From the IMG/VR virus record IMGVR_UViG_3300021959_000226, positions 1-31,434 of that record: a stretch of 31,434 nucleotides of DNA, one strand, 5' to 3'. Position numbers and translations under genes: made by a program. The notes beneath the pieces were generated by a model, which saw only the letters and a list, made by a program, of their open reading frames with translations, was not told the origin of the DNA and did no database searches. How positions within the stretch are numbered: position 1 is the stretch's first letter; each line of letters begins with the position of its first letter. Source of the stretch: a virus. Of the stretch, positions 1 through 31,434 are shown one piece after another.

Positions 1-54
1 GCTCGGGATCCGGCGCTCGGGATCCGGCGCTCGGGATCCGGCGCTCGGGGATCA
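1..54. repeat. 14-bp tandem repeat at window edge
   Basis: Three perfect head-to-tail copies of GCTCGGGATCCGGC occupy 1-42, followed by a degenerate fourth copy. Each full copy carries GGATCC. No gene overlaps it. It may be a real terminal or intergenic repeat, or an assembly or library artefact, because it sits exactly at the edge of the window. Positions 55-154 hold no gene; the only structure I see there is the palindrome at 73-86. Confidence 0.8.
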
Positions 55-72
55 CGGCCCACGGCTTTCGAT

Positions 73-86
73 ACGTTTTAAAACGT
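73..86. repeat. 14-bp perfect palindrome
   Basis: ACGTTTTAAAACGT is its own reverse complement. It lies in non-coding DNA between the edge repeat and the terminator at 155-187. It could be an operator for a dimeric DNA-binding protein, or chance in AT-rich sequence. Nothing else supports a function. Confidence 0.4.
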
Positions 87-154
87 GCGGGGGCGGCGGG
101 CCGGGGCATGATTAACTCTTTTTAAATCGACTAGGACGGGGCTGGAGTAGGCAC

Positions 155-187
155 AAAAAAGCCCGCTAGGTTATTAGCCTAGCGGGC
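155..187 (-). terminator. Rho-independent terminator of the leftmost operon
   Basis: The stem is GCCCGCTAGG (161-170) paired with CCTAGCGGGC (178-187) around a 7-nt loop. The A-run at 155-160 becomes a U-tract on the minus-strand transcript. It lies about 30 bp past the stop codon of the gene at 219-422 and closes that operon. Confidence 0.85.
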
Positions 188-218
188 AAGGTTGGCGCTG
201 TATGGGGCTTAAATAGGC

Positions 219-422
219 TTAGAAATCGAAACCTACATAAACCGGGGTTTCTTCCGATAGAAAGATTTCCGAATTCGCGTCGTCATATTTGGAAAGCGAA
301 TATAAGGCGGGCTTACCGCGTCGGGGCTTTTCTCGGAAATTGATAATGTAGACCGACTTGGCGTCGGCTTTGCGTTTTACTAAATCGCCTTGGCTAAGAT
401 TGCCTAGTGCTAATTTATTCAT
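219..422 (-). CDS. hypothetical protein, 67 aa
   Basis: I do not recognise this small protein. It has a basic N-terminal half (KRKADAK, REKPRRGK) and an acidic C-terminal half ending in VYVGFDF; no membrane segment is visible. The ribosome-binding site AAAGGGTGA precedes the ATG, and the start overlaps the stop of the 30-residue membrane peptide upstream (ATGA), indicating translational coupling. It is the last gene of a three-gene leftward unit (772 down to 219) that ends at the terminator at 155-187. Confidence 0.7.
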   Translation of the reverse strand: MNKLALGNLSQGDLVKRKADAKSVYIINFREKPRRGKPALYSLSKYDDANSEIFLSEETPVYVGFDF

Positions 423-511
423 TGGATCACCCTTTCCACTATTACAATTACGAAAGCCGCCGCGACGAAAGCGGCGAACGGTAGGCCAGAGAAGAATTTA
501 TTTAAATTCAT
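419..511 (-). CDS. 30-aa single-pass membrane peptide
   Basis: This tiny ORF reads MNLNKFFSGLPFAAFV then AAAFVIVIVERVIQ: a short polar N-terminus, about 18 hydrophobic residues that would span a membrane, and a charged tail. It begins 3 nt after the TAG of the upstream 85-aa gene, and its TGA overlaps the ATG of the next gene by ATGA, so it fills the gap between two genes exactly. Tight packing and hydrophobic composition support expression. The function is unknown; small phage membrane peptides include holin-like and superinfection-exclusion proteins, but nothing specific points to either. No clear ribosome-binding site is visible, so it probably depends on coupling. Confidence 0.5.
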   Translation of the reverse strand: MNLNKFFSGLPFAAFVAAAFVIVIVERVIQ

Positions 512-514
512 TGC

Positions 515-772
515 CTAGGCTTTCAGCAATCTAGCTAGATCGGTCAATCTATAATCATCCGAGCCTAATTCCCGGCTGTAATCATTATGATCATAGCGAG
601 CCATAATGGTTTTTTGGTTTAGTTGGTCGGCTTCGACGTTTCGCAACAACCCGGTCATATCCCGGCCATGATCGGCGAAGGCAATCGTCTTTATATCGTC
701 AAAATAAATCGCAGTGATCGGCTGGCCTTCGGAGCCATAAAATCTGCCAGTATTAAAATTTATGATTTTCAT
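515..772 (-). CDS. hypothetical protein, 85 aa
   Basis: A small soluble acidic protein that I do not recognise. It starts MKIINFNTGRFYG and has a central segment rich in D and R. The start is supported by CTATGGGAAGG eight bases before the ATG, the same ribosome-binding context used by the genes starting at 1747 and 2989. It is the first gene of the leftmost operon, behind the promoter-like element at 813-825 and downstream of the terminator at 826-853. Confidence 0.75.
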   Translation of the reverse strand: MKIINFNTGRFYGSEGQPITAIYFDDIKTIAFADHGRDMTGLLRNVEADQLNQKTIMARYDHNDYSRELGSDDYRLTDLARLLKA

Positions 773-812
773 TGTTTAAACCTTCCCATAGTTAGTTGAA
801 GCCCTCTTATCT

Positions 813-825
813 CATATAATCCCAT
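813..825 (-). promoter_or_regulatory. conserved ATGGGATTATATG promoter-like element, copy A
   Basis: On the minus strand this reads ATGGGATTATATG and is identical over 13 bp to copy B at 1791-1803. It lies between the upstream terminator and the 85-aa gene, about 40 bp before the start codon. The ATTATA core is where a -10 box would fall, but no TTGACA-like -35 is visible, so an activator- or phage-specific promoter, or an operator, are alternatives. Confidence 0.5.
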
Positions 826-853
826 AAAAGAAAAGCCCCGCACTAGGCGGGGC
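826..853 (-). terminator. Rho-independent terminator
   Basis: GCCCCGC (835-841) pairs with GCGGGGC (847-853) around a 5-nt loop. The A-rich run 826-834 gives the U-tract on the minus strand. It lies 26 bp past the stop of the 59-aa gene at 879-1058 and directly before promoter-like element A. Confidence 0.8.
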
Positions 854-878
854 AATTCGGGGCGATATGTGGGGCGGG

Positions 879-1058
879 CTAGTCGTCGGCGGTATTTCCC
901 CACGCTAGCCAATCCCGAAGCAATAACGGCTGACCGTCGGCCTCACTGCACCGGATAACGTAAGCTTCATAGCGTTGGAACATGTCCGGCGCTACGTTGG
1001 GATTAGCGCGGCTTTGCCATTTTAGAAAGCGGCGACGCGAGGCGTTCGTTTTAAACAT
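879..1058 (-). CDS. hypothetical protein, 59 aa
   Basis: A complete small ORF starting MFKTNASRRRFLKWQ and ending LAWGNTADD. It has a strongly basic N-terminus and a Trp-containing C-terminus. AGAAAGG lies about nine bases before the ATG. It follows the Cys-rich gene (stop at 1073) by 14 bp, so the two probably share a transcript that ends at the terminator at 826-853. I do not recognise the family; the basic start could bind nucleic acid, but that is a guess. Confidence 0.6.
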   Translation of the reverse strand: MFKTNASRRRFLKWQSRANPNVAPDMFQRYEAYVIRCSEADGQPLLLRDWLAWGNTADD

Positions 1059-1072
1059 GTCTAAAAACCTTT

Positions 1073-1747
1073 CTACTGAGAAGCGACAGCGGACGCTTTC
1101 CGCTTGCTATTTCCATGGGCGGGAAAGCCGACGATAACCTTGCGGCTAGCCTTGGCGCACAAGCCACAATCTTTACATGACGTATCTTTATACGTCGCGG
1201 GGCACTGGGCGACGCGGCGACCTTCCGGCGTTTCAGTCTTGCGGCCTTTAAAATCGGCGGGCAAGACGGCGGCAACGGGGCCAATGTCTAACGCGGCTAA
1301 TTCGTCGGCGTGAGCTAAGTTGTTAGCTGACAAGTTAATGGTGAAGCCGTTGCGGTTAGCCTTGGCAATAATGGCGGCATTGTTGCCGACGTGGGGCTCA
1401 TAGTGTGTGAAAGTAAACCCGGCCTTGTCCGCGTTGGCTTCAACTAGCTTAGCAGTATCGGCGGCGTTTATATGCTCGCCGTTGCCCGGCATGTCACCGG
1501 CTTGATTATGCCGCCACAATTGGCCTTCCGGCAGCGCCGCAATTTGCGCCAGAAAAGCTTTAAAGCTTCCGCCCCGCTCGCCCCGGGTTACTTCATCCCA
1601 ACGGCCTTTAAGAGGGTATCCGTCGGCATAGCATCCATTATTTTTAAACGGGCAAGCATCGGGGCAAGTATCCGCCGAAGTAGTAGAAACCGGGATTGGC
1701 CCGGTCTTTTTGTTCTTGCTCTTGAGCGTTAAAAAGTAATTAGACAT
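1073..1747 (-). CDS. Cys-rich conserved phage/plasmid protein (DUF7227-like), 224 aa
   Basis: The protein starts MSNYFLTLKSKNKKTGPIPV and has an N-terminal Cys group (TCPDACPFKNNGCYADG), a central RHNQAGDMPG and a C-terminal Cys group (QCPATYKDTSCKDCGLC) before IVGFPAHG. From memory this pattern matches a conserved family (DUF7227-like) common on plasmids and phages of Proteobacteria; I cannot verify the number. The two Cys clusters suggest metal binding, either zinc or an Fe-S site. I chose the ATG at 1747 rather than one 20 codons upstream because GGGAAG lies eight bases before it, in the same CTATGGGAAG context as the neighbouring genes, and the upstream region holds the promoter-like element. 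The biochemical role is unknown. Confidence 0.8.
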   Translation of the reverse strand: MSNYFLTLKSKNKKTGPIPVSTTSADTCPDACPFKNNGCYADGYPLKGRWDEVTRGERGGSFKAFLAQIAALPEGQLWRHNQAGDMPGNGEHINAADTAKLVEANADKAGFTFTHYEPHVGNNAAIIAKANRNGFTINLSANNLAHADELAALDIGPVAAVLPADFKGRKTETPEGRRVAQCPATYKDTSCKDCGLCAKASRKVIVGFPAHGNSKRKASAVASQ

Positions 1748-1790
1748 TGGCTTTTCTTCCCATAGAAAATTTAAACCTTTTCTTTTCTCG

Positions 1791-1803
1791 CATATAATCC
1801 CAT
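1791..1803 (-). promoter_or_regulatory. conserved ATGGGATTATATG promoter-like element, copy B
   Basis: Identical over 13 bp to copy A at 813-825 and placed the same way: just after a terminator (1811-1842) and about 45 bp before the start codon at 1747. The leader between it and the ribosome-binding site is A/G-rich. No -35 box is obvious. Confidence 0.5.
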
Positions 1804-1810
1804 GCAACGC

Positions 1811-1842
1811 AAATAAAAAAAGCCCCGCCGGATAGGCGGGGC
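1811..1842 (-). terminator. Rho-independent terminator after the DUF932 gene
   Basis: GCCCCGCC (1822-1829) pairs with GGCGGGGC (1835-1842) around a 5-nt loop. The A-rich run 1811-1821 supplies the U-tract on the minus strand. The DUF932 gene stops 29 bp upstream of it. Confidence 0.85.
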
Positions 1843-1870
1843 CAAGTTAGGGGAAGGTGTGGGGCTTATT

Positions 1871-2989
1871 TTATGCAGCGATGCGCTGCCAATCGGCGCG
1901 GCGTAAATTTAAAAGCTCACCGCCCCGCTGTTGCCATAGATCCACATCGTCGGCGTCGGCTTTGTGAGATACCGCCGTGACGGCATTTATTAAGGTTGCA
2001 CGTGATAGCGGCTTGTCGCGTTCATATCCGGCTTGCCCGATGGTATCCAAGAGCCCGTTTAAAACGTCGCCCGTTTCCTTTTTAGTCAATTTCATGACCG
2101 CGCCCAAATTTTCGACAACGGCGGCTTTGTCCGCGTCGGGGGAGATCACGTCTTGCGCGGCGGCCCGCATATTTTCTAAGACATTATCGAAAGCATCCCG
2201 GCTAGAATAAACCCCGACTAGGTCGCGGATCTTGAGCTCAAGAGCCCGGTTATCTGCGTCTTTAGCCTGATCGGATAACAGGCCCCAGTCGTCGCTATCA
2301 CGACTGCTAGTTATATGGCTGGAACGGGTTTTATTTTGGGTTTGCATCCCGTTTAAACAGGCTAACGTCCAAGCTATTTGGTAAACAGAAACCGAGCCCG
2401 CGCCAACCTCACTATTCTGCAAGCCAATACCATTAGCCATGATATCGCCAACCCCAGCACCTTCCCCAATGTGGGCCAGAGATTTAAGGCGCAGATACAG
2501 CCGTTTATCCGTGACGGTGGCGTTAACAACCTGAAATTGCGCGGGGCTATCCATGAGTTGAGGAAGCGAAGCATTCAATAAGTTGACATGGTCAAAGGTT
2601 TTAAACTTATCGGATACAAAGGCCCGCAATGTTGCAAAGGCGTGGGTTTCGTCGTGGGTGCGAAGCATCCTGACGGATGTTTCTTTCCGCCAGATAGCGT
2701 TCACCAAATTATCGAATTGATCCGCGTAATTTTCTTGCAATCGTCGAGCGGTTCTAACATCAATCCCAGCGTGAGCTGCAATTTGCCCAAAGGCCACGTC
2801 GTTTATCTCAAAAACCTCGGTTGGTACGCCACCGTTATTTTCTAAAATAACGCGGGGCTTTCCATATTCAGTGGTTTTTTGCAACTGGTTAGTCGGTGCG
2901 ATGTAGTCGGCTTGGCGGTTTGCATCGTCGCGGACTTTTTCTAAGAGGCGGGTCAAAGTGTTTTTGCTGTTTTCGATAGAGTGTAACAT
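1871..2989 (-). CDS. DUF932 family phage/plasmid protein, 372 aa
   Basis: A DUF932 (TIGR03299-like) protein. The family hallmarks are present: RAFVSDKFKTFDHVNLLNA near residues 123-141, followed by VTDKRLYLRL, then NSEVGAGSVSVYQIAWTLAC and LNGM near residues 193-216. DUF932 proteins are widespread on phages and plasmids; their biochemical role is not established, though replication or anti-restriction roles have been suggested. The length is typical. The ATG at 2989 is preceded by CTATGGGAAA, matching the other genes of this arm. It is transcribed alone between terminators at 3106-3136 and 1811-1842. Confidence 0.85.
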   Translation of the reverse strand: MLHSIENSKNTLTRLLEKVRDDANRQADYIAPTNQLQKTTEYGKPRVILENNGGVPTEVFEINDVAFGQIAAHAGIDVRTARRLQENYADQFDNLVNAIWRKETSVRMLRTHDETHAFATLRAFVSDKFKTFDHVNLLNASLPQLMDSPAQFQVVNATVTDKRLYLRLKSLAHIGEGAGVGDIMANGIGLQNSEVGAGSVSVYQIAWTLACLNGMQTQNKTRSSHITSSRDSDDWGLLSDQAKDADNRALELKIRDLVGVYSSRDAFDNVLENMRAAAQDVISPDADKAAVVENLGAVMKLTKKETGDVLNGLLDTIGQAGYERDKPLSRATLINAVTAVSHKADADDVDLWQQRGGELLNLRRADWQRIAA

Positions 2990-3066
2990 TTCATGTGTTT
3001 CCCATAGTTTTGGGCTAGGTCAGCGCCCATTATAGAAAGACCTATGCGGTTTATCCGATATTTTTG

Positions 3067-3074
3067 CATATAAT
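3067..3074 (-). promoter_or_regulatory. promoter-like element, copy C (partial)
   Basis: On the minus strand the sequence GTATTATATGC shares its ATTATATG core with copies A and B but lacks the ATGGG part. It lies 78 bp before the DUF932 start and just after the terminator at 3106-3136. A second -10-like TATAAT closer to the gene (minus strand CTATAATGGG, near 3038-3047) is an alternative. The rest of 2990-3060 holds nothing else I can name. Confidence 0.35.
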
Positions 3075-3105
3075 ACAAGCGGAAATTTTAAAAACTTTAT
3101 AGGCC

Positions 3106-3136
3106 AAAAGAAAAACCCCGCCGGGTTAGGGCGGGG
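3106..3136 (-). terminator. Rho-independent terminator
   Basis: CCCCGCC (3116-3122) pairs with GGCGGGG (3130-3136) around a 7-nt loop. The A-rich 3106-3115 gives the U-tract on the minus strand. It begins 8 bp past the stop of the 33-aa ORF at 3144-3245. A short CTTT on the other side might give weak bidirectional activity. Confidence 0.8.
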
Positions 3137-3143
3137 CTTTAGT

Positions 3144-3245
3144 TTAGCGGCGGCGTCGTCGGGGCGGACGTGATCGCGTTCGTCGGCTTAGTTCGTCGTA
3201 GTCGCTACCGTAAAGCAGTCGGCCTATCCAATACAATAAGAACAT
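3144..3245 (-). CDS. 33-aa peptide with hydrophobic start and Arg-rich tail
   Basis: This ORF starts MFLLYWIGRLLYGSDYDE and ends in RPPRRRRR. It is joined to the preceding gene by a TAATG stop/start overlap and stops 8 bp before the terminator stem region. The hydrophobic N-terminus could insert in a membrane, with the very basic tail left in the cytoplasm; it is short for a full span. The function is unknown. Coupling and exact fit argue for expression, but so short an ORF may be fortuitous. Confidence 0.4.
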   Translation of the reverse strand: MFLLYWIGRLLYGSDYDELSRRTRSRPPRRRRR

Positions 3246-3418
3246 TATTCCGGCACCTCACATAGGTTTAGGGTTTCCTGCTCATAATGTTCGGGCTGAC
3301 CGTCGTTTAACACGCTGAATTGCTGATGCGCCATTTCATACGCGGCGTCTTCATCAGGGGCTTTTACAACGATGCTTTTCCTAACGGTGGCCTGTATCTC
3401 AACCTCAAAAGTTTTCAT
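3245..3418 (-). CDS. hypothetical protein, 57 aa (DpnD/PcfM-like pattern)
   Basis: The protein starts MKTFEVEIQATVRKSIVVKA and continues with an acidic helix, PDEDAAYEMAHQQF. This pattern of a beta hairpin followed by an EDA helix resembles small DpnD/PcfM-like proteins of mobile elements; the match is by pattern only. The start overlaps the stop of the 94-aa gene (TGATG), so it is translationally coupled. It is the second gene of a leftward unit starting at 3702 and ending at the terminator at 3106-3136. Confidence 0.6.
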   Translation of the reverse strand: MKTFEVEIQATVRKSIVVKAPDEDAAYEMAHQQFSVLNDGQPEHYEQETLNLCEVPE

Positions 3419-3702
3419 CACGCGGCTTCCTCTAAAGAAACCGGAACCGCCTCGCAGCCCCCTCTGCCAGTGTTAAAGTAAACATGACTAGCTTTTAACC
3501 GTTTAACCTTCTCACCCCTATTCTTTACCCAATTTTTTATGGCATTAGGTTTCCAAAAGCCATAAAGCCAAACAAACCTATACCTTTTCTGCAATTGCGC
3601 TTCATACGCTGGATAATCTACGGTCGGACTGATGGTGGGTTCACCATCATCAATCTCATAAACGACATGTGTTCGTTTCGTAAAATTAGTCGTGTAAGCC
3701 AT
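3418..3702 (-). CDS. hypothetical protein, 94 aa
   Basis: A small protein that starts MAYTTNFTKRTHVVYEIDDG, contains an aromatic patch (RYRFVWLYGFW) near the middle, and then a basic helix (KNRGEKVKRLK). I recognise no family. The ATG at 3702 follows ACACGGGAG, a ribosome-binding context also used by the genes starting at 8120 and 9408. It is separated by about 46 bp from the nuclease gene upstream and heads its own small unit. Confidence 0.65.
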   Translation of the reverse strand: MAYTTNFTKRTHVVYEIDDGEPTISPTVDYPAYEAQLQKRYRFVWLYGFWKPNAIKNWVKNRGEKVKRLKASHVYFNTGRGGCEAVPVSLEEAA

Positions 3703-3748
3703 CGTTTTTTACTCCCGTGTTAAATAACGATGATAAGACATTATGCGA

Positions 3749-4216
3749 TCATCTCGGACATATCAAGTCAAAAATAGTGTCCCATTGAAACGGTTGTTCA
3801 CAACGAAAAACAGGCTCGACGGAATCTAACCCATCCATCTTTAGGTCTACAGCGGCGTTGGCTGGATAAAGCAGGCATTCCGCAGGCTCGGTTGGCTTAG
3901 TCTGCTTTTTAATAAGTACCCAGCAGCTAGCGTGACCATGCCGTGATAGCCAAGCTACTTGGCTAGGCTGCAAGGTTACGGAATTGCCTGTCAGGTATTT
4001 CAGTTCGACAAAATGAAAATTTCCGGCTTCGTCGCATATCATCAAATCCGGAATGCCCGCACCGACCCAGTTTTCAATCCGGGTCAGTAATAACTTCCTC
4101 TTCGTCCGCTGCGCTGCTTCTTTGACTTGTTTGTAAAAGCCTGCTTCGCGCTTTGTTGCGATTGGAGGTGTTTTCGTCTTTTTCTTCTGGGGTGATATCG
4201 ATTGTGATTGGGGCAT
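3749..4216 (-). CDS. VRR-NUC type PD-(D/E)XK nuclease, 155 aa
   Basis: The core reads NWVGAGIPDLMI then FHFVELKYLTG and LQPSQVAWL. This gives the PD-(D/E)XK signature with Asp57, Glu71 and Lys73 and the trailing Gln86 expected of stand-alone phage VRR-NUC domains. Such proteins cut DNA structures such as Holliday junctions or flaps and take part in phage recombination or packaging. The first about 23 residues are polar and basic (PQKKKTKTPP) and precede the fold. The gene begins 143 bp inside terS in another frame; I found no start in the VRR-NUC frame after 4216 that would keep the whole fold. The ribosome-binding site is weak (AGAAGAG about 13 nt upstream), so coupling to terS translation is likely. 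Confidence 0.85.
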   Translation of the reverse strand: MPQSQSISPQKKKTKTPPIATKREAGFYKQVKEAAQRTKRKLLLTRIENWVGAGIPDLMICDEAGNFHFVELKYLTGNSVTLQPSQVAWLSRHGHASCWVLIKKQTKPTEPAECLLYPANAAVDLKMDGLDSVEPVFRCEQPFQWDTIFDLICPR

Positions 4217-4697
4217 AGCTATTTTTTATCTCTTCTAAAGCTTTCAAAACGTCTTCTTTCGACATGCTATCGATAGAGCCATGTCGGATCTCTGATTTGC
4301 TGACATAGATGTCGCCTTGGGCTTGGCCTCGCCTGTACTCTGCTTGCACCGCAGCCGAATAAGCTCCGTTTTCCAAAGCCACGTCCCTGATCAATTGCAG
4401 GTCTCTAAGGTGACGCTGGTAGGTGACGCCATACTTCTCATCAAGCTCCCGTCTGTAAGCTTGGATAGCAGCAACGACGTGAGGTGACATGTGTGGGTTG
4501 GTCAGTTCATACGCTCTGGAGTGCGCGGACCCCGCCGCATAGCCAGCGTTTATAGCGGCTTCCCGCAGGGTTATCTGACCGTCCTTACTCACCAATTCTT
4601 TTACAAAGAGTTCTTGCTTGCGGGTCAAAGCTTGGTCTGACGTTATTTTCTTTCTACCGCGCGTTTCGCTCTTAGGCGGGACTTTTGCACGTGGCAT
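4074..4697 (-). CDS. terS: terminase small subunit, 207 aa
   Basis: The protein has a basic, proline-containing N-terminus (MPRAKVPPKSETRGRKK) and then TRKQELFVKELVSKD followed by LREAAINAGY, the helix-turn-helix arrangement usual in phage small terminases. A long helical middle (QAYRRELDEKYGVTYQRHLRDL) fits an oligomerisation region. The protein would recognise the packaging site and pass DNA to the large subunit, which is not in this window. The last about 47 codons overlap the VRR-NUC gene in another frame; that tail is polar and low-complexity, so the nuclease may have been overprinted on a dispensable terS end. Directly upstream is a 6-bp inverted repeat and then a repeat-rich region that may contain its binding site. 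Confidence 0.8.
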   Translation of the reverse strand: MPRAKVPPKSETRGRKKITSDQALTRKQELFVKELVSKDGQITLREAAINAGYAAGSAHSRAYELTNPHMSPHVVAAIQAYRRELDEKYGVTYQRHLRDLQLIRDVALENGAYSAAVQAEYRRGQAQGDIYVSKSEIRHGSIDSMSKEDVLKALEEIKNSYAPITIDITPEEKDENTSNRNKARSRLLQTSQRSSAADEEEVITDPD

Positions 4698-4716
4698 ACA
4701 TTTGCTCCGTTAATTA

Positions 4717-4730
4717 GGTCTACTTAGACC
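4717..4730. repeat. inverted repeat upstream of terS
   Basis: GGTCTA and TAGACC face each other across 2 bp, 20 bp upstream of the terS start. The position fits an operator or leader hairpin for terS. Confidence 0.4.
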
Positions 4731-4828
4731 CCTGAATAACACGGATCACACTAATATAGGAAGAAAAATGAATTTCAGAAAAAAATATTTTGGAGCCCAG
4801 TAAGGCCGATTTTGATTTTTGCCGTAGA

Positions 4829-5000
4829 GGTAACACTTTTAAAATTAACGCTGTTACCGTTTATGTTACCTTTTGAAATCTCTGTAACCGTTGATATACA
4901 AGGGTTACAGAGATAGGTAACACGGGTAACACGGGTAACACCATTTTTTTTCATGTTTTTAAAAAAACTAATTTTCTCCCTATATAGTGTTACTGTTACT
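4829..5000. repeat. GTTACC/GGTAAC repeat region (candidate pac, origin or operator)
   Basis: Within AT-rich non-coding DNA the hexamer GGTAAC or its complement occurs repeatedly (4829, 4853, 4865, 4916, 4925, 4934), with further GTAACC and GTTAC copies. At 4916-4942 there are three head-to-tail copies of GGTAACACG (the last ends in C). At 4878-4914 a perfect 12-bp inverted repeat, ATCTCTGTAACC facing GGTTACAGAGAT, has a 13-nt spacer. Clustered short repeats with a long palindrome in AT-rich DNA fit a replication origin, a regulator-binding region, or, given terS next door, a packaging site. The whole 4698-5039 gap contains no gene that I can support. Confidence 0.7.
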
Positions 5001-5005
5001 TTAAT

Positions 5006-5029
5006 GACTGTTTAGGCGAGCCGTGAGCC
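5006..5029 (+). repeat. 24-bp inverted repeat, left arm
   Basis: This arm matches the reverse complement of 5771-5794 at 23 of 24 positions (single C/T difference at 5017). The two arms enclose the cysteine-peptidase-like gene. The left arm lies 10 bp past its stop codon. Confidence 0.85.
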
Positions 5030-5039
5030 GCGATTTTTG

Positions 5040-5750
5040 TTACTTATTCAACATACGTTGATACGTTTCCAACATCTCGACGGCCTCGGACCATTCATAC
5101 ACGTTGTGCTCACCGTATGGATCGTCCTCATCCTTGATTGATGATGGGGGGTAAACCCAAACGTCACCGTATGTCCGTATAAACTGCGTATCGAGTTCTG
5201 CGCCAATTTTCTTGGCTAATCGATAAGCTTTGGACCTAGCGGCGGCGTTTGGGTCTTTTGGTTTTGAGACGTCGAGGTCTGGTTTGGTTACGTTGTCGGA
5301 GACAAGTTCCCAAACATCTGAGACCCGCGCTCGGCGTTTCACTCGTTTGTCTCTGATCGAGACGATGTCCCGAATGCGACCACAAGTGTAACGTCGTCCA
5401 CTGACTAGCTGCCAGTGGTTTCCCGCTACGATCAGGAAGACCCGACCTTCGGTTCGATCTTCTTTCGTTGCTTTGAGCCAAGCGGCTAACGTCGATCCCG
5501 GCCTTCGATACGTGTGGTATCGAAGACCCGGTTTGGAGAAGTACTTGGTTTGGATGTTACAAGCTTTGAGGGCTCGAACCACCTGTCCCGAATGCGTCCC
5601 CATGACCCTAGTCACTCGACCGTTGCTTTGCAGCCGGATCAGCCGTGCGGCTTCCCCGGTTGTTAGGCTGGTTAAGGCCGAAATCACGGACGGGCCGCAA
5701 TATCGGTTTTTGTCTTTCCCATCTTTGATGAGCCGTAATTTTAGTTTCAT
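5040..5750 (-). CDS. putative papain/C39-like cysteine peptidase, 236 aa
   Basis: The N-terminal motif NRYCGPSVISALTSL puts Cys18 at the start of a helix, and AGNHWQLVSGR puts His112 at the start of a strand. This Cys...His order and spacing match the C39-like/papain-like fold found in phage and bacterial peptidases. A basic middle (RDKRVKRRARV) and a C-terminal helical region follow. It may process a protein, act as an inhibitor-type pseudo-peptidase, or be a structural remnant; only the motifs support peptidase activity. I chose the ATG at 5750 because CTACGGGAAGG lies seven bases upstream, as in other left-arm genes. The gene is framed by a 24-bp inverted repeat and stands as a single-gene unit. 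Confidence 0.55.
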   Translation of the reverse strand: MKLKLRLIKDGKDKNRYCGPSVISALTSLTTGEAARLIRLQSNGRVTRVMGTHSGQVVRALKACNIQTKYFSKPGLRYHTYRRPGSTLAAWLKATKEDRTEGRVFLIVAGNHWQLVSGRRYTCGRIRDIVSIRDKRVKRRARVSDVWELVSDNVTKPDLDVSKPKDPNAAARSKAYRLAKKIGAELDTQFIRTYGDVWVYPPSSIKDEDDPYGEHNVYEWSEAVEMLETYQRMLNK

Positions 5751-5770
5751 AGTAATACCTTCCCGTAGAA

Positions 5771-5794
5771 GGCTCACGGCTCACCTAAACAGTC
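5771..5794 (-). repeat. 24-bp inverted repeat, right arm
   Basis: Partner of 5006-5029 with one mismatch. It lies in the 5' leader of the cysteine-peptidase-like gene, just upstream of its ribosome-binding site. It contains two direct copies of GGCTCAC. Confidence 0.85.
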
Positions 5795-5849
5795 GTTCGA
5801 TTCACAATGTCCAAAAGCGTTCGATCTCTCGATTATCTATTTTACCAAA

Positions 5850-5865
5850 ATGGGATTTATCCCAT
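5850..5865. promoter_or_regulatory. 16-bp palindrome ATGGGATTTATCCCAT (candidate operator)
   Basis: Two perfect 7-bp half-sites, ATGGGAT and ATCCCAT, flank TT. The half-site is the one found in promoter-like elements A and B and upstream of the lysin gene. It precedes a TGGTAAAAT extended -10-like sequence on the minus strand that would serve the gene starting at 5750. This suggests a dimeric regulator binding several promoters. Confidence 0.5.
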
Positions 5866-5920
5866 AAGAGAACAAAAGCGGAACGCTAAAAGTCTAAGTC
5901 ATTGAAATTAAACGAAACTA

Positions 5921-5943
5921 GGGTGCGTTAGAGTGTCGCACCC
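5921..5943. other. 7-bp hairpin after the small-gene operon
   Basis: GGGTGCG (5921-5927) pairs with CGCACCC (5937-5943) around a 9-nt loop, 47 bp past the last gene of the operon that starts at 8120. The sequence that follows on the minus transcript is only moderately U-rich, so termination is possible but not clear. Confidence 0.4.
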
Positions 5944-5950
5944 CCTAAAA

Positions 5951-5986
5951 AGAACAAAGTAAGAACGTAGAACAAAGTAGGAACAC
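5951..5986. repeat. 18-bp direct repeat, two copies
   Basis: AGAACAAAGTAAGAACGT and AGAACAAAGTAGGAACAC lie head to tail and match at 15 of 18 positions. They are in non-coding DNA directly after the stop of the gene at 5990. They could be protein-binding iterons or slippage products. Confidence 0.6.
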
Positions 5987-5989
5987 TGA

Positions 5990-6169
5990 TTAAAACGGCA
6001 CAACCAGTTCGTGATCTAATTTTGGATCGAGGCCCGTGAGCCGCGCTCTGAGTAACGCGGCCCGTGCTTCATCGCCTTCCCACTCGGCATCGCTAGCTTC
6101 GATTTCTAGCTGGCGTCGGAGCTTTGCCTGTGTGGGCCATGTATTTGGGTTCAGGGCTTCCGTCGCCAT
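5990..6169 (-). CDS. hypothetical protein, 59 aa
   Basis: A small acidic helical protein starting MATEALNPNTWPTQAKLRRQ, with an EWEGDEARAALLRARL helix and ending HELVVPF. The ATG at 6169 is preferred over one six codons upstream because a GGGAG and a GGAA lie before it while the upstream ATG has none. It overlaps the end of the 74-aa gene by 19 bp. It is the last gene of the 11-gene operon. I recognise no family. Confidence 0.6.
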   Translation of the reverse strand: MATEALNPNTWPTQAKLRRQLEIEASDAEWEGDEARAALLRARLTGLDPKLDHELVVPF

Positions 6170-6375
6170 TTCCAGACAAGCTCCCATGTGTGCTGCTCTG
6201 GCTTGCGTCGGTGCATGAGCCAGATGTTTCCTTTTCTCGCTTCTTCGATGTATCGCTGGATTACTTTTTTTGAATTAGCGATGCGGTCTAGGAAGGTGTG
6301 GTCGGTGACGCCTTGAGCTACCCAGTGGTATTTTTGGCGTGGCGATTTGAGGGCTATTACTTTCCAACCGCTCAT
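6151..6375 (-). CDS. hypothetical protein, 74 aa
   Basis: A basic, Trp-rich small protein that starts MSGWKVIALKSPRQKYHW and ends TWELVWKWRRKP. AAAAAAGGA precedes the ATG at good spacing. Its start overlaps the stop of the preceding gene (ATGA). The basic and aromatic composition would suit nucleic-acid binding, but there is no recognised motif. Confidence 0.65.
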   Translation of the reverse strand: MSGWKVIALKSPRQKYHWVAQGVTDHTFLDRIANSKKVIQRYIEEARKGNIWLMHRRKPEQHTWELVWKWRRKP

Positions 6376-6575
6376 GTGTTGGTCCTTTTTTCGTCTGCTT
6401 CTTTTTCTTGGGCGAAGCGGCAGGCGGCGTAGACCATAGGTATGAGGCTGTTTGCTGCTTTCCAGTGTATGGAGAACATGCCTGATGTTGGTCCTGTGCC
6501 GAATTTAAGTACTACATTGCCCGGAGTTTCGTTGTCCGCGAACACTGACAGGTTATTCAAGTTTGTATAATTCAT
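6372..6575 (-). CDS. hypothetical protein, 67 aa
   Basis: Starts MNYTNLNNLSVFADNETPGN, with a beta-rich first half and a helical acidic tail (AQEKEADEKRTNT). Overlaps of about 4 bp at both ends tie it into the small-gene operon. Not recognised. Confidence 0.65.
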   Translation of the reverse strand: MNYTNLNNLSVFADNETPGNVVLKFGTGPTSGMFSIHWKAANSLIPMVYAACRFAQEKEADEKRTNT

Positions 6576-6769
6576 TTAGCCCCCAATCTTATGTCTTTCA
6601 AAATTTGATTTGCTAAGTTGTTTAGTCTTTGGCACTTGTAACCGCTGTAGGACAGGTTGTACCGTCCTTCCATTGTTATAGTCCAAATGTTTCCTAGTTT
6701 ATCCCGCTCTATGGTTATCTTAGACCCCTCTCCGTGGACGTGACTGATTAGAGATTCTATAGAAGACAT
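6572..6769 (-). CDS. hypothetical protein, 65 aa
   Basis: Starts MSSIESLISHVHGEGSKIT and has a central strand pair around NIWTITMEGRYNLSYSGY, then a basic helix ending in LGAK. GGGGGG lies directly before the start, in the end of the upstream gene, and serves as a ribosome-binding site. Not recognised. Confidence 0.65.
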   Translation of the reverse strand: MSSIESLISHVHGEGSKITIERDKLGNIWTITMEGRYNLSYSGYKCQRLNNLANQILKDIRLGAK

Positions 6770-6770
6770 T

Positions 6771-6980
6771 TTACCCCCCGATTTTTACAAAGATGCGGCG
6801 CAGTATGTATGAGCGCACGAGTGACAGAACAAAATACGACAGGGTTATCCATGTTGCCGCCAGCGGCGTAGGTTGGAGGCCGAAAAACGGCAAGCACAGA
6901 TAGGTAAACAACCATGATACCAGAAGGCCTATTACTGCGTTAGTCTTGGCCTCAAAAAAACTCATTTTTTTGCTTTGCAT
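6771..6980 (-). CDS. two-pass membrane protein, DUF7220-like, 69 aa
   Basis: The sequence has MSFFEAKTNAVIGLLVSWL followed by LCLPFFGLQ, then a second hydrophobic segment (ATWITLSYFVLSLVRSY) and ends RRIFVKIGG. This MS..EA..N...G / LPFFGL / SLVRSYILRR pattern matches, from memory, the DUF7220 family of small phage inner-membrane proteins. Two transmembrane helices are predicted by eye, about residues 14-32 and 42-59. The role is unknown. The start overlaps the stop of the preceding gene by TAATG. Confidence 0.75.
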   Translation of the reverse strand: MQSKKMSFFEAKTNAVIGLLVSWLFTYLCLPFFGLQPTPLAATWITLSYFVLSLVRSYILRRIFVKIGG

Positions 6981-7222
6981 TAGTGGATTGCCTCGTCTTC
7001 TGCTTCCATTACAGCCACTAGGATGGTGGCTTTTTTCATGGCGTGGCTTAGTTCCGTGAGCAGCGATAGGTTATCCGGGCTCCGTACAATCAGTCGGGTG
7101 AGCAGGGCGGTCATAGCGCCGCTCAGTACGGTTTCTGGATGGTGGCCCTCCTCCTCAAGTTCGTTGAGGAGGAGGTTTACCTTGGCTCCTGTTTCAGCGA
7201 AGGTGTGTTCAAGGCCTTTCAT
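6980..7222 (-). CDS. hypothetical helical protein, 80 aa
   Basis: Starts MKGLEHTFAETGAKVNLLLN and appears all-helical, with an acidic C-terminus (EAEDEAIH). I chose the ATG at 7222 because it overlaps the stop of the upstream gene as ATGA, the pattern used throughout this operon; a TTG seven codons upstream is less likely. Not recognised. Confidence 0.65.
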   Translation of the reverse strand: MKGLEHTFAETGAKVNLLLNELEEEGHHPETVLSGAMTALLTRLIVRSPDNLSLLTELSHAMKKATILVAVMEAEDEAIH

Positions 7223-7398
7223 CCCCGTTGCACTCGTAGCCAAGCGGCTTGAATTAAGACGGCTTCATCTACGGCTTGGATGCTGTTTTTGCCCTCGGTG
7301 ATGATCCGTGATGCGTGGGCGTTGATTACTTTATCGACCATCGCGGTTGCGGTTTGCCAATCGAGGTCCTTGGCTTTGTCATTAACCCTGTCGGTCAT
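7219..7398 (-). CDS. hypothetical protein, 59 aa
   Basis: Starts MTDRVNDKAKDLDWQTATAM and ends IQAAWLRVQRG. The ATG at 7398 has GAGGAAG at ideal spacing, supplied by the coding sequence of the upstream 45-aa gene, which it overlaps by 17 bp. Helical by eye; not recognised. Confidence 0.65.
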   Translation of the reverse strand: MTDRVNDKAKDLDWQTATAMVDKVINAHASRIITEGKNSIQAVDEAVLIQAAWLRVQRG

Positions 7399-7519
7399 CT
7401 TTGTCTTCCTCTTTGGTATCTGGCCCGACAACTATAAGCTTTTCATCCAGCCAAGGTTTAGCGTTTTCTCCAAATTTTTTCGCGAGAGCTTCGCGCAGTT
7501 TTTCTTCAAACGTCGTCAT
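7382..7519 (-). CDS. hypothetical protein, 45 aa
   Basis: A complete short ORF starting MTTFEEKLREALAKKFGEN and ending TKEEDKDDRQG. Its start uses GGAAG inside the upstream gene. The 17-bp block that forms this start (7514-7530) is repeated exactly at 7394-7410, where it encodes the acidic end of this protein and starts the next gene. Charged and helical; the function is unknown. Confidence 0.6.
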   Translation of the reverse strand: MTTFEEKLREALAKKFGENAKPWLDEKLIVVGPDTKEEDKDDRQG

Positions 7520-7793
7520 CTTTGTCTTCCTTATCTACGTCAGTGTCCATTTCGATATGAGTGCCGCTGTAGGCACAGTAGCCAATAACACCCATCATTT
7601 CTTTTGCTGGGGCAAAGTGGTCTATTACTAGGACATGTGGTAAGCCCTCGTCGCAGATCACTAGATGCATCCAGTAGTCTTCTTCACCCTGCCAAAACAA
7701 CATGCGTCCGCCGTCGGCAATGGCGCTAGCCTCTCCAGCTATTGCGGAGAGGTTGCTGATTGCAGTAACAGCCTCACTCCAATTCTCAATCAT
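7506..7793 (-). CDS. hypothetical protein, 95 aa
   Basis: Starts MIENWSEAVTAISNLSAIAG, with a central GRMLFWQGEEDYWMHLVIC and a very acidic end (DTDVDKEDKDDDV). The start overlaps the preceding gene by 8 bp. Likely a small alpha/beta protein; no family recognised. Confidence 0.65.
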   Translation of the reverse strand: MIENWSEAVTAISNLSAIAGEASAIADGGRMLFWQGEEDYWMHLVICDEGLPHVLVIDHFAPAKEMMGVIGYCAYSGTHIEMDTDVDKEDKDDDV

Positions 7794-7974
7794 TGAGGGA
7801 TCTCCGTTTTAGGATTGATAACAAGTATCTTTCAAAGCCACGCTGAAAATCGTTGTCGGCGGGATCTAATTGAAACAAATACAGCGCACCCGGTATGTCG
7901 TAGAGGTCGCCGCTTTCTATCTGTTCACGGGCCTCTCTAGCTCCGCGAACAAAGTCTAAACTGATTACGTTCAT
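7786..7974 (-). CDS. hypothetical protein, 62 aa
   Basis: Starts MNVISLDFVRGAREAREQIE and ends FERYLLSILKRRSLND. It overlaps the 49-aa gene upstream by ATGA and the next gene by 8 bp. Mixed charge, helical by eye; not recognised. Confidence 0.65.
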   Translation of the reverse strand: MNVISLDFVRGAREAREQIESGDLYDIPGALYLFQLDPADNDFQRGFERYLLSILKRRSLND

Positions 7975-8120
7975 TCATCTAACCCCCAAAAATGAATGGT
8001 GACGGTGCCTTTTTCGTCGTACTCGCTATCGATTTGCTTGTAACCGACGTTTGTACCGCTAACGGCCTGTAGTATTTTCCGAAAAAGCTCTTCTTCGCTT
8101 ATCGTTTTTTCTGAGTTCAT
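7971..8120 (-). CDS. hypothetical protein, 49 aa, first gene of the operon
   Basis: Starts MNSEKTISEEELFRKILQAV and ends DEKGTVTIHFWGLDE. ACACGGGAG lies six bases before the ATG, and a consensus-like promoter lies 30-60 bp upstream, so this short gene is the promoter-proximal member of an 11-gene operon running to 5990. Its stop overlaps the next start as ATGA. Not recognised. Confidence 0.7.
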   Translation of the reverse strand: MNSEKTISEEELFRKILQAVSGTNVGYKQIDSEYDEKGTVTIHFWGLDE

Positions 8121-8148
8121 CTCTTTCTCCCGTGTATGAGATAACTCT

Positions 8149-8177
8149 TATATAATCTAATACCAAAAATGTGTCAA
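8149..8177 (-). promoter_or_regulatory. sigma-70-type promoter of the small-gene operon
   Basis: Reading the minus strand: TTGACA (8172-8177), a 17-bp spacer, then TATATA (8149-8154). This is the best -35/-10 match in the left half and lies about 30 bp before the first gene (start 8120). Host RNA polymerase should recognise it, which suits early expression. Confidence 0.75.
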
Positions 8178-8183
8178 ACAATT

Positions 8184-8206
8184 AAAAAGCCCCCGGAACC
8201 GGGGCT
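8184..8206 (-). terminator. Rho-independent terminator on the minus strand
   Basis: AGCCCC (8188-8193) pairs with GGGGCT (8201-8206), with the A-run 8184-8188 giving a U-tract. No minus-strand gene lies directly upstream, because the rightward nuclease gene occupies 8363-8803. It would therefore stop minus-strand read-through from the lysis cluster just before the promoter at 8149-8177. The rest of 8207-8362 holds a CTACGGGAAG element (8221-8230), a small TGTAGA/TCTACA hairpin, and AT-rich DNA likely to contain the promoter of the rightward gene. Confidence 0.7.
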
Positions 8207-8362
8207 CCGAGGGCTTCTTACTACGGGAAGTGTAGACATTGGGGCATCTACATGGACTAACATAAGCGATTTTATGCGAATTGCAACATATTTAATGCGT
8301 TTTTGTAGATTATTTTTCCACAAAGGGCTAAAAAATAGGTTCACTATAACGGGAATAGTGCT

Positions 8363-8803
8363 TTGGAAGCTTTTGAGACAGGGAAACTAGGGGAATACAT
8401 CTGTGCGGCGCGGTTACTGCGCCTTGGTGTGTCCTGTGAGATAATAAATCTCGATACCGTCGATATTATAGCTAATGTGAAGTCGCAATTAATTCGGATA
8501 CAGGTCAAAGCTAGCTCTTTAAAGAACCATGCGCGTGGAAGAAGTCTTGGCTATCAGTTTTTTCCTACTTTCGGCGGTCAGCGCCTGATACTGACTAAAG
8601 AGCATTGTGATGTAATGGCGTATGTTGCCATCGACGTAAGCCGGGTAATTTTTGAACCCGTAGAAAAAATAGAGGGACGGCTCAGTAGGCGCTTCTTGTC
8701 TCCTGATTTTCAAGATGACGACCTAGAAAAGAAAACGTGGTCCGATACGATGAGGTATCTCGACCTAAGTTTTGGACATAGACATGTAGCCCCCAATAGT
8801 TAA
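8363..8803 (+). CDS. PD-(D/E)XK endonuclease-like protein, 146 aa
   Basis: The N-terminal region reads TGKLGEYICAARLLRLGVSC then DTVDIIANVKSQLIRIQVKAS. Glu11, Asp34 (or Asp31) and Gln47-x-Lys49 fit the PD-(D/E)XK nuclease pattern seen in PDDEXK-type and homing-endonuclease-like small proteins. It may cut DNA in competition with other phages, move itself as a free-standing homing gene, or act in repair; the sequence does not decide. The start is a TTG at 8363 with GGGAA seven bases before it; no in-frame ATG exists that would keep the fold. It is the only rightward gene in the left half and overlaps convergently, by 39 bp, the zinc-protein gene. Confidence 0.7.
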   Translation: MEAFETGKLGEYICAARLLRLGVSCEIINLDTVDIIANVKSQLIRIQVKASSLKNHARGRSLGYQFFPTFGGQRLILTKEHCDVMAYVAIDVSRVIFEPVEKIEGRLSRRFLSPDFQDDDLEKKTWSDTMRYLDLSFGHRHVAPNS

Positions 8804-8989
8804 AAGACACACGCCACAGGACACAGAGCCGTCGTCCGCGGGCTCTGGCAATTTATTCTGGCATTTTGGGCATCTACCCGCATCTAATCGACTTTGGATC
8901 ACGCCCGGAGCCCCAAAGGTCTGATTCCACTCCTCTATCCCCGACATGCTCGACCCCCCGTCACATTCCGAACATAATTTATACATCAT
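8765..8989 (-). CDS. zinc-ribbon-like Cys protein, 74 aa
   Basis: Three CxxC pairs are present: LCSEC (Cys6, Cys9), RCPKC (Cys40, Cys43) and SCGVC (Cys58, Cys61), enough for one or two zinc sites. The start ATG at 8989 overlaps the stop of the lysin gene and has AGGTGGG just upstream. Its end overlaps the convergent nuclease gene by 39 bp. A role in lysis is suggested only by position; zinc ribbons more often bind nucleic acids or proteins. Confidence 0.65.
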   Translation of the reverse strand: MMYKLCSECDGGSSMSGIEEWNQTFGAPGVIQSRLDAGRCPKCQNKLPEPADDGSVSCGVCLLTIGGYMSMSKT

Positions 8990-9408
8990 TTTTCCCACCT
9001 GTAGAATATGTGATCATCAATTCGCACGGTTTTGGTCTTACTGGCAGCCCAAGCAGGCGTCACGTAGTAAGCATGATAGTGCGTTGCCCCCTCTGTGGGG
9101 TCTAAATCACGATGGTTGATGGCCTCGTAGGCTGCCTCAACGGCTTTTTTCCAAGCAGAACCGTTTAAATTAGGCCTGTCGGACTTGCCGTCGCAATAGA
9201 AGCTAAATTGGCAGCGGTGGCGCACAGGAAAACCCTTTGTCCAAGAGTAAGTAGGACCCTGTTGCACCACATCACATGGGTTATCAGGGTATCTACGGTC
9301 CTCGACTCTGTTGAGAATGACGTGCGCTACAGCGGCTTGGCCTATAGCAGGTTGATCCCGCGCCTCAAAAAAGATTGCAGTCGCAATACAAATAAAAGCT
9401 AAAGTCAT
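8986..9408 (-). CDS. SleB-like cell wall hydrolase (endolysin), 140 aa
   Basis: The start MTLAFICIATAIFFEARDQP contains the SleB/Hydrolase_2 motif with catalytic Glu15 in FFEAR. It is followed by QAAVAHVILNRVEDRRYP, then CQFSFYCDG, and a C-terminal GATHYHAYYVTPAWA, all hallmarks of this peptidoglycan-degrading family (lytic transglycosylase or amidase-like activity on the glycan strand). The hydrophobic first 14 residues belong to the fold, although they could also act as a weak export signal. At 140 aa it is a stand-alone catalytic domain. Its ribosome-binding site lies in a predicted hairpin (9416-9457), so expression is probably controlled at the RNA level. Confidence 0.85.
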   Translation of the reverse strand: MTLAFICIATAIFFEARDQPAIGQAAVAHVILNRVEDRRYPDNPCDVVQQGPTYSWTKGFPVRHRCQFSFYCDGKSDRPNLNGSAWKKAVEAAYEAINHRDLDPTEGATHYHAYYVTPAWAASKTKTVRIDDHIFYRWEK

Positions 9409-9415
9409 TTTTTCT

Positions 9416-9457
9416 CCCCGTGTATAAGACTAGATACTAAATATCCCATACACGGGG
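9416..9457 (-). promoter_or_regulatory. leader hairpin masking the lysin ribosome-binding site
   Basis: A perfect 10-bp inverted repeat (CCCCGTGTAT at 9416-9425, ATACACGGGG at 9448-9457) has a 22-nt spacer. On the minus transcript the promoter-distal arm ATACACGGGG contains the lysin ribosome-binding site, only about 5 nt before the ATG. In long transcripts the site would be paired. Between the arms lies TATGGGATATTTAG, which resembles the other promoter-like elements; a transcript started there would lack the first arm. Confidence 0.6.
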
Positions 9458-9469
9458 TAAAAAAATAGA

Positions 9470-9607
9470 TCAAGCTTCTTTTTTGTATGCTTCCCACATA
9501 ACCCGAAGCTGGCCGCTTATGGTACGACCCTCGGCTTTGGCTAATTGTTTGATTTCTTCGTACACTTCAATAGGCACGAGAACCGATTTCCACTTGGTGA
9601 TGTCCAT
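9470..9607 (-). CDS. ribbon-helix-helix DNA-binding protein, 45 aa
   Basis: The protein reads MDITKWKSVLVPIEVYEEIK then QLAKAEGRTISGQLRVMW. It has one N-terminal beta strand (WKSVLVPIE) and two helices, the CopG/Arc-type RHH layout, at typical minimal length. Such proteins dimerise and bind operators through the strand. AGGA lies before the ATG. It sits between the replication-operon terminator and the lysin gene and may control lysis or promoters carrying the ATGGGAT half-site; that link is inference. Confidence 0.75.
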   Translation of the reverse strand: MDITKWKSVLVPIEVYEEIKQLAKAEGRTISGQLRVMWEAYKKEA

Positions 9608-9670
9608 CAGTTTTTCCTAAATATTGTATGCTGTAAGCGAACATATAGGAGATATAGTATGGCTGCAAGT

Positions 9671-9701
9671 AAAAAAATGGCTCTAGACATTGCCTAGAGC
9701 C
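9671..9701 (-). terminator. Rho-independent terminator of the replication operon
   Basis: GGCTCTAG (9679-9686) pairs with CTAGAGCC (9694-9701) around a 7-nt loop, with the A-run 9671-9677 providing the U-tract. It lies 32 bp past the 29-aa ORF. Between it and the RHH gene (9608-9670) is AT-rich DNA with two direct CTATAT copies that probably holds the RHH promoter. Confidence 0.85.
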
Positions 9702-9732
9702 GAATTTGGGGAGGAACACCATGAAAAGGAAA

Positions 9733-9822
9733 TCAACTTCGGAGACGATATAGTACAAGCAGAAGCAATGCAACTTGTATTGCATCCACCCATTCTAAAA
9801 CAAAGCCTCCAGATAAAGTCAT
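9733..9822 (-). CDS. 29-aa membrane peptide at end of the replication operon
   Basis: This ORF overlaps the polymerase stop codon by a TGATG junction. It starts MTLSGGFVLEWVDAIQ and continues VALLLLVLYRLRS: a hydrophobic span of about 17 residues with a positive end, which would place the C-terminus in the cytoplasm. It finishes 32 bp before the terminator stem. Coupling and composition support it. It could be a holin-like or membrane-anchor peptide; nothing decides this. Confidence 0.4.
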   Translation of the reverse strand: MTLSGGFVLEWVDAIQVALLLLVLYRLRS

Positions 9823-11717
9823 CACTCGCTTGCCTCGCCCCAGCTAGGTCCGATCTCAATATCGCACTTGCTAGGAACCTCTAATGGTACAGCATTTTCC
9901 ATAATTTGTGAAATTGTTTTTGCGTCTTCGCGGTTTTTTACAGAAATTGCAATCTCATCATGTATTTGGATGAGCGGAATGCGGCCCTGTTCATAGATAT
10001 TTACCATTGCCTGCTTCGTCATGTCGGCGGCAGAGGCCTGAATAAGCCTGTTTAGAGCTTTGTAGGTGTACGCCCTCTTTAAACGGGTGGTGTCACCATA
10101 CTCTTGAATAGCTTCCTTGTAGGGGAGCGCCTTATTCATGGCGAACGTGTCGGGCTCCCAGAGGTCAAAACGGCACTTCCTACCCAAAATAGAGCGGATG
10201 GAGCCGCTTGAGCCACGGTCATTGAGTCTATTCTGCACTCCGTTCATCAGGCCTTTCACAAACGGGACGCGGTCATGGTACTGTTGAACAAGCGATTTCG
10301 CTTCTTCTACCGTGATATCTAGCTGATCAGACAATTTGTTGACGCCCATCCCGTACATCATGCCTAAATTAATAGTTTTGGCCTGCTTGCGTGGGATGGC
10401 AGCCATCTCGGCGACCATCGTGTGGAAGTCCATGTCCGGGTTGTTGCGATAACCGTCTACAAATTCTTCTACGCCAGACATCTGACGACCACGGGATTTG
10501 CCATAAACATAGGCATAGTGAACCAAGATCCGTGGTTCCTGTTGCGAGAAGTCAATTGCCGCCCACTGTTCCCCTTCTTCCGGCAGAAAAAGACTACGGA
10601 TCATGGGTCCCAGCTCTGGATCGCGGGCCGGGATCTGTTGCAAGTTGGGGTTGGACATTGAGATACGGCCCGAAACCGTACCTCCGTCATCTGACCTGAT
10701 CTGATTTATGTGCGAATGGATGCGGCCATCCGAGTGGCAGTGCTTCATAATGGTATTGATGAAGGTCCCGCTGGTTTTATTCAGGTTGCGGGCTTTGACA
10801 ATTAGCTGCGCTAGCTCGTGCGGATGGTCTGACAGGAAAGCTTTGGTAAAGGACGGCGCACCTTTTTCAGTTTTGGGGTACGGGATGTCCAATTTATCAA
10901 AGGCCTTGGCTATAGAGGCTGCCGCCCATAGCTCGACATCGCCGCCTGCTACATCTTTGATGCGCTTCAGGATGTCTTTTTCTTGTTTGATTAGATGGTT
11001 TCTGGTCCGTTCAACGCGGTCTTGGTCAACGCGGACCCCGCGCCATGTCATGTCGATCAGGCACGGCAGAAGTTTTAATTCAAGGTTAGCTATGGGCCAC
11101 AAGTCTTCCTTGGTTAGCTGCATAGACAGATAGTTCCACAGATCGAGCGTGATTTCCGCGTCGTTCTGGGCATACGGCCCGACATACATGGCGGGCATTT
11201 TCCACATCTCGGATTTGGGATCTAGGCCAAACTCCCTTGCGGCCTCCTGTAGGGTCTTTTCCTGCTTCACCTTTTTTAGGAGATCGTAGCAGAGGGCGTT
11301 GAGGCTGTAGCTGAAACGGTTCTCGTCTAATAGAGACGCTATCAGCATGGTGTCGATGATCCGGCCATTGATCGTGAAGCCCATACGCCTGATCCAGCCC
11401 GCATCATACTGAGCATTGTGCATGATTTTGTCTGCGGGGCATTCAAATACTTTTTTGAGCCACTTATTGACGATGCGCTCATCCAGATTTCCGCCACCTA
11501 GATGCCGGATAGGAATGTATGCAGCCCAATCCGCAACCGCTATAGCATAGCCCACAACCTCGCCATCTCCTGTAGGCCAACCGGGGCCGTTAGATTTGAT
11601 GTTGGGGTCACGGGTTTCGACATCTATTGCTATTTGTTTTGCATCGAAGATATCTGGTAGCTCTGCCGGAGGAACCCATTCGCTCTTCGGGCCGAACATC
11701 GTCATTTGTAGTGCCAT
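9822..11717 (-). CDS. polA: family A DNA polymerase with 3'-5' exonuclease, 631 aa
   Basis: The replicative polymerase of the phage. Exonuclease motifs: DVE (Asp32, Glu34), HNAQYD (Asn101, Asp105) and YAQND (Tyr182, Asp186). Polymerase motif A is AAIDFSQQEPRIL (Asp389), motif B is RKQAKTINLGMMYG (Arg443, Lys447, Leu451), and motif C is IQIHDEI (His586, Asp587). There is no N-terminal 5'-3' exonuclease domain, as in T7-type enzymes. Position Leu451 aligns with E. coli Pol I Phe762. I chose the ATG at 11717 because it overlaps the previous stop (TAATG) and has AGGTGG upstream; an ORF extension of 11 codons is unlikely. It is the penultimate gene of the replication operon. Confidence 0.95.
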   Translation of the reverse strand: MALQMTMFGPKSEWVPPAELPDIFDAKQIAIDVETRDPNIKSNGPGWPTGDGEVVGYAIAVADWAAYIPIRHLGGGNLDERIVNKWLKKVFECPADKIMHNAQYDAGWIRRMGFTINGRIIDTMLIASLLDENRFSYSLNALCYDLLKKVKQEKTLQEAAREFGLDPKSEMWKMPAMYVGPYAQNDAEITLDLWNYLSMQLTKEDLWPIANLELKLLPCLIDMTWRGVRVDQDRVERTRNHLIKQEKDILKRIKDVAGGDVELWAAASIAKAFDKLDIPYPKTEKGAPSFTKAFLSDHPHELAQLIVKARNLNKTSGTFINTIMKHCHSDGRIHSHINQIRSDDGGTVSGRISMSNPNLQQIPARDPELGPMIRSLFLPEEGEQWAAIDFSQQEPRILVHYAYVYGKSRGRQMSGVEEFVDGYRNNPDMDFHTMVAEMAAIPRKQAKTINLGMMYGMGVNKLSDQLDITVEEAKSLVQQYHDRVPFVKGLMNGVQNRLNDRGSSGSIRSILGRKCRFDLWEPDTFAMNKALPYKEAIQEYGDTTRLKRAYTYKALNRLIQASAADMTKQAMVNIYEQGRIPLIQIHDEIAISVKNREDAKTISQIMENAVPLEVPSKCDIEIGPSWGEASE

Positions 11718-11968
11718 TAGTCTTCGCCACCTAACGCGGCATAGCCGCAAATATCAATCCAGCTATCTAGATGATTGGTTTTCATCAGCCGAGCGGATTT
11801 AACCATGATCATACAAAGAGCCACCTGTTCTATGGTGATCTCTTTACTTAAAATAACAGACCAGAGGTTAGCGATGTCCTGAAAATTTTGCTGGGCATCG
11901 CCGTACTCTCTGGAGCGGTCACCATTAATGAGGTTTTCCGCCGTTTGTAGTATCTCCTCGCGCTTCAT
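11717..11968 (-). CDS. DUF6378-like phage protein, 83 aa
   Basis: Starts MKREEILQTAENLINGDRSR, then EYGDAQQNFQDIANLW, and ends DSWIDICGYAALGGED. The GDR..EYGD..NF..IA.LW and DSW.D..GYAAL signature matches a widespread phage family (DUF6378-like), whose function is not established. It overlaps the genes on both sides, so it is made with the polymerase. Confidence 0.8.
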   Translation of the reverse strand: MKREEILQTAENLINGDRSREYGDAQQNFQDIANLWSVILSKEITIEQVALCMIMVKSARLMKTNHLDSWIDICGYAALGGED

Positions 11969-12305
11969 TATTTTTCCCTTTGTAAAGCTTGCTCTTCCAC
12001 TGGCACACGTAGTTGATGTGCGTGTGCATCGTTGTTGGCACCATCATGCCAACTTTTTCTGTCCAACCCATCTTTCTCAAGGAATTGACCATCGCACCCC
12101 ACACATTGTGGTGATGCGGTTCTGGCATCCCTTGTTCCCGACAAAAAGCACAAAGTTGACCGCCGTCAAAAAGTTTATTTTTAGTAAGAAACTTTAAGGC
12201 GTTGTCATAGTACATTTTTTTCCAATCGTCGTCAGCCGCAACATAGGTGCGCGAGATCTCTTCTCTGATAAAATCTTCACGCTCAAACAATTCTCCCTGT
12301 GTCAT
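11925..12305 (-). CDS. conserved phage protein of unknown function, 126 aa
   Basis: The core reads FCREQGMPEPHHHNVWGAMV then VGMMVPTTMHTHINYVCQWK. The H-x-N-x-WGA...G...T..H....W pattern recurs, from memory, in small proteins of replication regions in unrelated phages, where a winged-helix-like fold is plausible. The N-terminus is acidic, the C-terminus polar. It starts on the stop of the helicase gene (ATGA) and overlaps the next gene by 44 bp. The function is unknown. Confidence 0.65.
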   Translation of the reverse strand: MTQGELFEREDFIREEISRTYVAADDDWKKMYYDNALKFLTKNKLFDGGQLCAFCREQGMPEPHHHNVWGAMVNSLRKMGWTEKVGMMVPTTMHTHINYVCQWKSKLYKGKNNEARGDTTNGGKPH

Positions 12306-13831
12306 ATCCAGTAACTCCTCATCATGTCATCTGGTTCAATCAAGTAGAGGTTTTGTTTTGTCCGGGTGACCCCCACGTAAAACACCCGGTGCAAGTCGTC
12401 AGGAACCGTCTCAGCGGCCTTTTGAGCCGCCGGAGATAAGTCGGTATACAAGACGACATTGTCTGCTTCTCCGCCTTTTGATCCGTGGATCGTGGACAGT
12501 GCTATGCGAGGTATGGCGTTAAATTTCTCGCCGCGCCGTAAGAGGGCCGTGATGTACGCTCTCTCGCCGCTGGGCATCTTATCCATCGCCTCATGCCATA
12601 TCATGTCTATCGTAGCTAAGAGCCCGTAGTTTCTTTGCAGTTCTTCAAGACTGACGGTGTCATCATCATCGAGGGTAGGCAGTTTTTTAAAGCCCCGCTT
12701 GATTCGATCATTGACGGACATATAACTATAAATCGCTCGTGCAGCTTCGCCCGTAATTCTCCTGCCTTTTCTCAGTTGCTCCCAACCGTTGATGGCCTCG
12801 CTCAGCTTCTCCGAGATAGACCGTCTGCCGTTTCGACTGAATAGAAAGCCCCGGCTCTTCAGGTCCTGTGTGGCGGCATCCAGAAAATACGCGGCTTGAG
12901 CTAGCACGAGCCACGATCCCTCCGAGAAGTCGATATAACCCGTGTTTGGGATGCGCTGGACGCTGCCCGGATCTTGGCGCGGCAGATAGGTCTTTGGTAC
13001 GCGGCGCGTGATGCGCTTTGCGATTCCTTCGGCTAGCGGATGTACTTTAGCTGGTACGCGGTAGGACTGCTCTAGCACCTCGTATCCACCATTGAGGCCG
13101 ATGAAGTGTTCTACATCTGCACCTGCCCAGCGGTAGATGGCCTGATCGTCGTCGCCCGCGCAGTAAATGCGGTCTGAGTGCTGCTCTAGCACGTGTGCCA
13201 CGTCCCATTGCAGGGGAGACAGGTCCTGTGCTTCGTCTATGAAGGTAATGGCTAAACGCGGACAGAAGGATGCGCCATCTCGCACAAAGACTTCTAGCAT
13301 GTCTGTGAAGTCGTAGAGATCAAACCTGTTCTTATATTCGTGCATACTGTCGGAGACATATTTGATCGTGCTCCACGGTATGTCCATGTTGCTTTCGTTG
13401 TACTGTTGCCGCAAATCTATTTTTCGTAGACGCGCTAGGTTAATCAGCCCGATGATGGGGTTGTTGTTTTTGTTCAGGTCAAAGGCATCTTCGGTGCTGG
13501 TGTCGCTAACTAAGTCATACCCAAGAGCGTGGCCTAGTTCTTTATAATGCTCCGGCTGCATAATTTGTTCTTGCCGGATACCGCTCAGCTTGAGAGCAAA
13601 GCTATGGAGGGTCCGGAACCAAGGCAGTTGTGTTTTCTCTAGGTTGAAGCGGTGGCAGGCGCGTTCAACGGCCTCGTTTGCTGCCTGTCTAGTAAAAGCA
13701 AAGTACCCGATGTGAGCAGGATTAACGCCTGCCGTCAGGGCCTCGTCTACTTTGTTAAGCAGCGCGGTGGTCTTACCCGTTCCGGGTGGACCGTATATGC
13801 GGAATATTTTAGTATCCATCAGGTAACTCAT
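12302..13831 (-). CDS. UvrD/Rep-like superfamily 1 DNA helicase, 509 aa
   Basis: Walker A GPPGTGKTT is at 14-22, FAFTRQAANEA follows as motif Ia, DEAQDLSPLQWDV at 199-211 is motif II, GDDDQAIYRWAGA at 226-238 is motif III, and the C-terminal STIHGSKGGEADNVVL and FYVGVTRTKQNLYLI are motifs V and VI. It is a 3'-5' translocase by family. At 509 aa it is shorter than UvrD (about 720), with reduced 1B/2B insertions, as in phage Dda-like or compact SF1 enzymes. It could serve as the replicative or recombination helicase. Starts at 13831 and 13819 are both possible; neither has a strong ribosome-binding site, consistent with coupling to the upstream gene it overlaps. Confidence 0.9.
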   Translation of the reverse strand: MSYLMDTKIFRIYGPPGTGKTTALLNKVDEALTAGVNPAHIGYFAFTRQAANEAVERACHRFNLEKTQLPWFRTLHSFALKLSGIRQEQIMQPEHYKELGHALGYDLVSDTSTEDAFDLNKNNNPIIGLINLARLRKIDLRQQYNESNMDIPWSTIKYVSDSMHEYKNRFDLYDFTDMLEVFVRDGASFCPRLAITFIDEAQDLSPLQWDVAHVLEQHSDRIYCAGDDDQAIYRWAGADVEHFIGLNGGYEVLEQSYRVPAKVHPLAEGIAKRITRRVPKTYLPRQDPGSVQRIPNTGYIDFSEGSWLVLAQAAYFLDAATQDLKSRGFLFSRNGRRSISEKLSEAINGWEQLRKGRRITGEAARAIYSYMSVNDRIKRGFKKLPTLDDDDTVSLEELQRNYGLLATIDMIWHEAMDKMPSGERAYITALLRRGEKFNAIPRIALSTIHGSKGGEADNVVLYTDLSPAAQKAAETVPDDLHRVFYVGVTRTKQNLYLIEPDDMMRSYWI

Positions 13832-14180
13832 AACCGTAATTGCCTAATTTTGTTTTAATCTCCCGCAAACGTATCTTTCCTAAGTTTGGTATTCGGCGTA
13901 GATCGTTTGTTCTGGCGTATTCCACAAACTCCGCTAAAAACATTTTCGTAAGATTTTCGTTACATAGGCAGTTAAATGTCCCGCGAGTCCAATGAATGTT
14001 GCGGATCACGACAGGCATAGCCACCGTATCTACTATTTGTCGTACTCGCTCACGACTAATACCGTGTTCGTTTGCAATTGCTTGCAAAGTACGCTGACCA
14101 AACACGCGCTCACGATAGATTTTATGGTCTCTTGAAACAAAAGCTACAACCGACATCGGTTCCTTCTCCGTTGACGACAT
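13809..14180 (-). CDS. sigma-70 region-4-like HTH plus RNAP alpha-CTD-like protein, 123 aa
   Basis: Residues 31-50 (TLQAIANEHGISRERVRQI) form a helix-turn-helix nearly identical in pattern to sigma-70 region 4.2. Residues 94-119 (LRRIPNLGKIRLREIKTKLG) match the helix-hairpin-helix of the RNA polymerase alpha C-terminal domain. In RNA polymerase one of these contacts the -35 box and the other the UP element, so this protein looks like a promoter-binding adaptor. It lacks sigma regions 1-3 and could not act as a full sigma factor. It starts on the primase stop (TAATG) and lies within the replication operon. Confidence 0.7.
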   Translation of the reverse strand: MSSTEKEPMSVVAFVSRDHKIYRERVFGQRTLQAIANEHGISRERVRQIVDTVAMPVVIRNIHWTRGTFNCLCNENLTKMFLAEFVEYARTNDLRRIPNLGKIRLREIKTKLGNYGYELPDGY

Positions 14181-15721
14181 TAAAATGGTGCCTCCGTCTG
14201 AGTGCCACCAAAGTTGGGTGTGTTAAATTCGACCTCGGCGCTGTCAAAAGACGGTATTTGCCAGACGCGCACAGGCCTTCCTTTAATTTTTAGGAGCCTG
14301 CTTTCACCACCTCTGTCGCGTAGGCGCTGAGCTATTTTGTGAGATTTGTATTCAAAGAATTTGTTGCGCTTCAAGAAGGCCTCAAAATCCTTGAGCCGGA
14401 ACATGGTTTGACCCGACTCTTCGTCGGTCCAAGGCCGCTTGAGTAAGATCTCTTCCTTGTCGTTTGCTTTCTGTAGGTGGACGCAGAACTCTTCAAGATA
14501 ATCATAGAACTGCCCGCTGATGCTGGCATCTTCAGCCACTTCTATAATTGCGCTCTCATTGTCTTTCATCTCGTTGAGTAAGCCGCCTATTCGGCCTTCC
14601 CAAATCTGCTTGCTAACGGAGCGCGGCATAAAATTTAACTGCTCCATACACGCCTTCTGAAACGTGGGTTGGTTCATAAGCCCTTCGGTATCCAATTCCA
14701 GCGGCTCTCCGTTTACGTCAAGAAACCAGACGGGTGGGTTGGAATTATATTTCCGCAGATTAGCTATAGCTGCGCCTTGGACCGCGGCCCCTATGCCGTG
14801 CTTACGGGTCTGACAAAGCTCTTTGTTACAGTGCGCGTTTATCGGAGCGTCAGAGCATTTGTAGGCGTATTCTTTCTTGTTTAGCTGACCCGCAACTATG
14901 TTGACCTCATTCAAGGGCAACGGCGGCACTAAGTACTGCATGTTATAGGTCAGGATTTCGGACTCCCAGCTATCTGGGTAAGCCTTGCGTAAATACACAC
15001 CTATATTGAATAGGCCGTTATTGCGTCCGCCCTCACTGATCTTGTTACGCATAAGAAACTGCAAGCAGGGCGGCCCGTCTTTCATCGCCGCGGCATCTGC
15101 TTCTTCGCCTATCTGTAACTTGAGCAACTGCTCCGGCGTCTGCTTATACTTCTCGTACAGCTCTATAAATTCTGACAGTTCTGCGGAGCTACCGTCGTCC
15201 TTGATGGCGTAGCGTAGGCCTTCTTCTGCATCATAGTAGGGCAGGTTCAAGAAGTTACCTACATCATCGCGGTCCAAGTGTAATCGAACTTGCTTCGGGA
15301 ATATCTCGCTGCCGCCATACCCAAGCGCTGCGGATATCTGTTGCAGGGTGGCCTGCATATCCTTGGCATCCACCCACTCTGTTGTAAAAAGGAAACAGTG
15401 TGCGCCACCGCTTTTGGAGCGACACACAACTAAAGGAAGATCAAGCTTCCTAATTTTCTCGACCAACACTTTGTGGTCTAAGGGGTACTGGTCAACATCC
15501 AGACAACCCCAGACACACTGGTTGTTCTCATTAATCGGTATAATACCAATGCCGCGCCCCTTGCCGGACAGGTGACCTTCCCAAAGTTCCTTGGTCCGTG
15601 GTTCGCGTACAATGGCGGCTCGGCCAGTGTTCTTCCCATTGGCCTGCGTTTTTTCTACTTTATATGTGCCATAGGCCAATTGTAGGCCGTTAAAGATGGC
15701 TGAAAACTTATCTACTGACAT
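14180..15721 (-). CDS. archaeo-eukaryotic primase (AEP) family protein, 513 aa
   Basis: WGCLDVDQYP carries the DxD metal site (Asp75, Asp77), and CRSKSGGAHCFLF (104-108, His108) is the sGGxH motif of AEP primases. A PriCT-like segment, GGRNNGLFNIGVYLRKAYPD, lies in the middle, followed by a CSDAPINAHCNKELCQ cysteine cluster. The C-terminal about 150 residues have no helicase motifs, unlike fused primase-helicases. It should make primers for the family A polymerase. I preferred the ATG at 15721 (GGGGG upstream) over a GTG 13 codons earlier, which lies in the intergenic hairpin. Confidence 0.85.
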   Translation of the reverse strand: MSVDKFSAIFNGLQLAYGTYKVEKTQANGKNTGRAAIVREPRTKELWEGHLSGKGRGIGIIPINENNQCVWGCLDVDQYPLDHKVLVEKIRKLDLPLVVCRSKSGGAHCFLFTTEWVDAKDMQATLQQISAALGYGGSEIFPKQVRLHLDRDDVGNFLNLPYYDAEEGLRYAIKDDGSSAELSEFIELYEKYKQTPEQLLKLQIGEEADAAAMKDGPPCLQFLMRNKISEGGRNNGLFNIGVYLRKAYPDSWESEILTYNMQYLVPPLPLNEVNIVAGQLNKKEYAYKCSDAPINAHCNKELCQTRKHGIGAAVQGAAIANLRKYNSNPPVWFLDVNGEPLELDTEGLMNQPTFQKACMEQLNFMPRSVSKQIWEGRIGGLLNEMKDNESAIIEVAEDASISGQFYDYLEEFCVHLQKANDKEEILLKRPWTDEESGQTMFRLKDFEAFLKRNKFFEYKSHKIAQRLRDRGGESRLLKIKGRPVRVWQIPSFDSAEVEFNTPNFGGTQTEAPF

Positions 15722-15738
15722 GGATGCCCCCAAATGGA

Positions 15739-15764
15739 AGGGGTGACGTGTTACCGCCACCCCT
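15739..15764. other. hairpin between SSB-like and primase genes
   Basis: AGGGGTG (15739-15745) pairs with CACCCCT (15758-15764) around a 12-nt loop, immediately upstream of the primase start. There is no U-tract, so it is more likely an mRNA-stability or processing element than a terminator. Its loop contains CGTGTTACC, the complement of the GGTAACACG repeat at 4916-4942; one such 9-mer match is not unexpected by chance. Confidence 0.45.
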
Positions 15765-15770
15765 CAAAGC

Positions 15771-16559
15771 TTAGAACGGTACGTCGTCGGAGAGGTCCCC
15801 GCCAGCGCTATCGTCTTGATGCTTAACAACCACGTCACCAGATTGGATACTCGCGTTGAAGTCCTTGGCCCGGATGTAAAGCGCCATGTCTTGGACAGGC
15901 CCTTCACGGCTCATTTCCCAACCGTGCCAGCTACCCTTGCTGTTTTCCTCAAGCTGGGTCTTGAGAACATACACGTGACTAAAACGAGGTGGTGTAAACG
16001 GCCCGTTTTTGCCCTGCATGGTCAGCGAGGAGATCATACTGTTCCACTTACGCGACTTTTTAAGCTGCGTGGACTTCATGGCGATAAGGGCAGTCTCTGC
16101 CGAACCGTCAGAATTAAGCACGATCACAAAGTGCTGATGGGTCTCTTCGATATATTGCCCAGACCCGTCGGTAACATAATCCTTGTTATCGTCCGGAGAG
16201 CGCTCTGTCTTGGGCATCTTCTCACCCGGAGCATAAATAGCCACCGGAGCGCCCGTTCCTTCGCCTCTGGGAGCCCATTGTATGAAGCGCCGCTGGTAGG
16301 CTACCGGAATTACTCGTATGCCCTCCTTGCCCCTGTAAACGCCTCCAGAGACGGTATTGTAGATGTCTCCTTTCTTGGCGTCTTCGATGTCGTCTAGCTC
16401 CCTGCTCATACCGCCCAAAATCTTGAGGAACGGCAGCGCAAGGTCTTCTTGACCCATGTTTTCAAGACCAGTACCAGCATCCGCTTCAAACATGGACGCA
16501 TCGAACTGAACTATTTCAGCAGTTTTGTGCTCTGCTACAGCATTCTTTTTCTCAGCCAT
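15771..16559 (-). CDS. putative ssDNA-binding protein, 262 aa
   Basis: The central part (GVYRGKEGIRVIPVAYQRRF) then IQWAPRGEG has the mixed basic/aromatic beta character of ssDNA-binding folds, and the protein ends in an acidic tail, DLSDDVPF, the hallmark partner-binding tip of SSBs. The length fits phage SSBs of the gp2.5/marine-phage type. The family assignment is by pattern only. It sits one gene before the primase and one after the 192-aa gene, in the replication operon. Confidence 0.6.
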   Translation of the reverse strand: MAEKKNAVAEHKTAEIVQFDASMFEADAGTGLENMGQEDLALPFLKILGGMSRELDDIEDAKKGDIYNTVSGGVYRGKEGIRVIPVAYQRRFIQWAPRGEGTGAPVAIYAPGEKMPKTERSPDDNKDYVTDGSGQYIEETHQHFVIVLNSDGSAETALIAMKSTQLKKSRKWNSMISSLTMQGKNGPFTPPRFSHVYVLKTQLEENSKGSWHGWEMSREGPVQDMALYIRAKDFNASIQSGDVVVKHQDDSAGGDLSDDVPF

Positions 16560-16561
16560 TA

Positions 16562-17140
16562 TTATTTACTCCCTTTCACAACGGCTCGTTGTCCAACATA
16601 AGCTCCAAAAAGAGACATCGGGAACTCATCACCACTTTCCACCCGCTCTTTAACAAACGCACGAAGCGTCTGAGGGTGGATCTCGGTCTTCTGTTCAGCG
16701 AAGTAGCCTTCTTTCTCAGCAAAAGCCTTGAAGGCAGACGCTCTGTCGTCCTCCCCGCGACCAAACTGACAGGCAACCGTGTTTTTGATGATGTCATCAT
16801 AACCGTGCTCACGCAGCCACTCGTAAGCGGCAGGGCGATTATCGACTAAGATGCTAGCTCCATACGTCTGTTTGACGGTGACCTCAGAGCCGTCGTCTAG
16901 TTTCATGCTTGATAGCCCGATTTCGGCAAGCATGGTTGGCAGGTCCTCATCCGTCATTTTGAGCAAAGCTTTTTTCTCGTCCTTGAGCTTTTCCTCAAGA
17001 TCGTTAATTACTCGCTCTTTGTCTCGGATTGCTCTTGCCATACCGGCGACCGTAGTTAAGTCGCCTTGGTCTAGTTTTTCAACCGAGGAGGCGAAACTTT
17101 CTTCAAAGTCACGCTCCATTTGATCGAAAATATCGCTCAT
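16562..17140 (-). CDS. conserved phage protein with N-terminal coiled coil, 192 aa
   Basis: Residues about 35-65 (RDKERVINDLEEKLKDEKKA) form a coiled coil, followed by a small beta domain (MKLDDGSEVTVKQTYGAS) and a helical C-terminus (IHPQTLRAFVKERVESGDEF). This layout is familiar from replication regions of marine phages next to an SSB-like protein, but I know no function. GAAGGAG lies before the ATG. It is the first gene of the replication operon; its promoter overlaps that of the rightward helicase gene. Confidence 0.7.
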   Translation of the reverse strand: MSDIFDQMERDFEESFASSVEKLDQGDLTTVAGMARAIRDKERVINDLEEKLKDEKKALLKMTDEDLPTMLAEIGLSSMKLDDGSEVTVKQTYGASILVDNRPAAYEWLREHGYDDIIKNTVACQFGRGEDDRASAFKAFAEKEGYFAEQKTEIHPQTLRAFVKERVESGDEFPMSLFGAYVGQRAVVKGSK

Positions 17141-17180
17141 CGCGTTTTCTCCTTCGTTGTTAAAGGCACCTTTCGGGCCT

Positions 17181-17210
17181 TGACATAATCATATATATGC
17201 CCATAGAATC
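17181..17210 (+). promoter_or_regulatory. sigma-70-type promoter for the SNF2-like helicase
   Basis: TTGACA (17181-17186), an 18-bp spacer and TAGAAT (17205-17210). The predicted start, near 17217, gives a leader of about 14 nt that includes AAGGAG just before the ATG at 17231. Confidence 0.7.
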
Positions 17211-17221
17211 GTATGGTCAAG
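17193..17221 (-). promoter_or_regulatory. sigma-70-type promoter for the replication operon
   Basis: On the minus strand: TTGACC (17216-17221), a 17-bp spacer and TATATA (17193-17198). It directs the operon starting at 17140. It overlaps the opposite promoter (17181-17210) almost completely. TATGGGCATATATATG here also resembles the left-arm elements. Confidence 0.6.
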
Positions 17222-17230
17222 GAGAAATTG

Positions 17231-18679
17231 ATGCAAGGTTATAAGTTCAAAACCGAACCGTTCGACCATCAACGCAAAGCCCTAGAAGATTCGTGGGCCG
17301 CGGACTTTTATGCGCTGTTCATGGAGATGGGAACAGGCAAATCTAAAGTGGCGATTGACACTATCGGCGCACTTTATAAAGCAAAGAAAATCAATGCTGC
17401 ATTAATTCTGGCACCAAAAGGTGTGTATGACAACTGGATAAAAGGCGAGATACCAACACATTTACCCGACGACATTGAGCGTATGGTAGTGCGTTGGGTT
17501 CCATCCTCTACCAAGAAGCATCAAGAGGATATGCACGAGATTGTGTATGGTGAGCGTGAAGGCCTCAAGATTTTAGTGATGAACGTCGAAGCCCTGTCCA
17601 CGCCGCGTGGTACGAAGGCCGCGTACTTCTTCCTGAAAGAAAACCCTGACAACATATTGGTAGTGGACGAAAGCACCACAATTAAGAATCGTAAAGCCAC
17701 GCGCACTAAAAACGTGATCCTTTTGGCAAGGGAAGCCAAGTACCGCCGTATCTTGACAGGTTCTCCTGTCACCAAGTCTCCTATGGACCTATACAGTCAG
17801 TGCGAGGCGCTATCTTCAAAAGCATTAGGTTTTAATAGCTACTACGCCTTCCAAAGCCGTTACGCGCTGATACAGAAGCGCAAGATGGGAACCCGTGCTT
17901 TCCAAGAGATCGTCGGCTATCGACGGTTAGATGAATTAAACAGCAAGCTAGACCGCTTCAGTAACCGCGTTCTCAAGGAGGAGTGCCTCGATCTGCCCGA
18001 CAAGCTGTACATCCGACGCGACGTGCCTCTGACAGACGAGCAAAAACGTGTTTACTTACAAATGAAAAAGTTAGCTCTGGCTAAATTAGAGAATGGAGAG
18101 CTAGCCACAACGGCTAGCGTCCTGACGCAGATCATGCGTCTGCAACAGATTTGTTGTGGTTTCCTACAGCCCGACGGGGGTGAGATCCAAGTTCTGGACA
18201 ACAACCGCTTAAAGGAGTTATTGGAAATTACAGACGAGCTACAGGGAAAAGCCATCATTTGGGCGTCATATACACATGACATCCAACAGATAGCTTCGGC
18301 CCTGCGCGACCGCTTTGGGCCCGAGGCGGTCGCAACTTATTATGGGGATACCCCGCAGGACGAACGGCAGGCTATTGTCGAAAGGTTTCAAGACAAAGAA
18401 AGTCCGCTTCGTTTCTTTGTGGGTCAGCCCCGGACGGGTGGTTACGGTATCACCCTGACTGCCGCTAATACGACAGTTTATTACAGTAATAGCTACGATC
18501 TTGAAATAAGATTACAAAGTGAGGACCGCGCACACCGTATTGGGCAGCGCAACAAGGTGACTTACATCGATCTTGTGTCACCAGAAACTATTGATGAGAA
18601 GATCCTGATAGCCCTGCGTGGCAAGATTGATCTTGCTGGAAAAGTGCTTGGTGAAGAGGCAAAGAACTGGTTACTTTAA
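17231..18679 (+). CDS. SNF2/DEAD-type superfamily 2 helicase, 482 aa
   Basis: Walker A region MEMGTGKSK (31-39), motif Ia LILAPKGVYDNW (59-70), motif II DEST (146-149), motif III LTGSPV, and a C-terminal half with GYGITLTAANT and the SNF2 motif VI QSEDRAHRIGQ. These are the marks of SNF2-family ATPases, which translocate on double-stranded DNA. Phage members are small and lack chromatin domains; roles in replication, recombination or strand annealing are likely. I chose the ATG at 17231 because AAGGAG lies seven bases upstream, rather than the ATG at 17213. It is the only rightward gene in this half, and its end overlaps the last virion gene by 9 bp. Confidence 0.92.
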   Translation: MQGYKFKTEPFDHQRKALEDSWAADFYALFMEMGTGKSKVAIDTIGALYKAKKINAALILAPKGVYDNWIKGEIPTHLPDDIERMVVRWVPSSTKKHQEDMHEIVYGEREGLKILVMNVEALSTPRGTKAAYFFLKENPDNILVVDESTTIKNRKATRTKNVILLAREAKYRRILTGSPVTKSPMDLYSQCEALSSKALGFNSYYAFQSRYALIQKRKMGTRAFQEIVGYRRLDELNSKLDRFSNRVLKEECLDLPDKLYIRRDVPLTDEQKRVYLQMKKLALAKLENGELATTASVLTQIMRLQQICCGFLQPDGGEIQVLDNNRLKELLEITDELQGKAIIWASYTHDIQQIASALRDRFGPEAVATYYGDTPQDERQAIVERFQDKESPLRFFVGQPRTGGYGITLTAANTTVYYSNSYDLEIRLQSEDRAHRIGQRNKVTYIDLVSPETIDEKILIALRGKIDLAGKVLGEEAKNWLL

Positions 18680-19087
18680 AGGTAAGTAAGCTCCTATTCC
18701 GCTTAAAATAGCGGGGACGTACCCACCGCCAGCAAAACCAAAACCACCGAAATTGTATTTTTCTGGGTTACGGGCGACATCTATAGCGAGTACTCGTCTA
18801 TCGCGGTCAGCTTCGGCTCGTTTTTGTGCTTCCGCTTGGAACTGATCTATAGTTTCCTGTGTAAAACCGGGAGCCGTGGGAGCCGTGGGTTCTACACCGG
18901 TAAAATCCGTCTCTCTGGAACCCCTGTTCCACTCGTCAATCTGCCTGTTGTATTCGTCAATATCTGTTTGATACTGGTTGTAGGCCGTGTTGTATGCGTC
19001 TATTGCACTTTGATAGGCATCCCTCTGAGCTAAATCCTCAGAGGAGTACCGTGCAGGCATGAAAATGGCTCCCGTAGGTAAAGGCAT
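18671..19087 (-). CDS. virion-operon protein, Tyr/Gln-rich coiled coil, 138 aa
   Basis: Residues 20-55 (AYQSAIDAYNTAYNQYQTDI) form an unusual Tyr/Asp/Asn-rich helix with a repeating Y-x-x-x pattern, then a proline-rich linker (VEPTAPTAPGF), a charged helix and a C-terminal glycine motif (GGFGFAGGGYVPAI). The GG-V motif recurs in other proteins of this operon. ACGGAGGTAATC gives a strong start. It is the last gene of the virion operon and converges with the SNF2-like helicase gene. The function is unknown; a small structural or ejection accessory is likely. Confidence 0.65.
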   Translation of the reverse strand: MPLPTGAIFMPARYSSEDLAQRDAYQSAIDAYNTAYNQYQTDIDEYNRQIDEWNRGSRETDFTGVEPTAPTAPGFTQETIDQFQAEAQKRAEADRDRRVLAIDVARNPEKYNFGGFGFAGGGYVPAILSGIGAYLPLK

Positions 19088-19089
19088 GA

Positions 19090-19872
19090 TTACCTCCGTA
19101 ACAGACTAACGATACCGCCGTCTTTAAACGGCCTAGTGACGCCAATAGTTATGCCGGGATCTAAAAAAGTAGGTGCAACGGTTACTGAAGTGGGTCCAAA
19201 CTGACCTTTTAAACCGCCGTCAGCAAGAGAAAAGTCGTATCCACCAATAGTTGTGGACAGAGGGTTTACAGATACAGCGTTTGAAAAAGCCTGTGCTGGT
19301 GTTGTTGGTCCCATATTGTAAGAACCCAAAGCTTGATTCATAGCGTTTTCAGACAAAAACCCAAGACCAGAACCACCCGAGTACATTGCTGAAGGAGCTT
19401 GGGCTATGCCAAAGGGGTTTGCAGAGAAAGGGTCATAATCCGGAAGAGAGCCTATACCCTTACCACCCAATCCCATTGGGGTACTTCCAATGGAGAGGCC
19501 TGCTAAGTTAACATTGCCTATCGTTGAAAAAGTATCAACCGCCGGAGTGGCTGCACGAGCAGCGGGGCTAACAGAAGACATTGAAGGGGCCGACGCAGGG
19601 GCAGCAGCGGGAGCCGAAAAAGACGGTATGTCAGCAAAAGTGTCTACTTGCGTGGCGACATCGACGTTACTGGGCATGTCAGCGAAGGAGTCTACCCCAG
19701 AACTAACATCCGTGTTTCCCGATATGTCAGAGAAGGAGTCTACCTGTGAGCTAACATCACCGCCGCCACCGCCGTCTCCACCGCCGTCTCCACCAAATAG
19801 ACCAAACTTGCTTTCAAAGTCGTCCTCAAAGTCAGTGTTTAGCCCGTCTGACCACCTCTTCTTAAACAGCAC
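19090..19872 (-). CDS. repeat-containing virion-operon protein, 260 aa
   Basis: After a Gly/Asp run (GGDGGGDGGGGGD) come three tandem 16-residue repeats: DVSSQVDSFSDISGNT, DVSSGVDSFADMPSNV, DVATQVDTFADIPSFS (about residues 39-86), and a later partial copy, AVDTFSTIGNV. The C-terminus is glycine-rich and ends FKDGGIVSLLRR, sharing the GG[IL]V motif with neighbours. The start is a GTG at 19872 with AAGGAG eight bases upstream, inside the end of the acyltransferase gene. Function unknown; fibrous or adhesive roles fit such repeats. Confidence 0.65.
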   Translation of the reverse strand: MLFKKRWSDGLNTDFEDDFESKFGLFGGDGGGDGGGGGDVSSQVDSFSDISGNTDVSSGVDSFADMPSNVDVATQVDTFADIPSFSAPAAAPASAPSMSSVSPAARAATPAVDTFSTIGNVNLAGLSIGSTPMGLGGKGIGSLPDYDPFSANPFGIAQAPSAMYSGGSGLGFLSENAMNQALGSYNMGPTTPAQAFSNAVSVNPLSTTIGGYDFSLADGGLKGQFGPTSVTVAPTFLDPGITIGVTRPFKDGGIVSLLRR

Positions 19873-20311
19873 AAGCGTATCTCCTTATCTCAAGCTCGGA
19901 CTGTACGCCCGTGGCATAGCCAACGCGCTTCCCTTTCATCTGACGGACAAAGTAAGCTCCGTCATAAGGATAGGTTTCAAGATAGCGCTCCGTCAGTCTT
20001 CTTTGTGTAAATCGTGCTACTTCAAGGGCGTTCTGATATGGCGCGATGAAATCTATCACATACATCGTACCATCTCTTGGCCCATTCTTCCATACAGAAG
20101 AGGGTAGTTTGCGTGTACCCTCCCTGTACCCCTGTGCCACGTCTCTAGGCAGGAACGCATGTGAAAAAAGGCCCGTGGGCCGCGTTCCGTGGTACAGGAT
20201 CTCCATTTTATTGTTAGTTAGCGCTGGTAGAACTAACCGCTCAATGTCGTGAATGTACCAATCACGGTGCATATCCGACTTAAGCATAAGTTCTAATACG
20301 TCTGCGATCAT
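19862..20311 (-). CDS. HlyC-like toxin-activating lysine acyltransferase, 149 aa
   Basis: The N-terminal KSDMHRDWYIHDIERLVLPA aligns with the HlyC region SSPLHRNW...VLPAI, placing His15 at the catalytic His23 of HlyC. YVIDFIAPY places Asp87 at HlyC Asp92 (HlyC: IDWIAPF), with similar spacing (72 versus 69 residues). HlyC enzymes move a fatty acyl group from acyl-ACP to lysines of RTX toxins. No RTX toxin lies in the window. The gene is coupled to the 1299-aa virion gene (ATGA) and overlaps the next gene by 11 bp, so it is expressed with virion proteins. Likely substrate: a virion or ejection protein, which would gain membrane affinity. The family call is from motifs only. Confidence 0.7.
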   Translation of the reverse strand: MIADVLELMLKSDMHRDWYIHDIERLVLPALTNNKMEILYHGTRPTGLFSHAFLPRDVAQGYREGTRKLPSSVWKNGPRDGTMYVIDFIAPYQNALEVARFTQRRLTERYLETYPYDGAYFVRQMKGKRVGYATGVQSELEIRRYACAV

Positions 20312-23300
20312 CCCATCAAGCTTCCTATACCTTCTTGCTGACGAATCATGCTTGAAGCTATGTCGGTTGGAAACAGCGCCGCATATCGGCTCCTGTCAAC
20401 CGGGCCGCTGGCCGCGGGAGTCGGCGTAATTGGCCTCGGCTGAACAGGAGCAGCCGACGCAACACTGGTTGTGGGAACTGCCGGTTGCGACGGTAGGTTG
20501 TTTGGTTGAGATCTAAGAGAGCTTTGGTCTCCAATTATGGGCTCGACGGTGTTAGTTTGCCGTAAAGTACGAGGGTCCATAGGCATCGGGCTAAACCGCC
20601 TTTGGCCCTCACGCCTTTGAATTTTTTCTTGATTATAGCGTTCTTCCGCAGTTGCGCCGATGAACCCAGCGTTAACCAGATATGCACGTAATCTTTCGTT
20701 ACGAGCAACATACCTAGCTGTTCCGGGTTCAACGTTTTCCATCAAGAGCTTAAAAAACTTGGGGTCCATAGCAGCCTGCAATAACAAATCATTTTGTTTT
20801 GTGGCGGGTATGTCCACAAAAACATCTAAAATTTCACGTGCAGCAATTCCCGGCTCAGCAAGACCCTGTCCTTGTCCCGGAGCAGCTTTAGTTGCTGCAC
20901 GACCTAACCTAAGTCCAATCAAATAAACCAGCGTGTCATAGCCCTTAGTAAGCGCAGGTTTTGGCAATTTAACCGTGGGAGCGTCTCCTGTTTTGGCTGT
21001 AGCTATAGCCGCTTGTGTTTTAGCGCCTTCATCCATCAAGGTGTTCAATCGAACAGCAAAATCTCCATCTACAACACCTTCTTGTCGCATGATCTCTAAA
21101 ACAGAAGGCTGACCTTTTTCTATTGGTCTGTTAAGGAACTGATTAAATTTAGCAAAGTTAAGGGTCGGCTTGCCCGCTTCGTCTATACCAGAAGCGTATG
21201 TGTACGCGCGGTCTATAACCATGTCCCGCAAACCTTCGGTGGCACCACGGAAGCTTGTTACTTTTCCGCTAGGGGAAACAACATCCGGCCTGCTTTCTGC
21301 CGCTTTTGTGTTCCGAATCAGTGTTCGGAAGCCTTTCATGGCATTTTTTGGACGAGCTTCGGGAGAACCAATTGTTGCCCCCATCAATTTATTGGGGTTG
21401 GCGTCCGCACCAATTGAGTTGTAGAAACTAATCTCGTTCTCAAGAGCTTTCTGCATCAAACCCGATGGCGCTCGATCACCAAGACCAACAGGTCTACCAT
21501 CAACATCAAGTTTTAAAATAGCTCCGGGCCGGTTGAACCGCGGATCACCTGTCAAACGCAAGCGTGTTTCAAGCATGTTTTCTGCCGAAGCCACGTTTTC
21601 AAGATCTGCCACAAACTGAGGAAACCTAGGTGTTCCTTTTGCGTCAAACAAGGCATTACGATATTCGACTTTAAACTTATTTAACCTTTGTTCAGACACA
21701 CGCCCGGTTGTTGGGTCTACAAGCTTTTCAAAAGCCGCCCGCATCAAATCCTCTTGTGCGCCACGTAAAGTGCCCACCATACCAGTTAAAGTGTCGTCCA
21801 TTTGGGCTCCTGCGTTATCTACCACAAAAGCCATAGCGTTTTCTAACTGGTTGTATTTAAGAGCCGTCGCATCACCGCCTCCGCTAAAAGTCGCTTTAGA
21901 CAGAAGTTCCGGCATAATACGACGCGCACCTGTCTTGTTTTTCCCAAGAACGACGTTTGGAAATGCTCTTGAAAACACATCGCCAATAGACTTTGAAAAA
22001 TCAAATGCTTCCTGCAAAGCTAGCTTGTTTGGGGAGAGATCTCCCCTAGAGGCTTTAGTTCCAAAATCATCAACTATAGCGTCTGCGAGGTCCGATAAGA
22101 AATGAGCTTCTTGGAATCTACTATCAGCGGTAGCACTACGAGCTTGGTCTAATAAGCTAGAACGTGCCCGCATAACCTCGCCAAGAGTGATTTCAATGCT
22201 TTCACCTTCTTGAGGAAGAGCTTTTTGAGCTTTCAAGTCGTTTACGGTTAAAGTCCCATTTAACTCTTGGGCTTTATTCTGAAGAACAGCAATTTGACGA
22301 TTACGCTCTGGAGCTTTAATACCCAGTTTAGTTAAAGCATCTTCTGCACCCAAGGCGCGAAGAGCGTCCTGAATTTCACTTAATTGCTGCTCTAAAGGAA
22401 CGTCTTTTGAAATACGAGCTTCTGCCGCCGCTACACTGTCAGGATAACTTGCCTTTATATCCGAAATAGCGTCACGAGCTTTGTCTATACGACTGTTGAG
22501 TCGAGATATTTTTTCTGCATTAGCTTCTGCTACCTCAACGGACTCTCCTTGCGCTTTAAAAACTAAACGGCGAACCGAATAAGGCAAAGGAATTTTAAGC
22601 TCTGTAATCTCATCCTCTATCTTGCGATAGGTGTCTAACAGATTAGGTATCTCTATAAGTTCTTTTTGATCTACAGCGTCATAAAACTTTGTTTCAACGT
22701 CACGCAGCTCTTTAATACCCTTGTCCGTTAATTGCTCGATAGTCTTACTGGCCTTCATAGCCGCATCTGGATCGTTTGGAGAAACATTTCGATTTAAACG
22801 GATTGTGGAGGCGTTGATGTCATCCAAACGCTGAATGATCATGCCTTCCATAAGCCTTTTGCGAAGCTCCGCAGCTTTACTCATTAATGCGGGGTCACCG
22901 GATTTTGTCATAAGTTCAACGAGGTTAGACATGCTGTCGTAATCTCGTTTAATAGCATTACGCACTGTCGGTCCATACGAGGTGTCTTGAGCCAACGTGT
23001 TTTGCAACAAGAGCATAGCCCGAGAACCTGTAACACCAGCCGTGGTCCGTGGTTCAAGTTCAACCCCCATTTCAGCAGCAAGCTTTTGTATGGAGTCTTG
23101 TTCATCTAAAGCTTTTAACAAAGCTTTTGGGTCTTCGCCATTTTTTTCAAGAAACTTATATAAAGCTTGTCCTTGTCTGGACATACGGCCTTCTGGAGAA
23201 AAGGTCTTATAAACATTTACTATTTGATTTTTAAAAGAGGTTAAAAGGCCGTCCGCGACCGCAACAGGACTAGCAAAGCCTAAACCGGCTTCGGCACCCA

Positions 23301-24207
23301 TACGCCATAAAGCGTCACCGGGATGTTTTTTTTCGGCCAAAAATGCACCGTAGGCACTTCCGCCAACACCCGCCGCTTCTGTGCGAAGAAAAGCACCGGG
23401 CCGTTCAATAGCAGACCTTTGTATGCGCTCAACCATCGTAGGTCTAAACTGACTTAGTACATTACGCCCATTTAAAGCAGCTATGTTACGAGCATAGCTT
23501 AAAGCTCCGCTAACAGGGCCTAAAGTAGAAGCAGCCGTCCCTGTACCAAGGGAATAACCGGCTTCACCATAAGGCCGAACACTTGGGACATAGGGTTCAT
23601 CCGAATAAAGCAAGTCAGACAGAGCGTCACCAAACAAATATCCCGCACCTATACCGGCGGCAGTTCCAAGAGGGATGGTAAGCAAAGAAAAAGGGCCACC
23701 TAATGCGCCTATTTGAAAGCCCATATATCCGCCAGCCGCTACCGGACCCATTTCGGTAACACCTTTAGCCGCTTCTTGTGCAAGGGCTCCGTAAGGTCCG
23801 ACCGATTGTGCTCGGGTTAAGTGAGCCAGTATATCCGCGTCGGAAGCCCCTCGGCTTCGCGCGGTTTGATAATCGCGCATGTTTTGTTCGTATCCGCCAA
23901 GAGACGGATATGTTTTCAACACGTAATTTAGAGCTTGTTGATCAGTAGCGCCACGAAGACCAAGTTTGCCAATATCAAAACTTTGACGAAAAAGCTCTTG
24001 TTGAGCAAGAACGTCTTGTTCACGTTGTCGTGAAAGAAAATATCGCGGATCCTCCGGCTGAATTACTTCAGAAGTTTTAATTTCCTCGGTTGCAATAGGA
24101 GAAAACAAGTCTGCCTTGTCTAGAGTTTTTGTTAAAGCAGCATCTGCCTCAACAGGTGCTCCCTCTCCTACGCCAGCTTTTTTAAGTGTCTCTTCGTATG
24201 TCGCCAT
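20308..24207 (-). CDS. very large virion protein, probably internal/ejected, 1299 aa
   Basis: Residues about 145-205 are glycine/alanine-rich and strongly hydrophobic (GPVAAGGYMGFQIGALGG, then a second span around LGTAAGIGAGYLFG), enough for two or three membrane helices. Residues about 400-900 are long charged helices. The C-terminus is proline-rich (VQPRPITPTPAASGP) and ends QQEGIGSLMG. Large size, helical make-up and a membrane-active N-terminal part resemble internal core/ejection proteins of podoviruses that form a channel across the cell envelope. I see no lysozyme motif. TGAGGTAA lies before the ATG. The role is inferred, the family not recognised. Confidence 0.65.
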   Translation of the reverse strand: MATYEETLKKAGVGEGAPVEADAALTKTLDKADLFSPIATEEIKTSEVIQPEDPRYFLSRQREQDVLAQQELFRQSFDIGKLGLRGATDQQALNYVLKTYPSLGGYEQNMRDYQTARSRGASDADILAHLTRAQSVGPYGALAQEAAKGVTEMGPVAAGGYMGFQIGALGGPFSLLTIPLGTAAGIGAGYLFGDALSDLLYSDEPYVPSVRPYGEAGYSLGTGTAASTLGPVSGALSYARNIAALNGRNVLSQFRPTMVERIQRSAIERPGAFLRTEAAGVGGSAYGAFLAEKKHPGDALWRMGAEAGLGFASPVAVADGLLTSFKNQIVNVYKTFSPEGRMSRQGQALYKFLEKNGEDPKALLKALDEQDSIQKLAAEMGVELEPRTTAGVTGSRAMLLLQNTLAQDTSYGPTVRNAIKRDYDSMSNLVELMTKSGDPALMSKAAELRKRLMEGMIIQRLDDINASTIRLNRNVSPNDPDAAMKASKTIEQLTDKGIKELRDVETKFYDAVDQKELIEIPNLLDTYRKIEDEITELKIPLPYSVRRLVFKAQGESVEVAEANAEKISRLNSRIDKARDAISDIKASYPDSVAAAEARISKDVPLEQQLSEIQDALRALGAEDALTKLGIKAPERNRQIAVLQNKAQELNGTLTVNDLKAQKALPQEGESIEITLGEVMRARSSLLDQARSATADSRFQEAHFLSDLADAIVDDFGTKASRGDLSPNKLALQEAFDFSKSIGDVFSRAFPNVVLGKNKTGARRIMPELLSKATFSGGGDATALKYNQLENAMAFVVDNAGAQMDDTLTGMVGTLRGAQEDLMRAAFEKLVDPTTGRVSEQRLNKFKVEYRNALFDAKGTPRFPQFVADLENVASAENMLETRLRLTGDPRFNRPGAILKLDVDGRPVGLGDRAPSGLMQKALENEISFYNSIGADANPNKLMGATIGSPEARPKNAMKGFRTLIRNTKAAESRPDVVSPSGKVTSFRGATEGLRDMVIDRAYTYASGIDEAGKPTLNFAKFNQFLNRPIEKGQPSVLEIMRQEGVVDGDFAVRLNTLMDEGAKTQAAIATAKTGDAPTVKLPKPALTKGYDTLVYLIGLRLGRAATKAAPGQGQGLAEPGIAAREILDVFVDIPATKQNDLLLQAAMDPKFFKLLMENVEPGTARYVARNERLRAYLVNAGFIGATAEERYNQEKIQRREGQRRFSPMPMDPRTLRQTNTVEPIIGDQSSLRSQPNNLPSQPAVPTTSVASAAPVQPRPITPTPAASGPVDRSRYAALFPTDIASSMIRQQEGIGSLMG

Positions 24208-24222
24208 ATTCGGTCATTTACC

Positions 24223-26685
24223 TCACTGAAACAAGCCTTCATACATTTTTTCATTGCTTACGCCGCCACCCATTTTAAGTTCATACCCGCGGCCCAACTG
24301 AGCATACGCATCTTTAATTGTGTTTAAAGCAACAATGTTGCGTTCTATTTGACCTGCCTCGGAAGAGGTCGCCCCGCCGCTATAAAGAACAACTAAGCTA
24401 GCATTTAAGTTGGCAATTGTGTTTTTAATTTTGTTGTAAGCTGTTTGGTCACCCTTTGTCCAAGACGCCGGTTCAGGAAGAACATTTTTCAGTTCTGCTC
24501 TAAGCTGTTCACCCTCTTTACCCGGTAAAGCCTGCATTTGAATTACGGTTGTAAGGGTGTTTAAGTTGTTCAACATGTCCGCTGCACGAGAAGTCTCAGG
24601 GAAAGGTTGATTAAATATAGGCAACAAGGTTTCAACCGTTCTATTAAGAACCTGTTTAAAGGCTGTAGGAGAACCCGTAGCTAATGTAGGGTCTAATCCA
24701 GCAATAATTGATTGATATGTAGTGTCTTTTATATCTATGGGCTGACCAGTTGAATCAAACCGGGGTAGATCCCCTGCGGAGGCTGTTAGACCCTTGAGTA
24801 CACTGTCTGCCGCAGAAGAAACTGAGCCGCTTTTTGGAATACCTGCCCCGGTTGCGGAAGAATCACCCAGCGTTGGGACGGTCTTACCTTTAAGGCCTTG
24901 ACGTTTTTCAATCGCCTGACGCCATTCTTGAGCCAATTTATTGCCTTCGGTTAAGGTGTATCGACGATTGTCGGCATCCCAAACCGGTTTAGGTGCAACA
25001 AAATATTCAATGGCTTGGTTCAGTGTAATGTCTTCGTCCGAAGTGGTTTCACCCCGACCATATCTGTCAGCCAGCATAGCTGCTGTTTCATCTGGTTGGA
25101 ACACACCTTTACCAGTTATGATGTTCATAATCCGGCCATCGACGCTTGTACCAAACCGATCAAGGCTACTCGCTGCGGCCTCTAGATCAACCTTGCGCGT
25201 GTCTAGAGCCAACTTCTGCTCTTCCAATGATTTAATTCGGGCTTCTGTTTCTCGCGCCAAATCAAGCCGTTTTTGCTGTATTTGCAACTCTTTGTCAGCA
25301 CGGGCCTGATTAAGGGTAGAATTGAGAGTGTCCAGTTTAAGCCGGTTGTCCGCAATGTTCTGTTGAACCGTGAGCCGTGAGTTTTGAAGCTCAGTTGCTT
25401 GCTCGTGAGCTTTATCCATTTTGGCAAGGTCATATTCATTGGCGACGTCCATTTTGCCAAGTTCAATATTGCCGCGAAGAATAATGTTTTTTGCGTCTAG
25501 CTGGTTAGCGAGTACCTTGCTTTTTTCATCACCAGCTTGCCGCAAGTTTTCAATAATCACCCTGTTGTCTTGCTGTGCCTTTTCTAAAGCTAGGCGTCCG
25601 GCTTGCTTTTCAGCTTCAAGCTGAGTTGCGCCAGCTTGTTTTAACTTTTCTATAATAGTTAGACGCGCCGTATCTAGGCGGTCTTTCATGCTTAACTCCG
25701 CAATTTCTTGATTGCCGATCAACTCTTGTTTTTTCAAATCAGCCGCGGCTTTAGCTTCCGCCGCCAAGCCTGTTTCTGCTGCACCCAGAGCAGACAGCTT
25801 CATCTGCTGCGTTTTGGCGTCTGCGGCCTGCTTAGCTTTGAGTTGTTCCGCGGACCGCGCACTAATAGTCGGGAGAAGTTGTGTTTTTTGCGTAGCCATA
25901 GCCAAGCGCTCCGCCGGACTTAGACCACGGCGTTCGCCCTCCATCGGCCCTGCAAAAGCCAATGCCGTATTGGCAATGTCAAACAGCATCTGCGCTTGAG
26001 TCAGCTTCTTCTGCTCCTCAATCGCGGCGCTTTGGTCGCCAAGAATAGATTTATACAGGGGCATTTTCTGCTTATACAGTTCACCAAGGCGACCTGCCGC
26101 TGCAATCGGATCCCCGCCTTCCTGCATCATTATGACTGGCTGGTTGTCTCCGCGGCGGACCAGCCCGCCTTGGTTAAAATTTACGGGGGGCGGGCCCTCC
26201 ATACCCATAGGCGGCATCATCTCCGCCTCTTGTGGGGGTTGTGCCACCGTAGACATAATGCCTCCAGCCATGTCGCCTTCAACCGGCTGGGTCATCTCTT
26301 CTTGCGCTAGGCTGCCAATGCCCTCATCAACAGCGCTCATCATAATAACAGGCTGTACAAGAGCTAGAACCGACTCAGGCGTTCTTGAGGCGTCCTCTTC
26401 ACCGACGATCTCGGCAAGCTCGCCATACCGCTCTTCCAGAGGAGCCTCGTTGCCCCGCATGGTATTAATTACGGTCTCAAAGTCTTCCGCTTGATCCAAG
26501 TTGCTAATGCTACTCTGCGCGTCAGCAAGCATCTGTTGCAGAACCGCCGGGTCCATCGAGCTTGAAGCCGCAGCCGCAGCATCTTGAGGCATTGCAGATT
26601 GTGCAGCAGCACCAGCTACACCGGGAGCCAAGGCCATGCCGCCATTAGCAAACATCTGACGGTCCATTACACTTCTATTCATCAT
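24223..26685 (-). CDS. large coiled-coil virion protein, 820 aa
   Basis: The N-terminus carries RQMFANGGMALAPG, and VNFNQGGLVRRGDNQPV follows near residue 170, both copies of the GG motif seen across this operon. Residues about 215-520 form an almost unbroken Ala/Gln/Lys/Glu-rich helix (AKAAADLKKQELIGNQEIAE), predicted coiled coil. The C-terminal third is mixed. This resembles ejection or tail-tube-lining proteins of marine phages; no enzyme motif is seen. It overlaps the preceding gene by ATGATG. Confidence 0.65.
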   Translation of the reverse strand: MMNRSVMDRQMFANGGMALAPGVAGAAAQSAMPQDAAAAASSSMDPAVLQQMLADAQSSISNLDQAEDFETVINTMRGNEAPLEERYGELAEIVGEEDASRTPESVLALVQPVIMMSAVDEGIGSLAQEEMTQPVEGDMAGGIMSTVAQPPQEAEMMPPMGMEGPPPVNFNQGGLVRRGDNQPVIMMQEGGDPIAAAGRLGELYKQKMPLYKSILGDQSAAIEEQKKLTQAQMLFDIANTALAFAGPMEGERRGLSPAERLAMATQKTQLLPTISARSAEQLKAKQAADAKTQQMKLSALGAAETGLAAEAKAAADLKKQELIGNQEIAELSMKDRLDTARLTIIEKLKQAGATQLEAEKQAGRLALEKAQQDNRVIIENLRQAGDEKSKVLANQLDAKNIILRGNIELGKMDVANEYDLAKMDKAHEQATELQNSRLTVQQNIADNRLKLDTLNSTLNQARADKELQIQQKRLDLARETEARIKSLEEQKLALDTRKVDLEAAASSLDRFGTSVDGRIMNIITGKGVFQPDETAAMLADRYGRGETTSDEDITLNQAIEYFVAPKPVWDADNRRYTLTEGNKLAQEWRQAIEKRQGLKGKTVPTLGDSSATGAGIPKSGSVSSAADSVLKGLTASAGDLPRFDSTGQPIDIKDTTYQSIIAGLDPTLATGSPTAFKQVLNRTVETLLPIFNQPFPETSRAADMLNNLNTLTTVIQMQALPGKEGEQLRAELKNVLPEPASWTKGDQTAYNKIKNTIANLNASLVVLYSGGATSSEAGQIERNIVALNTIKDAYAQLGRGYELKMGGGVSNEKMYEGLFQ

Positions 26686-27713
26686 CCGAATAAACCCCCT
26701 CCCCCAAATAATTTGTTTGCACCAGCGGCGGCGGAGAGACCGGCTATACCCAAACCAAGGTACTGCTGGGCAGGTGATACATTAGGTGCCGTAGACGAAG
26801 TAAGCGTCTGTTGAGTAGACGGGGCACCCTTGTATATATCTGATAAATAAGCATAGCGCTGATAAGGCTCGTACAACTGAGCAAGCTGGCTTTGCCGCTC
26901 CGCTTCGATAGTGGCCTGCTGTTGAGCCTGCTGCTGTTTTCCAAGCTCAAATTGAGTTGTGATGTCGCGAAGTGCTGACTGCTGAGCAAGCTCGCCAAGG
27001 CTGGCCTGTTGAAGACCAAGCTGACCCAACGCCTGACCGGACTGTAAGCCCAGTTGCCCCAGCGCTTGGCCCGCTTGTAGACCAAGCGTCCCAATGCCCT
27101 GTGCCGCGGCCAACCGACGTTGTTGCTCATTTGTTGCCGCCTGTTGCGCTTGCAAGAAATTCTGAGCTTGCGATTGAGCCAAAGCAGCCGCTTCGTTGCG
27201 CCCGAGCTCCGTTTGCTGAATCGCGGCCCGCGATCCGCCGAACGCAGACGGTCCACCGGGAGCACCTACCGCTCCAAGACCCGCCGCGGCCCGTTGTTGA
27301 GCAAAGCTGCGGCTAATTTCGTCCTGAACCGCCTGTTGGTAGGGGTTCATATACTGAGCTATCTGCTGACCCGTTACAGGGCCTGCACCCTGCTGGAACA
27401 TCTGACCAGCAGTGCCGTAACTCCCTGTTATATAAGGAGAAGCTGTCTGTCCCGCCGCCACTATTTGAGGAGCGGCCATACCCATAGTTTGTCCCGCCGT
27501 ACCCAAATACGGTTCGTAACCGCCTATCCCACCAGAAGCTGGTGAAGCGGCCTGAAGTGCAGCCTGCTGCAACCCAGACATCTGTGCAACTTGTTGGGTT
27601 GGAAGCGTGATCCGTTGGTCCGCAAGCTGTTTTGCGCTTTCTAAGAGGCCTAGCTTGTAGGCCTCAATTTCCGGGGCCTCGCGGACAATTTGTTCTGTAA
27701 CACTGTCTGCCAT
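26682..27713 (-). CDS. Ala/Gln-rich virion protein with 11-residue repeats, 343 aa
   Basis: The protein is dominated by Ala, Gln and Gly. Around residues 210-240 it has LGLQAGQALGQ, LGLQSGQALGQ, LGLQQASLGEL in succession, an 11-residue period expected of a right-handed coiled coil. Helical Gln-rich stretches lie on both sides; the C-terminus is a hydrophobic Gly/Ala segment ending LFGGGGLFG that could enter a membrane. TGATG couples it to the 580-aa gene. Probably a small ejection or internal head protein; no enzymatic motif. Confidence 0.65.
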   Translation of the reverse strand: MADSVTEQIVREAPEIEAYKLGLLESAKQLADQRITLPTQQVAQMSGLQQAALQAASPASGGIGGYEPYLGTAGQTMGMAAPQIVAAGQTASPYITGSYGTAGQMFQQGAGPVTGQQIAQYMNPYQQAVQDEISRSFAQQRAAAGLGAVGAPGGPSAFGGSRAAIQQTELGRNEAAALAQSQAQNFLQAQQAATNEQQRRLAAAQGIGTLGLQAGQALGQLGLQSGQALGQLGLQQASLGELAQQSALRDITTQFELGKQQQAQQQATIEAERQSQLAQLYEPYQRYAYLSDIYKGAPSTQQTLTSSTAPNVSPAQQYLGLGIAGLSAAAGANKLFGGGGLFG

Positions 27714-29455
27714 CAGGCCGTTCTCCGTCCACGAGATTCTAGGTTACGCATCATCCCATACATGTTGTTAATACCCTGACGGAGGTTTCCGTTTCCTAGG
27801 CCGCGGACTGCATCCGTTGTCATAACGAACTCACCCGGCATCAACATTGCGCGGACACTGTCCTTACCGGGTATGCCTTCGTCTGGCATAATTCCGCCTA
27901 CGCGGCGTGGGTAAATCTCTCCGCCCTCTGCGGCTGCTTGGATAGGCCTGTAAAGCCTTCCATAACGGGCTGTACCAAAGGGGTCTGGGTTGTAATACCG
28001 CGATCCGGGCATATTACCGTATCTGGTGGCTACCTCATAAGGCCCTTCGGCTCCTTGAAGCTCGTAACCTCCGGGTCTATACCTACCCGGATCTTCTTCA
28101 ATAAGATCCGCACCAGTGGTCATGGTTACTTCTTCCTCGGGCGGTTTATCGAAGAAGCCGCCCGCGGCGGCTGCGCCACCCGCTACCAGTGCACCGGGAA
28201 GATACGTGCGAAGAAGGCTCGGAGCAGCGTCAGCAGCCATTTGTTTAGCTATCTCAAACGTCATTCCGGGTACGTTCTGGTTGGCGGCAAAAATCTCGGT
28301 TGCCGATGGGCCGGAAGGCGCGAAAGCATCTCCCAAACCCTTGGCCAAACCAACATCACCTTTAGCTACATTTTCGATACTTTCAAAGAAACCGGGTGTT
28401 TCTGGAACCTTTACATTCGCTAACGTGTTAGTCGTTTGTGCAGGCGTCGTTAAAATGTTTTTCGCGGCTGGTGCGACTGCACCGCTATTAGCTCCTACCG
28501 TATTTTGAGCCAAGGCTGCATCCCAAGGATCAATTTGTGGTGAGGCGGGAACTTGTTGTACTGGTGCGGTTACAAGCTCCCTAACAGAAGGAGTGTCTAC
28601 TTTTGGCATGTTTACAAAAGTATCAACCATCGGTTGGTTTGGATCGACGTAAGCGGTGCCGCCTTGTGCCGTGGGGCCGCCAGTCATGTTTTTCATGGAA
28701 ATACCGGAGAAGTCTCCGGTAAATGCGTTACCAATGCTCTTGAATCCTGCGGTCAAGTTAGCTGGGTTGGCAGCATCACCAATGCTTTTAAAGAAGCTGC
28801 CTCCGCTTAGCGCACCCGACGCTCCAGCAAAGAGGGCACCTGTGCCACCAGAAATAAGTGCGGACTTAAATGCGTCGCCTATACTACCCCCTTGTATCAA
28901 CGTCGCGATACCGGAACCCAAAGCTGCACCCCAAACCGGGCCAAAAATAGCTGTACCTACAATCGGTAGGACAATCGGAGCTACCTTCTGAGCTACCTTT
29001 ACGACGTTCTTAACAACCTTTTTAACCGTGCTGGTTACTTTTTTTGCGATGTTTTTGACTGATTTAAATACTTTCTTAAAAAAGAACTCAGGTAAGCCTG
29101 TTTCGGGGTTAATTGAGTTAGCACCAGAACCCACAACATAGCGCTCTGGGTCTTCAACACCCATTTCACGCAAATGGCTAAAGATAGAGTCTCTAAGTTT
29201 TGGGTTGTCCTCGATCAGAGCCTTTGGGATGACCAGTTCGCCCGTTTCGACGTGGGCTATGTTGTCATCACCAAAACGGCCATATGAGGCCATGCGAGAA
29301 GCAACCTCTTGGAAATTTGCGATACCAGAAGAGCCAAAGTTTTCTTCCGCTTCTAAACGACCAAGGGCCTCTAGTTCGTCGTCCTCCATATAGAAGTCGG
29401 CGATGCCCCCTTCTGGGAATACAAACTCTTCTTCTTTAACCGCGTTTTTTGCCAT
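27713..29455 (-). CDS. virion protein with membrane-active helix, 580 aa
   Basis: The N-terminal AHVETGELVIPKALIEDNPK, and later ERYVVGSGANSINPETGLPE, form a conserved block seen in marine phage virion proteins. Residues 125-158 are a Lys/Val amphipathic helix (VKNIAKKVTSTVKKVVKN) leading into a hydrophobic span 159-190 (VAPIVLPIVGTAIFGPVWGA). The C-terminus has SVRAMLMPGEFVMTTDAVRG, typical of tail and virion proteins. The amphipathic-then-hydrophobic layout resembles membrane-penetrating peptides. It starts right after the stop of the zinc-ribbon gene. Role inferred: penetration or structural. Confidence 0.65.
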   Translation of the reverse strand: MAKNAVKEEEFVFPEGGIADFYMEDDELEALGRLEAEENFGSSGIANFQEVASRMASYGRFGDDNIAHVETGELVIPKALIEDNPKLRDSIFSHLREMGVEDPERYVVGSGANSINPETGLPEFFFKKVFKSVKNIAKKVTSTVKKVVKNVVKVAQKVAPIVLPIVGTAIFGPVWGAALGSGIATLIQGGSIGDAFKSALISGGTGALFAGASGALSGGSFFKSIGDAANPANLTAGFKSIGNAFTGDFSGISMKNMTGGPTAQGGTAYVDPNQPMVDTFVNMPKVDTPSVRELVTAPVQQVPASPQIDPWDAALAQNTVGANSGAVAPAAKNILTTPAQTTNTLANVKVPETPGFFESIENVAKGDVGLAKGLGDAFAPSGPSATEIFAANQNVPGMTFEIAKQMAADAAPSLLRTYLPGALVAGGAAAAGGFFDKPPEEEVTMTTGADLIEEDPGRYRPGGYELQGAEGPYEVATRYGNMPGSRYYNPDPFGTARYGRLYRPIQAAAEGGEIYPRRVGGIMPDEGIPGKDSVRAMLMPGEFVMTTDAVRGLGNGNLRQGINNMYGMMRNLESRGRRTA

Positions 29456-29689
29456 TTATCCCGCTCCGCCGCCGAGTGCCTCGGGCACTGTGACTTGAAT
29501 GATAGTACTTCTTTTTTCATTTCCTGTCCATGAATTGCCGCATTCCGGACAGTTGCCGTCCGGATAACTGGCTATCTCAGCAGGAGTGTCAACTTCATTC
29601 GGACAAGAAGCGCAGCTTACTATGTCCCGGCTAGTTGATGGACGCCAGCGGGAGTTGTCCGCCATTATGATAACAGTGTTGTCGCTCAT
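29456..29689 (-). CDS. zinc-ribbon protein in the virion operon, 77 aa
   Basis: Two CxxC pairs, VSCASCPNE (Cys26, Cys29) and GNCPECGNSW (Cys47, Cys50), form a classical zinc ribbon. The rest is short beta strands, ending in a flexible Gly tail (ALGGGAG). It overlaps the upstream gene by ATGA and is followed directly by the 580-aa gene. It may be a small head-tail or assembly factor; the sequence does not say more. Confidence 0.75.
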   Translation of the reverse strand: MSDNTVIIMADNSRWRPSTSRDIVSCASCPNEVDTPAEIASYPDGNCPECGNSWTGNEKRSTIIQVTVPEALGGGAG

Positions 29690-29970
29690 GGGGTACTCAC
29701 CGTAACAGTTCCAACTGCGGCAGTCGCACTTGTGCTACCAGAAAATATATCATTTTGGCGCACAATACGCAAAAAGCCATTTTCCTCAAATATGTCGCCT
29801 ACTTCCAACGTGTTAGCAACCGAATCCGACGGCACCGCCTGAAAGTTCAGGATGGGGTTGCGCTGCTCGTCTATGACCCGGTCTAGGTTGCGGGCTAACT
29901 GGTTTACAAAGGTCTGATCGTAAATATTTGGCGCTACCGGTAGTATGGTGCGTACAATTTTTGTACTCAT
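29686..29970 (-). CDS. small virion-operon protein, 94 aa
   Basis: Starts MSTKIVRTILPVAPNIYDQT, with a helix (VNQLARNLDRVIDEQR) and then a beta-rich part (LEVGDIFEENGFLRIVRQND), ending in a Ser/Thr/Val tail. Such small proteins next to a gp10-like gene often complete the head-tail joint. I cannot name the family. It starts on the stop of the upstream gene. Confidence 0.65.
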   Translation of the reverse strand: MSTKIVRTILPVAPNIYDQTFVNQLARNLDRVIDEQRNPILNFQAVPSDSVANTLEVGDIFEENGFLRIVRQNDIFSGSTSATAAVGTVTVSTP

Positions 29971-31434
29971 CGTCTACCATCCGGTCTCGCATCCAAACGC
30001 GGCGTCCCCAACCGCCAATTTACGCCAGTATCTGCATTACTTACCTTGAAGCTCATGCTGCGGCCACGGGCCCGCAAGAACACCTGATTGGTATATATGT
30101 CAGAGCTACTCTCTTCCACACTGCCAGACACAGTCTGGGTAACCTGTTTGCCATTAAAATCACGGGACTGCATTGTCATCGTAACCGCAGGGGTAGAGTC
30201 CGTAGATCCAGAAAAGGACAAATCCGGTATAATCCGACTGATCAACATAAAGTGGTCGCCGTCGCCTATGTCAAAGTCCGCAGACTGAATATAAGCAGGA
30301 ACCGCACTAACCGGAGACGTGCTGCCGTCATCTAGACCACGCTCGTGGTTGTACAGATAGTAGTCTGTGCTAGCTGACTGCGGATAACTGCGCTGACCCG
30401 AGGCGCGATCATTCCAAGCTGTACGGGATAACGTACCGTAGTACCAGATCTGCTGCCCGTAGTTGTAGACTACATACCGGTTAATCTCGCTCGATCCAGA
30501 AGAGCAGTAGTACCACCAGATCTCTGTCTGACTCGCCAAGCTACCCGCATGAAACTTAAACGACTGCTGCGGGTTGATGTCATTAAAGACGTAATCCCGT
30601 ACTGTGCAAGGCAGTGGAGATATACGACCATCGTAAACGTAGAAGTTCTCTTGTCCCATCCAGAAGACAAGATCGTTCACACTGATAGCCACGTTAGGGC
30701 CAGCAATCCTCACGTTGTCCGCTAACAGAGCGGTTCCAAATACATAGGGTGCACCCGTAAACTGCACAGAATGCAGGGTGTGGTCCGTCCACACCAGTAT
30801 CTGTCGGCTAGTACGAACAGCCGTCATAATCTCTGAGCCCTGAGACAAGCGTAAGTCACCAGCAGTATTAGTTGCCGTAGGTGTCCAATCGGTAGCCGAC
30901 TCCTGACTAGACCAGCGAATAAGCAACGGATCTTGGTCCGCGGACCCTACTGCGTTGCACCCAAACGCCAAAACATGGCGATCTACTTCCGATACGAGTA
31001 CTTTCCTAGCAATGGTTGGTACGTCAGATGCCCCGGACAAGCTGCTCAAAAGCACGGCGCGGCTGCTAGTTGTACCCGTAGCATCCCAATAATAGATGGC
31101 CCCGTCCGCTATGTTACAGATGAGGTCTTCACCAAAATCGTCTGCAAACCACAGGCGCAGCGTTTGACCAGCCAGAGACCCCGCACCAGAACCCCAAGTA
31201 AAACGCCCCCAAGTACCCGCACCCCAACCGGGGCCAAGTATGGTGGAGTTTAGTCCAACACTAATTTGAAACGCCGCCTGACCAGAAGCACCACCGCCAG
31301 ACACGGCACCGGATGTAGCAGAACCGCCGGTATCCGCAGTAAATGTGGTTGTGGTCGGCGTGGTCAGGATAACCAGTTCTTGGTTCAAGTCGCCGGTAGT
31401 TAGACCATCTACGGCGGTCAAACCCGAAAGGGTT
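29967..31434 (-). CDS. P22 gp10-like packaged-DNA stabilisation/tail hub protein, partial
   Basis: The frame is open to the window edge, so the N-terminus is missing; 488 codons are visible. The protein is beta-rich with repeated Trp/Tyr motifs: GWGAGTWGRFTWGSG, LLIRWSSQESATDWTP, ILVWTDHTLHSVQF, LVFWMGQENFYVYDG. These match the blade pattern of P22 gp10-type head-completion proteins that plug the portal and bind the tail. The C-terminal part (RIIPDLSFSG and FLRARGRSMSFKV) is a separate beta domain. It is the first gene of the virion operon in view and is coupled to the next by ATGA. The assignment is by memory of this pattern. Confidence 0.55.
   Translation of the reverse strand, partial: TLSGLTAVDGLTTGDLNQELVILTTPTTTTFTADTGGSATSGAVSGGGASGQAAFQISVGLNSTILGPGWGAGTWGRFTWGSGAGSLAGQTLRLWFADDFGEDLICNIADGAIYYWDATGTTSSRAVLLSSLSGASDVPTIARKVLVSEVDRHVLAFGCNAVGSADQDPLLIRWSSQESATDWTPTATNTAGDLRLSQGSEIMTAVRTSRQILVWTDHTLHSVQFTGAPYVFGTALLADNVRIAGPNVAISVNDLVFWMGQENFYVYDGRISPLPCTVRDYVFNDINPQQSFKFHAGSLASQTEIWWYYCSSGSSEINRYVVYNYGQQIWYYGTLSRTAWNDRASGQRSYPQSASTDYYLYNHERGLDDGSTSPVSAVPAYIQSADFDIGDGDHFMLISRIIPDLSFSGSTDSTPAVTMTMQSRDFNGKQVTQTVSGSVEESSSDIYTNQVFLRARGRSMSFKVSNADTGVNWRLGTPRLDARPDGRR

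Follow-up and report, generated by a model that had tools for sequence, protein, structure and literature searches.

In phage lambda, boxB lies 3' of boxA and binds the phage N protein, and the nut site is not known to have a closing trailer strand. The Escherichia coli pre-16S region carries boxB, boxA and boxC together with a 25-40 bp leader-trailer helix; boxC is nearly invariant on the leader strand and is supported by wobble changes, such rRNA leader-trailer helices are RNase III sites, and the relative contributions of the helix and the antitermination complex are still being worked out (PMC10250234). The boxA of suhB represses rather than promotes expression (PMC5725501), and in the icaR mRNA of Staphylococcus aureus the 5' UTR pairs with its own 3' UTR, with RNase III involved (PMC3868564). 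Leader-trailer helices and boxA are usually thought of as ribosome-making tools. Here we describe a phage module of boxA and a gene-enclosing helix, for which a literature search covering mainly non-subscription papers returned no report; as far as we found, an rRNA-operon layout on a protein-coding phage gene is apparently unreported.

The window, that is, the whole stretch of 31,434 nucleotides of viral DNA that was analysed, was initially annotated as carrying a 24-bp inverted repeat around a single gene, and this is borne out: 23 of 24 positions are identical between 5006-5029 (GACTGTTTAGGCGAGCCGTGAGCC) and the reverse complement of 5771-5794 (GACTGTTTAGGTGAGCCGTGAGCC), and exactly one gene, on the minus strand at 5040-5750, lies inside. 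The single differing base gives C-A on the plus strand; read as gene-sense transcript it is a U-G wobble, which RNA pairing allows. At up to three mismatches the window holds only these two copies of the arm (0.00 in 100 dinucleotide shuffles), and by a simple expectation approximately 8e-6 inverted repeats of 24 nt with at most one mismatch would occur within 1 kb per window. A boxA 5' of the leader arm is new here and was absent from the initial annotation. In gene sense the module runs from promoter through hairpin, boxA, helix arm and gene to the closing arm, with the following features:

5839-5844, minus strand: possible -10 hexamer TAAAAT of a module promoter, placed as the -10 hexamers in relatives
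5821-5832, minus strand: small hairpin TCGA-GAGA-TCGA, from folding, in a boxB-like position just 5' of boxA
5800-5818, minus strand: boxA GCTTTTGGACATTGTGAAT, an rRNA-operon-type antitermination signal by the rRNA-only matrix
5771-5794, minus strand: 5' (leader) arm of the long-range helix, 5 nt past boxA and 20 nt short of the ATG
5758-5764, minus strand: Shine-Dalgarno stretch GGGAAGG, read directly from the sequence, just 3' of the leader arm
5040-5750, minus strand: gene for a 236-aa papain/C39-like Cys-His protein of an unnamed family, ATG at 5750 and stop at 5040
5006-5029, minus strand: 3' (trailer) arm of the long-range helix, beginning 10 nt past the stop codon

The ATG at 5750 is the start common to the window gene and its relatives. 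A consensus scan made no promoter call at 5839-5844 and the window -35 is weak; -35 and -10 hexamers read by eye in relatives include TTGACT-N17-TATGAT (L037) and TTGAAC-N17-TATACT (L051). Most but not all relatives have a small hairpin of differing sequence at the same place in the leader, for example with a GAGA loop in L016, with 6 bp and a GAGA loop in L020, and with 6 bp in L065. The enclosed 236-aa protein has no sequence match in Pfam, PHROG or PDB, in which it is unlike C39/papain-like cysteine peptidases. It resembles them in Cys18 (CGPS) and His112, both invariant in 42 sequences, and in the weak best matches of its confident AlphaFold2 model (mean pLDDT 90) to solved structures in Foldseek, namely the C39 transporter PCAT1 (E 8.6e-3) and prostaphopain B (0.038). 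It is likely to be a Cys-His enzyme.

The window holds further repeats. The stretch 4752-4990, immediately before the gene for the small terminase (4074-4697), contains GGTAACA repeats of iteron type together with a 36-nt palindrome (4878-4914), which is 97% conserved in L004; inverted TATATAGGGAGAAAATTA-like copies frame them. L032 has GGGACAG repeats at the same place, and the framing inverted repeat also occurs in L016 and L055. A packaging site or an origin is a possible reading of this region. A 45-nt inverted repeat (8119-8163 and 9422-9466, 73% complementary) surrounds two opposite-strand ORFs.

Scans of viral contigs gave approximately 57 non-redundant loci carrying the gene, in two sets, of which clade 1 is nearest the window. 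In almost every clade-1 locus an inverted repeat occupies these two positions around the gene, with the upstream arm mostly 18-27 nt 5' of the ATG, the downstream arm within approximately 20 nt of the stop, and a helix of 24 bp in the window and 22-33 bp in most relatives. Stem scores are at least 43 (43-66) in 28 of 32 clade-1 loci and never exceed 27 in the 15 clade-2 loci, all without boxA. The clade-1 exceptions are L018, L054 and L057, in which the stem is bulged and lower scoring, and L043, in which the stem search found none. In clade 2 (L073-L093) the gene sits within an operon and has no outstanding stem. Clade 2 and the isolated phages CRP-901 and XM05 carry the gene but not the module, so the module is dispensable for the gene. 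A search for the boxA module in the isolated relatives CRP-901, CRP-902, XM05, vB_EliS-L02, HTVC023P, HTVC027P, DSL-LC04 and Octadecabacter DB virus 2 gave no site with fewer than three mismatches, and a DNA-level comparison with isolated phages gave no match.

Arm sequences are unconserved across phages, as seen from GACTGTTTAGGTGAGCCGTGAGCC in the window, AAATCGTTTTGGACGTGGGTGCC in L030, TAAGAATCCCTTGGACGTGGGGGTC in L061 and TTTGCCTGATTGAGTGGGCCGGAGCC in L020, and each pairs with its own complement. In 15 gap-free aligned stems 95.5% of cells are paired, a percentage that is partly by construction because the stems were chosen as pairing, and pair-counting finds 16 of 22 pairs changed on both sides. 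With stems selected in this way, the informative parts are the double changes, which amount to 60 cells in the 15 stems versus 16.9 in shuffles, and the swap test. Exchanging trailer arms between phages among 17 stems of the peptidase gene gives a mean pairing of 63% (maximum 77% in 2,000 trials); in their own pairings, standard pairs make up 95.4% of cells, and both-side changes occur in 21 of 22 columns. When other enclosed genes are included (22 stems), 95.0% of cells are paired versus 62% after swapping (maximum 74% in 5,000). The covariation score of the 15 stems is 0.572 versus 0.209 in shuffles, with 0 of 500 shuffles as high, and sliding the partner by one column lowers pairing to 46%. 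On the gene-sense strand of the 22-stem set there are 33 G-U cells versus 8 A-C cells, a count favoured by a stem-finding score that tolerates G-U slightly, and this excess is as expected if the gene's own RNA pairs. In the 856-nt full transcript the helix is closed in both the minimum-energy and the centroid predicted folds (z -10.3). Swap pairing is 54% for the variable outer half of the arm and 71% for the more conserved inner half, which in phages is often GAGCCGTGGGCC.

Together, these data strongly support the interpretation of the inverted repeat as a conserved helix joining the 5' and 3' UTRs of one phage mRNA. Because arm sequences change in step within each phage, the comparison argues for a conserved RNA helix and not a DNA recombination site. 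The initial annotation was therefore partly right: pairing of the leader with the 3' end of the mRNA is backed by compensatory change, by the G-U bias and by the predicted fold of the whole transcript, and recombination at the DNA level and a mobile cassette with fixed ends are not. As a separate observation, column 10 of the 15-stem alignment (13 nt from the inner end) is recurrently unpaired, often as U-U, within near-perfect stems, and bacterial 16S stems likewise show one internal mismatch.

A version of GCTNTTTGACATYGTGAAT lies between the small hairpin and the upstream arm in almost all stem-bearing loci. For comparison we took 16S rRNA genes of genomes sampled from the class to which a Rhodobacteraceae genome belongs, a loose label given that at least one sampled genome looks Gram-positive; boxA sites in these 16S leaders include GCTCTTTGACATTGTGGAT (L114), GCTCTTTGAAATCGTGAAT (L112), GCTCTTTGACATTGTAGAT (L125) and GTTATTTGACATTGATAGA (L121). 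With a matrix made from seven bacterial 16S-leader sites and zero phage data, the window boxA (5818 to 5800, minus strand) scores 22.0 bits, the highest value among 62,832 window positions, and in 32 of 57 loci the module boxA is the top-ranked position of its own locus. Phage records mostly contain a single boxA, located at the module, as do the phage contigs of 55.8 and 58.5 kb. The spacing from boxA to the arm is mostly 2-7 nt in phages versus 0-4 nt in the 16S leaders in which boxA is placeable. On this sequence comparison, the boxA of the module matches the boxA of host-class rRNA leaders.

The exact boxA pattern has five sites in 289 genomes, two of which (L135 and L137, with the 19-mer GCTCTTTGACATTGTGAAT) lie approximately 200 nt upstream of a 16S gene. 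The other exact-pattern bacterial sites (L134, L136 and L138) are not near 16S; L134 and L138 are from one bacterial genome, and each is preceded by a promoter-like stretch. Other boxA-like matches were set aside: a second 19-mer in the window (25969-25987, minus strand, 18.7 bits) falls within an 820-aa ORF and is probably a coding chance, and the clade-2 matches are on the other strand, inside the peptidase gene and without a stem.

Viral contigs were also scanned for the boxA pattern, and a stem was then sought after each site. The stems found enclose genes unrelated in sequence to the peptidase, including families of 133-157 aa (L178, L149), 142-162 aa (L155, L183, L195), 101-113 aa (L212, L175) and 139 aa (L139, L143), a two-gene unit (L208) whose first product is a further protein in which Cys and His are conserved, and a small-ORF unit (L211). 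Tandem units behind a single boxA occur in L178 (a 133-aa gene, then the peptidase), L149, L155 and L042 (the peptidase, then a 105-aa gene), and in all four the second stem starts 0-8 nt past the end of the first. Second and later tandem units are usually without their own boxA; the two genes of L208 are separated by a second boxA. L060 carries an additional 74-aa gene on the peptidase side of the leader arm, upstream of the peptidase, and its stem nonetheless closes 3' of the peptidase. Hence, the stem follows the transcribed unit and not one gene. The 139-aa module gene of L139 has an unannotated relative in Erythrobacter phage vB_EliS-L02 (L247, 3001-3360), where both boxA and stem are missing.

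The gene-sense helix, the boxA match, the order and spacing of the parts and their reuse around other genes can each be read from the sequences. We consider it probable that the repeat forms the leader and trailer strands of one mRNA-closing helix, within an rRNA-operon-like module that uses host antitermination. By analogy with the rrn system, host NusB and S10 would bind boxA on the nascent RNA and, together with NusA, NusG and SuhB, turn RNA polymerase into a Rho-resistant, rrn-type antitermination complex. This complex would keep the leader strand near the polymerase until the trailer strand emerges, and pairing of the two strands would be delayed until then. At about two turns or more, the paired helix would have the length that RNase III needs and would probably be cut, releasing a short mRNA with ends defined just outside the Shine-Dalgarno site and the stop codon, to the presumed benefit of expression; alternatively, it could stay uncut as an end-protecting clamp.

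The helix might instead work purely post-transcriptionally, as a clamp against 3' exonucleases and decay that depends on the 5' end, or as a modulator of translation through its position beside the Shine-Dalgarno site, with boxA incidental or minor. In most phages the arm ends approximately 18-27 nt before the ATG, at the edge of the ribosome footprint, no boxA immediately precedes the later stems of tandem arrays, and 5'-3' UTR pairing is known to regulate a bacterial mRNA, icaR (PMC3868564). We nevertheless find this account unlikely, given that boxA tightly tracks stem-bearing loci at near-fixed spacing and is absent from stemless relatives, a pattern not expected of an incidental match.

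Somewhat less likely again is that RNase III processing is the main purpose and antitermination secondary, with the stems cutting polycistronic phage RNA into single-gene messages, because a single-gene unit under a promoter of its own, such as that of the window, needs no separation. This account would fit the stem lengths of 22-33 bp, the tandem stem units that each surround one gene, the frequent internal mismatch at column 10 of the 15-stem alignment, and the fact that rRNA leader-trailer helices are RNase III sites (PMC10250234).

A DNA element (mobile cassette ends, an invertible segment or site-specific recombination sites) could be suspected from the flanking of exactly one gene and from the different genes between similar arms in other phages, but it is very improbable: the end sequence is not fixed, the arms diverge fully between phages yet stay complementary within each, and G-U pairs are biased to one strand. 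Comparison with related phages speaks against the suggested inversion of the gene, given that the block is colinear between the window and its close relatives and the inverted form is absent. The initial doubt about a classical IS was justified, as the end sequence is unconserved between copies and the block shows neither a recombinase nor a target duplication nor an inverted form. The idea of a cassette passed between phages fails as a DNA element, since its ends have no fixed sequence, and survives as cassette-like use, with different genes in the same kind of stem across phages and in tandem. In relatives with the gene still at its position the arms have indeed diverged, although this divergence is compensatory and therefore refutes only the DNA-site readings. 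A chance inverted repeat is ruled out by the expectation of approximately 8e-6 per window and by conservation through compensatory change.

A wider proposal is that Alphaproteobacteria phages make some mRNAs as rRNA-like precursors, with a host-type boxA loading the rRNA antitermination complex and every gene of the transcript looped out and excised through its own leader-trailer helix; we regard the case for this as evenly balanced. If true, it would be a general phage device for elongation-protected, end-defined and possibly long-lived mRNAs that uses the host ribosome-making machinery. The module also suggests that phages tap the host rRNA transcription route for selected genes. The rRNA layout on short protein genes separates helix and boxA from ribosome assembly, and their effects on transcription, RNA folding, processing and stability thereby become testable with a plain reporter. 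The combination of boxA and an enclosing covarying stem is a signature for finding more such genes.

Among the known systems, the icaR pairing is short and covers the Shine-Dalgarno site. The phage helix, like it, pairs 5' and 3' UTRs within one mRNA (PMC3868564); unlike it, the helix spans two turns, lies outside the Shine-Dalgarno site and 3' of boxA, and is reused around many genes. Lambda nut sites likewise use a phage boxA and a small hairpin to recruit Nus factors, recruitment that is proposed here, whereas the hairpin of the present module lies 5' of boxA and varies in sequence, and an N-like protein was not identified. The suhB case also has boxA upstream of a protein-coding gene, but there boxA is repressive and no long-range gene-enclosing helix is described (PMC5725501); given this repressive precedent, the module may lower or raise expression. 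The closest likeness is to the bacterial rRNA operon leader, in which a hairpin and a matching boxA are followed at once by the leader strand of a covarying helix, the trailer strand follows the transcribed unit, units stand in tandem as 16S and 23S do, and a more conserved leader-strand core faces wobble changes. The same stem search on bacterial 16S loci returned leader-trailer helices of mostly 24-34 bp. The GTGGGC of many phage arms (7 of 16 listed stems, with GTGAGC instead in the window stem) resembles rRNA boxC (GTGTGGGC), a likeness that is suggestive only. The phage stem sequence is otherwise unrelated to host rRNA stems, so that only boxA and perhaps this core resemble them. The phage module encloses a translated gene with a Shine-Dalgarno site and not an rRNA; hence, although it is not itself an rRNA leader, it seems to function like one.
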